64,000 nucleotides of DNA. It comes from Halorussus aquaticus. GTDB lineage: Archaea; Halobacteriota; Halobacteria; Halobacteriales; Haladaptataceae. This document shows, piece after piece, positions 1 to 64,000 of the stretch. Where the stretch lies: NCBI RefSeq assembly GCF_024218795.1, contig NZ_CP100400.1:3162001-3226000 (forward strand). The letters are read 5' to 3'. A program made the translations under genes and the position numbers. Position 1 is the first letter of the stretch. Each line of letters begins with the position of its first letter. The notes beneath the pieces were generated by a model. The model was not told the DNA's origin, did no database searches, and was given only the letters and a program-made list of their open reading frames with translations.

Positions 1-260
1 AGAACCTCTCCGCGGCCGAGCAGGAGGTGTTCCGCGAGATACTGACCGCAGAGACGACCCCGGTCTATCAGCAGTCCGGCGTCCTCGACGGACTGACTCG
101 GAAGGTCGTCACGTACCGCGGCGGGCGGTACGAGACCTCCCGTCAGTTCGAGTCGGACTGCTTCGGCGCGGGGGAGACTTACGCCTTCCTCGGTGGAGTT
201 GTCGCGCTCCTCGGGGGACTCGTCGCCGGCGGCGCGTACGGGTGGCGTCGCCGGCGCTGA
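1..260 (+). CDS. C-terminal end of a membrane-anchored haloarchaeal protein (5' partial)
   Basis: The reading frame is open from the left edge and ends in TGA at 258-260, so the start lies outside the window. About 85 residues are visible: a soluble stretch that includes a YRGGRYETS segment, then one hydrophobic helix rich in Gly, Ala and Leu, and a final run of four arginines. This is the usual layout of an exported haloarchaeal protein held by a C-terminal membrane anchor with a cytoplasmic Arg tail. The soluble part resembles small uncharacterised haloarchaeal domains (possibly DUF7979), but I cannot confirm the family. No function is assigned. Confidence 0.7.
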   Translation, partial: NLSAAEQEVFREILTAETTPVYQQSGVLDGLTRKVVTYRGGRYETSRQFESDCFGAGETYAFLGGVVALLGGLVAGGAYGWRRRR

Positions 261-434
261 CACTGGCTATCGCGCAGAAAATCCGAAATCGACTGACCGC
301 CCCGCAGTGAGAGGCACAGGAGGGAGGGCGGCGGCGTACGGACACGGGGTGCGGGGAGTTCGGCGGTGGTGGAGGGCCGAAGCGGGGCGGTACACTACTG
401 CCTACGGTCCCGTATATCAAATACTTCCCGTAAG

Positions 435-452
435 CTAAAAACTCCGTTTTAG
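435..452. terminator. Bidirectional T-tract terminator between convergent genes
   Basis: An inverted repeat CTAAAA/TTTTAG sits in the 230-bp gap between two convergent genes. It gives a T-tract on each strand, which fits the oligo-T termination used by archaeal RNA polymerase. Nothing else is recognisable between 261 and 489. Confidence 0.45.
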
Positions 453-489
453 TTACCGGCGACAGTGCGTATTCATCGCCATTGGCGGC

Positions 490-1137
490 TCATTCGCTTC
501 GATTCGCGTAGTACCACCACGCGAACCCCAGCGCGATGACGAGCGCACCGCCAGCGAAGAAGACGAGACCCGGCGGCACGGCGTTGGCCGCGGCGTCGGC
601 GGTCTGTTGGGCCGCGTCGGTCGATTGGACCGTCATCCCGCCGCCTCCGGTTTCCGTGGCGGTGTCCCCGCCGGAGGCACCGAAGAGCGAACCGACCCCG
701 TCGCCGAACGCCTGCTGGACCGCGACGCTCAGGAGACCGAGCGCGCCGAACGCGCCCAGCAGGCGCGAGAGGGCGGCTTTCAGTCCGGTGGCCTTCTCTT
801 CGTTACCGGCGAACACGACCAGCGGTCGGTCGGCGGGCGCGTACACCTTCATCTCGCGGCCCTTCTCGGAGTACACGGTGTCCACGACCTGTATCACGTC
901 GGCGTCCTCCAGTTTTTCGAGGTGATACTGGGTGTTCTGCAACGACGTGTCGATGGTGTCGGCGAGCGCGGAGGGCGTCGCGGGGTCCTCGTGGAGGGCC
1001 GCCAGCAGCTCGCGGGCCGTCCCCGAGGAGAGCGCCCCGAGCAGGTCGTCGGCGTCGTCGCTATCGACGCCGATGACCCTCGGTTCGGCGGACTGCGGGG
1101 CGGTCGCGTCCGAGGTGGAGGGGAGGAGGTCAGCCAT
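490..1137 (-). CDS. Winged-helix (ArsR-like) regulator with C-terminal membrane segments
   Basis: The N-terminal half (about residues 25-105) is a winged helix of the ArsR/DUF7343 type common in haloarchaea. It contains LLGALSSGTARELLAAL followed by LADTIDTSLQNTQYHLEKL as the recognition region. The C-terminal half has one hydrophobic segment near residues 125-140, a Gly/Thr-rich linker, and a clear transmembrane helix ending in WWYYANRSE. The start chosen is the ATG at 1135-1137; a longer frame exists upstream, but its 13 extra residues are not like the family. The protein probably binds DNA while tethered to the membrane. Its targets are unknown and there is no operon partner. Confidence 0.8.
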   Translation of the reverse strand: MADLLPSTSDATAPQSAEPRVIGVDSDDADDLLGALSSGTARELLAALHEDPATPSALADTIDTSLQNTQYHLEKLEDADVIQVVDTVYSEKGREMKVYAPADRPLVVFAGNEEKATGLKAALSRLLGAFGALGLLSVAVQQAFGDGVGSLFGASGGDTATETGGGGMTVQSTDAAQQTADAAANAVPPGLVFFAGGALVIALGFAWWYYANRSE

Positions 1138-1232
1138 AGGTCTCCGTTGCCACCCCTCTCCCATCAACTTTGCCACCGTTCGGCGCGTCGAGCGTCGAAA
1201 CGAATTTGGTCAGTCAACCGAATGGAACGCAC

Positions 1233-1367
1233 ATGGACTTCATCTACAACAACCCCATGGTGGTCGGCTTCGTCGTGCTGCTGCTCGGTTTCGTCTTCTT
1301 CATGTACCTGTTCATCCGCCGGACCGTCACGGGGTTCCGAGAGGGCGTCCAAAACGGTCGACAGTAG
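1233..1367 (+). CDS. Small single-helix membrane protein, 44 aa
   Basis: The frame begins at the ATG at 1233 and encodes a short N-terminus, one hydrophobic helix (about residues 9-28) and a basic tail after FIRR. It is divergent from the regulator at 490-1137. Conserved haloarchaeal proteins of this size and shape exist (possibly DUF7859), but the function is unknown. A longer reading frame starting at 1170 was not used because its extra residues look untranslated. Confidence 0.6.
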   Translation: MDFIYNNPMVVGFVVLLLGFVFFMYLFIRRTVTGFREGVQNGRQ

Positions 1368-1388
1368 TCGCACCGCGCTCCGCCGCCC

Positions 1389-2411
1389 TCACGCTTCGAC
1401 CGCGTCGCCGATGCGCTCGGCGGCGTCCGCGATGTCGTCGCGGTCCACGTCCCAGTGAGTGCAGAAGCGCGCCACGTGCGTATCGAACTGGGTTCCGAGA
1501 ACGCCCGCGTCCTCGCAGGCGTCGAGGAACTCGTCGGCGGTCAGGCCGGTCGCCTCGGTGTTCACGAGGACGATGTTCGTCTCGGGGTCCTGCACCGACA
1601 GGCCCTCGACTCCGGCGAGTCGCTCGGCCAGCAGTCGGGCGTTGTCGTGGTCCTCCGAGAGGCGCTCGACGTTTTCGAGCGCCAGTAGACCCGGCGCGGC
1701 GACGATTCCGGCCTGCCGCATCCCGCCGCCGAACAGTTTCCGGTTGCGCCGGGCGCGTTCGACGAACGCCTCGCTCCCGGCCAGCATCGACCCGACCGGC
1801 GCGCCGAGTCCCTTCGAGAGGCAGAACATCACCGAATCGACGTTCTCGGTCACGCGTTCGACCGGCACCTCGTGAGCCACGGCCGCGTTGCAGACCCGCG
1901 CGCCGTCGAGGTGGACCGGGACGCCGAGGTCGCGAGCGGCCTCCGCCGCGGCGTCGATTCTCTCCGGTGCGACGGCGACGCCGCCCTTGCTGTTGTGCGT
2001 GTTTTCGAGCGTGAGCAGTCCGGTTCCCGGTCGGTGGAGGTCCTCCTCGACGTACTCCTCGCGGACCTGCTCGGGGGTCGGAACGCCGCGTTCGCCGCCG
2101 TCGAGCGTCCGGACCTGCAGGGTCGATAGCTGGGCCATCCCGCCGAGTTCCCACTTGACGACGTGGCTCTCGCGCTCGGTCAGCACCTCCTGTCCGCGTT
2201 CGGTGTGGGTCCGGACCGCGACCTGATTGCCCATCGTGCCGGTCGGGACGTAGAGGGCGTCCTCCATGCCCACGAGGTCGGCCGCCCTCGCTTCCAGTTC
2301 GTTGACGGTCGGGTCTTCGCCGTACACGTCGTCGCCCACGTCGGCGTCCCGGGCGGCGTCACGCATCGCCTCGTCCGGTGTCGTCACGGTGTCGCTCCGC
2401 AGGTCTATCAT
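1389..2411 (-). CDS. ltaE: Low-specificity L-threonine aldolase, PLP enzyme
   Basis: Fold type I PLP enzyme that cleaves L-threonine or L-allo-threonine to glycine and acetaldehyde in the cytoplasm. The start MIDLRSDTVTTPDEAMR is the typical aldolase N-terminus. Further hallmarks are GDDVYGEDPTVNELE, ENTHNSKGG, HLDGARVCNAAV and the PLP-lysine region FCLSKGLGAPVGS. Length (340 aa) is normal. The ATG at 2409-2411 is chosen over an upstream in-frame ATG because the family begins exactly here. It is convergent with the small membrane protein gene, with about 20 bp between stops. Confidence 0.93.
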   Translation of the reverse strand: MIDLRSDTVTTPDEAMRDAARDADVGDDVYGEDPTVNELEARAADLVGMEDALYVPTGTMGNQVAVRTHTERGQEVLTERESHVVKWELGGMAQLSTLQVRTLDGGERGVPTPEQVREEYVEEDLHRPGTGLLTLENTHNSKGGVAVAPERIDAAAEAARDLGVPVHLDGARVCNAAVAHEVPVERVTENVDSVMFCLSKGLGAPVGSMLAGSEAFVERARRNRKLFGGGMRQAGIVAAPGLLALENVERLSEDHDNARLLAERLAGVEGLSVQDPETNIVLVNTEATGLTADEFLDACEDAGVLGTQFDTHVARFCTHWDVDRDDIADAAERIGDAVEA

Positions 2412-2550
2412 GTCCGTCCCTTGCCCGCGGCGGGTCAAATACCCCGCGGTGGCGTGTCAGTTCTGCCGCTGCTGGTCGGTGGCGGGTCCAGTGTGGCGAT
2501 TCAGACCGTGGACCGAAAGCGGTTTCCCGGTTTCGTCAACATTTGCCTGT

Positions 2551-3654
2551 ATGGACCCCCGAGTCAGAGAGCACGCCGAAATCGTCGTGGACCACTCTAC
2601 CGAAATCGAGGCCGGTGACAACGTCGTCGTCAGCGCTTCCTCGGCGGCGGAAGACCTGACGCTCGCGCTCTGTGAGACCATCGGCGAACGGGGTGGGCTT
2701 CCGTTCCACGTCTCGTTCCGCAACGACCGGACGCGCGCGGCGTTCCTCGGAGGCGTCTCGCCCGAGGACGTCGATACGCCCGACCACGAACTCGCGCTGG
2801 CGGAGGCCGCCGACGTGTGGATTCACGTCCGCGCCCACGACAACGTCGCCGAGATGAGCGCGGTTGAGAGCGACACCATGGCGGCCTACCGCAAGGCCCA
2901 ACTCCCCGTCCGCGAGGAGATTCTCGACACGACGTGGGTCCTCACCCAGTACCCCGCGCCCGCCGACGCGCAGAACGCCGAGATGAGTACCGAGGAGTAC
3001 GAGGAGTTCGTCTGGTCGGCCATCGGCAAGGACTGGGCGGCCCAGAAGGCCCATCAGGAGGAGATGGTGGAGATTCTCGACGCGGGCGAGGAGGTCCGCA
3101 TCGTCTCGGGCGAGACGACCGACCTCACCATGAGCATCGAGGGGATGACCACCATCAACGACCACGCGAAGAACAATCTCCCCGGCGGCGAGGTGTTCAC
3201 CGCGCCGGTCGCCGACTCCGTGGAGGGCGAAGTGCTGTTCGACAAGCCGCTCATCCACGAGGGTCACGAGGTCGAGGACGGCTACCTCCGGTTCGAGGGC
3301 GGCGAGGTCGTCGAGTACGGCGCCAGCAAGAACGAGGACGTGCTGGGGCAGGTCCTCGACACCGACGAGGGCGCTCGCCGACTCGGGGAACTCGGCATCG
3401 GGATGAACCGCGACATCGACCGGTTCACCTACAACATGCTGTTCGACGAGAAGATGGGCGACACCATCCACCTCGCGGTCGGCCGCGCGTACGACGAGTG
3501 CCTGCCCGAGGGCGAGACGGGCAACGAGAGCGCGGTCCACGTGGACATGATTGTGGACATGAGCGAGGACTCCTACATCGAAGTCGACGGCGAAGTCGTC
3601 CAGCGAAACGGGACGTTCCGATTCGAGGACGGGTTCGAGGAGAGCGAGGCCTGA
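2551..3654 (+). CDS. M29-family metallo-aminopeptidase
   Basis: Cytoplasmic leucyl-type aminopeptidase of the thermophilic M29 (AmpS/PepS) family, which removes N-terminal residues using two divalent metals. It runs from MDPRVREHAEIVV to FEESEA (367 aa, normal length). Conserved family blocks include the GETTDLTMSIEG region, LGIGMNRDIDRFT, GDTIHLAVGRAYDE and a late HVDMIVDM block carrying His/Asp metal ligands. The ATG at 2551 gives the canonical N-terminus. The last 44 bases of the gene, with the stop, are duplicated 169 bp downstream (see the repeat entries); the protein itself looks intact. Confidence 0.9.
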   Translation: MDPRVREHAEIVVDHSTEIEAGDNVVVSASSAAEDLTLALCETIGERGGLPFHVSFRNDRTRAAFLGGVSPEDVDTPDHELALAEAADVWIHVRAHDNVAEMSAVESDTMAAYRKAQLPVREEILDTTWVLTQYPAPADAQNAEMSTEEYEEFVWSAIGKDWAAQKAHQEEMVEILDAGEEVRIVSGETTDLTMSIEGMTTINDHAKNNLPGGEVFTAPVADSVEGEVLFDKPLIHEGHEVEDGYLRFEGGEVVEYGASKNEDVLGQVLDTDEGARRLGELGIGMNRDIDRFTYNMLFDEKMGDTIHLAVGRAYDECLPEGETGNESAVHVDMIVDMSEDSYIEVDGEVVQRNGTFRFEDGFEESEA

Positions 3655-3737
3655 GCGGAGCGAAGGCCTCGAACCGGAGCGGGGAGCGAAGCGACCCGCG
3701 GAGACGTAGGGTTCTTTTTCGTCGACGTTTTTCGAGG
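3611..3737. repeat. Direct repeat copy 1: aminopeptidase tail plus tandem hairpins and T-tract
   Basis: This 127-bp unit recurs at 3780-3906 with two mismatches that I can see. It contains the last coding bases of the aminopeptidase and its stop, then two hairpins. The first is 3646-3670 (GAGGCCT stem, loop GAGCGGAGCGA) and the second 3679-3699 (GCGGG stem, loop GAGCGAAGCGA). The two 11-nt loops differ at one base. A T5 tract at 3715-3719 and the arm GTCGACGTTTTTCGAGG follow. Confidence 0.92.
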
Positions 3738-3779
3738 AGAGTCGCCGAAGGCGAGTCGACGAGGAAAAAGGTCGGACGC

Positions 3780-3906
3780 GGACGTTCCGATTCGAGGACG
3801 GTTTCGAGGAGAGCGAGGCCTGAGCAGAGCGAAGGCCTCGAACCGGAGCGGGGAGCGAAGCGACCCGCGGAGACGTAGGGTTCTTTTTCGTCGACGTTTT
3901 TCGAGG
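3780..3906. repeat. Direct repeat copy 2: duplicated gene tail, stop, hairpins and T-tract
   Basis: This is the second copy of 3611-3737, offset by 169 bp. It carries a dead copy of the aminopeptidase C-terminal codons (stop equivalent at 3821-3823), which cannot be translated because no start precedes it. Between the copies (3738-3779) lies the right half of an imperfect palindrome, including hairpin TCGCC-GAA-GGCGA and an A5 tract followed by GGTCGGA. From 3907 to 4166 I see no gene, only increasingly AT-rich promoter-like DNA. Confidence 0.92.
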
Positions 3907-4166
3907 GCTGAGCGTTCGTCTTCTTCGCGAGTACGTCCGACGAACCCCGATCCCCTTTTAAACCACCACCGACGCCGAGAACGTGGCGAAGATACCGAAC
4001 CGATGTAGTCGGCCTGAACACCCTCGCAACGACGGAGAATCACCGTACGGCTTCGGGGATATTTGTCACAGCCCCATATTATTTCAATTTACTTTGAACG
4101 ATATCTAACCGTGTGTCGGTTTTCGTGCGCCTCGGCCGTAAGATTTCTCTACTTAGCTTACATTGC

Positions 4167-4175
4167 AATTTAAGT
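4167..4175 (+). promoter_or_regulatory. TATA box for the zinc-ribbon gene
   Basis: TTTAAG in an AT-rich patch lies about 28 bp upstream of the GTG at 4200. This is the spacing of a leaderless haloarchaeal promoter, and it is the main reason for choosing the GTG start. Confidence 0.5.
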
Positions 4176-4199
4176 GTTTGGGCCATAGACTCACACCTC

Positions 4200-4349
4200 G
4201 TGACGAAGGTATCGTGTCCCGACTGTGGTCGCAGTATCGCTATGCACGAACTCGAAACTCGAACCGTTGCCCAACGCAACGACTTCCAGACCAACTACAG
4301 ATGCCCGTTCTGCCGGTCTGACATAAACGACGTAGGCGACCTCTTCTGA
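4200..4349 (+). CDS. Small zinc-ribbon protein, 49 aa
   Basis: Two CxxC knuckles, CPDCGRS near the N-terminus and CPFCRSD near the C-terminus, are spaced as in one zinc ribbon. The protein is otherwise featureless. The GTG at 4200 is preferred over an upstream in-frame ATG (4113), because a TATA box lies inside the longer frame and the extra residues are unlike zinc-ribbon proteins. Such small CPxCG proteins are abundant in haloarchaea, usually with unknown roles. It is convergent with the exchanger gene. Confidence 0.55.
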   Translation: MTKVSCPDCGRSIAMHELETRTVAQRNDFQTNYRCPFCRSDINDVGDLF

Positions 4350-4548
4350 ACGGCGGGCTGATTTACTCCTCTCAGAAACCGACGACGGTCCATCACCGGA
4401 GTCGACCCATCTCCGGTCGAGAGCGTAGAGTCCGTCTACTGCTTTCCGTGACGATATTCCTCCGGAGCGGAGCGCCGCGACGAGTCGCTCGTCCGGTCGC
4501 CGACCGTCCGGTAATGACCGACGAAGTCACTCCGTCGGCGCAGCGGTG

Positions 4549-5898
4549 TCAGTCCGCGTGTTCCGTCCGGCCGGTGCCGATTCCTATCGCACTCCGAGCG
4601 TTCGAGACGCTTCGCTGGAGGAGTTCGCGGACACCGTCGCGACGTTTGACGAACAACCCGACGCCGAGGACGACGTAGACCGCGGTGTAGGCGTAGAGAA
4701 TCGAGATACTGATCGTCGAGGCAGTTGCTTCAGCGTAGGTTCGAATCACGTAGAACTCCGCGAGAACTTGCGTAGCGAACAGGACGAGTAGCACGAGGGC
4801 CTCGCGAGTGCTGATCTCGAGGTTCGTCAGGATAGCGATGGCGAAGAGGCTCTGTGCGGCGGTGATCCAGATCTCCGCCGCCTGCTTCGAATCGAACGAG
4901 AGCGTCCCGATAGCGCCGGCAGAGATGGAGTAGACGATGGCGAGGGTGCCGATGAGCAACGTCCACTGATTGAGCTTCGAAGAGATGAGCGCGTTGAAAC
5001 CGGCGGTCGAGCGCGCCTTGTTCACCAAGTAGGCGACGACGATGAGTTCTGGACTCTCCGAGGCGAGCGGTGCGAGCCACTGAATCATGAAGAACTCGGG
5101 GATGCCGTACTGGAGGCCCAACTGCTCCAGTCCCTCGGCGAACGGGTGGACGGCAGTGAAGATTATCGCCCCCGAGAACGCGAAGCCGAAGAGGATGAAC
5201 GCAATTCGGGGGACCTTCGAGTACTGTTGGAAGTAGGCCGGAACGCCGATGTGTTCCTCGGAGTGCTCGACGTCACCGCGAATGACGACGAGGATGTACA
5301 GCACGAACAGTCCGACGAGGAAGAGCGTATCGAGCGGCCCGATACCGCCACTGAGCGGGATGAAAAACGCGTACGCCGTCGCGACGAGGAGGAACGTAAT
5401 CTCGGTCGCGATTCCCGGGTCGAGCGTGACCGCGTCAGTGAGGAATCCCGACCGGTACTCGACCGCCGGGTCGTCGGTGCGCTTCGCGCGGTAGATGGTA
5501 AACAGTGCGATGCCCGACCAACCGAGACCGATGAGAATGCGGTTCGCACCCGTCATGTTGGCCACCGCGAGGTTGGCGGCTTCAGTGGAGCCAGCACCGG
5601 CCTCCCACGCGTAGAGCGCGTCGACGGCGTACTCGGGGGCCACGGCCAGCACCGCCAGCACCGCGATGGCGAACGCCTGTGGAACGTCCTTCTCGGCGGT
5701 TTCGGCCGCCCACGCGAGCAGGAACGCCGCACCCACGATTGCGAGACCACCGACGAGGACGGCCATACCGGCCGTGATGTTCTCGCCCGGATGCACGGTT
5801 CCGTATCCACCAGACGCGACGAACGTCCCTATCCACGGGACTGTCAACAGCAGGGCGACGGCGACCGCGACGAGTGGGTGGCGAAACCTATCGAGCAC
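4549..5898 (-). CDS. Sodium/calcium exchanger-family membrane protein
   Basis: Polytopic membrane protein of 449 aa with about 11 hydrophobic segments and the two inverted alpha-repeats of the Ca2+/cation antiporter superfamily. Repeat 1 is around APEYAVDALYAWEAG followed by NMTGANRILIGLGWSG. Repeat 2 is around PLASESPELIVVAYLV followed by ISSKLNQWTLLIGTLA. The acidic residues in these repeats bind the cation. It probably exports Ca2+ or another cation in exchange for Na+ or H+ across the cytoplasmic membrane. A TATA-like CATAAGAGG about 30 bp upstream suits a nearly leaderless transcript from the ATG at 5896-5898. Confidence 0.85.
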   Translation of the reverse strand: MLDRFRHPLVAVAVALLLTVPWIGTFVASGGYGTVHPGENITAGMAVLVGGLAIVGAAFLLAWAAETAEKDVPQAFAIAVLAVLAVAPEYAVDALYAWEAGAGSTEAANLAVANMTGANRILIGLGWSGIALFTIYRAKRTDDPAVEYRSGFLTDAVTLDPGIATEITFLLVATAYAFFIPLSGGIGPLDTLFLVGLFVLYILVVIRGDVEHSEEHIGVPAYFQQYSKVPRIAFILFGFAFSGAIIFTAVHPFAEGLEQLGLQYGIPEFFMIQWLAPLASESPELIVVAYLVNKARSTAGFNALISSKLNQWTLLIGTLAIVYSISAGAIGTLSFDSKQAAEIWITAAQSLFAIAILTNLEISTREALVLLVLFATQVLAEFYVIRTYAEATASTISISILYAYTAVYVVLGVGLFVKRRDGVRELLQRSVSNARSAIGIGTGRTEHAD

Positions 5899-5990
5899 TA
5901 GTTCGTCAATGGTGAGTCGGACACCTACCTCTTATGCCCGTCGTCTCTCCGGCCCAGACCGTCCTCGGTAGATGCCATTACAGTGAGACG

Positions 5991-6000
5991 AACATATAAA
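5991..6000 (+). promoter_or_regulatory. TATA box for P5C dehydrogenase
   Basis: CATATAAA lies centred about 28 bp before the GTG at 6024. It is too close to an earlier in-frame GTG at 6009, so it argues for leaderless translation from 6024. Confidence 0.6.
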
Positions 6001-6023
6001 CGCGCCAAGTGCCTTATAGACCC

Positions 6024-7604
6024 GTGCACTCCGAAGAGTTCGAGAACGAACTGACGCTTCTCACCCATCAACAGAACGGAAACGAGGACGAGTTCCACGA
6101 GGCCTACGAGGCGGCGGTGGAATCAGTGAAGGCCGATTTAGGAGCGTACCACGGGCTACGCATCGACGGCAGTCACGTCGACGCCGCCGACCGATTCGAA
6201 GTGACGAGTCCGGGGGACTTCGACCTCGAAATCGGCGAGTTCGCCGCGGGCGGCGAATCGGAGGTCGACGCCGCAGTGAGCGCCGCCTCGGCGGCGTTCC
6301 CCGAGTGGGAACACCGCGATATCGAGGCGCGCACCGAGGTGTTCCGGACCGCTGCCGACCGCATGCGGGACCGAAAGTTCGAGTTGGCGGCGACGCTGTC
6401 GCTCGAAAACGGGAAGAACCGGACCGAGGCGATGGCCGACGTCGACGAGGCCATCGACTTCCTCCGGTTCTACAGTCGGGAACTAGAGCGCTCCGACGGC
6501 TATCGGTTCGATACCGGCCAACCGACGCCGCATCAGCACACCACGAACCTGCTACGCCCGTACGGTGTCTTCGCGGTCGTGGCTCCGTTCAACTTCCCGT
6601 TGGCCATCCTCGCCGGAATGACTACCGGCGCGATGGTCACCGGAAACACCGTCGTCGCCAAACCCGCGAGCGCGACGCCGCTGATCGCACACAAGTTCGC
6701 GGATGTTCTCGCCGACGCGGGCCTCCCGGACGGGGTGTTCAACTTGGTCACCGGGGGCGGGAGGGAACTCGGTCAGCCCCTCACTGAACACGAGGACGTC
6801 GCGGGTGTGGCGTTCACGGGGTCGCGCGAGGTCGGTCTCGGTATCGAGCGGACGTTCCGGGAGCAGGGCAAGCGCGGCCCCGTCATCGCCGAACTCGGGG
6901 GGAAGAATCCGGTCATCGTCAGCGACGAGGCCGACCTCGACGATGCAGTCAACGGGGTCGCGATGGGCGCGTTCTCGTTCAGCGGCCAGAAGTGTTCGGC
7001 GACCTCTCGCGTGTACGTCTACGAGGACGTCTTCGACGAGTTCACCGAGCGATTAGTAGAGGCGACCGAACAACTGGGCATCGGGCGCGGCGAACACCTC
7101 GATACCGTCGTCAACCCCGTCATCGACGACGGTGCGCTCGACCGATATCGGCGAATCACCGAGCGGGCGCGGACCGACGGGACGGTCCGGACGGGCGGGT
7201 CCGTCGTCGACGACGACCTGCCCGAAGGGCGATACGTCGAACCCACCGTCGTCACCGACATCCCTCACGAGCACGACCTCGCTCGAGAGGAGCACTTCCT
7301 CCCGTTCGTGACCGTTCACCCCGTGTCCGGCTTGCAGGAGGGCATCGCGAAGTCCAACGACAGCGAGTACGGCCTCTGCGCGGGCATCTTCTCGGAGGAC
7401 GACGAGGAGGTCGAACGCTGGTTCGACGGGGTCGAGTCCGGCATGTGCTACGCCAACCGAACTCAGAGCGCGACCACGGGAGCGCTCGTGCAGGCCCAGC
7501 CCTTCGGCGGCTGGAAGTTCTCGGGGACGACCGGCAAGTTCGCCGGCGGTTACTGGTACCTCCAGCAGTTCATGCGCGAGCAGAGCAGGACCCGCGTCGA
7601 GTAG
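6024..7604 (+). CDS. rocA: 1-pyrroline-5-carboxylate dehydrogenase (ALDH superfamily)
   Basis: Oxidises P5C/glutamate semialdehyde to glutamate with NAD(P)+, the second step of proline catabolism (and of arginine breakdown through ornithine). The ALDH core is complete: VAPFNFPLAILAGM, FTGSREVGLGI, the general base Glu290 in AELGGKNP, and the catalytic Cys324 in GQKCSATS. The C-terminal block ATTGALVQAQPFGGWKFSG followed by GKFAGGYWYLQQFMREQ is specific to P5C dehydrogenases among ALDHs. Length from this start is 526 aa. The upstream GTG at 6009 would add five residues. No proline dehydrogenase lies next to it. Confidence 0.85.
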   Translation: MHSEEFENELTLLTHQQNGNEDEFHEAYEAAVESVKADLGAYHGLRIDGSHVDAADRFEVTSPGDFDLEIGEFAAGGESEVDAAVSAASAAFPEWEHRDIEARTEVFRTAADRMRDRKFELAATLSLENGKNRTEAMADVDEAIDFLRFYSRELERSDGYRFDTGQPTPHQHTTNLLRPYGVFAVVAPFNFPLAILAGMTTGAMVTGNTVVAKPASATPLIAHKFADVLADAGLPDGVFNLVTGGGRELGQPLTEHEDVAGVAFTGSREVGLGIERTFREQGKRGPVIAELGGKNPVIVSDEADLDDAVNGVAMGAFSFSGQKCSATSRVYVYEDVFDEFTERLVEATEQLGIGRGEHLDTVVNPVIDDGALDRYRRITERARTDGTVRTGGSVVDDDLPEGRYVEPTVVTDIPHEHDLAREEHFLPFVTVHPVSGLQEGIAKSNDSEYGLCAGIFSEDDEEVERWFDGVESGMCYANRTQSATTGALVQAQPFGGWKFSGTTGKFAGGYWYLQQFMREQSRTRVE

Positions 7605-7945
7605 GCATGCATCTACTATTTCAGATTTTGAGGCGGGGTTCCAACACCCTTCCGTGACGCAGAGTCCGTGGGCGTTGCTGGAATCGACGGTAGCCTGCCG
7701 GTCTTGACCGCAACTCGAACGGACCAGTAATCGACTTCGGAGATAATCAGCATCGAAACTGAACAACCCACGCGTTGCACGGGCACGATGGGAGTGAGTA
7801 GACCTTCGGTTTACCAACGCCGAAAGGCGCTGCGCCCCTTTCGGAATTTGAACCAGAGCCAGACGTCCTCACTTCGTTGCGCGCGACTGGTAGGATTCAA
7901 ATCCCCCTGCGAGCCGGTTCGCTCGTCACTTCGTTCCTCGCTGTA
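7605..7945. other. Gene-free scar with tRNA-like fragments beside tRNA-Arg
   Basis: No credible gene is seen. Base composition is lower in GC than in the neighbours. The segment holds a 15-bp copy of the tRNA-Arg 3' end (7779-7793), a strong hairpin CCGAAAGG/CCTTTCGG at about 7820-7844, and two T-loop-like strings with TTCAAAT on opposite strands (about 7846-7856 and 7893-7904). It looks like the residue of integration and loss at a tRNA target. On the minus strand a short frame (VDSSNAHGLCVTEG) might be a decayed transposase tail, but I cannot show that. Confidence 0.45.
7779..7793 (-). repeat. Partial copy of tRNA-Arg 3' end (possible att remnant)
   Basis: ACGGGCACGATGGGA is identical to 7945-7959, the 3' acceptor and T-arm end of the tRNA gene on the minus strand. 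A 15-bp identity 166 bp away is not expected by chance. Archaeal integrases that target tRNA genes leave such 3' duplications. Confidence 0.6.
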
Positions 7946-8050
7946 CGGGCACGATGGGATTTGAACCCACGACCGTCGGATGTCTTCTCCGACCGGAGTG
8001 ACCGGCCGGAATAGAAGTCCGACGCTCTTTCCAGACTGAGCTACGTGCCC
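7946..8050 (-). tRNA. tRNA-Arg(TCT) with a 30-nt bulge-helix-bulge intron
   Basis: On the minus strand the sequence folds as GGGCACG acceptor, GCTC/GAGC D-arm, TCGGA/TCCGA anticodon stem, GTGGG-TTCAAAT-CCCAT T-arm and CGTGCCC, with G as discriminator; CCA is not encoded. The anticodon loop is CTTCTAA after removal of an intron at 7982-8011, inserted after position 37. The intron forms a 9-bp stem. A 4-bp CTTC/GAAG helix is flanked by two 3-nt bulges (TAT and ACA), the canonical motif for the archaeal splicing endonuclease. The mature tRNA is 75 nt and decodes AGA. Confidence 0.92.
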
Positions 8051-8201
8051 TCACCGATTTGTTCAGGCGGCCTCGGCAAAAGACCTTAGGATTTCACTCC
8101 CTGAATAGTTTCGGCTTCCACGGTCGCTGAGAGAACTGCGCCGTGGTTCCCCTGCTGTCGGCTACAGACTGAGTACCTGCGGTCCTCCGCTGAACATAGC
8201 G

Positions 8202-8209
8202 TTTATACG
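8202..8209 (+). promoter_or_regulatory. TATA box for the UPF0200/UPF0201 pair
   Basis: TTTATACG is centred about 27 bp upstream of the ATG at 8233, which is leaderless-promoter spacing. It probably drives both downstream genes, whose gap is only 8 bp. Confidence 0.6.
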
Positions 8210-8232
8210 CAACTCCGCACTACCGATACCCA

Positions 8233-8805
8233 ATGAGAGTAATCGGAACCGTCGGCTTGCCGGGGAGCGGCAAGGGCGAGGCCGCCACCGTCGCCGAGGA
8301 ACTCGCCATCCCCGTCGTGACGATGGGTGACGTGATTCGCCGGGAGTGCCGCGACCGGGGACTCGACCCGGCCGAGCACCACGGCGAAATCGCCAGCGCG
8401 CTTCGGGAGGAGAACGGTCCCGACGCCATCGCCCAGCGGTCGCTCCCCGTCGTCGAGGAGGCGCTCGACGGGAGCGACACCGTCCTCGTGGACGGCATCC
8501 GTGCGGGCGTCGAAGTCGAGCGCTTCGAGGAGGCGTTCGGCGACGCGTTCACGCTGGTCAGCATCGAAGCGCCGTTCGAGGTCCGGGCGGAACGCGTCGA
8601 ATCGAGGGGTCGAGACGCCACCGACGCCGAAACCCTCCGGGAGCGCGACGAGCGCGAGCGCGGGTTCGGCATGGACGAGGCCATCGCCCGCGCCGACGCC
8701 GCGATAGACAACACCGCGACGCTGGAGGCGTTCCACGAGAAGATTCGCGCCCTGCTGACCGAGGGCGTCGAGGGACTCGAACGCGAACGCGCACAGGAGG
8801 CCTGA
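8233..8805 (+). CDS. UPF0200-family nucleotide kinase-like P-loop protein
   Basis: Adenylate-kinase/dephospho-CoA-kinase-like P-loop NTPase of 190 aa. The Walker A motif GLPGSGKG is at residues 8-15. GDVIRRE follows, as in nucleotide monophosphate kinases, with a lid-like ERVESRGRDATDAE later. It belongs to the archaeal UPF0200 family, whose substrate is not established. The start is leaderless at the ATG at 8233. The next gene, of the UPF0201 family, follows after 8 bp, an arrangement conserved in archaea that suggests a shared role, possibly in RNA or nucleotide metabolism. Confidence 0.85.
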   Translation: MRVIGTVGLPGSGKGEAATVAEELAIPVVTMGDVIRRECRDRGLDPAEHHGEIASALREENGPDAIAQRSLPVVEEALDGSDTVLVDGIRAGVEVERFEEAFGDAFTLVSIEAPFEVRAERVESRGRDATDAETLRERDERERGFGMDEAIARADAAIDNTATLEAFHEKIRALLTEGVEGLERERAQEA

Positions 8806-8813
8806 TTCGACCA

Positions 8814-9233
8814 ATGATATACAGCATCGACGTGCAGATTACCGCACCCGTCGCCGACACCGAAATCGCGGACCGAGTCGCCACCGCCATCACCAACATC
8901 TTCCCCGGTGCCGAAACCGAGAAGCGCCACGGCGAAATCTCGGCGGAGACCCACTCGCTCGACCACTTCTCGGAACTGCTGCACCGTCAGGAGATACTCG
9001 ACACCGCTCGCGGCGAGTTCTTCGGGAGTCGCCGTGGGAACACCCTCGCGTTCGACCTGAAGAAACAGGCCGCCTTCGAGGGCGTCGTCAACTTCGCGGT
9101 CGGTAACCCCGACGAACTCGGCGACATCCACGTTCGAGTTCGCGTCGAAGAGCCGAGCGTCGAGGAGTTCGTGGACCGCGTGGCTCCGCCGACGGAGGAA
9201 GGGAAACCCGTCACGCAGGACGACTTCGAGTAG
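8814..9233 (+). CDS. UPF0201-family RNA-binding-domain protein
   Basis: 139-aa protein beginning MIYSIDVQITAPV, with a fold related to the L5-type RNA-binding domain (DUF54/UPF0201). Recognisable parts are the TNIFPGAETEKRHGEI strand-turn region and the LDTARGEFF / TLAFDLKKQAAF blocks. The exact biochemical role is unknown. It sits 8 bp after the UPF0200 gene and is probably co-transcribed. The ATG at 8814 is the only sensible start; the longer open frame upstream overlaps the preceding gene. Confidence 0.82.
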   Translation: MIYSIDVQITAPVADTEIADRVATAITNIFPGAETEKRHGEISAETHSLDHFSELLHRQEILDTARGEFFGSRRGNTLAFDLKKQAAFEGVVNFAVGNPDELGDIHVRVRVEEPSVEEFVDRVAPPTEEGKPVTQDDFE

Positions 9234-9440
9234 AAAAGACAGAAAGATTACGTTTATTCGGATTTTACTTCCCCAAGCCATCACGGGTTAACGAACTTCT
9301 ACTGCCATTTTTCGGCAGCTACTCGACTAGTCCGACGAGACTAATCAGATTTAGAGACTATTTTGACTATTTATGTATGGTTCAAAATACTTAATTCAGA
9401 CACGTTTGAATTCCTGGCAATGACTACCGCCAAACACGTT

Positions 9441-9509
9441 AGGAAATATACTAATTCTCGTGAAACCGTTCGGTCCGGAAATCCGACTATCGGGAACTCC
9501 GCGGAGGTG
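9441..9509 (+). promoter_or_regulatory. Promoter and Shine-Dalgarno site of the giant protease gene
   Basis: The 281-bp gap before the protease is AT-rich. AAATATAC at 9444-9451 is a plausible TATA box, giving a transcript start near 9475 and a leader of about 40 nt. GGAGGTG at 9503-9509, five bases before the ATG at 9515, is a strong ribosome-binding site. Most other genes here look leaderless, so this one differs in its translation signal. Confidence 0.45.
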
Positions 9510-9514
9510 CCCGT

Positions 9515-12500
9515 ATGAGTCGGGACCGGTTCTACGCAATCTTCCTCGCGGTTCTGCTGGTCGTCTCGGCGACGACTGCGGCCGTCCCGGCGTCGGCGTT
9601 CGCTCCGAACGCCGTCCCAGCGGTCGCGTCCGACGCGGCCGGAAACACCGCAGGTAACGACGAGACGACGACACTGACGACGACCACGACACGGACGACG
9701 ACGACCGTGACACGGCCAACGACGACTGCGACCGCCGGAAACGACGAGACGACGACGCTCTCGACGACGACGACGAAACGGTCCGAGCGGTCGTCTCGGA
9801 AGTCGGACCCCAACGTCTCCTCGTCGCTACTCGAACGCGTGGAGTCGTCCGAGAGCGGTCCGAGTGCCGACAGCGTCGGCGACACCGAGTTCGTGCAGGT
9901 CGTCGTTCGGGCCGCTTCTGGACGGAGTGACGAGGCCGCCCGACTCGTGGGAACCCACGGCGGCGACGTGCGGACTCGTCACGAGAATCTCGTGCAGGCG
10001 CGTGTGCCCGCGGGAGCGGTGCAGGCGCTCGCGGCCTCGCCAGCGGTCGAGTTCGTTCGCCGACCGCGCGAGGCGGTCGCCACCGACGTCACGAGCGAGG
10101 GCCTGCGCAACATGGACGTCGGGACCGTCCACGAGACGAACTACACCGGCGAGAACACCACTGTCGCGGTAGTGGACCTCGGTTTCGACGTGACCAACCC
10201 CGAAATCACGGACCAACTCGTCGATTGGCGAAACTTCAGTTCGCCGGAGAGTCCCCGGACCATGGCGAACGAGAGCGGTCTCCACGGGACCGGCACCGCC
10301 GAACTCGTGGCCGAAACCGCACCGAACGCCTCGATAATCGCGGTGAAGGTGAACTACCCTCTCGAACTCTACGACGCCATCGACTGGATAAAGAACAACA
10401 CTTCGGCCGACGTGGTCTCGATGTCCGTCGGGTGGTACAACGTCGGTCCGCTCGACGGGTCCGCGGAGATGAACCGCGAAATCAGGACCTCCGTCGAGTC
10501 CGGCACTCCGTGGGTCGTCTCCGCCGGAAACGAGGCCGACGGCAATCACTGGAACGGAACGTGGTCGAACCCCGACGACGACCAGTGGATGAACTTCCGC
10601 AGCTCGGACGAGCGGATGAACGTCACCCCCGCAGGCGGTTCCGGGACGCTCAGAACGGCGATTAGCTGGAACGACTGGCCCGTCAGCCACGAAGACTACG
10701 ACGCGATTCTGGTCAACGAGAGCGGGGACGTGGTCGATTTCTCGGCTACCGTCCAGAACGGCACGCAGCGTCCCACGGAGTACATCTACCACTACGCGAC
10801 GGAGAACGTCTATCTGAAACTTCGGAACCACGACGCCAACGGGTCGGCCGACTTCGACGTCTTCTTCCGGGGGAGCGCCGACCCCGAGTACGACACGGCC
10901 GCGAGAAGTGTCACCATCCCGGCGACCGGCCCGAGGGTCATCACGGTCGGGGCCGCGTACTACGGAACGAACGAACTCGAGGACTTCTCCTCGCGCGGCC
11001 CGACCATCGACGGCCGCCGAAAGCCCGACGTGGTCGCGCCGGACGGCGTGAGTTCCACGGCGTATCCCGACGGGTTCTACGGTACCTCCGCGGCCACGCC
11101 CCACACCGCGGGCGTGGCGGCGCTGATGCTCGACGCGGACCCGACTCTCACGCCAACCGAAGTCAAAGAGCGCCTGCGGTCCTCGGCGGTCCCCCTGCGC
11201 GGGACCGAACCGAACAACCGGACCGGCTACGGTCTGGTGGACGCCGACGGCGCGATTCGGTCGGTCGAGGAGCGGTACCCCGACCGCGTGACCTACTCGG
11301 GGTCCGTCTCCGAGGCCGACGGCGACCCCGCGGTCAACGACCCCGTCCGTGCCTACGCGCTAGATTCGTCTCGGAGACACAGTAACGCGACCGACGCCGC
11401 AGGGAACTTCTCCATCGACGCCTCGGGTGGCAACGACAGCTACGTTCTCGGCTACTATCAGGGCGACTCCGGGTCGATGCTCGACGACGGGTCGCCGGAC
11501 CTGCAGGCGCTCGACCTCGTGAACGGGTCGAGTTCGACCGACCTCGGCGACGTGACGCTTCCGCAGGCACACGTCCTGAACGTGACGGTCGTGGACGAGA
11601 CCGGGACTCCCGTCCCGAACGCCGACGTGGAAGTCGCGGACTTCGTCCACGAAGGCGGCAACCACGCCTACGTCTCGCACTCGGCCGAGACCGACGCCGA
11701 CGGGAAACTGGTCGTCGGCGCGGCGGCGGGCATCGAAGTCTCCGGCGACGTGCGGGTGACGGCGGCCCCGCCGGACGGCAGTTCGCGGTTCGCCGGGCAG
11801 AACTACTCGGACGTCATCGACGTGCAGAGCGACACTAACGTCACGCTCACGCTGAACGGGAAGGGTGCCACGGTCTCCGGACGAGTGACCGACGCCGACG
11901 GAACCCCCTCCGCGGACGACGGTATCCTCGTCGCCAGCGACGCGACGGGGTACCTCGAGGTGGTCACGACCGACAAGACGGGGCGCTTCACCGCCACCGG
12001 CGTCGAAGAGGGCGACCCCTACTCGGTCGGCTACTTCCAGAACTGGAGTTCGGCCACGACCTTCCCCAAGGATGGAACCGCCGACATCTACACGCTAGCA
12101 CGGGTGAACGTCACCGGTGACGAGGACATTGGCACTCGTCCCGTCCCGAACGCCTCGCTCCTGAACGTTCGCATCGTGGACGAGAGCGGCGACCCGGTGA
12201 CCGACGCCACCGTCGAGGTGGACCACAACCGTCTGGGACTGACCAGCGGTCTCGGCAACGTCTCCATCGACCCTCAGGGGTACCTAGCTCCCGGCGAAGG
12301 CCGCGGCATCGAGATGACGGGTGACGTCGAGATTACGGTCACGCCGCCCGACACTCCGCGCTACGTGAATCGGACGTACGCGCGGAATCTGACGATCGAC
12401 GGCGACCGGAACGTCACCGTCCAGTTAGAGAATCAGGACGTCGGGTCACCCGACATCTCGGCGTTCGACGTGTCTGTGACCGGCCAAGACGTGGACCTCA

Positions 12501-15500
12501 CGTTCGAGTCCAACGAGCAGTTGTCGAACGTCACGGTCGAACTCGGCGGCGACGCCGCCGGAACCCTGACGCTCGTGGACTTCTCGGAGACGAACAAGTC
12601 GGGCACGTACGTCTACAGCGCCGACGTCTCGTCGGGCCGCGACGGCACCTTCCGTGCCACGCTGCTCGACGCCGAGGACGCCGACGGGTACGACGGTGCG
12701 AACGGGCAGTCCGACTCCGCGACCGCGGACGCCGAGGCCCCGTCGGTGAACGTCACGCTCCGCGACGCCACCGACGGTAACGGCGTCGTGAACGACGGCG
12801 ACGAGGTCCGCATCGAGGCGACGGTGGTCGAGAACGGGACGAGCGTGGCGAACGTGACCGCGGACGCGACCGGTCTCGGTGCCGGAGCAGTCGAACTCGC
12901 ACACCAGAGCGACGACACCTACGCCGCGACGATGATGGTCGATAGCGCAGACAACGGCACCGCGACCGTCACGGTGAACGCGACCGACGAAACCGGCAAC
13001 GTGAACGCCGACGACGGGTCGATAGAAGTGGACAACTCGGCCCCAGATATTAGTTATTTCAATGTCACTTCCTTCTCTGTGGAGACGGCACTCAGTATCA
13101 GAATTCACTCCAACGAAGAATTGGCGACTCAGCGAGTGAATCTAATCAATTCCCGTGGGGACGTGGTCGAAACGTTCACCAACCTAAGCCGCACGAGTCA
13201 CTCTGAGAACATATACGAGGCCACCTACGAAGTCGAAAACGATAGCGAGTACCGCGCCAACCTCGTCACCGCTACCGACGCGGCGGGCAACGCCTTCGTC
13301 GGCAACGCGACTGACAACACCACGGTGGACACGACTGCACCGGAAATTACGGACCTCGACCTGACGACCGACTCCAGAACGCTCGACGTGTCGCTGTCCG
13401 CCGACGAACCGCTCGACGCGTCCTCCGTGGTCGCCGAGGTCACGGACGAAAGCGGCACCACGGTCGCCACGCTGAACTCGTTCAACGGGACCGAGGCGAC
13501 GAACGAGTACGCGGACAGCTACGACCTCCCCGACGGCGTCAACGGGACGTGGACCGTGAACGTCACGCGGGCCGAGGACGACCACGGTCTCGACGGCGCG
13601 TCGGGCCAGAACGCGTCGGCGTTCGTGGACACGGTCGCGCCGACCGTTTCTAACTTCACCGCCACGTTCGAGAACGGCACCGTCACGGTCACGTTCGACG
13701 CCGACGAGTCGCTCTCGACCGACCCGGGCGACACGGTGGTCGAGATTTACGATGCGAACGGCGACTTCGCGGCGGGGAAGAACGCCGTCGCGCGCGGAAG
13801 TCGGGCCTACGAGGTCACGTACGCCGTCGCGGGAGGCGTCGAAGGAAACTACACCGTCGAACTGGCGAGTGCCGAAGACGAGGCGGGCAACGGCGGTGCC
13901 GGTGGAGAGAGCGACACGGCGTTCGTAGACACCAGTTCCCCCGCCGTCTCGAATCTCACGGCGACCAACCCCGAGAACAAGACGATTCGAGTCGCGTTCG
14001 ACGCGGACGAGTCGCTGAGCGACGTCTCGGTCGCCGTCACGGGTCCAGAGAGCGCGACCCTGACGGAGGCCGACTTCGCCCCCGACGCCGGGACGTACGT
14101 CGCGACGTACGCCGTCAGCGATGACGGCGAGTACGAGGTAACGCTGGAGACCGCGACCGACGCGCACGACAACGACGGTGCTGGCGGTCAACGCACCGAC
14201 GTAACCGTCGATTCGACTGCGCCGAACGTCACGGACTCCGAAGTGACCAACGCCGACGGCGACGCCGCGGTCTCGGACGGCGAACGCGTGTCGGTGGTCG
14301 TGACCGCGTCGGACGAGTTCAGTACCGTCGAGAACGTCACCGCCGACGCCTCCGAACTCGGCGCTGGCACGGTCGAACTTGTTGGTTCGGACGCCGACGG
14401 CGTCTACCGAGGCAACTTCACGGTGGACGCGTCGAACGTCCCGGACGGAACCGCCGCGCTCTCAGTGACCCTGACGGACGTGCGGGGCAACGCCGAGGAA
14501 ACGGTCGTCCGCAGTCTCCTGCTCGACGCCCGCAAGCCGAACACGACCCACACGCTCGGCGGGACGCGGAACGAAAACGGCTGGTACAACTCCTCGGTCG
14601 AAATCAACCTCACCGCCAGCGACGGAACGTCCGGCACGGCAACGACCGAGTACCGCCTCACGAGCGACTGGACGACCGACGGCAACTGGACGACCTACGA
14701 CGGGAACGTCACGGTCTCTGCGGACGGGTCGTACACCATCACGTACCGGAGTGTAGACCACGCAGGAAACGCCGAGGAGAACCGGACCGCCGAGTTCGAC
14801 GTGGACGCGACTCCTCCGATGACCACCCTCGGAACGAACGCGACGCCGAACGAGAACGGCTGGTACACCTCCGACGTGAACGTGACGCTCACGGCCATCG
14901 ACGTGTCCAGCGGCGTGAACGCGACCTACTATCGCGTGGACGGCGACTGGAAGCAGTACGACGCCAGTACGGGCGTCCACCTGACGACCGACGGGAATCA
15001 CACCGTCGAGTTCTACAGCGTGGACGAGGCAGGAAACGAGGAAGCCCACCGGACTCGGACGGTCAAAATCGACACGAAGAAGCCGACTCTCTCGGACCCG
15101 CCGGAGCTGAACCGGACCGAGGGAATTCTGCCCGAACAAGCCGTTCGAGTCGTCGTGAACGCCACCGACGGTAACGGCGTCGCCGACGTTATCGTGGACG
15201 GCAAGCGGGTCGGAGAGAACGGCGAGGGCTTCGTTCCGGCCGCACCCGCGCTCGGCAACCACACCTTCGAGGTGGTCGTCCGCGACGTGGCGGGCAACGA
15301 GGTGACGGTCAGTAACGAATCGACCGCGTACAGCGTGGGGCGGACGGTCGAGATGCGCCGGACCGCCAACGACGCCTTCTCGGCCGAGACGAACGACACG
15401 AACGTCGGCGAGGTGTCCATCCAAACCGACGCGACGAACGAGACCAGCGCGAGCGTCTCGGTCGGTACCGCGAAGACGAACCCCGAACCGAAGCGGACCG

Positions 15501-17011
15501 ACCCGAAGGGGACCTCGCTGTACTTCCCGCAAATCGACACGTCGGTCCCGAACGACGACATCACGAACGCGACGGTCACGGTGACGGTAGACCGGTCGCG
15601 GGTTCGTCAGAAGTACGTCCGGCCCGACTCGGTGGCGTTCTGGGTCGAGGAGGAGAACCGAGCGACGGGTTGGGAGACGGTGGACGCCCGACGAATCGAC
15701 GCCAGCGAATCCGACGGCACTTACACCTACGAAGTCGAGGCCCCCCACTTCTCGACCTACGCCGTCACGGGCGAGACGGAGTCGGCGGCCCCGAACGCGT
15801 CGCTCGGCGTCGCCAGCGACTCGCCGACGCCCGGTAACGTCACCCTCACGGCGTCCTACGGCGACGGCTACTCTGGCGTCGACCCGGCGAACGTCACGCT
15901 CCGGTTCGAGGGAACCGACCGGACCGCCGAGGCGACGGTGGGCGAGTCGGCTCTCACCTACACGCGAAACCTCAGTGCGGGCACCTACAACGCCACGCTG
16001 TTCGTGACCGACAACGCGGGCAACTCGCTCGCCGAACCCGAGACGGTCTCGTTCTCCGTCGAGAAGTCCGCCGGAGGCGGTGGCGGCGGCGGAGGCGGTG
16101 CGAACGTCCCCGACCCGTCGGTGCAGGTGCGAGTGACCGACCTGACGGCGAGCAGTCTCCGGGCGAAGGTCGTCAGCGCGCGCTCGGACTCGCCGGGGGA
16201 CGTCGCGCCCGACGGCGGCATCTCGGCGGGCGACGTGACCGTCCGGGAACTCCGCGTCACACCCGCGAGCAGCGACCCCGAACCCCGGTTCTTCGTCGAC
16301 GCCAGCGTCACCGAGGCGCCCCCGGGCGGCGCGAACGCGCCCGACGCCCCCGCGTTGGGCTACCTCCGCGTCGGCACGACGTTCATCTCCACGTCGGCGC
16401 TGGCCGAGGTCGGCGTCGAGTTCGCGGTGCCCGCCGACGCCGCGGCCGCGCCCGAGAACGTCGTGGTCTATCGTCTCGACGGCGACTCGTGGCGCGCGGT
16501 CGAAACCGAGGTCGTCGAAACCGGCGGCGGGCGGTACGTCCTGCGCGCGGCCGCCTCGGACACCGGCACCTTCGCGGTCGGCGTCCGGAGCGGCGCGGTC
16601 TCGGTGACGGACGCGTCGGTCGGCGCGAGCAGCGTCGCGCCCGGCGACACCGTGGCAGTCACCGCGACGATGGAGAACACCGGCGACGGCGTCGGCGCGA
16701 CGACCGCGAGAGTCTCGGTGGACGGCGACGTCGTCGCCCGGGAGCAGGTCGAACTCTCGGCCGGTGAGTCGAAAACCGTCACCGTCGAGGTGACGCTCGA
16801 CTCGCCCGGGACCCACGAACTCTCGGTGAACGGCGCGTCGGCCGGGTCGGTCTCGGTCGGCGGCGAGACGACGAGTTCAGACGGAAACGACCCCGGCGAG
16901 ACGACCGGCGGCCCCACCGACGACGGAAGCAGTGGCGCTATCCCCGGGTTCGGCGTCTCGGCGGCGCTGGTCGCACTGGTGGCGGCGCTACTGGTCGCCC
17001 GGTCTCGCTGA
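9515..17011 (+). CDS. Giant secreted subtilisin-like (S8) surface protease with Ig-like repeats and PGF-CTERM anchor
   Basis: 2,498 aa. Order: Sec signal peptide (about 1-30); Thr-rich, probably O-glycosylated linker (about 48-90); propeptide-like region; S8 catalytic domain with Asp221 in VAVVDLGFD, His257 in GLHGTGTAE, oxyanion Asn in SAGNEADG and Ser525 in YGTSAATPHTAG. Next come carboxypeptidase-regulatory-like domains (about 590-980) and many Ig-like modules with VDTxAP joints and ADESLS strands. Two modules with the NENGWY motif follow (about 1680-1850), then a Gly9 stretch, a PGF-pre-PGF domain (about 2200-2360), a CARDB-like domain, and the tail PGFGVSAALVALVAALLVARSR cut by archaeosortase A. 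No cysteine is seen and N-glycosylation sequons are frequent. It should be a cell-surface protease or adhesin; the substrate is unknown. Confidence 0.9.
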   Translation: MSRDRFYAIFLAVLLVVSATTAAVPASAFAPNAVPAVASDAAGNTAGNDETTTLTTTTTRTTTTVTRPTTTATAGNDETTTLSTTTTKRSERSSRKSDPNVSSSLLERVESSESGPSADSVGDTEFVQVVVRAASGRSDEAARLVGTHGGDVRTRHENLVQARVPAGAVQALAASPAVEFVRRPREAVATDVTSEGLRNMDVGTVHETNYTGENTTVAVVDLGFDVTNPEITDQLVDWRNFSSPESPRTMANESGLHGTGTAELVAETAPNASIIAVKVNYPLELYDAIDWIKNNTSADVVSMSVGWYNVGPLDGSAEMNREIRTSVESGTPWVVSAGNEADGNHWNGTWSNPDDDQWMNFRSSDERMNVTPAGGSGTLRTAISWNDWPVSHEDYDAILVNESGDVVDFSATVQNGTQRPTEYIYHYATENVYLKLRNHDANGSADFDVFFRGSADPEYDTAARSVTIPATGPRVITVGAAYYGTNELEDFSSRGPTIDGRRKPDVVAPDGVSSTAYPDGFYGTSAATPHTAGVAALMLDADPTLTPTEVKERLRSSAVPLRGTEPNNRTGYGLVDADGAIRSVEERYPDRVTYSGSVSEADGDPAVNDPVRAYALDSSRRHSNATDAAGNFSIDASGGNDSYVLGYYQGDSGSMLDDGSPDLQALDLVNGSSSTDLGDVTLPQAHVLNVTVVDETGTPVPNADVEVADFVHEGGNHAYVSHSAETDADGKLVVGAAAGIEVSGDVRVTAAPPDGSSRFAGQNYSDVIDVQSDTNVTLTLNGKGATVSGRVTDADGTPSADDGILVASDATGYLEVVTTDKTGRFTATGVEEGDPYSVGYFQNWSSATTFPKDGTADIYTLARVNVTGDEDIGTRPVPNASLLNVRIVDESGDPVTDATVEVDHNRLGLTSGLGNVSIDPQGYLAPGEGRGIEMTGDVEITVTPPDTPRYVNRTYARNLTIDGDRNVTVQLENQDVGSPDISAFDVSVTGQDVDLTFESNEQLSNVTVELGGDAAGTLTLVDFSETNKSGTYVYSADVSSGRDGTFRATLLDAEDADGYDGANGQSDSATADAEAPSVNVTLRDATDGNGVVNDGDEVRIEATVVENGTSVANVTADATGLGAGAVELAHQSDDTYAATMMVDSADNGTATVTVNATDETGNVNADDGSIEVDNSAPDISYFNVTSFSVETALSIRIHSNEELATQRVNLINSRGDVVETFTNLSRTSHSENIYEATYEVENDSEYRANLVTATDAAGNAFVGNATDNTTVDTTAPEITDLDLTTDSRTLDVSLSADEPLDASSVVAEVTDESGTTVATLNSFNGTEATNEYADSYDLPDGVNGTWTVNVTRAEDDHGLDGASGQNASAFVDTVAPTVSNFTATFENGTVTVTFDADESLSTDPGDTVVEIYDANGDFAAGKNAVARGSRAYEVTYAVAGGVEGNYTVELASAEDEAGNGGAGGESDTAFVDTSSPAVSNLTATNPENKTIRVAFDADESLSDVSVAVTGPESATLTEADFAPDAGTYVATYAVSDDGEYEVTLETATDAHDNDGAGGQRTDVTVDSTAPNVTDSEVTNADGDAAVSDGERVSVVVTASDEFSTVENVTADASELGAGTVELVGSDADGVYRGNFTVDASNVPDGTAALSVTLTDVRGNAEETVVRSLLLDARKPNTTHTLGGTRNENGWYNSSVEINLTASDGTSGTATTEYRLTSDWTTDGNWTTYDGNVTVSADGSYTITYRSVDHAGNAEENRTAEFDVDATPPMTTLGTNATPNENGWYTSDVNVTLTAIDVSSGVNATYYRVDGDWKQYDASTGVHLTTDGNHTVEFYSVDEAGNEEAHRTRTVKIDTKKPTLSDPPELNRTEGILPEQAVRVVVNATDGNGVADVIVDGKRVGENGEGFVPAAPALGNHTFEVVVRDVAGNEVTVSNESTAYSVGRTVEMRRTANDAFSAETNDTNVGEVSIQTDATNETSASVSVGTAKTNPEPKRTDPKGTSLYFPQIDTSVPNDDITNATVTVTVDRSRVRQKYVRPDSVAFWVEEENRATGWETVDARRIDASESDGTYTYEVEAPHFSTYAVTGETESAAPNASLGVASDSPTPGNVTLTASYGDGYSGVDPANVTLRFEGTDRTAEATVGESALTYTRNLSAGTYNATLFVTDNAGNSLAEPETVSFSVEKSAGGGGGGGGGANVPDPSVQVRVTDLTASSLRAKVVSARSDSPGDVAPDGGISAGDVTVRELRVTPASSDPEPRFFVDASVTEAPPGGANAPDAPALGYLRVGTTFISTSALAEVGVEFAVPADAAAAPENVVVYRLDGDSWRAVETEVVETGGGRYVLRAAASDTGTFAVGVRSGAVSVTDASVGASSVAPGDTVAVTATMENTGDGVGATTARVSVDGDVVAREQVELSAGESKTVTVEVTLDSPGTHELSVNGASAGSVSVGGETTSSDGNDPGETTGGPTDDGSSGAIPGFGVSAALVALVAALLVARSR

Positions 17012-17035
17012 TAGAACCGCTCGCGCGAACCATCT

Positions 17036-17089
17036 CTTCGTCCCGGCGAACTGGTCTTCGTCTTCTTCGTCCCGGCGCACTGGTCTTCG
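17036..17089. repeat. Two 25-bp near-identical direct repeats
   Basis: A 25-bp unit starting CTTCGTCCCGGCG and ending ACTGGTCTTCG occurs at 17036-17060 and 17065-17089 with one mismatch, followed by a partial third copy. It lies in the gap between the convergent protease and esterase genes. Its role is unknown. Confidence 0.8.
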
Positions 17090-17151
17090 CCCGGCCCACT
17101 CACGCCGTCGCGCTTCGAGTGCGGTCGCTCCGTAGACGCGACGAGTTCGGC

Positions 17152-18099
17152 TCACAGCGACCGGAGGTCCTCGCCGATGTCGTCCAGCGCCTCGTCGGCC
17201 GCGCTCACCGACTCGCTCGTGCTGAGGAAGCCGTGGGGCTGGTCGGGGTGGTGGTCGTGGCGGACCGCGACGCCCGCGGCGTCGAGACGCTCCGCGTACG
17301 CCGCGCCCTCGTCTCGGAGGGGGTCGAACCCGCAGGTGACCACCGTCGCGGGCGGGAGTCCCGACAGGTCCGGCGCCCGCAGCGGCGAGGCGTAGGGGTT
17401 CGCCCCGTCCACCTCGCTCCGGAGGTAGCGGTCCCAGAACCAGCGCATGTCGGTCTCGGTCAGGAGCGGGCCGTCGCCGTTCTCTTCGTAGGAGTCGGTG
17501 TCGAAGGCGTAGTCGGTGATGGGGTAGAGCAGGAACTGCCGGTCCGGAGCAGGCCCGTCCTGCTCGCGCGCTCGCAGGGCCGTCACCGCGGCGAGGTTCC
17601 CGCCCGCGCTCGTGCCCCCGACTGCGAGGCGCGCGGGGTCGCCCCCGAACGCCGAGGCGTTCTCCTCGGTCCACCGGAGCGCGGCGACTGCGTCGTCCAC
17701 TGCGGCGGGGAAGGGGTGTTCCGGCGCGAGTCGGTAATCGACCGAGACGACGACGCACTCCCCCCGTCGCGCGAGTCGGCGACAGACGCCGTCGATGGAG
17801 TCCAGCGTGCCGAGGACCCACCCGCCGCCGTGGTAGTAGACCAGCACCGGCGCGGGGTCGCCGGTCGCGGGGTTCGAGTCCCGATAGACTCGAATGGGAA
17901 TCTCCGTCTCCGGACCCGGAATCGCTAAATCGCGGACGAACTCGACCTCCGGCGGGTCGCCGCCGGAGAACACCTCGTCTTCGATTCGGCGGGCGGACTC
18001 GACCGACATGGCCGACCACTCTGGGACGCCCGCGGCTTCGATTTCCTCGACGACGTCCGCGACTTCGGGGTCGAGTTCGGTTCGCAGGGGCGTGGGCAT
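17152..18099 (-). CDS. Alpha/beta hydrolase, HSL-family esterase
   Basis: 315-aa hormone-sensitive-lipase-type esterase, probably cytoplasmic. The oxyanion-hole motif HGGGW is at residues 90-94, the nucleophile Ser164 lies in GGTSAGG, the acid is in CGFDPLRDE and the His in DQPHGFL. SVDYRLAPEHPFPA is the usual family block. The ATG at 18097-18099 gives the normal N-terminus; 26 extra upstream residues in the frame were rejected. It should hydrolyse short-chain esters; the natural substrate is unknown. Confidence 0.88.
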   Translation of the reverse strand: MPTPLRTELDPEVADVVEEIEAAGVPEWSAMSVESARRIEDEVFSGGDPPEVEFVRDLAIPGPETEIPIRVYRDSNPATGDPAPVLVYYHGGGWVLGTLDSIDGVCRRLARRGECVVVSVDYRLAPEHPFPAAVDDAVAALRWTEENASAFGGDPARLAVGGTSAGGNLAAVTALRAREQDGPAPDRQFLLYPITDYAFDTDSYEENGDGPLLTETDMRWFWDRYLRSEVDGANPYASPLRAPDLSGLPPATVVTCGFDPLRDEGAAYAERLDAAGVAVRHDHHPDQPHGFLSTSESVSAADEALDDIGEDLRSL

Positions 18100-18225
18100 G
18101 TTCCGGGGGTTTGTCGGCGAACGGGAAAGTACTGGTCCCGTTTCGCCCGAATCGGACGCCCCCGGTCCCTTCCGCATCTCTTCGCTGCCGCAACGCCGAT
18201 ATCTGACCGTGGAGTGGATTCGGTG

Positions 18226-18696
18226 TTATCGGGTCACGTCGAACGAGCGGTCGTGCGTCGTCGGTTCGTCGCCGAGAGTCTCTCGGTCTCCGGACGACTC
18301 CTCCGCGTCGATTTCACCCGGCGCGGAGACGAGTCGTTCGAGTCGATGCTCGAACTCCTCCTCGGTAATCTCACCTTCCGCGTATCGCCGCTTCAGGACC
18401 GTAACCGGGTCGTCTTCCGCCGTAGACCCTCGGGAGCCAGTCGCGGAGTGTCTCGGTGCGAACAGAACTGTCGGAACTGCTGCCGCCGACAGTAGCGTGA
18501 GCACCGTACCGACACCGACCAGCAGGTTCGGTAGCGTACCAGTCCACCGACTCGAAATCAGCAACACGGTGTAGTAGAACAGGACGACCGAGGCGACCGC
18601 CGCTCCGCCGGACAGCAGTAACCGCCACCGACGGCTATCGGGAGTCAACGCGGCGAGGACCTCGGCGGTGCGCGTCGCGTCTCGGGACTCGACCAT
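18226..18696 (-). CDS. SHOCT-domain membrane protein
   Basis: 156 aa. There are two transmembrane helices (about residues 30-50 and 60-80). A C-terminal SHOCT motif follows, DPVTVLKRRYAEGEITEEEF, the short helical element often found at the end of membrane proteins and thought to mediate oligomerisation. The ATG at 18694-18696 is preferred over an upstream TTG because a TATA-like TAAAAATAC at 18721-18729 predicts a transcript start almost exactly there. Function unknown. Confidence 0.75.
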   Translation of the reverse strand: MVESRDATRTAEVLAALTPDSRRWRLLLSGGAAVASVVLFYYTVLLISSRWTGTLPNLLVGVGTVLTLLSAAAVPTVLFAPRHSATGSRGSTAEDDPVTVLKRRYAEGEITEEEFEHRLERLVSAPGEIDAEESSGDRETLGDEPTTHDRSFDVTR

Positions 18697-18862
18697 ACGA
18701 CCGTCGTTGTCCAAGAGATGTAAAAATACTTTCCGTTACCCTCTTCTGGGTCTCCGTCGGGCCGTTTCCGCGTCTCACGCGTTCCTCGCTCTTCGACGTC
18801 CTCGTCCGTCCCACGTACCCGGAGACCAAACTACTAACTCGACTCCACGACTCGAATCGCTC

Positions 18863-20176
18863 ATGGACGCCGACTTCGAACGCGGGGCGGAGTACGCCGC
18901 TCGGCGGGACGAGACCGACCCGCTGGCCCACCTCGCCGACCGATTCTACGACCCCGAAGACGAGTGGTACGTGGACGGCAACTCGCTCGGCCTGCTGTCG
19001 GAGGACGCCGAGGAGGCGCTCGACCGGGCGGTCTCGGAGTGGCGGGACCTCGCCATCCGCGGGTGGACCGACGCCGACCCGCCGTGGTTCCACTACGGCG
19101 AGCGGTTGGGCGACCGACTCGCGCCCCTCGTCGGCGCGACCCCCGAGGAGGTCGTCGTCGCCAACTCCACGACGGTCAACATCCACACGCTAATCGGCAC
19201 CTTCTACGACCGGGCCGAGGGGTCGAACATCGTCGTGGACGAACTCGACTTCCCGACCGACCACTACGCCGTCCGCGCCCAACTCCGCCAGCGCGGGGCC
19301 GACCCCGACGAGGCCCTGACCGTGGTCGAGAGTCGCGACGGCCGGACCATCGAGACCGAGGACGTCGTCGCGGCGATGGACGACGACACCGCCATCGTCT
19401 TCCTTCCGTCCGTCCTCTACCGGAGCGGCCAGTTGCTCGATGTGGAGCGAATCACGGCGGCGGCCCACGACCGGGACATTCTCGCGGGGTTCGACCTCGC
19501 CCACTCGGTCGGCGCGGTGCCCCACGACCTCTCGGCCGTCGGCGTGGACTTCGCGGTGTGGTGCAGTTACAAGTACCTCAACGCCGGGCCGGGAGCCATC
19601 GCGGGTCTCTACGTCAACGAGCGCCACTTCGGCGAGACGCCCGCGTTGGCCGGGTGGTGGGGCCACGAGAAGGAAACCCAGTTCGAGATGAATCCCACCT
19701 ACACCCCGGCGGCGGACGCGGGAGCCTATCAAATCGGGACCGTTCCGGTTCTCTCGGCCGCCCCGCTCGCGGGGTCGCTCGACGTCTTCGCGGACGCCGG
19801 TGACGCGACCGACGACACCGACGCACTCCTCGAAACCGGTATCGAGGCGGTCCGCGAGAAGTCCCTGCGACTCACCGAGTACCTGATATTCCTCGTCGAC
19901 GAGCGCCTGCCGGACTGCGAGGTGGGGACGCCCCGCGACGCCGAGCGCCGGGGCGGCCACGTCGCGGTCGAGCATCCCGAGGCCTACCGCGTGAGCGAAG
20001 CCCTCAAAGAGCGCGGCGTGGTCGTTGACTTCCGACCGCCGAACGTGGTCCGAATCTGCCCCTCGCCGCTGTACACCGGCTACGAAGACGTCTGGCAAGT
20101 CGTCGAGCAGTTGCGGCAGGTCGTCGAGAACGAGGAGTACGAGCGGTTCGAGGAGCGCGGCGGCGGCGTGACGTAG
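18863..20176 (+). CDS. kynU: Kynureninase
   Basis: Fold type I PLP enzyme that cleaves kynurenine (or 3-hydroxykynurenine) to anthranilate (or 3-hydroxyanthranilate) and alanine. The 437-aa product has family blocks YVDGNSLGLL, HYGERLGDRLAPLVGA, NSTTVNIH, VLYRSGQLLD and GFDLAHSVGAVPHDL. The PLP lysine is Lys237 in CSYKYLNAGPG. The ATG at 18863 matches the family N-terminus. No other kynurenine-pathway gene is in the window, so its link to tryptophan catabolism or another route is open. Confidence 0.9.
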   Translation: MDADFERGAEYAARRDETDPLAHLADRFYDPEDEWYVDGNSLGLLSEDAEEALDRAVSEWRDLAIRGWTDADPPWFHYGERLGDRLAPLVGATPEEVVVANSTTVNIHTLIGTFYDRAEGSNIVVDELDFPTDHYAVRAQLRQRGADPDEALTVVESRDGRTIETEDVVAAMDDDTAIVFLPSVLYRSGQLLDVERITAAAHDRDILAGFDLAHSVGAVPHDLSAVGVDFAVWCSYKYLNAGPGAIAGLYVNERHFGETPALAGWWGHEKETQFEMNPTYTPAADAGAYQIGTVPVLSAAPLAGSLDVFADAGDATDDTDALLETGIEAVREKSLRLTEYLIFLVDERLPDCEVGTPRDAERRGGHVAVEHPEAYRVSEALKERGVVVDFRPPNVVRICPSPLYTGYEDVWQVVEQLRQVVENEEYERFEERGGGVT

Positions 20177-20205
20177 CGGTTCCGTTCCGCGTAGCTCCGG
20201 CCCGG

Positions 20206-20676
20206 TTACGCGGGGACCCACGTAGTGACCGTCGCGTTCGGACTCGTCGTCCCCGGCGGACAGACGAATGTCGCCTCGCCGCGCCCGCCTGCGGGGACGT
20301 ACGAGAGCGACGTCGATGGCTGAGGCTGGTCGCACCCCACCTCGACCGTGGCCGAAATCAGTCCCGTGTCGCCCCGGTTCACCAATTTCGCCCGCACCAG
20401 CACGCTCCCGTTCGAGAGCGTCTCCGTCCCCACGACGTGCGCCTCCGGGGGGACGTTGCTCGGCGGTTGAACGGCGTGCCACGCGACGTAGCCGAACACC
20501 AGCACCGTGACCAAGACGCTGAATCCGGTCAGTACCTTCTCGGCGGTCGAGGGGGCCGGTCGCTGCTCGTCGCTGCCCTGTTCTCCGCCACTCTGCTCTC
20601 CGTTGCCCCCTTCTCCGCCACTCTGTTTTCCGTCACCTCGTCGCTCGTCGGTGCAGTCCGTTCCGTCCTCGCTCAT
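20206..20676 (-). CDS. TIGR02588-family protein, membrane-anchored partner of TIGR02587
   Basis: 156 aa: a low-complexity Gly/Glu/Ser/Gln N-terminus, one transmembrane helix (VLTGFSVLVTVLVFGYVAW) and a C-terminal beta-rich domain that reads like an Ig/CARDB-type fold outside the membrane. The low-complexity part contains an in-frame near-duplication (20580-20608 and 20610-20638). It overlaps the upstream TIGR02587 gene by four bases (start inside that gene's stop), so the two are translationally coupled. The function of the pair is not known. Confidence 0.78.
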   Translation of the reverse strand: MSEDGTDCTDERRGDGKQSGGEGGNGEQSGGEQGSDEQRPAPSTAEKVLTGFSVLVTVLVFGYVAWHAVQPPSNVPPEAHVVGTETLSNGSVLVRAKLVNRGDTGLISATVEVGCDQPQPSTSLSYVPAGGRGEATFVCPPGTTSPNATVTTWVPA

Positions 20677-21518
20677 TGTATCACTACCTCCGCGGCGCTG
20701 GCGCCGATGGACGAGACGAACGAGACGACGACGATCAACTGGACCATCACGGACAGCGGCGCGTCCCTGAAGTGGCCGAACGCGGCGAGCAGGCCGGTGC
20801 CGACCACCAGCGAGACGGCGTAGACGAGGAACGCCTGCCCGACCTGCCAGACCTTCGTGCGTTGCTGGAGGCGGTTCCTCTCGCCTTGGAGTCCGAGTTC
20901 GTAGAGCATGAGGTACGAGACGAGAAGCGACAGCAGGACGAGCACCGCGGCGTGTTCCCACTCCATGTACGCGGCGATCAGTTCTATCTCCTGAGTCGGC
21001 GAGATGCCGCCAGCGATGAACACCGCGCCGATGCTGTAAATCGCGACCGTCGTGGTCACCGACCGCCTCGTCGCGCGTTCGTCGCCCTGCAGTACCTCGT
21101 TGGCGAGTGCGGCCCCGAACCCGAGCGGAACGACCTCGACGAGTCCGAGGCGAGCGATCACGATCAAGGAGTCGCCGAGTTCGACGACACCGAAGACGAA
21201 CAAGACGATGTACGCGGCGGTGAAACTCTGGAGGACGAGTTCGGCGAAGTCGGTCACGGTCCTCCGAATCGCCTCCTTCGCACCCTCGCCGCCCGTCGCG
21301 TCGGTCCTCCGGAAGCTGACTTTCCGCGTGATGGCGAGGACCACCCCGAGTCCGACGACCGCGTAGACGAGCAGGTGGGTCGTCGGGAGAACCCATCCCC
21401 ACCACCACGTCTCCATCGTGTACATGAACGTGGTGCCGACGACCAACAACGCCCCGACGATGGCCCGACCCTGCTCGCGCAGTTCGTCCGCGGGACGCTG
21501 CGTCCCTCTCTTACTCAT
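20673..21518 (-). CDS. TIGR02587-family integral membrane protein
   Basis: 281 aa with about 7-8 hydrophobic segments and little soluble sequence. Typical parts are the TWWWGWVLPTTHLL segment near the N-terminus, an amphipathic middle, and LVEVVPLGFGAALANEVL, where a conserved Glu and Pro lie in the membrane. It is followed by the TIGR02588 protein with a 4-bp overlap, the standard gene order for these two families across bacteria and archaea. No biochemical role is established; transport or membrane maintenance are only guesses. Confidence 0.82.
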   Translation of the reverse strand: MSKRGTQRPADELREQGRAIVGALLVVGTTFMYTMETWWWGWVLPTTHLLVYAVVGLGVVLAITRKVSFRRTDATGGEGAKEAIRRTVTDFAELVLQSFTAAYIVLFVFGVVELGDSLIVIARLGLVEVVPLGFGAALANEVLQGDERATRRSVTTTVAIYSIGAVFIAGGISPTQEIELIAAYMEWEHAAVLVLLSLLVSYLMLYELGLQGERNRLQQRTKVWQVGQAFLVYAVSLVVGTGLLAAFGHFRDAPLSVMVQLIVVVSFVSSIGASAAEVVIQ

Positions 21519-21571
21519 CGCCAGTTACTGTCACTGCGAAGGGGGTTCAACGCACCGGCCGACTCACCGCC

Positions 21572-22129
21572 TCAGACCAGCACTTGCACCACGACGAACA
21601 GCACCACCACGCCGAGCACGTCACAGACGTTGGTCACGACCGGAATCACCACGTCGTCGGGGTCGAGTTTGAACCGGTAGGCGGCGTAGGTCGCGACCAG
21701 CGTCACGACGACGGCGAGGACGGCCAGCGAGAGTCCCGAAATCAGCGAGACGGCGACCACGGTCCCCACGAACAACTGCGCGCCGCCGGTGACGAACGCC
21801 AGCGCCCACCCACCCACGCCGACCACCGGGAAGACGGTCGCCGCGAGCGCGACAGTCGCCACCGCGTTGCCCGCGAGTTCGTCGTCGCCGGGGTCGAACG
21901 ACAGCGTCCCGAGGTGGAACGCCGTCGAGAGGCGCGCCGCGAGGATGCTCCCGAGGTTGCCCGCTGTGCCTATCATCGCCGGAACGAGGACGAGCAGTGA
22001 CGGGTACCGCAGGAGTTGGCCCTCGAACGTGTCGAGGACGAGTCCGCTCCCCACTTCGACGACCGCCAGCACCACGAGCAGCGGGAGCATCGCGCGGGTG
22101 ATGCCCCGGACCGACCACGTCGCCCGCAT
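21572..22129 (-). CDS. MgtE-type divalent cation transporter half, second gene
   Basis: 185 aa, essentially only the MgtE/SLC41 transmembrane domain of about five helices, without the cytoplasmic N and CBS domains that regulate bacterial MgtE. Hallmarks are LLVLVPAMIGTAGNLGSILAAR and, near the end, LDPDDVVIPVVTNVCDVLG, with the acidic residues expected to line the pore. It begins immediately after the stop of a homologous gene on the same strand, so the two probably form a heterodimer for Mg2+ or another divalent ion. Confidence 0.83.
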   Translation of the reverse strand: MRATWSVRGITRAMLPLLVVLAVVEVGSGLVLDTFEGQLLRYPSLLVLVPAMIGTAGNLGSILAARLSTAFHLGTLSFDPGDDELAGNAVATVALAATVFPVVGVGGWALAFVTGGAQLFVGTVVAVSLISGLSLAVLAVVVTLVATYAAYRFKLDPDDVVIPVVTNVCDVLGVVVLFVVVQVLV

Positions 22130-22708
22130 CTATCCGCCTCCGAGCGCGAGTACCAGTCGGACCGCCGCCAGCAGCGCGGCCATTCCGAACACGTCGCCGG
22201 TGGTCGTGACCACCGGTCCCACGAGGGTATCGGGGTTGAGACCGCGTCGGTACCCGGCGAACACGGCCGCGACGACGACGATAGTCAGCGCGATACCGGA
22301 CAGCACGCCCGCGACGAACGCCACGCCCGCGAGCGTGGCGAGCGACGCGCTCGGCCGGGATAACGCGACGAGGACGGCGTAGGTGACTACCGACGCGAAC
22401 ACGCTGATGACGACGCCGTTCAGCATCGCGGCCGACACCGCGGTGTACACCCGTCGGTCGTCGGGCACGGGGTTCGCGTCGATGAGTCCCTGATGGAGTG
22501 CGGTCGAGAGCTTCGCGCCCATCGCGCCGTACACGTTGCCGCGGGTCGCCAGCAGCGCGGGCACGAGAACCAGTAGCCCCGACACTTCCCGGAGGTCGCC
22601 CCGCATCCCACCCAGTACGAGTCCCGCGAACAGGCCGCCGACCGCACTGACCGCCAGTACGGGGAGGGCTTCGCGGTACGCCCGTTCGGCCACGTCGCGG
22701 ACTGCCAT
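22130..22708 (-). CDS. MgtE-type divalent cation transporter half, first gene
   Basis: 192 aa, paralogous to the following gene. The matching motifs are LLVLVPALLATRGNVYGAMGAK and LNPDTLVGPVVTTTGDVFG. This half ends exactly where the next begins (no intergenic base). The protein lacks regulatory domains. The duplicated single-domain arrangement replaces the homodimer used by bacterial MgtE. The ATG at 22706-22708 is the first in frame. Confidence 0.83.
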   Translation of the reverse strand: MAVRDVAERAYREALPVLAVSAVGGLFAGLVLGGMRGDLREVSGLLVLVPALLATRGNVYGAMGAKLSTALHQGLIDANPVPDDRRVYTAVSAAMLNGVVISVFASVVTYAVLVALSRPSASLATLAGVAFVAGVLSGIALTIVVVAAVFAGYRRGLNPDTLVGPVVTTTGDVFGMAALLAAVRLVLALGGG

Positions 22709-22775
22709 CTACCGGTACCTCACGTCCCCCGGTCAAAAAAGCGGCGTGTCGGTCCCTCGGGCACGAGAGAACTTC

Positions 22776-23756
22776 TCAGTCGAGTTTCTGATAACGCCGC
22801 AGGAGGTACGCGCCCGCTCCGAGAATCGACGTGAAGAACACAGCGACTGCCCACAGCTCCTCCTTGGGTTCCCAGTCGCTCGCGTCTTCGACGTATTCGG
22901 CGTCGAAGTAGACTGCGAGCGGTGTGAAACACCAACTGTAACCGAATATCGCCACCGAAACGATCTCCGAGACGGGATTGATGGTGAGTGCGAGGGGCAA
23001 TGCCGCTACCGACGTGAGCAGTGCCTTGTACCAGACGCCGGACCTCTCGCCGGACGTGATCCCAGAGAGTCGAACGTGACGCTCTACGAGGTACGCGAGG
23101 CCGACTGCGACGTTGGCGATCGGAATCATTCCACCGATGATCCAAGGGTTCGGTGTCGGCGACCAACTGGTTCCGTCTTTGACTTGCTCGGCGTCGAGGT
23201 AGATACCTACTGGAATCGCCCCTATTGTAATGATAAGGAGGATTTCCGACAGACTGTGGAATGCATCGTCGAGCAACAGACCAACGGCCCCCACGGCGAT
23301 AGCGACCGCAAGCAGGTTTCGGGTCTTGTCGAGCGAGCCGTCGCCGCTGGCTATCTCCGTACCTCGGAGCGCCGCGGTCTTCTCGGCGTCGATGCCGTGC
23401 CACCCGTCCTCGGAGTCGAGCGCGACCCGGTCGCCGTAGACGTTGGCGAACTCGTCGCGTCCCCGGCCGAGCGCGTCCAACAACTGTTCGACGTGATCGC
23501 TCTCCTCGCCCTCGCCCGGCCACTCCAGATACGTCGCGACCGTCTCCCCGTCCGGCGTCTCCACGTTGAGTTGGAGCGCCTGCCGGGTCCGAATCGCCAC
23601 GGGGTAGTCGTCGGGGACCTCGCTCGCGGGAATCTTCGCCGCCTCGGAGACGTTGCCCTCCTCGTAGGTCTTCGAGGCCCGTCGCCCGGCGCTGAGTTCC
23701 CGTTCGAGTTCGAGGAACTCGTCCACCTGCGCGTCCGGGTCGCGGTGTTCGCTCAT
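22776..23756 (-). CDS. Conserved haloarchaeal protein with soluble N-domain and membrane C-domain
   Basis: 326 aa. The first about 135 residues are acidic and soluble. The rest has about six hydrophobic segments. Two similar units, IGIYLDAEQVKDGTSW-like and VYFDAEYVEDASDWEP-like, suggest an internal duplication in the membrane part. I do not recognise a named family. Base composition of the 3' two thirds (about 22790-23350) is less GC-rich than the start of the gene, which may mark a recombined or acquired C-terminal region. Confidence 0.7.
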   Translation of the reverse strand: MSEHRDPDAQVDEFLELERELSAGRRASKTYEEGNVSEAAKIPASEVPDDYPVAIRTRQALQLNVETPDGETVATYLEWPGEGEESDHVEQLLDALGRGRDEFANVYGDRVALDSEDGWHGIDAEKTAALRGTEIASGDGSLDKTRNLLAVAIAVGAVGLLLDDAFHSLSEILLIITIGAIPVGIYLDAEQVKDGTSWSPTPNPWIIGGMIPIANVAVGLAYLVERHVRLSGITSGERSGVWYKALLTSVAALPLALTINPVSEIVSVAIFGYSWCFTPLAVYFDAEYVEDASDWEPKEELWAVAVFFTSILGAGAYLLRRYQKLD

Positions 23757-23874
23757 ACCTCACGCCTTACAAGTAAGCGAAGTTAATTGTGCGGGTTCCC
23801 GGACACGACCGCGGTCGCGGCGAACGATTCGGTCTGCGGAAAATAGCGGTGCGGCCGAGAGGCGGTCTGGCGGT

Positions 23875-25275
23875 TCAGTCGCCGAACGGACCCATCCCGC
23901 CCATGCCGCCGCCACCGCCGCCTCCGCCGCCCTGCATCTTCTTCATCATGCGCTCCATGTTCCCTTGGCCCATTCCTTGGAACTGCTTGAGGGTCTGGGA
24001 CATCATCTTGTGCTGTTCGAGGAGTTCGCGCACGCGCTCCTCGTCCTTCCCGCTCCCCTTCGCGATGCGCTCGACCTGACTCGCGCCGATGGCGCGGGGG
24101 TTCTCCAGTTCCGCCTCGGTCATCGAGTCCATGATGACCTCGAACGACCGCATCCGGTCTTGGGTCACGTCCATGGCGTCGTCCGGGAGTTCGTCCATCA
24201 GACCCCCGCCACCGCCCATCCCGGGAATCATGTCCATCACTTGGTCGAGCGGTCCCATGTTGTTCATCGCCTGCATCTGGCGGCGCATGTCCTTCAGGGT
24301 GAACTCGCCCTTCAGCATGTCTTCGGGGTCCCAGTCTTCCTCCTCCTCCTGGGTCTCCTCCATCGCGCGCTCGACGCGCTCGGTGAGTTGCTTCAGGTCG
24401 CCCATCCCGAGCAGGCGCGAGATGAACCCGGACGGCTCGAAGCGCTCGATGTTCTTGACCTCCTCGCCGGTGCCGAGGAAGGCGATGGACGAGTCGGTCT
24501 CGTTGACCGCGGTCAGCGCACCGCCACCCTTCGCGGTCCCGTCGAGCTTCGTGACGATGACGCCCTCGATACCGATGGAGTCGTCGAACTGGCTGGCCTG
24601 ATCTTTCGCGCCCTGCCCGATGGCGGCGTCGAGGACGAGCAGGTTCCGGTCGGGGTCCACCGCGCGCTCGATGTCCTCTATCTCGTCGATGAGGTCGTCT
24701 TCGAGCGCGTGGCGACCCGCGGTGTCCACGATGTGAACGTCGGCGTCGCTCGTGGCTTCGAGTCCGTCGCGGGCGATTTTGACCGGGTCCTCCTCGTCGG
24801 GGTCGCCGTAGAAGTCCACTTCGGCGCGCCCGGCCATCTCCTTGGCTTGGTCGTACGCGCCGGGCCGGAAGGTGTCGGTCTGGACGATAGCGGGCCGAAG
24901 CCCCTTCTTCGAGAACCACCACGCCATCTTGGCCGCGGTGGTCGTCTTCCCCGACCCCTGTAGACCGGCGAGCAGGATGGTCTGCTCTTCGAGCGGAATC
25001 TCGGTGCTGTCGCCCACGAGCGCCACCATCTCTTCGTAGACGATGCTGAGGACGTGGTCGCGCGCCGAGGTTCCGGCGGGCGACTCTTCCTCCAGCGCGC
25101 GTTCCTTGATGGAGTCCGACAGCTCCATCACGAGGCTGACTTCGACGTCGGCCTGCAGGAGCGACCGCTGAATCTCCTTGACGATCTCCTCTACGTCCTC
25201 CTCGGTCACGCGGGACTGCCCGCTGAGTTTGCCGAGGGAGTCGCGGAGGGAGTTTCCGAGGTCGTCGAGTACCAT
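23875..25275 (-). CDS. srp54: Signal recognition particle GTPase SRP54
   Basis: 466-aa SRP54/Ffh. The N domain is helical, and the G domain has Walker [10 protein letters not shown] (about 104-112), [23 protein letters not shown] and the closing loop. The Met-rich M domain binds 7S RNA and signal sequences. The tail is Gly-rich with a run of nine Gly codons before MGGMGPFGD. It delivers nascent membrane and secreted proteins to the FtsY receptor encoded nearby. The start is the ATG at 25273-25275. No 7S RNA gene was recognised in the window. Confidence 0.96.
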
Positions 25276-25433
25276 TGTTACCGTAGATAGACCGCGTGGG
25301 CGTTAAAGGCTTTTTCTAGCCCTCGAAGCCGACCCCTCGACTCTCGTCGTGGACCCTCGGTCATTCGCTTCGACCGGTGGCCGATAGAATTATGTCCCGA
25401 CCCTCGAAATCTGCTCCCGCATACCTTCAATGC

Positions 25434-25709
25434 ATGGCACGCGATTTAACAAAGGCACACGACAGCTCGGCCGGACCGAACGTCGAGTCTCCCGACGCGA
25501 GCGGTGACTCCCGCCGACGGACGGCCGGCGGCCTCGCCGGTGAACTGGCGAGCGACGCGTACAACATCGTCGCCGCCTTGGGATTCCTCTCGCTGGCGTA
25601 CTGGCTCCTGTTCCGCAACCTCCCCGTAGAACTGTTCACGCTCGGTCTGGTGGCGACGGTACTCGTCGCCGTGAACGCGGTGGTAGCCGTGCGTCGCCGG
25701 GACGACTGA
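25434..25709 (+). CDS. Small two-helix membrane protein, 91 aa
   Basis: Begins MARDLTKAHDSS with a polar, Ser/Asp/Arg-rich N-terminus, then two hydrophobic helices (about residues 45-60 and 65-85) and a basic end RRRDD. It lies on the opposite strand between srp54 and ftsY, which are otherwise close neighbours, so it interrupts that pair. The ATG at 25434 is chosen over an upstream in-frame ATG because the latter overlaps a TATA-like AATTATG. Function unknown. Confidence 0.6.
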   Translation: MARDLTKAHDSSAGPNVESPDASGDSRRRTAGGLAGELASDAYNIVAALGFLSLAYWLLFRNLPVELFTLGLVATVLVAVNAVVAVRRRDD

Positions 25710-25729
25710 AAAACTGCGTCGGCCCCGAA

Positions 25730-26848
<1,119 letters not shown>

Positions 26849-26854
26849 CGCCGA

Positions 26855-27322
26855 TTACTCGTCCTCGTCTTCCTGCTGGCCCTGCATCTGCTGCATCTGC
26901 TGCTGCATCTGCTGTTGCTGGAGTTGCTGGGCCTTCTGCTCCAGTTCCGCGCTCTCTTCCTCGATTTGACTGACCTCGTCCTCGAACTCCGAGATACGCT
27001 CGTCGAGGGCGTCCTGCTTGTTTTCGAGGGTCTCGACCGCGTCCTCTTCCTCGCGTTCGGCCGCGAAGCCGCCGCCCAGTTCCACGACGATCTCGTCGAG
27101 GTCCTGCACTTCCGCGTGAACGTGTGCGCCGCCGCCGAGGGGGACCTGCACGACCGACCCGGTGTCGAGCGCGTCGATGGTCTCGATGGCCTCGTCGATG
27201 TCGTCCTTCTCCTCGCGGAGGTCCTCGATTTCGGCCTCGATCTCCTCTTGCTGCTCTTCGAGTTCCTGCAGCTGCTGGGAGAGTTCCTGCAGTTCGGGGT
27301 TGCCGCCGCCGCCGCCCATCAT
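26855..27322 (-). CDS. pfdA: Prefoldin alpha subunit
   Basis: 155-aa coiled-coil chaperone subunit that holds unfolded proteins for the thermosome. The N-terminal helix from NPELQELSQQLQELEEQ, the central hairpin VQVPLGGGAHVHAEVQD, and a C-terminal coiled coil are typical. The C-terminus is unusually rich in Gln and Met (QQQQMQQQMQQMQGQQ) followed by acidic residues. The start overlaps the stop of rpl18a by four bases. Confidence 0.93.
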   Translation of the reverse strand: MMGGGGGNPELQELSQQLQELEEQQEEIEAEIEDLREEKDDIDEAIETIDALDTGSVVQVPLGGGAHVHAEVQDLDEIVVELGGGFAAEREEEDAVETLENKQDALDERISEFEDEVSQIEEESAELEQKAQQLQQQQMQQQMQQMQGQQEDEDE

Positions 27323-27495
27323 TGTGCCTCGACCTCCTCGACCTCGACCTGCGTCCGCTTCAGACCGTGGCGACCGCCGAAGTTGGCGTAGGTGTGCTCC
27401 TCGGCGACGTCCTCGTTCGTGGCGTCGACGCTCGTTTCGAACTCCTGCCAGCCGTCTCTGGCTTGGAACTTACCGCGAACAGTAAACTCACTCAT
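27319..27495 (-). CDS. rpl18a: 50S ribosomal protein L18Ae (LX)
   Basis: 58-aa small ribosomal protein found in archaea and related to eukaryotic L18a. It begins MSEFTVRGKFQARDGWQ, followed by the short ENVAEE-like and GGRHGLKR blocks that contact rRNA. The ATG at 27493-27495 is the family start; the open frame upstream was rejected. It is the first gene of the rpl18a-pfdA-ftsY cluster. Confidence 0.93.
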   Translation of the reverse strand: MSEFTVRGKFQARDGWQEFETSVDATNEDVAEEHTYANFGGRHGLKRTQVEVEEVEAQ

Positions 27496-27671
27496 GGACG
27501 TATCTGGGATACGCGGAGGGAAGAATCTTCCTACTCGGGGACAGCCGACCCGAAGCCGGTCCGGGAGTTTCGCGACGCTCGGGCGGGCGTCGGTGAGCGA
27601 GGCGGCCTCCATCGTTCGGACTCGCCCTCGGCCGGACGGTCGCTCCCCCGCTCACCCTGTCGTTCGGTCGC

Positions 27672-28094
27672 TCACTTCCCTTCGAGTTCGTCGAACAGGT
27701 CCGCGACGCGCTCCTCGATTTCGTCGCGAATCGCCCGCACCGCGTCGAGGTCCCGCCCGTCCGGGTCGTCGAGTCCCCAGTCGCGGTTCTCGCCCGACCA
27801 CGTCGCGGGACACACGTCCTTCGCCGAACAGCCCATCGTGACGACGTAGTCGCACTCCTGCAACTCCTCGGGAGTCACTTCCCGCGGCGTCCGGTCGGCG
27901 AGGTCGATTCCGCGCTCGCGCATGACCTCGACCACTTCCTCGTGGACGTGGTCTGCCGGGTCGGTGCCGCCGGTGACGATTGCCACGTCCTCGGCCCCGC
28001 GCTCTTCTCGCTCGCGCTCGGCGAACGCCGTCGCCATCTGGCTCCGCCCCGCATTCTGTACACAGACGAAGGCGACTCGGGTCTCGTCGCTCAT
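27672..28094 (-). CDS. arsC: Low-molecular-weight phosphatase-like arsenate reductase
   Basis: 140 aa of the LMW protein tyrosine phosphatase fold. The phosphate-binding loop is C11-VQNAGR-S (CX5R), followed by MATAFAER. Later Cys residues in MGCSAKDVCP sit where thioredoxin-type arsenate reductases keep their relay cysteines, and DWGLDDPDG supplies the catalytic Asp. It likely reduces arsenate to arsenite, or acts as a phosphatase; no ars transporter gene is adjacent. A 36-codon frame upstream overlaps its start by four bases. Confidence 0.85.
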   Translation of the reverse strand: MSDETRVAFVCVQNAGRSQMATAFAEREREERGAEDVAIVTGGTDPADHVHEEVVEVMRERGIDLADRTPREVTPEELQECDYVVTMGCSAKDVCPATWSGENRDWGLDDPDGRDLDAVRAIRDEIEERVADLFDELEGK

Positions 28095-28201
28095 CGCTCC
28101 GCCTCCGCGGTCGTCATCTGGAATCGAGCGTCCACCTCGCTCTCACGGTTGTCCTCACTCTCTTGGGAAAAGCGTCGCCGGAGACGGTCGGCTTTGGTCA
28201 T
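28091..28201 (-). CDS. Possible 36-aa charged peptide coupled to arsC
   Basis: A short frame starts at the ATG at 28199-28201 (MTKADRLRRRFS), is very rich in Arg, Glu and Asp, and ends in a TGA that overlaps the arsC ATG (ATGA). A TATA-like GTTATCTG about 28 bp upstream fits a leaderless start, so it may be the first gene of the arsC transcript. I recognise no family. The rest of the gap, 28202-28431, shows no gene. Confidence 0.4.
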   Translation of the reverse strand: MTKADRLRRRFSQESEDNRESEVDARFQMTTAEAER

Positions 28202-28431
28202 CGTTCGACCGATTGAGCGAGCATTCAGATAACTGTTCCGCGTCCGTACTCGGTCCGTTTCACCGTCGGCACGTCACACGCTCGGTGAACTCGCGCCATC
28301 GCCGAACTCACACCGAGAGCGGACTCACTGTCGATTCAGAGACCGGCGACTCGTGTCGAAAACGTAGCGGCTTCCCAGAAACACGGAACCACTCCGGTCC
28401 GCGAGACCGCCGACCGGACCGGCCGGAACGA

Positions 28432-29541
28432 TTACGCCTCGAACGCTCGGAGCGCGTCGAGGCGGGCCTCGGCGCTCCCGTCGGCGAGCGCGTCGCGGGC
28501 CAGTTCGACGCCCGCCCCGACCGAATCGGCGTCGCCGCCCGCGTAGATACGGAAGCCAGCGTTGAGCGCGACGGCGTCGGCGACCGGACCGTCGCGTTCG
28601 CCCGACAGCACGCGCTCGGTGATGCGGGCGGAGTCGGCCGGGAGGTCGTCCACTTCGAGGTCCTCGCGCTCGAATTCGACGCCGAGCGCCGCCGTTTCGA
28701 TCTCGTCGTCCACGATTTCGCCGTCGCTCCGGTCGGCGTCCCACACGGCGAACCGGGTCGTCCCCGGGCGCACGTCGTCGTACCCTTCCATTCCCTGCGC
28801 CATCACGACTCGCTCGTTGGGGAGTTCGCGGCTCTCGCGGACGGTCCCCGCGATGCGCTCGGCGTACGAGAGGTGGTAGAAGCTCCCGAAGTGGACGCTC
28901 GCGTTGGCGGGGTTCGCCAGCGTCTCGACGGTGTTGATGGAGGTCCGAACGCCGATGGACTTCCGAGCGGGCCGACGCTCGTGGACGAGGGAATTGAACT
29001 GCGACTGGGCGTAGAAACCGAACCCGACCTCGTCCACCATCGCGGCGCTCCGCTCGGGTTCGAGGTCGGTGGGGACGCCCAGTTCGTCGAGAACGTCGCC
29101 GTAGGTCGTGCCGTACTTGGCGGGGAGCGAGGGGCCGCTGTGGGCGACCACGGGCGTTCCCGCCGCGGCCGCGACCAGTCCCGAGGCGACGCCCAGCACG
29201 GCCGTCTTCTGCTTGCCGTCGTAGTTACCGCCGCAGTCCACGGGGTCGGCGTCGGGTTCCGCCACCGCGACAGACCGCTCGCGCATGGCGTCCACGAACC
29301 CGGCCAGTTCCTCGGGGGTACTCTCTTTCCAGCGGTTCGCCAGCAGGAACGCCCCGAGCGTCTCCGGGTCGGCGTCCCCGACGAGGACGCGGGCGAACGC
29401 CTCTCCGGCCTGCTCGTAGGTCATGTCGTCGGCGGTCTTCGGACCGGAGCCACAGACCTCGGTCAGGAGTCGGAGGAGCGTCCACTCGCCCTCGACTTCC
29501 GCGTCGCCGCCTCCGGCGGTCGATGCTCGGTCGCCGCTCAC
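28432..29541 (-). CDS. Anthranilate phosphoribosyltransferase-like protein (TrpD2/YbiB type)
   Basis: 369 aa of the nucleoside phosphorylase/TrpD class III fold: a helical N domain with YEQAGEAFARVL and an alpha/beta domain with VDCGGNYDGKQKTAVLG, GTPVVAHSGPSLPAKYGTTY and a VHFGSFYHLSYAERI block. The PRPP-binding Gly loop of true TrpD (GTGGD) is altered to CGGNYDGK, so it is more likely a TrpD2-like enzyme or nucleic-acid binder than tryptophan biosynthesis. It is the last gene of the siroheme operon, overlapping the methyltransferase by four bases. Confidence 0.8.
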   Translation of the reverse strand: MSGDRASTAGGGDAEVEGEWTLLRLLTEVCGSGPKTADDMTYEQAGEAFARVLVGDADPETLGAFLLANRWKESTPEELAGFVDAMRERSVAVAEPDADPVDCGGNYDGKQKTAVLGVASGLVAAAAGTPVVAHSGPSLPAKYGTTYGDVLDELGVPTDLEPERSAAMVDEVGFGFYAQSQFNSLVHERRPARKSIGVRTSINTVETLANPANASVHFGSFYHLSYAERIAGTVRESRELPNERVVMAQGMEGYDDVRPGTTRFAVWDADRSDGEIVDDEIETAALGVEFEREDLEVDDLPADSARITERVLSGERDGPVADAVALNAGFRIYAGGDADSVGAGVELARDALADGSAEARLDALRAFEA

Positions 29542-30389
29542 TGCTGGTTCACCTCGATTTCGTCCTCAACTCGCCCGACGCCGACCGCCGGTCCCAGTTC
29601 GCTCGCGCTCCCGCCCAGACAGTTCTTGACCGTCTCGCGGACGTTCACCACGTCGCCGACGACGGTGACCGCGGGCGGTTCGATATCGGCGTTCCGGGCG
29701 CGCTCGACGATGGTGTCGAGCGACCCCGTCACGGTCCGCTCGGAGGGGAGCGTCGCGCGTTCGACCATGGCGACCGGCGTGTCCGCACAGACCCCGTGCG
29801 ATTCGAGCGCCGCGACGTTGTCCGGGAGTCGGCCCACGCCCATCAGGACGACGAGCGTGCCGCCCGCCGAGACGATGCTGGCGAGCGCCTCCCAGTCTAT
29901 CGCGCTGTCGGGTTTCGTCGGGTCCTCGTGGCCCGTGACGACGGCGAGCGCGGAGGCGTGGTCGCGGTGGGTCGCCGGGATGCCCCCGGCGCTCGGCCCC
30001 GCGACGGCGCTGGTCACGCCCGGCACGAACTCGAAGGGGACGCCGTGGCGCGCGAGGTACTCCGCCTCCTCGCCGCCGCGGCCGAACAGGGTCGGGTCGC
30101 CGCCCTTGAGTCGCACCACGTCGCGGCCCGCCCGCGCCTCGCGGACCAGCATGTCGTTGATTTCGGCCTGCGGCGTCCGGTCGCCGCCGGGTCGCTTCCC
30201 GACGTTCTCGACGGTGGTGCAGTCTGGAACCGATTCGACGAGTTCGTCGCCCACGAGGTTGTCGTGGAAGACGACGTCGGCCTCGTCGAGCAGTCGCCGG
30301 GCCTTCACGGTCAGCAGTTCGGGGTCGCCCGGTCCCGCTCCGACGAGGGAGACGGTACCGGTGGTCGCGTTTCTGTTCGGGTGGCTCAT
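29538..30389 (-). CDS. cobA: Uroporphyrinogen-III C-methyltransferase
   Basis: 283-aa SAM-dependent tetrapyrrole methylase that converts uroporphyrinogen III to precorrin-2, the entry to siroheme and cobalamin. Clear motifs are VSLVGAGPGDPELLTVKA, the LKGGDPTLFGRGGEE loop, PGVTSAVAGPSAGGIPATHR and the later VVLMGVGRLP. It is a stand-alone methylase without uroporphyrinogen synthase or Met8-type domains. The start overlaps the stop of the CbiX-DR2241 gene and its stop overlaps the TrpD2-like gene, so it is part of one operon. Confidence 0.93.
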   Translation of the reverse strand: MSHPNRNATTGTVSLVGAGPGDPELLTVKARRLLDEADVVFHDNLVGDELVESVPDCTTVENVGKRPGGDRTPQAEINDMLVREARAGRDVVRLKGGDPTLFGRGGEEAEYLARHGVPFEFVPGVTSAVAGPSAGGIPATHRDHASALAVVTGHEDPTKPDSAIDWEALASIVSAGGTLVVLMGVGRLPDNVAALESHGVCADTPVAMVERATLPSERTVTGSLDTIVERARNADIEPPAVTVVGDVVNVRETVKNCLGGSASELGPAVGVGRVEDEIEVNQQ

Positions 30390-32029
30390 GGTTGTGGTCT
30401 GGTCTGGTCTGCGTCTCGCGCCCGCCGGTAGCGGACTCGGTAGACGTTCGCGGGGTCGGTCAGGTCGCCCCGCGGAACGGACGCGTCGCTCTCGGTCGGG
30501 TGTTCTGCTGTCGATGCTCCCTCGCTCTCGTGGGCCCCCTCGTGGTGGTGGAACTCGCGGGCCGCGGCGACGAGGAACGAACACGGCTCCCGGCAGGGAA
30601 TCGCGTCGTCCTCGGAACCGGCGGCGTCGCCGGGCGATTCGTCGGCGTCCGGCGCGTCGTCCTCGGCGTCGCCCGCGTCCCACTCCCGACGCTTCTCGCA
30701 GTTCTCGCAGCACGCCGCGACCGTGCCCGCCACTTCCTCCGGCGAGCAGTCGGCGACGGACTCGTAGATGCCGGTCTGGCGGTCGGCGACCGCCCGGAAC
30801 GGGACCGGGTCGAGGTCGCCAGCGCGCTCGGCGGCCCAGTGTTCGACGCCCGCCGGATAGACTGTCGAAACTGCCCGCAGCAGTCCCTCGCGGTCGAGGC
30901 CGGTGAGGACCCACCCCGCGGGGAGCGTGGATTCGCCCGCGAACGGGCGATACCGGCCGTCGTCGGCGTACCGGACCAGTTCCGGTAGTTCGCCGACGGA
31001 CTGCCCGTCGAGGTCGGCGGCGGCCGCCTCGCGGTCGCTGCGGTGTCGCAGGTCGTACTCGCCCGCGCCGGTCGCGGTGACGGCGAGTTCGCCCCAGACG
31101 CGAGTCTCGTCGCCGGACGCACCGGGTGCGTTCTCGTCGGATGCACTTTCGACCGCTCCGGACGCGCTCTCGACCCACGAGACGAACTCGTTCCCGGCCG
31201 CCTCGCGGACCGGGCGCTCCGGACCCGCGGCGGCGGAGTCGAGGTCCGCGCCCGCCTCCGCGGCGCGCTCCAGCACCACGTCCAAGACGAGGGGGTCGGT
31301 GCCGACCGCAGAGGCGTACCAGATGCGCCGGTCCTCGACGGTTCCCGGGACGGGGTAGCCCGACCTCGGGTCGTCGGTGAGACCCAGTAGCTCGGGAATC
31401 TCGTCCTGCGTGTGGAACCCGTCGGCGACGAACAGCGGGACGACGGCCACCTCGTCGGCCGAGAACTCGTCCAGAACGTCCTCGACGTAGGGGGCCTCGT
31501 CCATGAACAGCGCGCCGACTTCGGCGAAGTCACTGCGTTCGCGGAGCGCCTCGACGTGGTCGTAGACGGCGTCCGCGCTGTTCGGATTGCGCTCGGTGCC
31601 GTGACCGATGACCGCGAGCGCGGCGTCTCCGGGGTCCACGCTCCCGTGGGCGTCGCCCTCGCCTTCCAGCATCCGCCGGGCGCGGGCCGCGATGACGTCG
31701 GTCATGTCGGGGTGGGTGCCGACCGGGTCGGCGTACCGGACGGTCGGCCCGTCGTCGCCCCTGTCGTCCTCGCCGAGACCGAACTCCCGGGGGAGGACCT
31801 GCTCCACGAAGTAGCCCTCGCTGACGAACAGCGGAACGACGATGGCCTCGTCGGCGTCGATGGTGTGCAGGACGTCCCGGAACGACGGGGCCTCCTTCCA
31901 GTACGCCGGGCGGACCTCGGCGAAGTTCCCGCGTTCGCGTGCGGCCTCGACGGCGACGCGAACCGGAGTCGCGGAGTCGGGATTGCGGTGAGAGCCGTGT
32001 CCCGCGACGACGAGCGCCTGTTCAGTCAT
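30386..32029 (-). CDS. CbiX-CbiX-DR2241 fusion: sirohydrochlorin chelatase with 4Fe-4S domain
   Basis: 547 aa. There are two CbiX-type chelatase domains in tandem (about 1-125 and 130-265), each beginning with its own signature, VVAGHGSHRNPDS and VIGHGTERNPNS, where the His coordinates the inserted metal. A third part (about 290-440) matches the DR2241 stabilising region. The Cys-rich segment CCENCEKRREW ... CREPCSF, split by an acidic linker, should hold a 4Fe-4S cluster. It probably inserts Fe2+ into sirohydrochlorin to make siroheme for the adjacent nitrite reductase; Co2+ insertion is the alternative. It overlaps its neighbours by 8 and 4 bases. Confidence 0.88.
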   Translation of the reverse strand: MTEQALVVAGHGSHRNPDSATPVRVAVEAARERGNFAEVRPAYWKEAPSFRDVLHTIDADEAIVVPLFVSEGYFVEQVLPREFGLGEDDRGDDGPTVRYADPVGTHPDMTDVIAARARRMLEGEGDAHGSVDPGDAALAVIGHGTERNPNSADAVYDHVEALRERSDFAEVGALFMDEAPYVEDVLDEFSADEVAVVPLFVADGFHTQDEIPELLGLTDDPRSGYPVPGTVEDRRIWYASAVGTDPLVLDVVLERAAEAGADLDSAAAGPERPVREAAGNEFVSWVESASGAVESASDENAPGASGDETRVWGELAVTATGAGEYDLRHRSDREAAAADLDGQSVGELPELVRYADDGRYRPFAGESTLPAGWVLTGLDREGLLRAVSTVYPAGVEHWAAERAGDLDPVPFRAVADRQTGIYESVADCSPEEVAGTVAACCENCEKRREWDAGDAEDDAPDADESPGDAAGSEDDAIPCREPCSFLVAAAREFHHHEGAHESEGASTAEHPTESDASVPRGDLTDPANVYRVRYRRARDADQTRPQP

Positions 32030-32348
32030 CGTCGTTCCCGGTCGTCTCTGACTCCTCGGTCTGGTCGTCGGCCTGTGCCTCTTCGACTCTCTCGGCGTAC
32101 TTTTCGAGGTCCGCGGCCAGCGCCCGGGCCTGCTCCGGCGAGAGGTCCGCGCGGTCGGCGTGGGCCGGGAGCGCGTCGAGACTCGTGTTGTCGAGTTCGA
32201 ACTGGAGTTCGACGCGGTCGGGGTCGTTGCGCGGCGCGGTCACGTTCAGCGTGGCGTACGCCGACTCCTCGAAGTCGTGGCCCTCGGCGCGGGCCTCCAC
32301 GAGGTCCAGCGTCGTGTACGCGTTGACTTTCAGTACGCGGTCCGCCAT
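32022..32348 (-). CDS. DUF6360-family haloarchaeal protein
   Basis: 108 aa beginning MADRVLKVNAYTTLDLVEA. A compact alpha/beta domain with FEESAYATLNVTAP and VELQFELDN is followed by a helical region and an acidic tail. It is a small family restricted to haloarchaea and of unknown function. It lies 2 bp after the nitrite reductase gene and overlaps the CbiX gene by 8 bases, so it is likely an accessory factor in siroheme or nitrite reductase maturation; that is inference from position only. Confidence 0.75.
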   Translation of the reverse strand: MADRVLKVNAYTTLDLVEARAEGHDFEESAYATLNVTAPRNDPDRVELQFELDNTSLDALPAHADRADLSPEQARALAADLEKYAERVEEAQADDQTEESETTGNDDD

Positions 32349-32350
32349 GG

Positions 32351-34126
32351 TCAGTCGTCGCTCGTGATGGGGTTACCGCGCGCGTCGGTCGGCGCGGGCG
32401 AGTCGTCCATCGCGTCGTCCTCGGCGTAGGGGTACCACGTCATCTTCGTGTTGTGCATGTAGGGGTCCTCGTAGTCGGTCTCCTCGGGGTCGGCGAGCGC
32501 CTGCACCTCGTCCTCGTCGCGCTGCCGGACGAAGTCCCGGAAGCTCTCGCCGTCCTCGCGCTCGGCCTCGTAGACCTCCAGCAGGTTCCGGATGTAGCCC
32601 GGAATCTCGTCGGCGGGCACGCGCATCTCGACCCAGTCGGCGAACTCGGGGTTCTCGCCGAGACCGCCGCCGAGTCCCACGTCGAACGCTTCGACGGGTT
32701 CGCCGTCCTTGCGGGCCTTCATCCCGCGGAGCGAGATGTCGGCAATCTGGGGCTGGGCGCACGAGGCGGTGCAGCCAGAGAGGTGGATGTGGAAGTCCTC
32801 GACGCCCTCGGGCACCGGCACGTTCTCCTTGAGCCAGCGGGCGTACCGGACCATCCGGTTCTTCGTCTCCACGATGGACAGCGAGCAGTACTCGGTGCCG
32901 GTACACGCGATGGACCCTCGGAGGAACGGATGGGGGTCGGGCGAGTACTCGTCGAGCAGCGGTTCGTCGAGGAAGGCGTCGAGTTCATCGGAGGGGATGT
33001 CGCCCACGATGAGGTTCTGGCGCTGGGTGACGCCGATCATCTCCGAGCCGTATGAGTCCGCGAGGTCCGCGAGTTCGACGACCTCCTCGGCGCTCATCCG
33101 ACCGACCAGCACCGAGAGACCGACGAAGTGGTCGCCGTCGTTCTGGTCGTGGACGCCGACGTAGTCGCCCGGCGCGTCGGACCGTCCGGCGTTGTAGTCG
33201 TACTGGTCGCGCAGGTTCTCCCCCGCGGTCGGGAGTTCGTAGTCCACGTACTCGTCCTGCAGGGTCTCCCGGACCTTCTCCGGCCCCCACTCGTCCACGA
33301 GGAACTTCATGCGGGCGCTGAAGCGGTCCTCGCGGTCGCCGTAGTCGCGGAACAGTCCCGAGAGGCCCGCGGCGACCTCGGCCGCGTTCTCCGGGCGGCA
33401 GAACACGTCGATGTCCCGGGCGAACCGGGGTTCCTTCCGGGCGAGACCGCCGCCGACCCGGACGTTGAACCCTTCGACCTCTTCGCCGTCGGTGGTCTTG
33501 ACCGCGGGTTCGAAGGCGAGGTCGTTGATGTCGCCCTGCCCCGCCCCGCGGGTGTCGCCGGTGACGGCGACCTTCCACTTGCGGGGGAGGTTCTCGTACA
33601 GGTCGTTGCCTTTGAACTCGTCGTGGAGGTTCTGGACGACGGGCCACACGTCGAGGTGTTCGTCGGCGTCGCGTCCGGCCACGGGCGACCCGACGATGTT
33701 CCGCCACGAGTCGCCGCAGGCCTGAATAGTAGAGAGACCGACAGACTCCAGCTTCTCGAAGATGTCCGGGATGTCCTCGACCTTTATCCAGTGGAGCTGA
33801 ATCGACTGGCGTGTGGTGAAGTCGGCGTAGGCGTCGCCGAACTCGGGGTTCTCGACCGGGCCGGTCGCGTACTCCCGCGCCACCTCGCCGACGACGCGGA
33901 GCTGTTCGGGCGTGAGTCGGCCCATCGGGACGCCGATGCGCATCATGAAGTACGACTCTTGGCCCTTCCGCTGGTGGTAGAGACCCCACCACTTGAACCG
34001 CTCGAACCACGCGTCGTGTTCGTCCTCGGGGATGGCGTCCCACCCCTCCTCGGCGAATCGCTCGAGGTGGTCGCGTATCTCCACTCCGTATATCTCGTCC
34101 TTCCAGGTCTCGACTTTACTCGGCAT
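32351..34126 (-). CDS. nirA: Ferredoxin-dependent assimilatory nitrite (or sulfite) reductase
   Basis: 591-aa siroheme/4Fe-4S enzyme that reduces nitrite to ammonia with six electrons from ferredoxin. Both halves of the duplicated nitrite/sulfite reductase fold are present (DFTTRQSIQLHWIK; VGVTQRQNL-like GVTQRQNLIVGDIP). Cluster ligands are Cys408 and Cys414 (CTGTEYC) and Cys452 and Cys456 (GCTASC). It has an unusually acidic, Asp-rich C-terminus. First gene of the siroheme operon; a TATA-like CTTTATTGG 26 bp upstream gives a leaderless start at 34126. Sulfite as substrate cannot be excluded from sequence. Confidence 0.9.
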   Translation of the reverse strand: MPSKVETWKDEIYGVEIRDHLERFAEEGWDAIPEDEHDAWFERFKWWGLYHQRKGQESYFMMRIGVPMGRLTPEQLRVVGEVAREYATGPVENPEFGDAYADFTTRQSIQLHWIKVEDIPDIFEKLESVGLSTIQACGDSWRNIVGSPVAGRDADEHLDVWPVVQNLHDEFKGNDLYENLPRKWKVAVTGDTRGAGQGDINDLAFEPAVKTTDGEEVEGFNVRVGGGLARKEPRFARDIDVFCRPENAAEVAAGLSGLFRDYGDREDRFSARMKFLVDEWGPEKVRETLQDEYVDYELPTAGENLRDQYDYNAGRSDAPGDYVGVHDQNDGDHFVGLSVLVGRMSAEEVVELADLADSYGSEMIGVTQRQNLIVGDIPSDELDAFLDEPLLDEYSPDPHPFLRGSIACTGTEYCSLSIVETKNRMVRYARWLKENVPVPEGVEDFHIHLSGCTASCAQPQIADISLRGMKARKDGEPVEAFDVGLGGGLGENPEFADWVEMRVPADEIPGYIRNLLEVYEAEREDGESFRDFVRQRDEDEVQALADPEETDYEDPYMHNTKMTWYPYAEDDAMDDSPAPTDARGNPITSDD

Positions 34127-34146
34127 GGACAGCAAAACGCAGTCTA

Positions 34147-34158
34147 CCAATAAAGCGC
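34147..34158 (-). promoter_or_regulatory. Promoter of the nitrite reductase/siroheme operon
   Basis: On the minus strand GCTTTATTGG is centred about 26 bp before the nirA ATG. It is the only promoter-like site for the five overlapping genes that end at 28432. Confidence 0.5.
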
Positions 34159-34283
34159 CAGTTCCCCCGTCAATCTTCCCCGATGCTCCGAACAACCGGC
34201 GGGAATTGCGGCTTCCGGTGACGGCTCTCGGACAACGTCTCCCTCGTTCGCATCTCCGACCGTTCGCCACACCCGCGACACGC

Positions 34284-34619
34284 CTACTCCGGGTTCGCCA
34301 GCCGCGTCCGTCGCTCCGGAACGTGGACGCTCGACGGAACGACCTGTCTGAACTCGCCTGTCTCGCGGCTCACTCGCCCCAGCGTCAACCAGTCGGTGAC
34401 GCCGCTGGCTCCGCAGACGACGCACTGCCCGGCGATGCGGCCCTCGATGTCGGGCCAATCGACGCCGACCTCCACGAACCCCTCCGCGAGGAAATCCGCC
34501 TGCTCGCACCCGCAGAAGTCGTGGCGCGCGAGGAGCCACAGCTGGCTCACCGGGACCGACCGCGAGTCGTTGACGCTGAGCCAGGCCCCGTCGTCTAGCT
34601 GGTGGACGGATACGACCAT
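34284..34619 (-). CDS. Haloarchaeal hypothetical protein with Cys knuckles, 111 aa
   Basis: Contains CGCEQAD and CVVCGASG, four or five cysteines that could bind one zinc, around a short acidic core. The N-terminus MVVSVHQLDDGAWLSVNDSR looks like a compact beta sheet. It is transcribed on the same strand as nirA but upstream of its promoter, and divergent from the small gene at 34868. I do not recognise the family; a regulatory or redox role is possible. Confidence 0.6.
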   Translation of the reverse strand: MVVSVHQLDDGAWLSVNDSRSVPVSQLWLLARHDFCGCEQADFLAEGFVEVGVDWPDIEGRIAGQCVVCGASGVTDWLTLGRVSRETGEFRQVVPSSVHVPERRTRLANPE

Positions 34620-34867
34620 ACGACCGTGGAGTACCAGCCGGGGGGTAAGGGTGTCGCCGTCCGCGACGCTTGCCGACTGTCACGCGATTCGCTGACACCG
34701 GAGTACCGCCGAAACCCGCGACGCTGGCCCGACGCCGTCTCTCCGCGACCGTCTCCGCCGACCGAGCGCCGTCGTCGGTACCGGAGAGAACCGCCTCTGT
34801 ATCCGAGCATCGGTAGCGATTACGGACGAGCGCGGCCTTATCTACGTCGTCTGCGTACAACGTATCA

Positions 34868-35035
34868 ATGACCGCCGAGGAAACACTCGACGAGCCGCCC
34901 GCGAGCGACGAATCGACAGACGAGCGGAGCGAACGCGAGCGGAGTCATCTAGAGGACGTGGAAGACGGGGCGGGGTGCACCGAAATCTGGGAACACCTGA
35001 GCGAACGCCGCGAAGACGAGACCGACGAGGAGTAG
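34868..35035 (+). CDS. Small acidic conserved haloarchaeal protein, 55 aa
   Basis: The conserved core is HLEDVEDGAGCTEIWEHLSE, seen in many haloarchaeal genomes, with a very acidic N-terminus. A TATA-like CTTATCTA at about 34836-34843 supports leaderless translation from 34868. The segment DERSERERS is encoded by two in-frame copies of GAGCGGAG (34922-34929 and 34937-34944), and the 11-mer GAGCGGAGCGA here equals the hairpin loop of the aminopeptidase repeat. The 293 bp that follow (35036-35328) show no gene. Confidence 0.65.
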   Translation: MTAEETLDEPPASDESTDERSERERSHLEDVEDGAGCTEIWEHLSERREDETDEE

Positions 35036-35328
35036 GTCGGTGGTTCGGAGCAGTACGACCGGCAGTATTCTCTCCGCCCGTCACCGCCGGAGCGCCGCGT
35101 CTGGCAGTACGCACGCTCTCGGTTCTGAACACTCCCGGTTGTGAACGCGATACCCCTCGAAACACGAGTCTCTCGCCTCGGGATACTCTCCGCTCGTCTA
35201 TACTGGTTCAGCCCTCGGCGGAACTAAATACGGCTGGATAGGACGAGTTCGCGGTCGGTGAGGAGTTACCGCAAAACGAGACTACCGAGACGAGAAATGG
35301 GGTGCGCCCGCCGGTCGGTCGAGTACCG

Positions 35329-35994
35329 CTACTCGATGTATCCGAGCGCTTGGTCGATGCGACCGAGTTCCGGCCCCGTCGTCTCCTGTCCGACGACGTA
35401 GCCGTGTTTGTTGGCGAGCAGTCCCGACCCGACGAGGGGAGCGCCGTAGTTGATGGTGCCGATGTCCGCGGGCACGTCCAGCACTTCCTCCAGTCGGTCG
35501 AGTTGGTCGTCAGTCGCCTTCGGGTGACAGAGGACGCCCTCGTTGGTGGCGACGGCGGCGGTGCCGACCGTCCGCACGTCGGCGAGGTTACCTCGCTCCA
35601 CGTCCACTTCCAGCGCCTCCTCGACGGCCCGCATCGCGTCGCGCGAGAGGTCCGGGTGGACGTAGGCCCCCTTGTCGTTGGCGAGGACGACGTTTCCCGC
35701 GGCGTTTATCTTGCCCGGTAGTTCGGTCACGTCGAGTTCCGTGACGTCGGCGATTCGGTCGCGCTCGCGGTCGGTGACGCGACTGCTGACCAGCAGTCCG
35801 TTCTCGTTGCCGACCGCCAGCGCGCCGACGGTCGAAGAGCCGCCGACCGTGGTCTCGACGGCTTCGACGTCGAGTTCGTCGCTCACGTCGGCGATTACGT
35901 CGTCCTCCAGGTCCGGGCGGACCAGCAGGTGCTCGTCGGTCGCGCGAGCGAAGACCCCGACGTAAGACGATCCGACGAAGGCGGCGCGGAGCAA
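35329..35994 (-). CDS. eif6: Translation initiation factor 6
   Basis: 221-aa anti-association factor that binds the 50S subunit. It has the fivefold pentein repeat seen as recurring GxLxNxxG-like units ([49 protein letters not shown]). Length and start ([15 protein letters not shown]) are normal. It follows rpl31e by 4 bp in the gene order rpl39e-rpl31e-eif6. Confidence 0.95.
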
Positions 35995-35998
35995 AGCT

Positions 35999-36277
35999 CT
36001 ACTCGGCGTGTTCCGCTTCGACGATGGTCTCGCCCTCTTCCTCGAATCGGGCGGCGCGGACGCGAAGCTTGCTCGGGGGCTTCTTGCGGCCGCGCGACCA
36101 GACTTCCTCGTTGATGGAGGGGTCGAGACGCACTTCGTCGTCCTCGACCTTGAAGTGCTGCGAGAGGTGGTCGCGGACGAGCGACATCGCCTTGTCGGCG
36201 CGTTCGTGCTTCGGTGCGGCCTTGGCGTCGCGGAGCGGCACCGTGATGACGCGCTCCTCGAAGTCGTTCGCGCTCAT
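35999..36277 (-). CDS. rpl31e: 50S ribosomal protein L31e
   Basis: 92 aa, [19 protein letters not shown] start with [16 protein letters not shown] and the basic [20 protein letters not shown] block that contacts rRNA near the exit tunnel. Its ATG shares one base with the stop of rpl39e (TAATG). Confidence 0.95.
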
Positions 36278-36429
36278 TATTCGTCGGTGTCCTGACGCCG
36301 CCAGTTACGGCGCTTCGGGTTCTGCATCGTCTCGCGGTCGGTCTTCATGATGACCCACGCCGGAACGCGACTGTTCTGACGGTCGAGTTTGGACAGGCGC
36401 TTTTTCTTCGCTTTCGACTTCTTGCTCAT
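36277..36429 (-). CDS. rpl39e: 50S ribosomal protein L39e
   Basis: 50 aa, strongly basic: [18 protein letters not shown] start, then [12 protein letters not shown] and [12 protein letters not shown]. It lies in the exit tunnel of the large subunit. The ATG at 36427-36429 is the family start; the longer open frame upstream is not coding. First gene of rpl39e-rpl31e-eif6. Confidence 0.95.
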
Positions 36430-36490
36430 GGTACCACGTTCTTCCCCGCCGTAGCTTAAAATCTTGTTCCTTTGGGGTCGCTCGCCCGCG

Positions 36491-37078
36491 TCAGGTCTGC
36501 ACCGAACCCTCGCCCGCCGAGAGGGCGGCCTCGAACCGCTCGCTCGTTCGGACGTCCGCGAGATATCGCGGTTCGTCCGGGTCTTCGGGCCGGTCTCGTA
36601 ACTGCGACTGCCACCACCCCACGTCGCGCCACTCCCCGCGCTTGAAGCCGACCGATTCGTAGACGCCCACTCGCTCGAAGCCGAACGACTCGTGGAGCGC
36701 GACGCTCGCGGGGTTCGGAAGCGCGATACCCGCATAGGCGTTACAGAACCCCTGTAAACGTAGGATTTCGAACAGCGACTCGTAGAGACCCCGACCGACG
36801 CCCCGCCGTCGGTGGTCCGCCGCGACGTACACCGACACGTCCACCGACCAGCGGTAGGCCCCGCGCTCGCGGTGCCGACCCGCGTAGGCGTAGCCCGCGA
36901 TTTCGTCGTCGATTTCACAGACCAGCCACGGGAACTCGGGGAAGGCGTCGGCGACCCGGTCGGCCATCTCCGCGTCGCTCGGCGGGTCGTCTTCGAAGGA
37001 GACGGCGGTGTTCCGAACTATCGGGGCGTACACGGACCGAATCGCGGGCGCGTCCCCCTCGTCGGCGAGCCGAATCAT
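36491..37078 (-). CDS. GNAT-family N-acetyltransferase
   Basis: 195 aa, phosphinothricin/methionine-sulfoximine acetyltransferase-like GNAT. It starts [21 protein letters not shown], with the acetyl-CoA site [15 protein letters not shown] and [21 protein letters not shown]. It may acetylate a small amine or a glutamine-synthetase inhibitor analogue; the substrate is unproven. The start overlaps the stop of thpR by four bases, so they are co-translated. Confidence 0.85.
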
Positions 37079-37632
37079 TCGAGCGCGAACGACTCCACCG
37101 TCGAGTACTCCGGTCCCTCGTCGGTCAGTACGCTCTCAGTCAGGCGAATCTCGGTGACTTCGGTGGTGCCGACTGTCGGGTCCAACTCCTCGACGTTCTC
37201 CTGAACCAGTTCCTTGCCGCCAGCGTGTTCCATCCGCGCGAGGGTGACGTGGGGCGTGAAGTCGTGGTCCTCGGGGTCGAACCCGAGCCTCGTCACCTCG
37301 CGCTCGATGGCCTCGTGGAGGGCGGTCATCTGCTCGCCCCCCTCGCTCACGCCGAGCCAGAGGACCTTGATGTACCCGATGTCCGGGAAGACGCCGACAC
37401 CGTCGTAGGTCGCCTCGAAGGGTCCGACTCCGGACTTCTCGATAGCCCGCTGGACGGCGTTCTTCACCCGCGGGAGTTCGCCCTGATTCACGTCGCCGAG
37501 GAACTTGAGCGTGACGTGGGCCTGCTCGGGGTCGGTGAAGTTCAGGCCGGTCGCGTCCGCGAACTGCGCTTGGACCTGCTCTACCTCGGCGGCGAAATCG
37601 TCGGGCAAGTCGATGCTCACGAAGAGTCTCAT
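37075..37632 (-). CDS. thpR: RNA 2',3'-cyclic phosphodiesterase
   Basis: 185 aa of the 2H phosphoesterase (LigT) family, which opens 2',3'-cyclic phosphates in RNA. The two catalytic HxTx motifs are His39-Val-Thr41 (HVTLKFLG) and His128-Val-Thr130 (HVTLARM). The start MRLFVSIDLPDDF is typical. It is followed by the acetyltransferase gene with a 4-bp overlap. Confidence 0.92.
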   Translation of the reverse strand: MRLFVSIDLPDDFAAEVEQVQAQFADATGLNFTDPEQAHVTLKFLGDVNQGELPRVKNAVQRAIEKSGVGPFEATYDGVGVFPDIGYIKVLWLGVSEGGEQMTALHEAIEREVTRLGFDPEDHDFTPHVTLARMEHAGGKELVQENVEELDPTVGTTEVTEIRLTESVLTDEGPEYSTVESFALE

Positions 37633-37811
37633 TCGTTTCGATTTCGTGGGTGGCGTGCTTGAAGGTGGGTGGTCGTGAGGACGGGCGGCCGGACGTGAAT
37701 CGGCCTCGGTGGTCTCCTGCGGAACCGAACTGAATTCGGGGACAGAGAGGGCATCCCCGCCCGATTCCTATGGCGTAGTCCTTAACACCGCTGAACGCCA
37801 AACACCGAGAC

Positions 37812-38564
37812 ATGACTGACCCCGAGGACCACGACTTCTCCGAGGACGAGCGGTTCGACGACCCCTACGAGGGGTTCGACCTCGACCCGCCCGAGTTGGA
37901 CGTGGACCCCGACAAGGTGGACCCGGTGGACTCCCGCGTCGTCGCCGACCTGCTCGACCAGCAGAACGTCGGCGACCACGTGGACGTGGAGGAACTCATC
38001 GACGTGGGCCTGAACTACATGCGAATCAACCGCTTCGAGCAGGCCGCCGACACCTTCGAGCGCGCCGCCCAGTTCGCCCCCGACGACAGCAAACTCGAAC
38101 AGGAGGCGTGGACGAACAAGGGCGCGGCCCACGCCGAACTCGACGAGTGGGACGCCGCCATCGGCGACTATCAGGAGGCCATCCGCATCGACGAGGACAG
38201 CGAACACGCCGCCACCGCCGAGACGAATCTGGCCTACGCCCTCTGGGAATCGGGCCGGAGCGAACAGGCGCTCGAACACGCCGAGAAGGCGGTCGAAATC
38301 GACGAGCGGTTCGCCGAGGCATGGTTCAACCGCGGGTTCTTCCTGCTCGAACGCGGTCTCGCCGAGGACGCCCTGACCAGCCTCGAAAACGCCATCCGAC
38401 TCGGTCTGCGCAACTCCCAGATATTGGACGAGAAGGCCCGCGCCCTCGAAGAACTCGGTCAGTACGACGAGGCCGAGGAGATTGCAGAGGAGGCCGAGGA
38501 ACTGCGCGAACAGGCCGAACAGGAACTCATCGACGAACAGGAGGAACAGCGACGACAGCAATGA
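37812..38564 (+). CDS. TPR-repeat protein
   Basis: 250 aa, highly acidic N-terminus, then about four tetratricopeptide repeats (LNYMRINRFEQAADTFERA, AHAELDEWDAAIGDYQEAI, YALWESGRSEQALEHAEKA, LLERGLAEDALTSLENAI) and a Glu/Gln-rich coiled end. It should be a scaffold for protein contacts. Its stop overlaps the start of the DUF424 gene by four bases, so the two are coupled and may act together. Confidence 0.88.
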   Translation: MTDPEDHDFSEDERFDDPYEGFDLDPPELDVDPDKVDPVDSRVVADLLDQQNVGDHVDVEELIDVGLNYMRINRFEQAADTFERAAQFAPDDSKLEQEAWTNKGAAHAELDEWDAAIGDYQEAIRIDEDSEHAATAETNLAYALWESGRSEQALEHAEKAVEIDERFAEAWFNRGFFLLERGLAEDALTSLENAIRLGLRNSQILDEKARALEELGQYDEAEEIAEEAEELREQAEQELIDEQEEQRRQQ

Positions 38565-38851
38565 TACTCAACGAGCGCGAGACCGACGAGGGGTTGCTCG
38601 TCGCGGTCTGTGACGACGACGTTCTCGGCGAGACGTTCGAGGACGACGGCGTCTCGCTGACCGTCACCGAGGAGTTCTACGGCGGCGAGGAGGCAGACGA
38701 ACAGACCGTCGTGGACAGTCTCGCCCGCGCCTCGGTCGCCAACCTCGTCGGGACCGAAGCGGTCGAACTCGCGATTCGAGAGGGGTTCGTGGACGAGGCG
38801 AACGTCCTCGACGTGGAGACGACCCGCCACGCCCAGTTTCTCCGGATGTAG
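38561..38851 (+). CDS. DUF424-family protein
   Basis: 96 aa, MILNERETDEGLLVAVCDDDVLG start, GGEEADEQTVVDSLARASVANLVG core, and a conserved hydrophobic end AQFLRM. Members occur across archaea, often near translation genes, with unknown function. The ATG overlaps the TPR gene stop. Confidence 0.85.
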   Translation: MILNERETDEGLLVAVCDDDVLGETFEDDGVSLTVTEEFYGGEEADEQTVVDSLARASVANLVGTEAVELAIREGFVDEANVLDVETTRHAQFLRM

Positions 38852-39094
38852 CTACTCCTCGGCGGCGCTCTCGGTTTCGCCGCCGGTCCCTTCGTCACCG
38901 TCGCTGGACCCGTCGCCATCGCCGAGCATCGGGAGGTTGACGACCATCAGCGACAGCACCGAAATCCCCGTCACTCCCGCACCGACCGACGCCAGTCCGG
39001 TGTCGAACGCGATGGCCGCCACCGCGTGGAACGCGCCGACGAACGCGAGACCCAGCAGGAGCAGGTTCGCGCCGAGTCGTCGTTTGGAGACCAT
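38852..39094 (-). CDS. Small two-helix membrane protein, 80 aa
   Basis: Two hydrophobic helices (about residues 8-28 and 38-55) and an acidic Gly/Asp/Glu-rich C-terminus. Its stop abuts the stop of the convergent DUF424 gene with no base between. No family recognised; haloarchaeal proteins of this form are common. Confidence 0.6.
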   Translation of the reverse strand: MVSKRRLGANLLLLGLAFVGAFHAVAAIAFDTGLASVGAGVTGISVLSLMVVNLPMLGDGDGSSDGDEGTGGETESAAEE

Positions 39095-39254
39095 ACGATG
39101 GCATCGGGTCGCAGGGTCTTAATCCCGTCCCCGAGTTCTCTCTTCGCCTTCGGTTTCGTCGCCCGAACGTAGCGGCCGCGACGAAACCGGTTCCGGTTAC
39201 GGACCGTCGCCGGGACCGAAGGAATGTTCTTGCTAGAAACCGTATCTCCGCCCA

Positions 39255-40499
39255 ATGGGACTGCAACAATCGGACTCGCTCGACGTCGCGCGCATCCGGG
39301 AGGACTTTCCGATTCTCCAGCGGGAGTTCGACGGCCAGCAGGTCGTCTATCTCGATAACGGCGCGACGAGTCAGAAGCCGAATCAGGTCATCGACGCCAT
39401 CGCCGACTACTACCGCAACTACAACGCTAACGTCCATCGCGGCATCCACCAGTTGAGCCAAGAGGCCTCCATCGCCTACGAGGAGGCCCACGACACTGTG
39501 GCCGAGTTCGTCGGCGCGGACGGCCGCGAGGAGATGATTTTCACGAAGAACACCACCGAGGCCGAGAACCTCGTGGCCTACGCGTGGGGCCTGAACGAAC
39601 TCGGGCCGGGCGACGAAATCGTCCTTACCGAGATGGAACACCACGCCTCGCTGGTGACGTGGCAACAGATCGGCGAGAAGACCGGCGCGGACGTGAAGTA
39701 CATCCCCGTGACCGAGGACGGCTACCTCGACATGGACGCCGCCGCCGAGATGATCACCGACGACACCGAGATGGTCAGCGTCCTCCACGTCTCGAACACG
39801 CTCGGGACCGTCAACCCCGTCTCGGAACTCGCCGACCTCGCCCACGACCACGACTCGTACATCTTCGTTGACGGCGCGCAGTCGGTGCCCAACCGTCCGG
39901 TGGACGTGAAGGACATCGACGCCGACTTCTACGCCTTCTCGGCCCACAAGATGGTCGGACCGACCGGCGTCGGCGGTCTCTACGGCAAGCGCGAAATCCT
40001 CGAAGCGATGGAGCCGTTCCAGTACGGCGGCGACATGATAAAGAAGGTCACCTTCGACGAGGCCAAGTGGAACGACCTGCCGTGGAAGTTCGAGGCCGGG
40101 ACGCCCGTCATCGCGCAGGGCATCGGCTTCGCCGAAGCGGTCGAGTACCTCGAAGACGTGGGCATGGACGCGATTCGCCGCCACGAGGAGACGCTGGCGG
40201 AGTACGCCCTCGACCGGATGGCCGAGTTCGACGACATCGAAATCTACGGCCCGACCGACCCGACCGACCGCGGCGGACTCGTCGCGTTCAACCTCGACGG
40301 GGTCCACGCCCACGACCTCGCCTCCATCATGAACGACCACGCGGTCGCCATCCGGGCGGGCGACCACTGCACCCAACCGCTCCACGACAAACTCGGCGTC
40401 GCGGCCTCTGCGCGGGCGTCGTTCTACCTCTACAACACCACCGACGAAATCGACGAACTGATGGACGCCATCGACAGCGCGCGGCAGTTGTTCGCCTGA
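39255..40499 (+). CDS. sufS: Cysteine desulfurase SufS
   Basis: 414-aa PLP enzyme that removes sulfur from cysteine for Fe-S cluster assembly. The PLP lysine is Lys232 in FSAHKMVGPTGVGGL and the persulfide-forming Cys372 lies in AGDHCTQPLHDKLG. It begins MGLQQSDSLDVARIREDFP. The sufU scaffold gene lies 1.4 kb downstream on the same strand, separated by an HD protein and a membrane protein. The last 27 bases of the gene are repeated 94 bp downstream around a palindrome (see repeat entry); the enzyme itself is complete. Confidence 0.94.
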   Translation: MGLQQSDSLDVARIREDFPILQREFDGQQVVYLDNGATSQKPNQVIDAIADYYRNYNANVHRGIHQLSQEASIAYEEAHDTVAEFVGADGREEMIFTKNTTEAENLVAYAWGLNELGPGDEIVLTEMEHHASLVTWQQIGEKTGADVKYIPVTEDGYLDMDAAAEMITDDTEMVSVLHVSNTLGTVNPVSELADLAHDHDSYIFVDGAQSVPNRPVDVKDIDADFYAFSAHKMVGPTGVGGLYGKREILEAMEPFQYGGDMIKKVTFDEAKWNDLPWKFEAGTPVIAQGIGFAEAVEYLEDVGMDAIRRHEETLAEYALDRMAEFDDIEIYGPTDPTDRGGLVAFNLDGVHAHDLASIMNDHAVAIRAGDHCTQPLHDKLGVAASARASFYLYNTTDEIDELMDAIDSARQLFA

Positions 40500-40606
40500 C
40501 AGTACGACTTTTCATCGACGTTTTGCGAGGGCGCGACTCGCGAGTCGCGCCCGAAGTAAAAGGTCGGACAGCGCGCGGCAGTTGTTCGCCTAATCCGACT
40601 CCTTTT
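40473..40606. repeat. Duplicated sufS tail flanking a 24-bp perfect palindrome
   Basis: Copy 1 (40473-40499, ending TGA) and copy 2 (40567-40593, ending TAA) differ at one base and are 94 bp apart. Between them are the arm ATCGACGTTTTGCGAGG, a perfect palindrome at 40529-40552 (GGGCGCGACTCG and its complement) and the arm TAAAAGGTCGGA. The arms match those of the element behind the aminopeptidase at 3721-3778. T-tracts follow each copy (40508-40512 and 40602-40606), so the duplication also doubles the terminator. Confidence 0.92.
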
Positions 40607-40632
40607 TCCGGCTTTCCTGTGTTTCGGGTGAT

Positions 40633-41319
40633 ATGAGACAGAAGGTGCGCGAGCGCGCCGAGACGTACTTCGACGGCGTTTCGGCGAGCAAATCGAGCCG
40701 AGGCTCGTCAGAGCTTCGCTCTGACGGCGTCTCTCCGTCTCACGACTGGCACCACGTCCGGCGAGTCGCCAGACTCGCCGAGACGCTCGCCGAAGAGACG
40801 GAACCGGGGAGGATAGATGAGGACGTGCTGTTCGCCGCGGTCTGGCTCCACGACATCGGCCGGGCGAAGGAGGACCGCGGCGAAATCGACGACCACGCCG
40901 AGTGGGGCGCGACGGAGGCGGGCGAAATCCTCCGCGACCTCGGTGCAGGCGACGAGACCGTCGAAGCGGTCCAGCACTGCATCCGGGCGCACCGCTACTC
41001 CAACGACGTGGAACCCGAGACCCGCGAGGCCGAAATCCTCTCCGACGCCGACAACCTCGACGCGCTCGGCGCGGTCGGAATCGCCCGGTGTTTCTCCTAC
41101 GGCGGCGAACTCGGCAGTCCGATGCACGACCCCGACCTGCCGCCGGAGGCCGACGAGACCGACGCCGGAGCGACGCAGTTCAACCACCTCCACAAGAAAA
41201 TCCTCGCGCTCCCCGAGCGAATGTACACCGAGGCTGGCCGGGAAGTCGCCGAGGAGCGCCGGGCGTACGTCGCCGACTTCGCCGAGCGGTTCGAGCGCGA
41301 GGTCGCGGGCGATGCCTGA
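40633..41319 (+). CDS. HD-domain phosphohydrolase with an in-frame tandem-hairpin insertion
   Basis: 228 aa. The HD metal site includes SHDWHHVRRVARLAETLAEE, WLHDIGRAKED and HCIRAHRY, typical of metal-dependent phosphohydrolases acting on nucleotides or cyclic nucleotides; the substrate is unknown. Between Asp14-Gly-Val and Asp31-Gly-Val-Ser-Pro-Ser lies a 17-residue Ser/Arg/Glu-rich segment that other family members are expected to lack. Removing those 51 bp restores YFDGVSPSHDWHH. The frame stays open, so the protein is probably still made. Start ATG at 40633. Confidence 0.85.
   Translation: MRQKVRERAETYFDGVSASKSSRGSSELRSDGVSPSHDWHHVRRVARLAETLAEETEPGRIDEDVLFAAVWLHDIGRAKEDRGEIDDHAEWGATEAGEILRDLGAGDETVEAVQHCIRAHRYSNDVEPETREAEILSDADNLDALGAVGIARCFSYGGELGSPMHDPDLPPEADETDAGATQFNHLHKKILALPERMYTEAGREVAEERRAYVADFAERFEREVAGDA
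40672..40730. mobile_element. 51-bp tandem-hairpin insertion inside the HD gene
   Basis: GACGGCGT occurs at 40672-40679 and again at 40723-40730, bounding a 51-bp unit. Inside are hairpin 1 at 40694-40707 (CGAGCC-GA-GGCTCG) and hairpin 2 at 40707-40725 (GTCAGAGC-TTC-GCTCTGAC). It has no open frame of its own. It resembles a target-site-duplicating miniature palindromic element. Confidence 0.7.
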
Positions 41320-41374
41320 AATCTGACAGTCAGGAATCGGCCGTGTTTTATCGCATCGGTCCAACCATCCGGAC

Positions 41375-41821
41375 ATGGTAGACTGGACTATCGCGTCCCT
41401 GATGGCGATTCACGTACTGATGGCCGTCCTCTGGACCGGCGGCTACCTCGTGACCGGGATGCTCGTCCTGCCCGCGGCCCGGCGCAACGACGCGCCCGGG
41501 TTCGCGCTGGACGTGCTGGACTCGCTGAAGTGGTTCGCGTTCGGCGGTATCGTGGTGATGGGCGCGTCGGGCGGCGGCGCGCTCTGGTACCTGTACGACA
41601 ACGAACTCCCCGAGGGGCTTCGCGGCACCGCACTCATCGCCATGATGACCCTCTACGGCGTCTTCGCGCTGACGAGCGTCTGGTCGTGGTACGAGACCAA
41701 GACCGCCCGCGAGGCGAGCGTCCGCGAACTCCCGACTCGACTGAAGATGGCGTTCCGGACGAACTCGCTGGTCGCCACCCTGCTGGTGGTGGACGCCGCG
41801 CTCATCGGCTACGCAGTGTAG
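41375..41821 (+). CDS. Four-helix membrane protein, CopD-like
   Basis: 148 aa with four transmembrane helices. HVLMAVLWTGGYLVTGMLVLPAA contains the His and Trp-Thr-Gly pattern seen in the CopD/YozB-type membrane family. It could bind haem or a metal within the membrane, but no further evidence exists. ATG at 41375 is the first in frame. It lies between the HD protein and sufU on the same strand. Confidence 0.72.
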   Translation: MVDWTIASLMAIHVLMAVLWTGGYLVTGMLVLPAARRNDAPGFALDVLDSLKWFAFGGIVVMGASGGGALWYLYDNELPEGLRGTALIAMMTLYGVFALTSVWSWYETKTAREASVRELPTRLKMAFRTNSLVATLLVVDAALIGYAV

Positions 41822-41879
41822 TCGCGCAATTGCGTCTGCGCAACCCTTTTACGCCGTACTCACCTATCTGCGTTCAACA

Positions 41880-42308
41880 ATGGGCATGGGCTCGGACATG
41901 TATCGCCAGCAGATTCTCGACCACTACAAGAACCCGCGTAACTACGGGGAACTGGAAGAGAAGACCTACTCTCACGCTGGCGAGAACCCGATGTGTGGCG
42001 ACGAAATCACGATAGACGTACAGCTCGACGAGGACGACGAGGTCATCGAGCGAGTCGCGTTCCGCGGCGACGGCTGCGCCATCAGTCAGGCCAGCGCGAG
42101 CATGCTGAGCAAGGAGCTGAAGGGCATGCCCGTCGCGGAGATGCGGGAACTCGACCGCGACGACGTTATCGACATGCTCGGGGTGGACATCAGCCCGATG
42201 CGGGTCAAGTGCGCGGTCCTCGCCGAGAAGGTCGTGCAGGACGGCGCGGAGATTTACGAGGGCGAGAAGGACCTCGACAAGACGACGACCGAAGACGACG
42301 ACGAGTAA
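41880..42308 (+). CDS. sufU: Fe-S cluster assembly scaffold SufU/IscU family
   Basis: 142 aa; the three cluster/zinc cysteines are Cys39 (NPMCGDEI, followed by Asp41), Cys66 (GDGCAISQASASML) and Cys111 (RVKCAVL). It receives sulfur from SufS and passes Fe-S clusters to targets. The C-terminus is acidic. A TATA-like CTTTTACG about 29 bp upstream fits a leaderless start at 41880. Downstream GTTTTTC at 42320-42326 may terminate the transcript. Confidence 0.92.
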   Translation: MGMGSDMYRQQILDHYKNPRNYGELEEKTYSHAGENPMCGDEITIDVQLDEDDEVIERVAFRGDGCAISQASASMLSKELKGMPVAEMRELDRDDVIDMLGVDISPMRVKCAVLAEKVVQDGAEIYEGEKDLDKTTTEDDDE

Positions 42309-42411
42309 CCCGGCGGTTCCGTTTTTCACCGCGAGCGGACGTAGCGATTCGTCTACTCCAGCCAGCGACGCCATTCTGTGATACCATCACGACCGGCCCA
42401 TCAGAAATCGG

Positions 42412-43401
42412 TCACACGAGGTCGTAGTATTCGGAGAACACCTCGACCGTCGCCTTGAACAGCGCGAGGACGATGGGACCGACGAAGATGCCGATAGCGC
42501 CGAGGAAGTACGCCGCACCGAACACCCCGAGGAGGACGACCCCGGAGTGAAGCGACGACTCCTTGTCGATGACGAGCGCGCGCAGGTAGTCGTCGGTGAT
42601 CGCGACGACCGTCATCCCGTAGACGACCAGCAGAGCGGCCGCGAGCGGTCGTCCCTCTACGACGAGATAGATGGTCGCACCGCCCATGACCGGAGCGACG
42701 CCGACTATCGGGACCATCGCCAGAAACATCATCACGACCGTCCAGAAGGCGGCGTCGGGGACTCCGAGTACGAAGAGACCGAGTCCGGAGACGAACCCCT
42801 GTAGAGAGGCGACGAAGACGTGGCCCTTCAGGACTGCCCACGTCACTTCCTCGGCCGCGCCGTAGAGTCGGTTCTGCACGCCCTCCGGAAGCGGCGTGAC
42901 GTCTTTGGCCCAGCGAACGAGAGTGTCTCCGTCCTTGAGCAGGTAATAGAGGAGGAAGAGGAACAGGAGAACGCCGAGGAAGACGTGGATGCCGGTACTC
43001 GCCAGACCGGAACTCCGTTCGGCGACCATCGACCCGAGACTCTCGATGAACCCACTGACTTGGGGTCCGATCTGAACGCCGACGGTTCGTTCGACGAACC
43101 GCTCCGCCGACCGGAACGTGGGCAGTTCGCTCAGACTCGTCGGAACGTCGCCGACGCCTTCGAGTGCGGCCCTGACGAGGAACGCGGCCGGTCCCACGAA
43201 GAGCACGACCGTCACGGCGACGAGCAGGAGCGCGGAGACGCGCTCCCCGATTTCGGGTGCTAACCGCCGCTGGGCCGGTGTGAGTACGAACGCCACTAGC
43301 ATCGCCGCGAGGAGGTAATCGAGGAACGGCCTGACGACGAGTATCGAGAGAACCGCGAGCGTGCCGACCAGAACGACGGCGAACGCGGTTCGGGCCTTCA
43401 T
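42412..43401 (-). CDS. AI-2E family transporter (PerM-like permease)
   Basis: 329 aa with about seven hydrophobic segments in the AI-2E/UPF0118 pattern: an N-terminal helical pair (LDYLLAAMLVAFVLTPAQRRL), an amphipathic extramembrane domain in the middle, then FLLYYLLKDGD and the conserved end VPIVGVAPVMGG ... GVFGAAYFLGAIGIFVGPI. Members export small molecules or act in Na+(Li+)/H+ antiport; the substrate here is unknown. It is convergent with sufU. Confidence 0.88.
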   Translation of the reverse strand: MKARTAFAVVLVGTLAVLSILVVRPFLDYLLAAMLVAFVLTPAQRRLAPEIGERVSALLLVAVTVVLFVGPAAFLVRAALEGVGDVPTSLSELPTFRSAERFVERTVGVQIGPQVSGFIESLGSMVAERSSGLASTGIHVFLGVLLFLFLLYYLLKDGDTLVRWAKDVTPLPEGVQNRLYGAAEEVTWAVLKGHVFVASLQGFVSGLGLFVLGVPDAAFWTVVMMFLAMVPIVGVAPVMGGATIYLVVEGRPLAAALLVVYGMTVVAITDDYLRALVIDKESSLHSGVVLLGVFGAAYFLGAIGIFVGPIVLALFKATVEVFSEYYDLV

Positions 43402-43565
43402 GTATCCCCATAGACGCGACTGGCGCGTAAAGGCAGACGGGCCGACTCGACGGCTAGGGTCGTGTGTGTACGCTTCAACCGGCCAGTCTCGGCTGTCGCG
43501 CCGATCGAATTTCTACGACTACAGAAACGAAGAATCGAGAACGGAGAACCGAGAACGAATACCGT

Positions 43566-44600
43566 TTACTCGGGCTTCAGACCGGCGTCTTGGACGCGCA
43601 TCACGGCCTCGCCGTCGGCGAGGTTGGGCGCGTCCACGAGGCGGACGATACGCTTGTCGCCCTTCGATTTCCGGAGATAGATGCGGAACGTGGACTTGTG
43701 CCCGAGGATGTTCCCGCCGATGGGTTGGGTCGGGTCGCCGAAGAACGAGTCGGGGTTGGACGCGACCTGATTCGTCACGACCACGGCGGTGTTGTGGAGG
43801 TTACCCACCTTGTCGAGGTCGTGGAGGTGCTTGTTGAGTTTCTGCTGGCGCTCGGCGAGTTCGCCACGGCCGACGTACTCCGCGCGGAAGTGGGCCGTCA
43901 GCGAGTCCACGCAGAGCAGGCGGACGGGGTACTCGTCGTCCTGCGTCTCGTTGGCGAGTTCCTCGGCCTTCTCGGCCAGGAGCATCTGGTGGTTGGAGTT
44001 GAACGCCTTGGCGACGTGAATCTTGTCGAGGAAGTCCTCGACGAGTTCCTCCATCGCCTCGTCGTCGTCGGGCGTGCCCTCGATTTCGCGCTCGTCCATC
44101 GCGGCCTGAATCGCCTCGTCCGGGAGACCCCGAACCATGTCGTCGATACGCTCGGGTCGGAACGTGTCCTCGCTGTCCACGAACATGGCGCTCCCGCCGA
44201 GACCGCCGTGTTCGCGCGGAAGCTGGACGTTGACCGCGAGCTGGTGGGTGACCTGAGACTTCCCGGCACCGAACTCGCCGTACACTTCGGTGATGGACTG
44301 GGTCTCGACGCCGCCGCCCAGAAGCTCGTCCACCTCGTCGATTTTCCACTTGAGCTTGCCGATCTTCTCGCGGCGTTCCAGCACGGCCGCGCCGGTCTCG
44401 AACCCGCCCACGTCGGCGGCCTCGCGGGCCGCCTGAACGATGTCGGAGGCGGTCGAGTCGCCGACGTCGGCGGTGTTCGAGAGTTCGCTAAGGGCCGCGA
44501 CCGCGAGGCCCTCGTAGGAGTCGAAGCCTGCGTCTCGGAGCTTTTCCGCCGTCGCCGGACCGACGCCCGGCAGTTCTTCGAGGTCTACGTCTGCTGCCAT
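43566..44600 (-). CDS. radA: DNA repair and recombination protein RadA
   Basis: 344-aa archaeal Rad51/RecA homologue that forms filaments on single-stranded DNA. N-terminal helix-hairpin-helix [17 protein letters not shown], Walker A GEFGAGKS at residues 108-115, RLLCVDSL as Walker B, and the DNA-binding loops around [15 protein letters not shown] and [20 protein letters not shown]. No intein is seen. It is transcribed alone from its own leaderless promoter. Confidence 0.97.
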
Positions 44601-44624
44601 CGTACACTTCGCTTGTGCGCCCCA

Positions 44625-44634
44625 TCATATAAAC
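44625..44634 (-). promoter_or_regulatory. radA TATA box
   Basis: On the minus strand GTTTATATGA is centred about 28 bp before the ATG at 44598-44600, a textbook haloarchaeal leaderless promoter. Confidence 0.65.
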
Positions 44635-44790
44635 CCCCGCTAACACCATAGTGAAAGTGAAAATGACGGACGTGGACGGGATGGTCGAATCCGACCACCG
44701 GGGTTTAAAATGGAAAACTCGCGCGCCGAACGACAGCAGAGAGTCCGTCGGGAACGCGTCTCACGAACGGCGGGTCTCGCCGTTCCGAAC

Positions 44791-45687
44791 TCATCCGAGG
44801 TCGGCGTCTTCGAACCGCCAGTACCCCGCGACGACCGGGGCGAGGCCCCACGCGAGCAACACGACCGCCGAGAACCAGTTTTCTAGGTAGAACGGAACTT
44901 CGCCAACGAGACGATTGGCGAGTGCGAGTTGCTCGGGCGTCGCAGTTGTCGGGACGTCTTCGAGGGGGAACTGGGGGACCTCGCTCACCCGCTGGTCGAG
45001 GGCCGCACCGGCGAGGACGCGGTACGCTTCGAGCGGGTTGAGGCGCTTCAGGAGGAAGTACCACGGCTCGGCCCGGAGACCCGGGAGCGAACCGGTAACC
45101 GCGTAGTACGCCCCGACGGCCACCGGTTTCCAGAAGAACACCATCCCCACGAACGACCCGACGGTGAGCGTCATCGCTCGGCCACGGGTCGCCGCCGCGG
45201 CGGACCCGCCGACGGCCACTCCCGTGAACGTCAGGCCGACCAGTACGCTGGCGGCGACGAACCCCCCGAACGTCGCGGCGTCGGGGGCACCGTACAGCAC
45301 CGCGACGAGGACGCTGGCCGCGGCAAATCCGACCGCTAACGCCGTGCCGGTGACGAGTCCTCGCCCGGCGAGTTTCCCCACCACCACGTCGAACCGGGTG
45401 AACGGGTAGCTCAGCAACACCCGCAGGCTCCCCGACCGGCGCTCGCCGACCACGGACATGTAGCCTGCGACCAGTGCGATACCCGGGACGAACAGTTGCG
45501 CGAGCATCGCCACCCCCGTCAGCGCCATCGCGGCGTCGACGGTCACGGGGTCCGGAAAGAGCTGTTCGGCCGAGAGCAGCGACATCGCGAGGAAGGCCAC
45601 GAAGACCGCGATGATTCCCCAGAGCAGTTTCGAGCGCACGGCGTCTTCGAAGTCCTTGCGGGCCACGTCCGCCCACGTCGCCGTCAC
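44791..45687 (-). CDS. ABC-2 type transporter permease
   Basis: 298 aa, six hydrophobic segments typical of ABC-2/NosY-like permeases: cytoplasmic start [44 protein letters not shown], and a final helix before WRFEDADLG. The GTG start at 45685-45687 overlaps the TGA of the ATPase gene (GTGA), showing translational coupling. With the ATPase it forms an exporter of unknown substrate; similar pairs export copper-related, lipid or drug substrates. Confidence 0.87.
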   Translation of the reverse strand: MTATWADVARKDFEDAVRSKLLWGIIAVFVAFLAMSLLSAEQLFPDPVTVDAAMALTGVAMLAQLFVPGIALVAGYMSVVGERRSGSLRVLLSYPFTRFDVVVGKLAGRGLVTGTALAVGFAAASVLVAVLYGAPDAATFGGFVAASVLVGLTFTGVAVGGSAAAATRGRAMTLTVGSFVGMVFFWKPVAVGAYYAVTGSLPGLRAEPWYFLLKRLNPLEAYRVLAGAALDQRVSEVPQFPLEDVPTTATPEQLALANRLVGEVPFYLENWFSAVVLLAWGLAPVVAGYWRFEDADLG

Positions 45688-46640
45688 GCCGACACCCCCT
45701 TTACGGTGACCGGTTGCTCGTCCTCGGTGTCGGGACCACCGTCGGTCGTGTACGCCGCGAACACGTCTTCGAGGGAGGCCGCTTCGGAATCCACGTCGAG
45801 TATCTCGACACCGGTGTTCGCGAGTCGCGTGACGACTCGCGCTTTCGCACGCGAGTCCGAACACTCGACGCGGAGGATGCCGTCCGCCGACGCCGCCGAC
45901 TCGACGCCCGCGACGTCGGTCACGTCTAACTCGACGGGGTCGGTCACGCGCAGGCGCAGTTCGGAACCGGCACCGACGGTCCGTCGAAGCCCTTCGACGG
46001 TATCGACGGCCACCAGTTCGCCGTCGTCGAGGATTCCGACGCGGTCGCAGACCGCCTCGACCTGTCCGAGAACGTGGCTGGAGAAGAACACGGTCGTTCC
46101 GCTCGCGGCCTCCTCCCGGACGAGTTCGCGCATCCGCCGGATGCCGTTGGGGTCCAACCCGGCGGACGGTTCGTCGAGGACGAGCAGGTCGGGGTCGCCG
46201 ACCAGCGCCATCCCGAGCGCGAGTCGCTGGGCCATCCCCTTCGAGTAGTCGCCGACCGACCGAACGGCGTCGTCCCGGTCCAGTCCGATCCTGTCGAGCA
46301 CTGCGTCGGGGTCGTCGTCGGCGTCCTTCCACTCGGTCGCGAACTCGAGGTGGCGGCGTCCCGTGAGGCGGTCGTAGAGGCCGAACCCTTCCGGGAGGAC
46401 GCCGACGCGTTTTCGGAGCGTCTCGGACTCGTCGCGAACGTCCATACCGAGTACCGTCGCGGTCCCCTCGGTGGGGCGCACGTAGTCGAGTAGCACGTCG
46501 ATGGTCGTGGACTTGCCCGCGCCGTTCGGCCCGAGGAAGCCGAACACCTCGCCCTCCTCGACCCGCAGGTCGAGGTCGTCGACGGCCACGACGCCTCCGT
46601 CGAACCGTTTCGTGAGTCCGTCTGTTTCGATGGCGGTCAT
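45684..46640 (-). CDS. ABC transporter ATP-binding protein
   Basis: 318 aa: Walker A GPNGAGKSTTID, Q-loop, signature DYSKGMAQRLALG (in place of LSGGQ, as in many CcmA/NatA-like proteins), Walker B LLVLDEPSAGLD, and a C-terminal extension of about 90 residues typical of this export class. The ATG at 46638-46640 is the family start. A TATA box (TTTATATT, 46698-46705) lies about 60 bp upstream, divergent from the Bat-type regulator next to it. Confidence 0.92.
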   Translation of the reverse strand: MTAIETDGLTKRFDGGVVAVDDLDLRVEEGEVFGFLGPNGAGKSTTIDVLLDYVRPTEGTATVLGMDVRDESETLRKRVGVLPEGFGLYDRLTGRRHLEFATEWKDADDDPDAVLDRIGLDRDDAVRSVGDYSKGMAQRLALGMALVGDPDLLVLDEPSAGLDPNGIRRMRELVREEAASGTTVFFSSHVLGQVEAVCDRVGILDDGELVAVDTVEGLRRTVGAGSELRLRVTDPVELDVTDVAGVESAASADGILRVECSDSRAKARVVTRLANTGVEILDVDSEAASLEDVFAAYTTDGGPDTEDEQPVTVKGVSA

Positions 46641-46697
46641 CGTCGTGGCCGTACCGCGAGCGTGACCAAGGTCCGTTCCCCGGATATGCTGGGACGG

Positions 46698-46770
46698 TTT
46701 ATATTCCCGGGAGCGACAGACCAGACGGTCACTCCGGGCGGAGGGACGGCGTGGCACCTCACGATTTATT
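46698..46770. promoter_or_regulatory. Divergent promoters of the ABC operon and Bat-type regulator
   Basis: The 157-bp gap has two TATA boxes. AATATAAA on the minus strand (46698-46705) serves the ABC genes with a leader of about 30 nt. TTTATT on the plus strand (46765-46770) is about 30 bp before the ATG at 46798 and serves the regulator as a leaderless gene. The regulator could control its neighbour from this gap. Confidence 0.55.
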
Positions 46771-46797
46771 GACTCTCGGGATGTGGTACTGGGTATC

Positions 46798-47430
46798 ATG
46801 AAGGAGGCCCGCGTGACAATCAGTGACCCGGAGTTCGACGCGATGGGCGTCGCGGGACTCGTGTCGCTCTGTCGCGAAGCGGGGCTTCGGAACGTCGAGG
46901 AACTCGTCTGCCGCGGAACCGGTGCCGTCGTGCAGGTGGAGGTGGAGACGCCGCTCGACGAAGCGCGCCTCTCGTCGCTCGACTGCGTGGACCGGTGGGA
47001 GCGCGTCGCCGAACTGCCCGACGCGCGACTCTACGTCGTCGCGTTCACGGCACCGGAACTCCCCGAACGCCTCGCGGACACCGCGGACGACCTCGTGGGC
47101 ACCTGCGACCCGGCGGTGACCGACCGCGGTGCGACCGTGTCGTTCGTGGGACCGCAGGAGACGATAGCCAGTATCGTCGAAGCGTACGAAACCGCAGGCG
47201 TCTCGCCCGACCTCAGGAAACTGGGAGCGTACGACGGCGACGACCGACCGCTCGACGAGTTGACCGACCGCCAGCGCGAGGCGATACGGACCGCCTACGA
47301 GATGGGGTACTACGAGGTGCCGCGAGAGGCGACGACCGAAGACGTCGCCGCCGAGTTCGGCGTCGATTCCTCGACGGTCGCCGAGCATCTCCAGCGCGCC
47401 GAGCGCAACCTACTGGGCCACCACCTGTAG
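46798..47430 (+). CDS. Helix-turn-helix regulator, bacterioopsin-activator (HTH_10) family
   Basis: 210 aa. The N-terminal sensor-like region has no PAS or GAF that I can identify. The C-terminal HTH_10 domain is LTDRQREAIRTAYEMGYYE followed by EDVAAEFGVDSSTVAEHLQRAE, diagnostic of the Bat family of haloarchaeal regulators. The leaderless start at 46798 (MKEARVTISDPEFDAMG) is supported by a TATA box. It probably senses a small signal and regulates transcription; the divergent ABC exporter is a candidate target. Confidence 0.88.
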   Translation: MKEARVTISDPEFDAMGVAGLVSLCREAGLRNVEELVCRGTGAVVQVEVETPLDEARLSSLDCVDRWERVAELPDARLYVVAFTAPELPERLADTADDLVGTCDPAVTDRGATVSFVGPQETIASIVEAYETAGVSPDLRKLGAYDGDDRPLDELTDRQREAIRTAYEMGYYEVPREATTEDVAAEFGVDSSTVAEHLQRAERNLLGHHL

Positions 47431-47472
47431 CACCGATTGCCCGGACGCTGGTCTCGCCCGGGGGACGCCGCG

Positions 47473-48123
47473 TCACTCCCACGGGTGCCGACCGCGAGTG
47501 TTCGGGAGGAGGGCGTACCAGTACTCCTTGTTCTCCTCGATGTCGAGTTCGCCGTCGAGGTTGCTCTCCAGTTTGAACTCCGCGCTGGAGTCGCGGTCGT
47601 TCGTCCCCTTCGGCACGAGGGGGTAGTACGCGCCCCGCCGGAACGAGTACACCCAGTAGGCGTACTGGCCGTCGGCGGTTTCACCGCCTCCCGATCGACG
47701 CGCCGTGGACGCGTCGCCCTTCTCGAACGCGAAGAGGGCCGCGAGCAGGCGCGACCCGTATCCCCGCTCCATCAGCGTGTCGGCGGCGAAGTTGAGGCTG
47801 GTCACGAGGTCCTCGAAGTCGTCGTCCCGGAGGATGACCCACGAGTAGCCGTAGTCGTCGGTGTGGGCCTCGGTCTCGGTGCCGGTCTCCTCCGCACCGA
47901 CCTCCAGAATCTCGTGTACCTCTTCGACCGTGTCCGCGAAGTCCGCGCTATCGACCTCGGAGAAGCAGAGCGCGGCCTCGCCGACCGCCTCGTAGCCCAG
48001 TTCGGCCTCCATCGTGATGTAGGCGGTACTCATCCCGAACAGGTCGTCGGGGTCGGCCTTCCGGGTCGCGTCGGTCTCGGCGCGGATACCCAGCACTTCC
48101 CGCAGTCCGTCGAGCAGTCCCAT
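47473..48123 (-). CDS. pspAB: PspA-associated protein PspAB
   Basis: 216 aa. MGLLDGLREVLGIRAETDATRK and DLFGMSTAYITMEAELGYE are the family N-terminus; YSWVILRDDDFEDLV and VSFNFAADTL-like blocks follow. It is linked to the PspA membrane-stress response in haloarchaea. Residues about 136-150 (GDASTARRSGGGETAD) form a Gly/Ser/Arg loop encoded by two hairpins, and look like an in-frame insertion. HtpX, a membrane-stress protease, is encoded two genes upstream on the same strand. Confidence 0.82.
   Translation of the reverse strand: MGLLDGLREVLGIRAETDATRKADPDDLFGMSTAYITMEAELGYEAVGEAALCFSEVDSADFADTVEEVHEILEVGAEETGTETEAHTDDYGYSWVILRDDDFEDLVTSLNFAADTLMERGYGSRLLAALFAFEKGDASTARRSGGGETADGQYAYWVYSFRRGAYYPLVPKGTNDRDSSAEFKLESNLDGELDIEENKEYWYALLPNTRGRHPWE
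47671..47718. mobile_element. 42-bp tandem-hairpin insertion inside pspAB
   Basis: Hairpin at 47674-47688 (GGCGGT-TTC-ACCGCC) and hairpin at 47696-47716 (CGACGCG, 7-nt loop, CGCGTCG). The bounding hexamers GTCGGC (47671-47676) and GTCGCC (47713-47718) differ at one base and are exactly 14 codons apart. The layout matches the insertions in the HD and Taw2 genes, but the flanking duplication is short. Confidence 0.5.
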
Positions 48124-48278
48124 GACTACGCATACGGACTCCCCGATAAAAAGCCGTGTCTCCCGGCGGTGTCCTGTCTCCCGGTCGCGCCACGTCCTCG
48201 GTCACGCGACGTTCTCGGTCGTACCGAGCGCACGGGGAATCACGCGAAAACCCGACCGTATGGCGGTTCGGACCGGTC

Positions 48279-49178
48279 TCAGTCGTTCGAGACGTGCAAC
48301 ACCACCTCGTAGAGGCGACCGTCGTATCCGATGCGCTCGCCGGTCGTCTCCTCCGGGAGCGCGCCGAAGACGCGTTCGAGGAGCGCGCGATAGTCGGCCG
48401 AGAGGTCGCCCGACTCGGCGTACTCGCCGGACGTAGCCCTCTCGAAGATGGTTCGCTGACTCCCCGAGAGATTCGTCTCGTCCAGCCAGACGCCGACGAC
48501 TTCGTCGCGGACGAACTCGCGGAACGCGGTCGTGGAGTTCGCCACCTTCGTCGCGGCGTAGGTGTACTCCGTCTCGGTGAGTCGGCGGCGTTCGACGGTG
48601 AGTCGCACGACCGAACCGCCGTACTCGACGTACTCGTACTCGGGTTCGGGCAGTAGTTCGCTCACCTCTGAGTCGCGGTTACGGAGGACGTGGAACTCGC
48701 GCTCTTGTCCGCTCATATCGTCCGGGTCGCCGCGACTCGTTGCCGTCCTCGCCACCCGTCTCACCGCGTGGTCGTCCGCCCGAGGGTACGCCGCCAACTC
48801 GACGGCCTTCCGCTCGGCCGCCTCGCTCTCGGCGACCGCACCGCGGAGTATCGGCCGCTCGTGTGTCCGTCGCCCGGTCTCCTCGACGGTGACGCGATAG
48901 AACCGACCGCCGTACTCGACCAGCGTCGGGCCGTCGAGGACGGTGTGGCCGTACGTCCGCGGTTTCCCGTCGAGCGCCGACGAGAAGACGTTCAACGTCT
49001 CGTCCGGCAGTTCTCCGGCTTGCATCGCGAAGTTCACTCGAATCCCATCGTCACCGATAGGGTGCGCCTCCAGCGTGTAGCGTGTCTCGCGCGCCACGGT
49101 TTCCGCCCGGGGCCGGTTACACCCGGCGAGCCACGGGACTGCGGCACCGACGCCAGCGACGAACCGACGTCTGTCCAT
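48279..49178 (-). CDS. Tat-type lipoprotein, haloarchaeal
   Basis: 299 aa. The N-terminus MDRRRFVAGVGAAVPWLAGC has a twin-arginine and a lipobox (LAGC), so it should be Tat-exported and lipid-anchored. Two similar mature units (YGGRFYRVTVEETG and YGGSVVRLTVERRR, plus YDGRLYEVVLHV at the end) suggest a repeated beta-rich domain. No enzymatic motif is visible. It lies between htpX and pspAB, all on one strand, which suggests a role at the cell envelope. Confidence 0.75.
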   Translation of the reverse strand: MDRRRFVAGVGAAVPWLAGCNRPRAETVARETRYTLEAHPIGDDGIRVNFAMQAGELPDETLNVFSSALDGKPRTYGHTVLDGPTLVEYGGRFYRVTVEETGRRTHERPILRGAVAESEAAERKAVELAAYPRADDHAVRRVARTATSRGDPDDMSGQEREFHVLRNRDSEVSELLPEPEYEYVEYGGSVVRLTVERRRLTETEYTYAATKVANSTTAFREFVRDEVVGVWLDETNLSGSQRTIFERATSGEYAESGDLSADYRALLERVFGALPEETTGERIGYDGRLYEVVLHVSND

Positions 49179-49226
49179 GCGAGAGAACGTTCGGAGAAAC
49201 GACGAATAGTTTCGGGTTCGGACCGA

Positions 49227-50090
49227 CTACATCTCGCGTTCGAGCTGCCGAAGTCGCTCGACCCGCTTCTCCGTGCTCGGATGCGTGCTGAACACCTTGC
49301 CGATGAAGTCGTTCTTCAGCGGGATGATGAAGAAGGCGTTCATCTCGGACTGCTCGCGGAAGTCGTCCTTCGGAACCTTGCTCATGCCGCTGTCGATAGT
49401 CATCAGCGCCGACGCCAGCGCCGAGGGCTTGCCCGTGATGGTCGCGCCCCCGCGGTCGGCCGCGAACTCGCGGTAGCGCGAGAGCGCCCGGATGAGCAGG
49501 AAGCTGATCACCCAGACCACCAGCGACGCCGCGATAGCGACCCAGACCTGCGGTTGTCCCTTCTCGCGGTTCCCGCCGCCGAACCACCAGCCCCATCGGA
49601 CGACGAGGAAGGCGATGGTCGAGAGGAACGACGCGATGGTCATCACCATCATGTCGCGGTTCTTCACGTGGGCGAGTTCGTGGGCCAGCACGCCCTCCAA
49701 CTCGTCGCTGTCGAGCGTCTTCATCAGACCGGTCGTCACCGCGACGGCGGCGTTCTTCTGCGAGCGCCCGGTGGCGAACGCGTTCGGGACTCTGCTGTCC
49801 ACGACTGCCACCTTCGGTTTCGGTAGGTCGGCCTGCTGGGAGAGGCGGCCCAGCGTCCGATGGAGTTCGGGATACTCGTCCTCGCTGACCTGCTTCGCGC
49901 CCATGCTCCACAGCGCCAGTTTGTCGCTGAAGAAGAACTGGCCGAGCGAGAACGCCCCCATCACCAGCACGATTCCCAAGAGGCTCGCGTACTGGGAGAG
50001 GACCGCGATGAAGACGATGTATAGCACGAACAGCAGGAACATCGTGAGGGCCATCCGGCCCCGAAGTCCCCAGTCTGCTTTCCACTTCAT
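49227..50090 (-). CDS. htpX: Membrane zinc metalloprotease HtpX
   Basis: 287 aa, M48 family. Two N-terminal transmembrane helices (about 12-50), the zinc motif HELAH at residues 137-141, then two further helices, and the third ligand Glu in YREFAADRGGA. It degrades damaged membrane proteins with its active site facing the cytoplasm. The ATG at 50088-50090 (MKWKADWGLRGR) is the family start; a much longer open frame upstream is noncoding. Confidence 0.94.
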   Translation of the reverse strand: MKWKADWGLRGRMALTMFLLFVLYIVFIAVLSQYASLLGIVLVMGAFSLGQFFFSDKLALWSMGAKQVSEDEYPELHRTLGRLSQQADLPKPKVAVVDSRVPNAFATGRSQKNAAVAVTTGLMKTLDSDELEGVLAHELAHVKNRDMMVMTIASFLSTIAFLVVRWGWWFGGGNREKGQPQVWVAIAASLVVWVISFLLIRALSRYREFAADRGGATITGKPSALASALMTIDSGMSKVPKDDFREQSEMNAFFIIPLKNDFIGKVFSTHPSTEKRVERLRQLEREM

Positions 50091-50216
50091 ATGCGACCAT
50101 AGGGTTTCACCCCGTTTAAACGTTCGTCGGCCGCCCGCGGTCGCTCCGTGCCGGAACCGGCGGGCGGTTCGAGCGCCGCCAAATCTACTTGGTCCTCGCC
50201 GTGTCAGCTCTCGACG

Positions 50217-50972
50217 ATGTCTCGTCAGTCTCCGGACCCCGTCCGTCGCGTCGGGGTCGCCACCGGACTCACCGTCCTCGGAGTGGTTCTCAGCGTTATA
50301 CTGTCGATTCCGGCGCTCGCCGTCTCGCTGAACGCGCTCGCAGAGTTCACCGTCGCGCTCGTCCTCTCGGAACTGGGGTTCGTCGCGGCCGCACTGCTGT
50401 TCCTCCGGGTCACCGACCGGGGTATCGACTCCCTCCGCGTTCGCGTTCCGACTCCGAGCGCGCTCGGGGTCGTCGTCGCGGGAACGGTCGCGCTGTTCGT
50501 CTACCGATTGGTCGCCATCCTGACCGCGCAGGCCGTCGGTCTCCCGCTCGCGGGCAACTCCGTCACGCAACTCGCCGAACAGGGCGTCCTGAACACCCTG
50601 CTCCTGCTGGTCCCGCTGTCCGTCCTCGTCGTCGGCCCGGCCGAGGAACTCCTCTTCCGCGGAGTCATCCAGTCGTACCTCGACGGCGCGTTCTCGCGCG
50701 GACCCGCCGTCGTCCTCGCCAGCGTCCTGTTCGCGCTGGTCCACCTGCCGACGACGTGGGTCGCCACTCCCGACCCCCTCGCGGTCGGCGTGACGCTGAC
50801 TATCCTGTTCGGTCTCTCGATTCTGCTCGGGTATCTCTACGTCTGGACCGATAATCTGGTCGTCCCGATTCTGGTTCACGGTCTCTACGACGCCCTGCTG
50901 TTCGGACTGGCGTACGTGGTGTTGTCGTCGGACGCGGTTTCGGAGGCCGTTTCTGTCGCGTTCTATCGGTGA
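50217..50972 (+). CDS. CPBP-family intramembrane metalloprotease
   Basis: 251 aa, about eight hydrophobic segments. Motif 1 EELLFR at residues 143-148, motif 2 FALVHLP and motif 3 VHGLYDALLF supply the Glu and His residues of the CAAX-protease/bacteriocin-processing (Abi) family. It is divergent from htpX, and both are membrane proteases. Start at the ATG 50217 (MSRQSPDPVRR), with 23 upstream residues of open frame rejected. Confidence 0.88.
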   Translation: MSRQSPDPVRRVGVATGLTVLGVVLSVILSIPALAVSLNALAEFTVALVLSELGFVAAALLFLRVTDRGIDSLRVRVPTPSALGVVVAGTVALFVYRLVAILTAQAVGLPLAGNSVTQLAEQGVLNTLLLLVPLSVLVVGPAEELLFRGVIQSYLDGAFSRGPAVVLASVLFALVHLPTTWVATPDPLAVGVTLTILFGLSILLGYLYVWTDNLVVPILVHGLYDALLFGLAYVVLSSDAVSEAVSVAFYR

Positions 50973-51079
50973 TAGTCGTACGGAACTACCCTAGTCGTGT
51001 CTGCAATCATACAAAGTGTTGATGCCCCTTCACGTAGGAGTGTAGCAGATAGTCGGGGACCATCTCCGGCGGAGGATAC

Positions 51080-51823
51080 ATGCATCGACTCAGGGTGGTT
51101 GCCGCGATTTGTGTCCTTCTCGTACTCGTCGGTAGTTCCATCGCGTTCACACCGGTCGATGACTCCGACAGTTTACTCGACACACCGAGGCAAACTTCGG
51201 GGCAAGACGGGTCAAACGAGGTTCCGGACGTTCAGATAATTCCGAAGGAAGACTTAATCCTGCGCGACCAGTCCACGACGTTCGTCGTCCGTATCGAAGA
51301 CGCCGACGATAGCGATGGAATCCTCATCTGCGTGGACAACCGAATCAATCGGCCTACTCGGACCGAGTTCCACAGTAAAGATGTCGTACCGTTCGACCTG
51401 CCCGCGAGTTTGGGATTTGGGTGTGCCGGGTCTGACGAAAGTCGGTACCTACCTGCGAGAGCAGTCGATACCGTCGAGTCGATTCCCGTCTCTATCGCCC
51501 CGTCCCCGACACGTAAACTTCCGATTGGAACGAACCGAGTCGATATCGAAACGAAATTCAAGAATCCTTCGTTAACGGTGTCTGAAGCATTTACTTTCGA
51601 AGTTGCTTGCCATATCAGCTGTCGGCTATCGTTACTGTGGCGCACCATCGTTCGACGCGCTGGACTCATAGTCGCGATTCTCAGTCTCCTCCTCGCCTTC
51701 TTCGGTCGGAAGAGAATCTGGGCAGCGCTCCGATTTCCGCGAGAGCGCGTGACCGGTCTGGGTGGTGGCGAACAGCGACAGGACATGGAGGCCGGTAGGG
51801 GGGAGTCGCGGCGCGACGAGTAG
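51080..51823 (+). CDS. Orphan exported protein with a C-terminal membrane anchor
   Basis: 247 aa. Signal peptide MHRLRVVAAICVLLVLVGSSIAF, an external domain with four Cys in two pairs (LICVDN/FGCAG and VACHISCRL), a transmembrane helix (AGLIVAILSLLLAFF) and a basic cytoplasmic tail. The external part (IIPKEDLILRDQSTTFVVRI) could be an Ig-like fold. Codon use is less GC-biased than in neighbours, suggesting recent acquisition or relaxed selection. I recognise no family. Confidence 0.6.
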   Translation: MHRLRVVAAICVLLVLVGSSIAFTPVDDSDSLLDTPRQTSGQDGSNEVPDVQIIPKEDLILRDQSTTFVVRIEDADDSDGILICVDNRINRPTRTEFHSKDVVPFDLPASLGFGCAGSDESRYLPARAVDTVESIPVSIAPSPTRKLPIGTNRVDIETKFKNPSLTVSEAFTFEVACHISCRLSLLWRTIVRRAGLIVAILSLLLAFFGRKRIWAALRFPRERVTGLGGGEQRQDMEAGRGESRRDE

Positions 51824-51875
51824 CGAGTTTCCGCCACCCCAACCGTTTACGTTCGGTTCACCGTAGCCTGAGACC

Positions 51876-52772
51876 GTGCCAAAGCAAGTCATCGTCACCG
51901 GCGGTCTCGGCCGCTCCGGTCGCTGGATAGCCGACCACCTCGCAGACGAGGGCTGGCGGGTCGTCTGCGTGGACCAGCACCACCCCGGATGGGAGATAGA
52001 CGCCCGCGACAATCTCGACTTCCGGGCCGCGGACCTCACCGACCGCGGACAGGCCCTCGACCTGCTCGCCGACCTCGACCCCGACGCCGTGGTCCACTGG
52101 GCCGCGCTCCCTTCGCCGACGCGCCACGCCGGGGGTCGCGTCTTCGAGACGAACGTGCTGGCGGCCTACAACGTCCTCGTGGGCGCGGGTCGGGCAGGCG
52201 CACGCGTCGCGTGGGCCTCCAGCGAGAGCGCTTACGGCTACGCCTTTGCCGAGGAGAAGCGCCCGCCGGACCGACTGCCCATCCGGGAGGCCCACGCCCT
52301 CCGGCCCGAGGACCCTTACGGCACCTCGAAGGTCGTCGGCGAGGAGGTCGGCAAGATGGTGGCGCGCCGGTTCGGCGTCCCCGTGGCCGCCGTCCGGCCC
52401 TCGTGGATACAGTACCCCGGCGAGTACGAGTGCGTGGACGCCCGCGAGGACCTCACTGCGGGCGCGGGTAACTTCTGGTCCTACGTGGACGTGCGCGACG
52501 TGGCGACCCTCGTGGCGGCGGCGCTGGAGGCGGACTTCTCCGGACACGAACCCTTCCACGCCGCCGCGGCGGACAACTATCTGACGATGCCCATCGAGGA
52601 CGCGCTCCGAGAGTGCTTCGGCGAACTGCCCGACGACTGCAACGTCTCGGGCGACGACGCGGCGCTCTCGGTGGGGAAAGCCGAGGAGGTGCTGGACTGG
52701 GAACCCGACCACTCGTGGCGCGATGCGGCCGACGAGGCGGTCGAAGGGCCGGAGTTGGTACGTGGGAAATGA
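51876..52772 (+). CDS. NAD-dependent epimerase/dehydratase (extended SDR)
   Basis: 298 aa. Rossmann start VIVTGGLGRSGRWIADHL, catalytic Tyr148 and Lys152 in DPYGTSKVVGE, Ser region WASSESAYG, and substrate-binding SYVDVRDVATLVAAAL. The start is a GTG at 51876, with a TATA-like TTTACG about 28 bp upstream supporting a leaderless transcript. It could interconvert or oxidise nucleotide sugars; the substrate is unknown. It is a single gene without sugar-pathway neighbours. Confidence 0.85.
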   Translation: MPKQVIVTGGLGRSGRWIADHLADEGWRVVCVDQHHPGWEIDARDNLDFRAADLTDRGQALDLLADLDPDAVVHWAALPSPTRHAGGRVFETNVLAAYNVLVGAGRAGARVAWASSESAYGYAFAEEKRPPDRLPIREAHALRPEDPYGTSKVVGEEVGKMVARRFGVPVAAVRPSWIQYPGEYECVDAREDLTAGAGNFWSYVDVRDVATLVAAALEADFSGHEPFHAAAADNYLTMPIEDALRECFGELPDDCNVSGDDAALSVGKAEEVLDWEPDHSWRDAADEAVEGPELVRGK

Positions 52773-53180
52773 GTCCGGTCGCCCCCAACGCCCGCGTCGG
52801 CCGAACGCTCACCCCGCTAGCAACCCGGCGTTACCTCGGAGTAGCGACGCGGTTGGTTTCCCATCAGTACCGTTACCGACGAATACCGGGTCGCCGGACG
52901 GTTCACTTCGGACCGCTCGGTGTCGGTTCCGATTCGGCAACTCGGGCCGCAGTGGGTGAGTAGCCATGCCTCGCGTACCGTCCCCGAGGGGCCGAATCAC
53001 GCTCGACCCGAGCGGTAGTCCTGAAAGCGTGCGACGAACCGTCCGGTCGTAGAGTATTCGCTTACGGAAGGCGGGACCTTGGCGATTACGACCGCGTAAT
53101 CTCAACGTGACCGAATGAGATATAATTTCTCTGCCGAACGATGGTCGTGATTGAACTACTCCAAAGTGGCCCATGGTAAC
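52773..53180. other. 408-bp intergenic region, promoter of the LVIVD gene
   Basis: No gene with support was found. The only clear signal is GATATAATT at 53119-53127, a TATA box that places transcription start near 53150 and gives a leader of about 30 nt before the ATG at 53181. A 28-codon frame beginning at 52964 has no other support. Confidence 0.5.
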
Positions 53181-54482
53181 ATGGCACAAAACTGGAAGCC
53201 ATCCACGACAGCGTCCCGACGGACGGTCCTCAAACTCCTCGGCACAGCGGTAGCGACGACAGGGAGCGTCGGCGCGGCGGCCGCGCGGGACCAACCAGCG
53301 AGCGGTACGCTGGAGAAGGTCGGTCACGCGCTGCTCTCGGACGCCGAAGGGGGATACACCGAGGCCGCCATTCGAGACGACGGTCGGTACGGCCTCACGG
53401 GGAGTTTCCTCGGGAGCGGAGGGAGTTACCTCGTCGACCTCCAAGACCCGAGCGACCCGACGGAAGTCCACCGACTCCCGTCGTCGCCGCTGGTCAGGAA
53501 CGCCGACGTGAAGTTCGACAGTCGAGACGGACTCTACTACCGGTCGGAGGAACCGAACAGGGACGACGTGACGGTGGACGGCGTCGCCGTCATCGACTAC
53601 GGGTTCGCCGAGGGGTCCCCCGAGAACCCGGTCTTCCTCTCGCAACTCAACGCCGGACCGACGCACAACCTCTTCCCGCACCCGAACGCCCCCGTCGTGT
53701 ACACAGTGAACGCCCACCACGGCGAGTTCGGTCTGGACGTCTTCGACGTCAGCGACCCGGCCAATCCGACGAAAGAACGAGTGGCCGGACCGCCGGGCGA
53801 ACTTCACGACGTCGTCGTCGACCCGGAGAACGAACACATGCACGCGGCGTACATCGGCGGAGAGACGCGAGGCTACGTCGTCCTCGACGTGAGCGACCCG
53901 CTGAAACCCGCGGAAATCGGCCGGTTCAGCTACGAGGGGAAGCCGACGTACAGCGACGCGGGAATCGTCGGGTTCGAGAACTGCCACTTCGCGGACTACG
54001 ACCCCGAGCGGGGGATCGGAATCGTGGGCGACGAGATGGCGTACGGCATCCCCGGCGGGAAGCACTTCTTCGACATCGGCTGGAAGGACGGGTCGCCGAG
54101 CGACCCGAAACACGTCGGGTTCACCCGGTCGCCCAACGCCGAGATGATGGACCCCGACCCCGACGAGGACGGCGAGGTCGAGGGATGGGAGTCGTACGAC
54201 TGGACGACGCACAACCACGACGTGGTGCCGAGGGGCGACCGGTCGCTGCTCGTCAGCGGCGACTACCTCGAAGGGATGGTCCTCTACGACGTGACGGACC
54301 CGACGAACCCGACGCCCGTGGACCGGTACGCCACGGACGACATGGCCGACCAAGCCGAAGGGCCGATATTCGGCGTAGGGGGCGCGCCGTTCTGTTGGGG
54401 CGGTAACTACAACCGGGAGCGCGACCTCGTGTTCGCCAGCGACATGATTACGGGCGTGTACACGTTCCGGGTCAACGCGTAG
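53181..54482 (+). CDS. Tat-exported LVIVD-repeat beta-propeller protein
   Basis: 433 aa. The twin-arginine signal SRRTVLKLLGTAVATTG directs folded export. The mature protein has LVIVD-type repeats (YLVDLQDPSDPTEVH, GLDVFDVSDPANPTK, YVVLDVSDPLKPAEIG, MVLYDVTDPTNPTPV), which usually build a seven-bladed propeller outside the cell. His and Cys residues in HNLFPHPN, ENCHFADYD and THNHDVVPRG could bind a metal. Start at the ATG 53181, after a short leader. Role unknown; surface binding is likely. Confidence 0.82.
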   Translation: MAQNWKPSTTASRRTVLKLLGTAVATTGSVGAAAARDQPASGTLEKVGHALLSDAEGGYTEAAIRDDGRYGLTGSFLGSGGSYLVDLQDPSDPTEVHRLPSSPLVRNADVKFDSRDGLYYRSEEPNRDDVTVDGVAVIDYGFAEGSPENPVFLSQLNAGPTHNLFPHPNAPVVYTVNAHHGEFGLDVFDVSDPANPTKERVAGPPGELHDVVVDPENEHMHAAYIGGETRGYVVLDVSDPLKPAEIGRFSYEGKPTYSDAGIVGFENCHFADYDPERGIGIVGDEMAYGIPGGKHFFDIGWKDGSPSDPKHVGFTRSPNAEMMDPDPDEDGEVEGWESYDWTTHNHDVVPRGDRSLLVSGDYLEGMVLYDVTDPTNPTPVDRYATDDMADQAEGPIFGVGGAPFCWGGNYNRERDLVFASDMITGVYTFRVNA

Positions 54483-54545
54483 CCTCGCGCACCGGCGACC
54501 GAACTCGGCCCCGGCGGTTTTCCTGTCGGCGACCGAACTCCCTCC

Positions 54546-54995
54546 ATGAGTCGGCCCGACGGCGGAAGCGGTCTCCTCCTCGGCGCGGGGACGTTCGGTT
54601 TCGGACTCGGCGCGCTCCTCGACGTGGTGGTCTTCCACCTGATTCTCCAGTGGCATCACCTGCTCTCGGACCGCATCCGGACGACGACTCTCGACGGTCT
54701 GCGGGCGAACGTCTACTACGACGGCCTGTTCTCGCTGGCCATGGTCGGCGTGATGCTGGTCGGCGCGGGCCTGCTGTGGCGGGCGCTGAATCGGTCGGCG
54801 GAGTCGCGCTCGGCGGTGCGAGCGTTCGGCGGCGTCCTCGTGGGTGCCGGAGTGTTCAACGTCTTCGACGGAATCGTGGACCACTACGTGCTGAACATCC
54901 ACGACGTGGTCCACGGGACGCAGGCGTTCAATCCCCACTGGGTCGGCGCAAGTCTGCTGCTTCTCGGAGCAGGGATTCTGGTCGTGACGAGGTAG
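54546..54995 (+). CDS. DUF2243-family membrane protein
   Basis: 149 aa with four transmembrane helices. The first holds FGLGALLDVVVFHLILQWHHLL, the family hallmark with paired His; the third contains FNVFDGIVDHYVLNIHD with more His. The conserved His residues in the membrane could bind metal or haem. It follows the LVIVD gene by about 60 bp on the same strand. Function not established. Confidence 0.85.
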   Translation: MSRPDGGSGLLLGAGTFGFGLGALLDVVVFHLILQWHHLLSDRIRTTTLDGLRANVYYDGLFSLAMVGVMLVGAGLLWRALNRSAESRSAVRAFGGVLVGAGVFNVFDGIVDHYVLNIHDVVHGTQAFNPHWVGASLLLLGAGILVVTR

Positions 54996-55107
54996 CACCA
55001 GTCGCCGTTCTCTTCGTCGAATCCCGAAATCAAAATGGAGTCGGACCGGTGAGGAATCGCTGCACTTCGGAGCGGAGAGTCCGGGTCGAAACGTATCCTT
55101 CGCGGTG

Positions 55108-55788
55108 TTACGATTCGTGGAGACGTCTGTACAGTTCCGTCGGCAGGACGAGGACGTGAGGCGGGCCAGTTTCACCGCGGACGGAGAACACCGTCACGTT
55201 ACCGACTTCGACCGTTCCGAGCACGTTCATCGTCGAGAGGTCGTAGCGGCGGCCCGAGTCGCCGACGCGATACATCTCACTCGTCACGTCTACGGACCCC
55301 GAAAGCGGGACGAGTATCGAAAGGACCGCGTCGGCTACCTTGAGAAGTACCGGAACGAGAACCACCGCCATTCCGAGAATTTGCTCCGAAACGTATGCTA
55401 CCGAAGCTGTAGCGAACCACGCTCCCAGTAAGACTGCCGCCGAGAGTCGACCGATATCGATAGAGTCGAATACACTCCTTCCACCGATTCCCATCACTGT
55501 GATGACCTGTGCAAGCGAACGTTTCCCGCCGAACCTGTAGACTGTCAGCACGATACCGACGATACCGAGCGACGAAACGCCGGACAGCACGACGTACCGC
55601 CACGACTCGGAAACGAGGCGGTCTGACGACGGTGAGAGTAGGAGTAGTGGGACGTTCGAGAGGACGAAAGCGAGGAAGCCATACACGCCACCGAACTTTG
55701 CGTACGCGAACGCCCGAAGCGGTCGCCACGAATCGAAGTCGACTCGCCAACTGACGAGTCCCGGTCCCACGTTCTGGTTCGGTTCCAT
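55108..55788 (-). CDS. Orphan polytopic membrane protein, 226 aa
   Basis: Begins MEPNQNVGPGLVSW and has about four hydrophobic helices, then a soluble C-terminal domain of about 60 residues rich in beta (VNVTVFSVRGETGPPHVLVLP). Composition is less GC-rich than the neighbours. The ATG at 55786-55788 is chosen because the extra upstream residues in frame look noncoding. I recognise no family; it is convergent with DUF2243. Confidence 0.6.
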   Translation of the reverse strand: MEPNQNVGPGLVSWRVDFDSWRPLRAFAYAKFGGVYGFLAFVLSNVPLLLLSPSSDRLVSESWRYVVLSGVSSLGIVGIVLTVYRFGGKRSLAQVITVMGIGGRSVFDSIDIGRLSAAVLLGAWFATASVAYVSEQILGMAVVLVPVLLKVADAVLSILVPLSGSVDVTSEMYRVGDSGRRYDLSTMNVLGTVEVGNVTVFSVRGETGPPHVLVLPTELYRRLHES

Positions 55789-55883
55789 CGGTATCGCTGT
55801 CAGTCGAGATGTACTCGACGAGGAGGGAGAATTTTGCGGTCGTTCGGGGAGTCGAGTTCTCAGACGAACGGGACGTCCACGAT

Positions 55884-55973
55884 CTACTTGTCGATGCACT
55901 GAACGACGGTTCCGCAGTCCACGAAGTACTTGAAGGCCTCACCGCGACAGATGTGGTTGTACGAATCCGCCAC
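55884..55973 (-). CDS. Possible 29-aa small protein with three cysteines
   Basis: The minus-strand frame from a GTG at 55971-55973 reads VADSYNHICRGEAFKYFVDC and ends QCIDK, with 24 of 29 third positions G or C, unlike the overlapping plus-strand frame, whose usage is poorer. The three Cys could bind metal. A TATA-like GGTTTAAGTC is only about 15 bp upstream, so the start is unsure; an in-frame ATG lies further upstream at 56016-56018, overlapping the nmd3 start. Confidence 0.4.
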   Translation of the reverse strand: MADSYNHICRGEAFKYFVDCGTVVQCIDK

Positions 55974-56016
55974 CCGCTTCTTCAGACTTAAACCCTCGAA
56001 ACCCCTACCTCCCTCC

Positions 56017-57150
56017 ATGACTACCGAGGCCCGCGAGTTCTGTCCGAACTGCGGGGACCCCATCGAGAACGACCCCGCCGAGCGGACGCCCCTCCCCGAC
56101 GCAGTCGGCAAACGCGGCAGGGAACAGAAGCTCTGCGACTCGTGCTACTTCGACCGATTCGACCTCGTGGACGCGCCCGAGCGCATCGAGGTCCGCGTCT
56201 GCTCGCAGTGCGGCGCGGTCCACCGCGGCAACCGCTGGGTGGACGTGGACGCCCGCGACTACACCGACATCGCCATCGAGGAGGTCAGCGAGGCGCTGGG
56301 CGTCCACCTCGACGCCCACGACGTGTCGTGGCAGGTGGACCCCGAGCAGGTGGACCAGAACACGATTCGGATGCACTGTCACTTCTCGGGCATCGTCCGG
56401 GACACGTTCGTCGAGGAGGACGTGGTCGTGCCCGTGAAGATTTCACGCCAGACCTGCGACCGGTGCGGGCGAATCGCGGGGGACTACTACGCCAGCATCG
56501 TGCAGGTCCGCGCGGCGGACCGCACGCCGACCGCCGAGGAGGTCGAGCGCGCCGAGGAGATCGCCAACGAAATCGTCACCGAGATGGAGGCGACGGGCGA
56601 CCGGAACGCCTTCGTCACGGAGGTCAGCGAGACCGACGACGGCGTGAACCTCAAGGTCTCGACCAACAAGATCGGCATGAAGATATCGCAGAAGATAGTC
56701 GAGGAGTTCGGCGGTAGCTTCTCGGACTCCGAGACGCTCGTGACCGAGGACGAGGACGGCGAGGAGGTCTACCGCGTGACCTACGCCATCCGCCTCCCGC
56801 CGTACTCGCCCGGCGAAATCATCGACCCCGAGGACGGGGACGGTCCGGTCCTCGTCCGGAGCGTCCGCGGGAACCTGAAGGGGACGCGCCTCACCACCGG
56901 CGAGGACTACGAGGCCCGCTTCGAGGAGGGCGACGCGCCCGAAGCGCGGCGACTCGGCCGCATCGACGACGCCGAGGAGACGACGCTCGTCGCGGTCGAG
57001 GACGAGCGCGCGGTGCAGGTGTTAGACCCCGAGACGTACCGGACGAAGACCATCGCTCGCCCCGACTTCGTGGACACGGACGCCGAGACGGTGCCGGTGC
57101 TGAAGAGTCGCGCGGGTCTCCACGTCGTGCCCGAACGAGACGAGGCGTAG
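56017..57150 (+). CDS. nmd3: NMD3-related ribosome export/maturation protein
   Basis: 377 aa. Zinc-binding N-terminus with FCPNCGDPIEND, LCDSCYFDRF, CSQCGAVHRG and CDRCGRIAGDYY, then an OB/eIF5A-like region (VSTNKIGMKISQKIVEEFGGSF). It is the archaeal homologue of NMD3, a 60S maturation factor. A TATA-like GACTTAAA at 55985-55992 about 28 bp upstream supports a leaderless start. The Taw2/Trm5 gene follows after 5 bp. Confidence 0.92.
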   Translation: MTTEAREFCPNCGDPIENDPAERTPLPDAVGKRGREQKLCDSCYFDRFDLVDAPERIEVRVCSQCGAVHRGNRWVDVDARDYTDIAIEEVSEALGVHLDAHDVSWQVDPEQVDQNTIRMHCHFSGIVRDTFVEEDVVVPVKISRQTCDRCGRIAGDYYASIVQVRAADRTPTAEEVERAEEIANEIVTEMEATGDRNAFVTEVSETDDGVNLKVSTNKIGMKISQKIVEEFGGSFSDSETLVTEDEDGEEVYRVTYAIRLPPYSPGEIIDPEDGDGPVLVRSVRGNLKGTRLTTGEDYEARFEEGDAPEARRLGRIDDAEETTLVAVEDERAVQVLDPETYRTKTIARPDFVDTDAETVPVLKSRAGLHVVPERDEA

Positions 57151-57155
57151 GAGCG

Positions 57156-58238
57156 ATGACGAGTCACCCCGACCTCGCCGCGGTCGTCCCCAAACCGGAG
57201 AGCGAGGCGACCATCGCGGCCCTGCAGGACGAAGGTGTCTACGACGTGACCCGGAAGGTCAGAGAGTTCGACGAGGAGACCGTCGCGCTTCCGGTGACCG
57301 ACCCGCCCGAGCAGACGTCGGTGCTGAAGGTGGTCGAACAGGTGGACCCCGAGCGCAGACTGCCGGACCTCGACGCCCACCTCCGCGAGCGCGGATGGAC
57401 CGAGGCGGAGATAGCGCGCGCCCCGGGGTCGTGGGCGGTCGTCGGCAGCGTCGTCCTCGTCACCTTCGGTGACACCGACGACTCCGACGGAGCGGCGGAC
57501 ATCGACCGCGAGGCGGTCGGCGAGGCGCTGCTGGACCTCCACGGCGAGGCCGACACGGTGCTGGCCCGCGAGGGCGTCTCGGGCGAACACCGCGAACCCT
57601 CCGTCTCCGTCGTGGCGGGCGCGGGCGACACGGAGACGGTCCACACCGAACACGGCACGCGGTACGCGCTGGACTTCGCCGAGGTGATGTTCTCGCCGGG
57701 CAACAAGGCCGAGCGCGCACGGATGGGCGAGGTGGTCGAACCCGGCGAGCGCGTCTTCGACATGTTCGCCGGAATCGGCTACTTCACCCTGCCGATGGCC
57801 CGCGCCGGGGCCGACGTGACCGCGGTCGAGCGCAACCCCGCGGCGTTCCGGTTCCTCGTGGAGAACGCGATGCTCAACGACGTGTCCGACCGCGTCTCGG
57901 CGTTCCGCGCGGACTGCCGCGACGTGGCGGTGGACCCGCCCGCCGACCGCGTGGTGATGGGCTACTACGAGGCTTCCGAGCCACGCTCGGAAGACAGTCG
58001 GGCGCCGCCCGACGCTTCCTACGAGTACCTCGACTCGGCCCTCGAAGCGCTGAAGCCCGGCGGCGTGGTCCACATGCACGAGGCGACGCCGGAGGACCTG
58101 CTCTGGGACCGCCCGGTCTCCCGACTCCGGGACGCCGCCGAGGACGCCGGACGCGAGGTCGAGATTCTCGACCGCCGAACGGTCAAGAGCCACAGCGAGG
58201 GCGTCTGGCACGTCGTCGTGGACGCGAGAATCGAGTAG
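57156..58238 (+). CDS. Trm5/TYW2-family tRNA-modifying enzyme, probably Taw2, with an in-frame insertion
   Basis: 360 aa class I SAM-binding enzyme acting on G37 or wyosine precursors in tRNA-Phe. Motifs: MFSPGNKAERARMG, SAM loop DMFAGIGYFTLPMA, AVERNPAAFRFL, then MGYY in place of the NLP motif of Trm5 methyltransferases, which favours TYW2/Taw2 (aminocarboxypropyl transfer) over m1G37 methylation. Just after MGYYEAS a 14-residue Ser/Glu/Arg/Pro segment splits the expected EASYEYLDSA. It is probably co-transcribed with nmd3. Confidence 0.85.
   Translation: MTSHPDLAAVVPKPESEATIAALQDEGVYDVTRKVREFDEETVALPVTDPPEQTSVLKVVEQVDPERRLPDLDAHLRERGWTEAEIARAPGSWAVVGSVVLVTFGDTDDSDGAADIDREAVGEALLDLHGEADTVLAREGVSGEHREPSVSVVAGAGDTETVHTEHGTRYALDFAEVMFSPGNKAERARMGEVVEPGERVFDMFAGIGYFTLPMARAGADVTAVERNPAAFRFLVENAMLNDVSDRVSAFRADCRDVAVDPPADRVVMGYYEASEPRSEDSRAPPDASYEYLDSALEALKPGGVVHMHEATPEDLLWDRPVSRLRDAAEDAGREVEILDRRTVKSHSEGVWHVVVDARIE
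57969..58019. mobile_element. 42-bp tandem-hairpin insertion inside the Taw2/Trm5 gene
   Basis: GAGGCTTCC (57969-57977) and GACGCTTCC (58011-58019) differ at one base and lie 14 codons apart. Between them are hairpin 57973-57993 (CTTCCGAG, loop CCACG, CTCGGAAG) and hairpin 57997-58013 (GTCGGGC-GCC-GCCCGAC). No frame of its own. Same architecture as the element in the HD gene. Confidence 0.65.
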
Positions 58239-58561
58239 TCGGCTTCCACCGCTGGTCCGTCCTCACATGTCCGACGTTACGGGTACAGACCACGCCCACG
58301 CACTCGGTGTTACGTTATTCGTGGATGCGCTCGGTGCGTCAAGCTACGAGACGCGCCGCGCGCTCGGTCGCGTTCGCGGTTCCGCGGCCGAGCGCGTACG
58401 CGGGGAGGGACGGGCGCGGTGCTGTGCGGTCGCGGTGATTCCTTGGCTCGAGCCTGACGCTAGCTTCTCGTCGCCGGACACCGGTTTCTCTCGTTCTCGA
58501 CGACTTACCGGGGAACGGTTCGCGACCCCAGATTTATCATTCACCGTTCTCACGTCCGCGT
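58239..58561. other. 323-bp intergenic region, promoter of the zinc-ribbon gene
   Basis: A reading frame runs through (from 58267) but has no recognisable sequence and poor codon pattern, so it is not called. The 58300-58420 part is rich in CGCG and GAGC words. The clear signal is TTTATCAT at 58533-58540, about 25 bp before the ATG at 58562. Confidence 0.5.
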
Positions 58562-58738
58562 ATGCCCAAGTGTCCGTCCTGCGATGCCGACGCGGCGAAC
58601 CCGAACTACCGTCAGCAGATGGTCGAACCCAAGTCGAACCGAGACGGCGTCACCGTGACCGCGACCACCGGCCAGCGCTACTGGATGGTGCTGTGCCCGA
58701 ACTGCGACGCCGTCCTCGGAATTCTGGAGGACGACTGA
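58562..58738 (+). CDS. Small zinc-ribbon protein, 58 aa
   Basis: Two CxxC pairs, CPSCDADAAN at the N-terminus and CPNCDAVLG near the C-terminus, enclose a short beta region (VTVTATTGQRYWMVL). It is leaderless from a TATA box about 25 bp upstream. Such proteins occur throughout haloarchaea; the role is unknown, possibly regulatory. Confidence 0.75.
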   Translation: MPKCPSCDADAANPNYRQQMVEPKSNRDGVTVTATTGQRYWMVLCPNCDAVLGILEDD

Positions 58739-58818
58739 GGTATCGAACTCTCCTTCGTCGCGAGGCGTCGTCGTCCGTGACCCAAACCGTTATTTCGCTC
58801 CCACCGCTTGCGTCCCGT

Positions 58819-58911
58819 ATGGACGACGACACGCGACAGAAACTGATTTCGCTGTTCTTCGTGTTGCTGATGCTCAGCTCGGGCGTCGCCTACACGGTTT
58901 CGATTCTCTGA
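58819..58911 (+). CDS. 30-aa single-helix membrane peptide
   Basis: Charged start MDDDTRQK followed by one hydrophobic helix LISLFFVLLMLSSGVAYTVSIL to the stop. A TATA-like GTTATTTC lies about 27 bp before the ATG at 58819. Conserved tiny membrane proteins of this kind exist in haloarchaea. Too short for firm assignment. Confidence 0.55.
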   Translation: MDDDTRQKLISLFFVLLMLSSGVAYTVSIL

Positions 58912-58984
58912 GTGGCGTTCAGCACGGAACGCCGTCTCGTTCCATCGCACCGAGTCCCCGATAGCGTCGCTACCGGTCAGCGCG

Positions 58985-59176
58985 GTGACGCTCAGGGTTC
59001 CGGACGAGCGACAGACTGCCTTCCGGCGTGAAGTCGTCGCGGCGACGCTCATCCGTTGGGCGGTCCTCGGCGAACTCGTCGATCCGATGACCACGGCGGG
59101 ACTCGTCATCATCTTCGTCGGGTTCGCCTGCATCAAGCGCCGCGCGCTGTCGGACCTCGCGGCGTCGGTTCCGTAA
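58985..59176 (+). pseudogene. Remnant of an EamA/DMT-family transporter C-terminus
   Basis: From about 59030 the frame reads EVVAATLIRWAVLGELVDPM and then TTAGLVIIFVGFACIKRR, the penultimate-loop plus last-helix pattern of EamA drug/metabolite exporters. The preceding eight or nine helices are missing, and the residues before it do not fit. It is therefore a decayed 3' fragment rather than a gene. Confidence 0.6.
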
Positions 59177-59259
59177 CCGCGAGGTGGTCTCCGCCGAAGG
59201 TCCCCGTCAACTTCGCTCCTCGCGCCTCATAGCCTTCTCCCACTCTCCTCCCACCCTCC

Positions 59260-61131
59260 TCACTCTACGTCCCACACGTCCGCCATCGGACTCTTGCGCC
59301 CGGTCGAGGTGCCGTCCGACGAATCGCCGTCAGACGACGCTCCCCCCGACGAACTACTGTCCGACGGACCGTCGCCGGAGGACTGCCCGGTCGCGGTCTG
59401 TCCGTCCGCGGAGCGGGACCCCGACCCACCGAGCGACCCCGACCCGCGACTCCGACCGCGACGAGTCGCACCCGCGTCCGCTCCGGCCGCCGACCGACTC
59501 GCGCTCCGCGGGTCGAACTCCGGCAGGTCCGGACGACTCATCTCCTCGACCTGTTCGGTGAACCACGGCGGCGTGTCGCTCTCCGCGCGGTCGAACACCT
59601 GCAGGAGACTCGAATCCGCGAGGTAGGTCGCGCCGTAGTCGTCGGGCGACCGGACCACCCGGCCGCAGGCCTGAATCACCGTGCGGAGCGCGGCCCGGTA
59701 GTACCACGCCCACTGGCCCTCTTCGAGGCGGTGGGCGACTCGGGAGTCGTTGGTGTTTAGGAACGGGGCCTTGCAGATGACCTGCCACCGGGCGAGGTCG
59801 CCTTTCAGGTCGAGCGCCTCCTCCATCTTGACCGAGAGGAACACCTCCTCGCCGTCGCTGGCCTTCCACGACTCCAGTTCTGCGTCCCGGTTCTCCTTGC
59901 CGTGAGTCCGGATTCGGTCGCCGACGCCGAACTCGTCGAGGCGGTCGGCGAGGCGCTCCTGAATCGCGTAGGAGTGGGCGTGGACGATGCCCTTCTCGCC
60001 GCGATGCTCCTGCATCACCCGAACGACGGTCCGGGCTATCTTCGGCAGGGTGTCGTCGCGGTGTTCGTAGGTCATTTTGCCCTGCGTCACGTCGTAGAGC
60101 GGCCGGTTCTCGACGGGGAAGGTGTGGCCCACGTCCACCAGCGCGACGTTCGCGGGGTCGAGTCCGACCTGCCGACAGAACGCCTGCTTGTTCAGAATCG
60201 TGGCCGAGAGGAGCGCGAACTTGTTCCCGCGGTCCCAGACGGTGTGGCTCAGGTAGCGCTCGGGGTTCATCGGCTTGATGGTAATCGCTCCGCCCTCCCC
60301 GTCGGGTTGGTCCACGACCCACGTCGTCGCGCTCTGGGAGTCGCGGTAGTCCTCCACGAACCAGTCCAATTCGCCGATGAGTTCCTGCAGTCGGTCGCGC
60401 TCGGCGACCTCCTCCGGACTCAGTTCCTGTTCGACTATCAGGTCGTCCTTCCGGCGCTCGCAGACGTTCTGGAGTCGGTCGGCGTACTCCACGGCGCGGT
60501 CCACTCCGGTCATCTCGGGCACCTTCAGGTCGTCCCAGATGGGGACCGTCCGGGAGTTCAGGTCGATGGCGGCGTACATCTCGGCCCACTCGGCGAGTCC
60601 GTGGGCCTCGTCGATGACCACGCAGTCGCGCTTCCGGAACACCTCCGACCCGGCGGTCCGCATGAAGTACGCCAGCGTCATCGCCGCTATCTCCCGACTG
60701 CTGGCGATGGCCCGGTCCGAGAAGTAGGGACACCGGTGTTTGACCGAGCAGTCGTACCCCTTCTCCCGGGCGCAGGGCGCGCGGTTGACCGGCGTGTTCG
60801 TCTCGCCCGGCAGGATGCACGAGTAGTTGCGCTTCCCGCGAATAATCTTCAAATCGTCCAGCAGGTCGTCCTCGGCCACGTCGTCCAACTGGGAGACCTG
60901 CGGCGTGGTGTAGTAGGCCCCGGTCGCGTCGCTCGGCGAGGCCTCGTCGGGCGTCCGAGCGCACCCGGCGATGGACCGCGCCAGCAGCGACTTTCCGCTC
61001 CCCGTGGGGGCGCGGACCAGCACCACGTCGTTCCCCTCGGCGAAGGCGTCCCTGATGTCTCCGAGGGCGTCGCGCTGGTTACCGCGGTAGGAAGGGGCGG
61101 GGAACTCGTCGAAAATCCGCTCGGGGTTCAC
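59260..61131 (-). CDS. Rad3/XPD-type superfamily 2 DNA helicase
   Basis: 623 aa. Walker A APTGSGKS at residues 41-48, four Cys of a 4Fe-4S domain (NYSCILPGE, APCAREKGYDCSVKHRCPYF), DEAH in VIDEAHGLAEW, ARCH-like middle, and motif V/VI QACGRVVRSPDDYG. It unwinds DNA 5'-3', probably in repair or recombination. The last about 100 residues are a disordered Ser/Gly/Asp/Arg-rich tail ending SPMADVWDVE. ATG at 61129-61131. Confidence 0.92.
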   Translation of the reverse strand: MNPERIFDEFPAPSYRGNQRDALGDIRDAFAEGNDVVLVRAPTGSGKSLLARSIAGCARTPDEASPSDATGAYYTTPQVSQLDDVAEDDLLDDLKIIRGKRNYSCILPGETNTPVNRAPCAREKGYDCSVKHRCPYFSDRAIASSREIAAMTLAYFMRTAGSEVFRKRDCVVIDEAHGLAEWAEMYAAIDLNSRTVPIWDDLKVPEMTGVDRAVEYADRLQNVCERRKDDLIVEQELSPEEVAERDRLQELIGELDWFVEDYRDSQSATTWVVDQPDGEGGAITIKPMNPERYLSHTVWDRGNKFALLSATILNKQAFCRQVGLDPANVALVDVGHTFPVENRPLYDVTQGKMTYEHRDDTLPKIARTVVRVMQEHRGEKGIVHAHSYAIQERLADRLDEFGVGDRIRTHGKENRDAELESWKASDGEEVFLSVKMEEALDLKGDLARWQVICKAPFLNTNDSRVAHRLEEGQWAWYYRAALRTVIQACGRVVRSPDDYGATYLADSSLLQVFDRAESDTPPWFTEQVEEMSRPDLPEFDPRSASRSAAGADAGATRRGRSRGSGSLGGSGSRSADGQTATGQSSGDGPSDSSSSGGASSDGDSSDGTSTGRKSPMADVWDVE

Positions 61132-61224
61132 TGTCCGAAGTCACGGCAGTGCGATAGATAAAGGCTATTGATTCCGGCGATTCGAGGTCGGTCGGAAGAC
61201 GACGGGCGGTCCGAGGCGGTGACC

Positions 61225-61434
61225 CTACGACTCCCCGAGCGCCGCCACGTCCTCGGCGGTCGGGTCGTCGGGCAACCTGTCGATGCAGTCGAAACAGAGG
61301 AAGTGTTCGGTCCCGTCGCTGTCGAACTCCAGCGTCATCCCGCCGGTCGCGTCGTGTTCGAGGGTCCAGAGATTGGCGATGCCGCCCGCGATTTTGACCC
61401 GTTCGCCACACCCCTCGCAGGGTTCCGTCGCCAT
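61225..61434 (-). CDS. Small zinc-binding haloarchaeal protein, 69 aa
   Basis: CEGCGERVKIAGG at the start and FLCFDCIDRLPDD later give two CxxC pairs, with an intervening beta hairpin (WTLEHDATGGMTLEFD). ATG at 61432-61434 chosen, nine residues into a longer open frame. It lies upstream of the helicase on the same strand but 93 bp away. Function unknown; possibly DUF7561. Confidence 0.7.
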   Translation of the reverse strand: MATEPCEGCGERVKIAGGIANLWTLEHDATGGMTLEFDSDGTEHFLCFDCIDRLPDDPTAEDVAALGES

Positions 61435-61587
61435 GACTGCACCCAGCGTCCCCAGCGTCAAAGCCCTGCCGACGAGAGTATCCGAACCCCTGCCGACTCG
61501 TTCCCGACGGATTCCGAATCGTATTTATTCTAGTTCGTAGTGAGCGTGTGTATCAGAGTCGGCCTCGGCCGACGTTGGAGAGAACCA

Positions 61588-61911
61588 ATGCACGACACAG
61601 AATCTTCCGTAGCGACCGCAACCGAACCCGGGAACCACTCGCCGAACGTCTCGCAGGCGTTCTACGACCCGGACGGCGACGCGACGCTCGTTCAGACCGT
61701 GCTGGACGCGCTGGCCGACGCCTCGGAGCGCCCGAGCGACGAACTGACCGTCCGTCTCTACGACGTCGTCGACCCCGACGCGCTGAACGACCTCTTTCGG
61801 CCGACGCGCAACGGACCGCCCCGCGACATCGGCCGCGTCTCGTTCTCCGTCGAGGAGTTCGCGGTGGACGTTCACGCCGACGGTCGCGTCTTCGTCCGCC
61901 GGACGAACTGA
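61588..61911 (+). CDS. HalOD1 output-domain protein
   Basis: 107 aa, essentially one halobacterial output domain (HalOD1): VSQAFYDPDGDATLVQTVLDAL, LYDVVDPDALNDLF, and a final beta segment VSFSVEEFAVDVHADG. HalOD1 usually ends haloarchaeal signalling or regulatory proteins; here it stands alone. A TATA-like TATTTATTC at 61522-61530 supports a short leader to the ATG at 61588. Confidence 0.82.
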   Translation: MHDTESSVATATEPGNHSPNVSQAFYDPDGDATLVQTVLDALADASERPSDELTVRLYDVVDPDALNDLFRPTRNGPPRDIGRVSFSVEEFAVDVHADGRVFVRRTN

Positions 61912-61953
61912 TTCTGGGTCGGCGCGACGTCGTCCCGGTGCCATCACCTCGTA

Positions 61954-62247
61954 CTACACCTCGTCGTCGGGGTCGTGTCTGTCGGCCATCCGGGCGGCCT
62001 CGGCGGCGTACCGCTCGCGGCGCTCGGGGTCCTCGACCGATTCGAGGCGGTCGGCCGCCACCTCCACCGCGGCGGTCGTCGGGTCCACCAGCACTCGCTT
62101 GGTGCGGTTCCGCCGGAGGTACCGCTCGCCGTCCGTGGTCGCGTAGGTGATGACGATGTTGTGTTCGTCGCGAGCGTACGTGCGCTCGACCATCCAGACA
62201 CGGACGGTCTCCGCCTCGGCGTCGCCGACCGTCTGCTCTCGCTCCAT
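61954..62247 (-). CDS. Haloarchaeal hypothetical protein, 97 aa
   Basis: Basic/acidic mixed protein with a beta-rich core (VRVWMVERTYARDEHNIVIT, TTDGERYLRRNRTKRVLVD) and a helical C-terminus. It resembles small conserved haloarchaeal proteins of unknown role. ATG at 62245-62247. No operon partner. Confidence 0.65.
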   Translation of the reverse strand: MEREQTVGDAEAETVRVWMVERTYARDEHNIVITYATTDGERYLRRNRTKRVLVDPTTAAVEVAADRLESVEDPERRERYAAEAARMADRHDPDDEV

Positions 62248-62352
62248 GGCCGACGGTTCCCGTTCGGGGCGTTTAGTCCCGGTCCCGAACCTGTCGGGTG
62301 CGTTCCCCCCGATACCTTATGCCACTTGCCCGCATACGTCCTCGGGACAGCT

Positions 62353-63216
62353 ATGGAGGTGAACTGCGAGGAGTGCGCCGGTTGTTGCATCGACTGGCGG
62401 GCCGTCTCGGCCGCGCCGAGCGACCACGAGCGTCGAGGACCTCGCGTTCCCCTCGACGACACCTACAACCTCGTCCCACTGACTCGCGGGGACGCCCGCG
62501 CCTTCCTCGACGCCGGACTGGCGGACGCGCTGACGCCGCGACTCTGGCGCGACGAGTCGGGCGTCGAAATCGACGGCGTGTCGGTGTCGGCCATTCACGG
62601 CAAGCCCGCGTTCTTCCTCGGACTCCGGAAGGCACCCAAACCCGTGGGTCCGTTCGGGACCGACCCGACGTGGCTCCCGACCTGCGTCTTCCTCGACCCG
62701 ACGACGCTCCAGTGTCGGATTCACGGCGAGGACACCTATCCGGAGGAGTGCGCCGACTACCCCGGCCACAATCTGGAGTTGGAGCAGGAGACCGAGTGCG
62801 AACGCGTGGAAGCGGCCTTCGGGGGAAATCGTCTCGTGGACGACGACGCGCCCGCCGACCTTCCGGCGTTCCTGCTCGGCCCGCAGGCAGTCGGCCAGAA
62901 GGTGTTCGTCTTCCCGGACCCCGAGCGACTGGAGGGCGTCGTCGCCCGCGCGGCGGCGGGCGAACTCACCGACGAGGACCGCTCGCTGTTCGTCGCGGCC
63001 GCGGTGTCCGCCGCCCCCGGAACGACGACGGTGAACCGGGACCGATTCGAGTCGGCGCTCGCGGCGGCCCGCGAAACCGACTCGTGGGTCGGCCGGGCGA
63101 GTGACGACTGGGAGGACCGCGCGGCCGATACCGGAACTGCGGCCCCCGACCCCGCGCTGGCCGACCGAGTCGAACGCGAACGCGGCGCTCCCGAGACCCC
63201 CGGTTGGGACGACTGA
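62353..63216 (+). CDS. YkgJ-type cysteine-cluster protein
   Basis: 287 aa. N-terminal NCEECAGCC and a later CVFLDPTTLQCRIHG ... YPEECADYPG provide the seven or so cysteines of the YkgJ/Fe-S or zinc cluster family. The second half is acidic and helical without motifs. It may bind an Fe-S cluster or zinc; no reaction is known. ATG at 62353 follows a TATA-like CTTATGCC about 30 bp upstream. The longer open frame upstream is not coding. Confidence 0.8.
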   Translation: MEVNCEECAGCCIDWRAVSAAPSDHERRGPRVPLDDTYNLVPLTRGDARAFLDAGLADALTPRLWRDESGVEIDGVSVSAIHGKPAFFLGLRKAPKPVGPFGTDPTWLPTCVFLDPTTLQCRIHGEDTYPEECADYPGHNLELEQETECERVEAAFGGNRLVDDDAPADLPAFLLGPQAVGQKVFVFPDPERLEGVVARAAAGELTDEDRSLFVAAAVSAAPGTTTVNRDRFESALAAARETDSWVGRASDDWEDRAADTGTAAPDPALADRVERERGAPETPGWDD

Positions 63217-63295
63217 GTCAGAAATACCATCGAGGCGCTCGCCCGCCAAGACTCGCGATACGGTCGGTCAGCGCGTCGCGCAGAATCAGAGACCC

Positions 63296-63472
63296 CTACT
63301 TGCCGGACTTTATCTCCTCGAACTTGTCGAGGAGCGCCTCGGCGGAGTCGCCGGAGTCGTACTCTACGGAACCGTGGTACGTCGTCCGGTCGTCGTCCTC
63401 GCTCACGTCGACGGTGTTGTTCTTGCGTTCCCGGCGTTCGTGTTCGTCTTCGTCATAGGCACCCATTGACAT
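63296..63472 (-). CDS. DUF5786-family small haloarchaeal protein
   Basis: 58 aa starting MSMGAYDEDEHERRERK, with YHGSVEYDSGDSAEALLDKF at the end. Very acidic, probably soluble, unknown function, widespread in haloarchaea. The ATG at 63470-63472 matches family starts and is leaderless relative to a weak TATA-like ACTTACC. Confidence 0.75.
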   Translation of the reverse strand: MSMGAYDEDEHERRERKNNTVDVSEDDDRTTYHGSVEYDSGDSAEALLDKFEEIKSGK

Positions 63473-63795
63473 GGCAACCACACGCAAGGGGTAAGTCTCG
63501 GCAGGTAATGAATGTAACGGATATTCACATTCTTTTCGATTCTCGAAAACAGGTCACAATTCTCGGACGACGATTCGAGTCGGTTCGGGCGAGTCGAAGC
63601 CCTCACGCCGACCGCTGCCCGTCTCCGTCTCGGAGTGGGCCACCCTCTCGGAACTGACGTGTCGCTTGCCGAGCGATGACGAGTCGTTCGTCACGTCGTT
63701 GGACTTCTACGTAGTGCGGCGAGGGCGCGTTCGGGAGGTGCGTCGGCGAAAACGGTGACACAAGAGGTAAAGTGCTCGCGTGACAAGATTCTCCC
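63473..63795. other. 323-bp intergenic region
   Basis: No gene seen. The AT-rich part at 63500-63560 includes AATGTAACGGATATTCACATT and could hold promoter or operator sites for DUF5786 (left) or the partial gene (right). Short open frames on both strands lack any recognisable sequence. Confidence 0.4.
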
Positions 63796-64000
63796 GTGGC
63801 AAGTCCGCTCCGCTTTCGCCGCTCCACGGAGCGGTGGACTGACGAGAAAATCGAACGCGACCTGTACGACCCCCTAGACGAGAAGTTCGGCGCGAAATTG
63901 GTGACGCCCCACTACGTCGGACCGTCGGGGTACGAGACCCGACGCATAGAGATGGGCAACGGCGACCTCGCGCTGTTCCTCTGGAACGGCGACGAGGCGT
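63796..64000 (+). CDS. Haloarchaeal hypothetical protein (3' truncated by the window)
   Basis: The frame from a GTG at 63796 (VASPLRFRRSTERWTDEKIE) runs open to the right edge with typical G/C-ending codons: RDLYDPLDEKFGAKLVTPHY then GYETRRIEMGNGDLALFLWN. It looks like a conserved cytoplasmic haloarchaeal protein of unknown function. The C-terminus lies outside the window. Confidence 0.65.
   Translation, partial: MASPLRFRRSTERWTDEKIERDLYDPLDEKFGAKLVTPHYVGPSGYETRRIEMGNGDLALFLWNGDEA

Follow-up and report, generated by a model that had tools for sequence, protein, structure and literature searches.

A palindromic insert in a haloarchaeal HD phosphohydrolase gene is likely a copy of a two-hairpin repeat dispersed across Halobacteria

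The 64,000-nucleotide stretch of Halorussus aquaticus DNA analysed here (the window) contains an HD-domain phosphohydrolase gene in which 51 bp lie between two direct repeats, raising the question of where this segment came from and what it means for the enzyme. The gene is a plus-strand ORF of 228 aa at 40633-41319 (Pfam HD PF01966, E 6.4e-17). The two copies of the repeat, GACGGCGT, lie at 40672-40679 and 40723-40730 with a spacing of 51, and the repeat extends to 11 bp if one mismatch is allowed. Comparison with empty sites and a covariance-model match place the element itself at 40678-40728, with the first six bases of the right-hand repeat inside the family-defined element. In the family's own orientation the element lies on the minus strand, where it reads GCCGTCAGAGC..., and on the plus strand it adds the residues VSASKSSRGSSELRSDG. 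A preliminary description, made from the sequence alone, had claimed an in-frame 51-bp tandem-hairpin insertion, and the unit is indeed exactly 51 bp long with no in-frame stop, contributing 17 codons to the ORF.

The insert corresponds to residues 15-31 of the protein. An AlphaFold2 model (27 sequences) has a mean pLDDT of 90.6, and only in residues 16-31, located between helices at 2-10 and 39-54, does pLDDT fall below 50. The insert is predicted to be a disordered loop within a confident fold, it would probably be exposed at the surface, and translation of the element would yield a short, flexible loop. The insert had been placed next to the metal site, which holds only approximately as the disordered loop stops a few residues short of the HD pair at 37-38.

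Stems of 8 bp and 6 bp had been described for the two adjacent hairpins. Both hairpins exist, but the stronger stem has 9 bp: hairpin A (40706-40726), identified as an inverted repeat and from pair counts, consists of a perfect stem (arms 40706-40714 and 40718-40726) and a 3-nt loop. The 6-bp hairpin (40694-40699 with 40702-40707) can also be formed, but what recurs across the family as its second hairpin is another pairing, hairpin B (40680-40702; arms 40680-40685 and 40697-40702), which has five of its six pairs in the HD copy and whose region is also paired in an RNA fold of the HD-gene stretch. In a window this rich in GC, a single 9-bp stem is nothing unusual: there are nine, compared with two to eight in five simulated windows, and the folding z-scores of the stretch are modest (RNA -2.47, DNA -1.86). 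The case for an inserted element therefore depends on its recurrence and on relatives, and both the recurrence and the empty sites in relatives are above chance. A 25-nt element pattern has eight matches in the genome that holds the window (G000) and none for a backward control. A covariance model, R1, matches the HD site at 40674-40731 with 75.3 bits, the HD copy itself being in the model's training set. Elsewhere in the window, the half of the model that describes hairpin B has four partial matches at 3648-3868, in two pairs 169 bp apart.

HD relatives were detected in 38 of 40 genomes. The segment is not shared across the family: alignment of orthologues from close relatives revealed a clean empty site. 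Among the 24 orthologues whose junction can be read, 21 lack the 17 extra residues and three (G000, G014, and G016) have them. The 21 empty orthologues come from two comparisons (15 and 6 loci); one (L036) carries an in-frame stop, and L038, an HD protein that is only distantly related and lacks the insert, falls outside the 24. Among 26 rows from named or MAG relatives, including Halorussus litoreus, ruber, marinus, halobius, amylolyticus, and salinisoli, the site is empty in all 17 that span it, and the other nine start past it. G000 and G014 are sisters with 100% support in a four-protein tree; elsewhere, including the placement of G016, support is weak save for a few pairs. At the HD site the loop of hairpin A is TTC in G000 and GAA in G014 and G016, and hairpin B shows a two-sided pair change between G000/G014 and G016.

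The best-resolved cases share one pattern, in which 51 or 48 bp are added to an otherwise intact gene and the site is empty in relatives. In-frame insertion into unrelated protein genes is seen by empty sites for HD, HAD, and HMG-CoA reductase, and by length for PurD, where the G000 gene is 51 bp longer than its relatives' with a junction that is inexact at the base level. For further genes, in-frame insertion is indicated by Pfam assignments together with the reading frame. The HAD gene of G000 has exactly 51 bp more than those of G002 and G006, between two copies of GACGGCGT. This site is also occupied in G013, holds a shortened remnant in G004 and is not occupied in the sister G014, which is at odds with the tree. 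We favour exchange of alleles as the cause because the G014 residues adjoining the site look like those of empty alleles, although loss of the insert or its renewed gain may also account for the pattern. In the HMG-CoA reductase gene, G000 carries 48 bp that its sister species G014 lacks, so this insertion looks recent. A different Gly/Ser/Asp-rich insert with DGGQS-type repeats is found at the same HAD site in G007 (L245).

A genome-wide search for the hairpin pair, suggested in the preliminary description, found it again in both coding and non-coding places. The family consensus on the minus strand of the HD gene is RCCGTCAGAGC-nnn-GCTCTGACGAG, followed by hairpin B and often by RCC. What is conserved across the family differs between the hairpins: in A it is the stem, with a variable loop, and in B the loop, with a variable, co-varying stem. 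In 109 copies from fetched loci, which were picked by the hairpin A pattern and are hence selected for A and unselected for B, the hairpin B columns are paired in 67.4% of cells, compared with a mean of 46.5% (maximum 51.7%) after shuffling and at most 43.1% when the pairing is slid. R1 was built from 61 chosen copies (alignment A2), comprising 52 of the 55 copies with at least five hairpin B pairs and nine genic copies added by hand, and both R1 and the hairpin B counts of A2 are biased because rows were chosen for B pairing or added by hand.

R1 has at least 43 matches at E<=1e-3 in G000 (150 of 5982 first-look candidates scored; histidine kinase type included) and at least one match in 102 of 116 sampled Halobacteria genomes. 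Across the phylum, 13 of 15 Halobacteria were matched and none of 85 other genomes, most of which have far fewer first-look candidates and do not form a matched control. The element pattern occurs up to 12 times per strand per genome, versus 0 to 2 times for a backward-pattern control. Rfam gave no match at the gathering score for 10 element loci, and for positions 40000-41500 of the window its single hit was weak, below threshold, and located outside the element. Copies spaced by 51 bp were seen in G016 (two) and G140 (three). Head-to-tail 51-bp units also occur in apparently coding stretches of L073 (1189 and 1240) and L329 (813-972). From these matches and the empty sites, we consider it likely that the HD insert belongs to a dispersed family of two-hairpin repeats, each about 51 bp long and apparently non-autonomous, with copies in and outside genes across Halobacteria.

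Most copies of the family are non-coding, and the repeat could instead be primarily a transcribed hairpin that acts at gene ends, in termination or RNA stability, with the genic copies as accidental spill-over. The preservation of hairpin B pairing via two-sided changes would fit such a role, as would the A or T runs that flank some copies, the position of several copies about 60-95 bp past a stop codon within a larger recurrent sequence, and an excess of convergent (21) over divergent (11) neighbours in the 61 copies flanked on both sides by predicted genes. However, many copies are distant from predicted gene ends and no Rfam family matches, and a role at gene ends is in any case compatible with mobility, so we regard this as an unlikely primary explanation. 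The larger recurrent sequence, found in several Halorussus genomes, has CGACCTTTT...GGCAAAAGCTCGACCAAAAAC ahead of the hairpin and often lies shortly past a stop codon; the hairpin is embedded in it in L075, L076, L077, L102, L104, L106, and L107 (element at about 1110-1280).

A codon-based cut classified 14 of the 109 copies as genic, and at least five more are genic by their peptide (L061, L073, L088, L099, and L150). A second set of 60 fetched class loci (the top of the R1 class listing minus G000 and G008, the last ones spread over genomes) contains 10 genic copies, a count that leaves out L316, L325, and L330, which have the typical peptide and fall below the cut. The genic copies of this set are 51 bp (7), 48 bp (2), and 57 bp (1) long, and the non-genic copies 51 bp (44), 50 bp (3), 52 bp (2), and 49 bp (1). 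By R1, genic copies in G000 are mostly 48, 51, or 57 bp; the IlvB copy is 45 bp and two others are 53 bp, and in the 53-bp copy of L166 the reading frame is broken near the gene end.

The usual peptide of genic copies is approximately DGVSASEASxGSSxxRSDG. We located 17 genic ORFs in G000, of which nine, plus HD, were submitted to Pfam and two kinases followed later, with six left out. Frame -0 is used in nine of the ten proteins sent to Pfam (HD, HAD, HMG-CoA reductase, TrpE, a P-type ATPase, an ammonium transporter/P-II protein, DNA ligase, PurD, and a GHMP kinase), the tenth, IlvB, using +1. In the second class set it is also used in nine of ten genic copies, with the tenth in +0. Target preference accounts for part of this bias, as 86 of 143 GACGGY sites that lie in stop-free frames in the genes of the window favour -0. 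The observed 18 of 20 in frame -0 compares with 60% expected from GACGGY sites (P 0.0037) in a non-random draw that leaves out the histidine kinase copies (frame +0). Among 86 non-coding copies, frame +1 is open in 82, +2 in 79, -0 in 63, and -1 in 52, with mean charges of -1.9, +3.7, -1.5, and +2.5, respectively; the two remaining frames are open in just six and nine.

Under the dispersed-repeat explanation, element-carrying DNA would insert at GACGGY-like sites and leave short direct repeats behind. Genic copies may be kept if they land in the frame of the usual peptide, which would form an open, hydrophilic, usually acidic Ser/Gly/Asp loop tolerated at surface turns by a salt-in proteome, and copies with a stop, a frameshift, or added basic residues would be lost. 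The acidity is a tendency, with net charges of -4 for the HMG-CoA reductase insert, -3 for the HAD insert, and +1 for the HD insert. The enzyme probably carries the insert as a passenger. Domestication, in which the loop or an mRNA hairpin serves the gene, could account for an HD insert that is open and hairpin-forming in three species, its two-sided hairpin B change included, and for a HAD insert common to G000 and G013. It is nonetheless quite unlikely, given that the HD insert is missing from most congeners, that the HAD site of G004 is a shortened remnant, and that AlphaFold2 predicts the loop to be disordered.

As to how such passenger copies spread, we lean tentatively, and with considerable doubt, towards a host-driven route in which hairpin DNA would be propagated via replication or repair with RCCGTC microhomology, in preference to a dedicated Y1 transposase. 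Spread of hairpin DNA by replication or repair would be consistent with the flanking repeats, the tandem arrays, and the TTC versus GAA loops of hairpin A. Neither the ends of the element nor the length of the duplication is fixed: direct repeats run from RCC to at least 8 bp, and some non-coding copies suit ends at other spacings.

Alternatively, these may be REP-like or IS200/IS605-derived miniature elements moved in trans by a Y1 (HUH) transposase. Hairpins at the insertion site are typical of such systems, haloarchaeal PATEs, which bear palindromes, are related to IS605 according to the accessible text of PMC3119063, and the G000 genome has two Y1_Tnp genes. The gene counts make this very unlikely: over 116 genomes (48 candidates scored per genome, giving minimum counts), the numbers of Y1_Tnp genes and of elements are uncorrelated (rho -0.09, p 0.35), the profile used (PF01797) representing Y1_Tnp in general with RAYT subgroups pooled. 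Twelve genomes have at least 10 copies and no Y1_Tnp match, and 12 others have Y1_Tnp and no copy. At the two Y1_Tnp loci of G000, the one match obtained (9.6 bits, E 0.09) is not a convincing element. A Y1 transposase as the agent is thus unsupported, as Y1_Tnp genes do not track copy number. That no dispersed DNA was inserted at all, with look-alikes arising by local slippage or by independent evolution of acidic linkers, is barely credible. In its favour, the first flanks are direct repeats, and D, G, S, and E are often abundant in haloarchaeal linkers. Against it, the same DNA, hairpin pairing included, occurs in non-coding places and class-wide, and this recurrence rules out local slippage as the sole origin.

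The dispersed repeat had been likened in concept to Rickettsia palindromic elements (RPEs), a likeness that appears to hold for behaviour and not for membership. RPEs are described, in the portions available of PMC10969869 and PMC3733652, as multi-copy palindromic elements that occur in frame in unrelated protein genes and also in intergenic copies, and the halobacterial element is likewise multi-copy and palindromic, with in-frame genic and intergenic copies. Compared by description only, RPEs are about 150 bp long and form ten families in Rickettsia (PMC10969869, in the part available), whereas the halobacterial element is about 51 bp long, has two distinct hairpins, and is class-wide. CGTC-tagged REPs, which include RPE-4 and RPE-6 of R. 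conorii and have some copies inside genes, carry an unpaired CGTC tag, a stem of 8-9 bp, a loop of 4-5 nt, and usually a CCA tail, as given in the available text of PMC3733652. They resemble the halobacterial element in being short, hairpin-forming, and in part genic, and in having CGTC at one of their ends, but as far as that text describes them they are single hairpins. In the halobacterial element the CGTC pairs with GACG within the 9-bp stem of hairpin A, whose loop is 3 nt long, and hairpin A is followed by another hairpin of a different kind. Unlike RAYT-mobilised REPs, the element has no association with Y1_Tnp over the 116 genomes.

Among haloarchaeal repeats, the accessible account in PMC3119063 describes Haloquadratum PATEs, which are transposase-free, IS605-related, and have near-terminal palindromes, and SMRs of about 80-110 bp, which are bounded by terminal inverted repeats and are found mainly within other mobile elements. 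The element shares with them its haloarchaeal hosts and the lack of a transposase, and with PATEs the palindromes, but by that description it differs in length and in fixed-frame genic insertion, which is absent from the account. The word 'archaea' occurs twice in the available text of PMC3733652, both times in the reference list. No archaeal in-frame palindromic element appeared among the open-licence papers listed in literature searches, and an earlier mention elsewhere is possible.

In-frame palindromic elements have been described mainly from Rickettsia, where their movement and the tolerance of proteins towards them are still open questions. A class-wide archaeal counterpart makes these questions testable: at least one insertion appears recent, empty sites are clean, the many non-coding copies can serve as a reference, and the hosts are related to the genetically tractable Haloferax. 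Short acidic inserts in haloarchaeal proteins may represent inserted repeat DNA and not salt adaptation. It is plausible, if somewhat short of probable, that Halobacteria have a palindromic element of their own that lacks a recognisable transposase partner, continues to insert, and time and again places the same, mostly acidic peptide of 16-19 residues in core enzymes. In this reading, a kinase N-box duplication (NAVEHG...DAVEHG) may go back to an earlier insertion with the same layout that was retained and then multiplied through gene duplication.

The kinase sequences in question are histidine kinases (L172, L180, L181, and L182) in which R1 matches a 48-bp stretch at about 1501-1555 in each. 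In the plus frame this stretch reads NAVEHGSTSPRSxAHEDAVEHG in L172 and L180, with AVEHG duplicated and a two-hairpin layout like that of the element, and it lies within the HATPase_c domain in both of the two proteins tested. It is possibly an old insertion that has spread.

Two further features lie between the HD gene and the aminotransferase-like gene upstream of it (39255-40499). A 25-bp sequence at the 3' end of the latter (40473-40497) is repeated 94 bp downstream, at 40567-40591, immediately ahead of the HD gene. A perfect 10-bp hairpin at 40529-40552 (GGGCGCGACT...AGTCGCGCCC) is located between the two genes and is possibly a gene-end signal.
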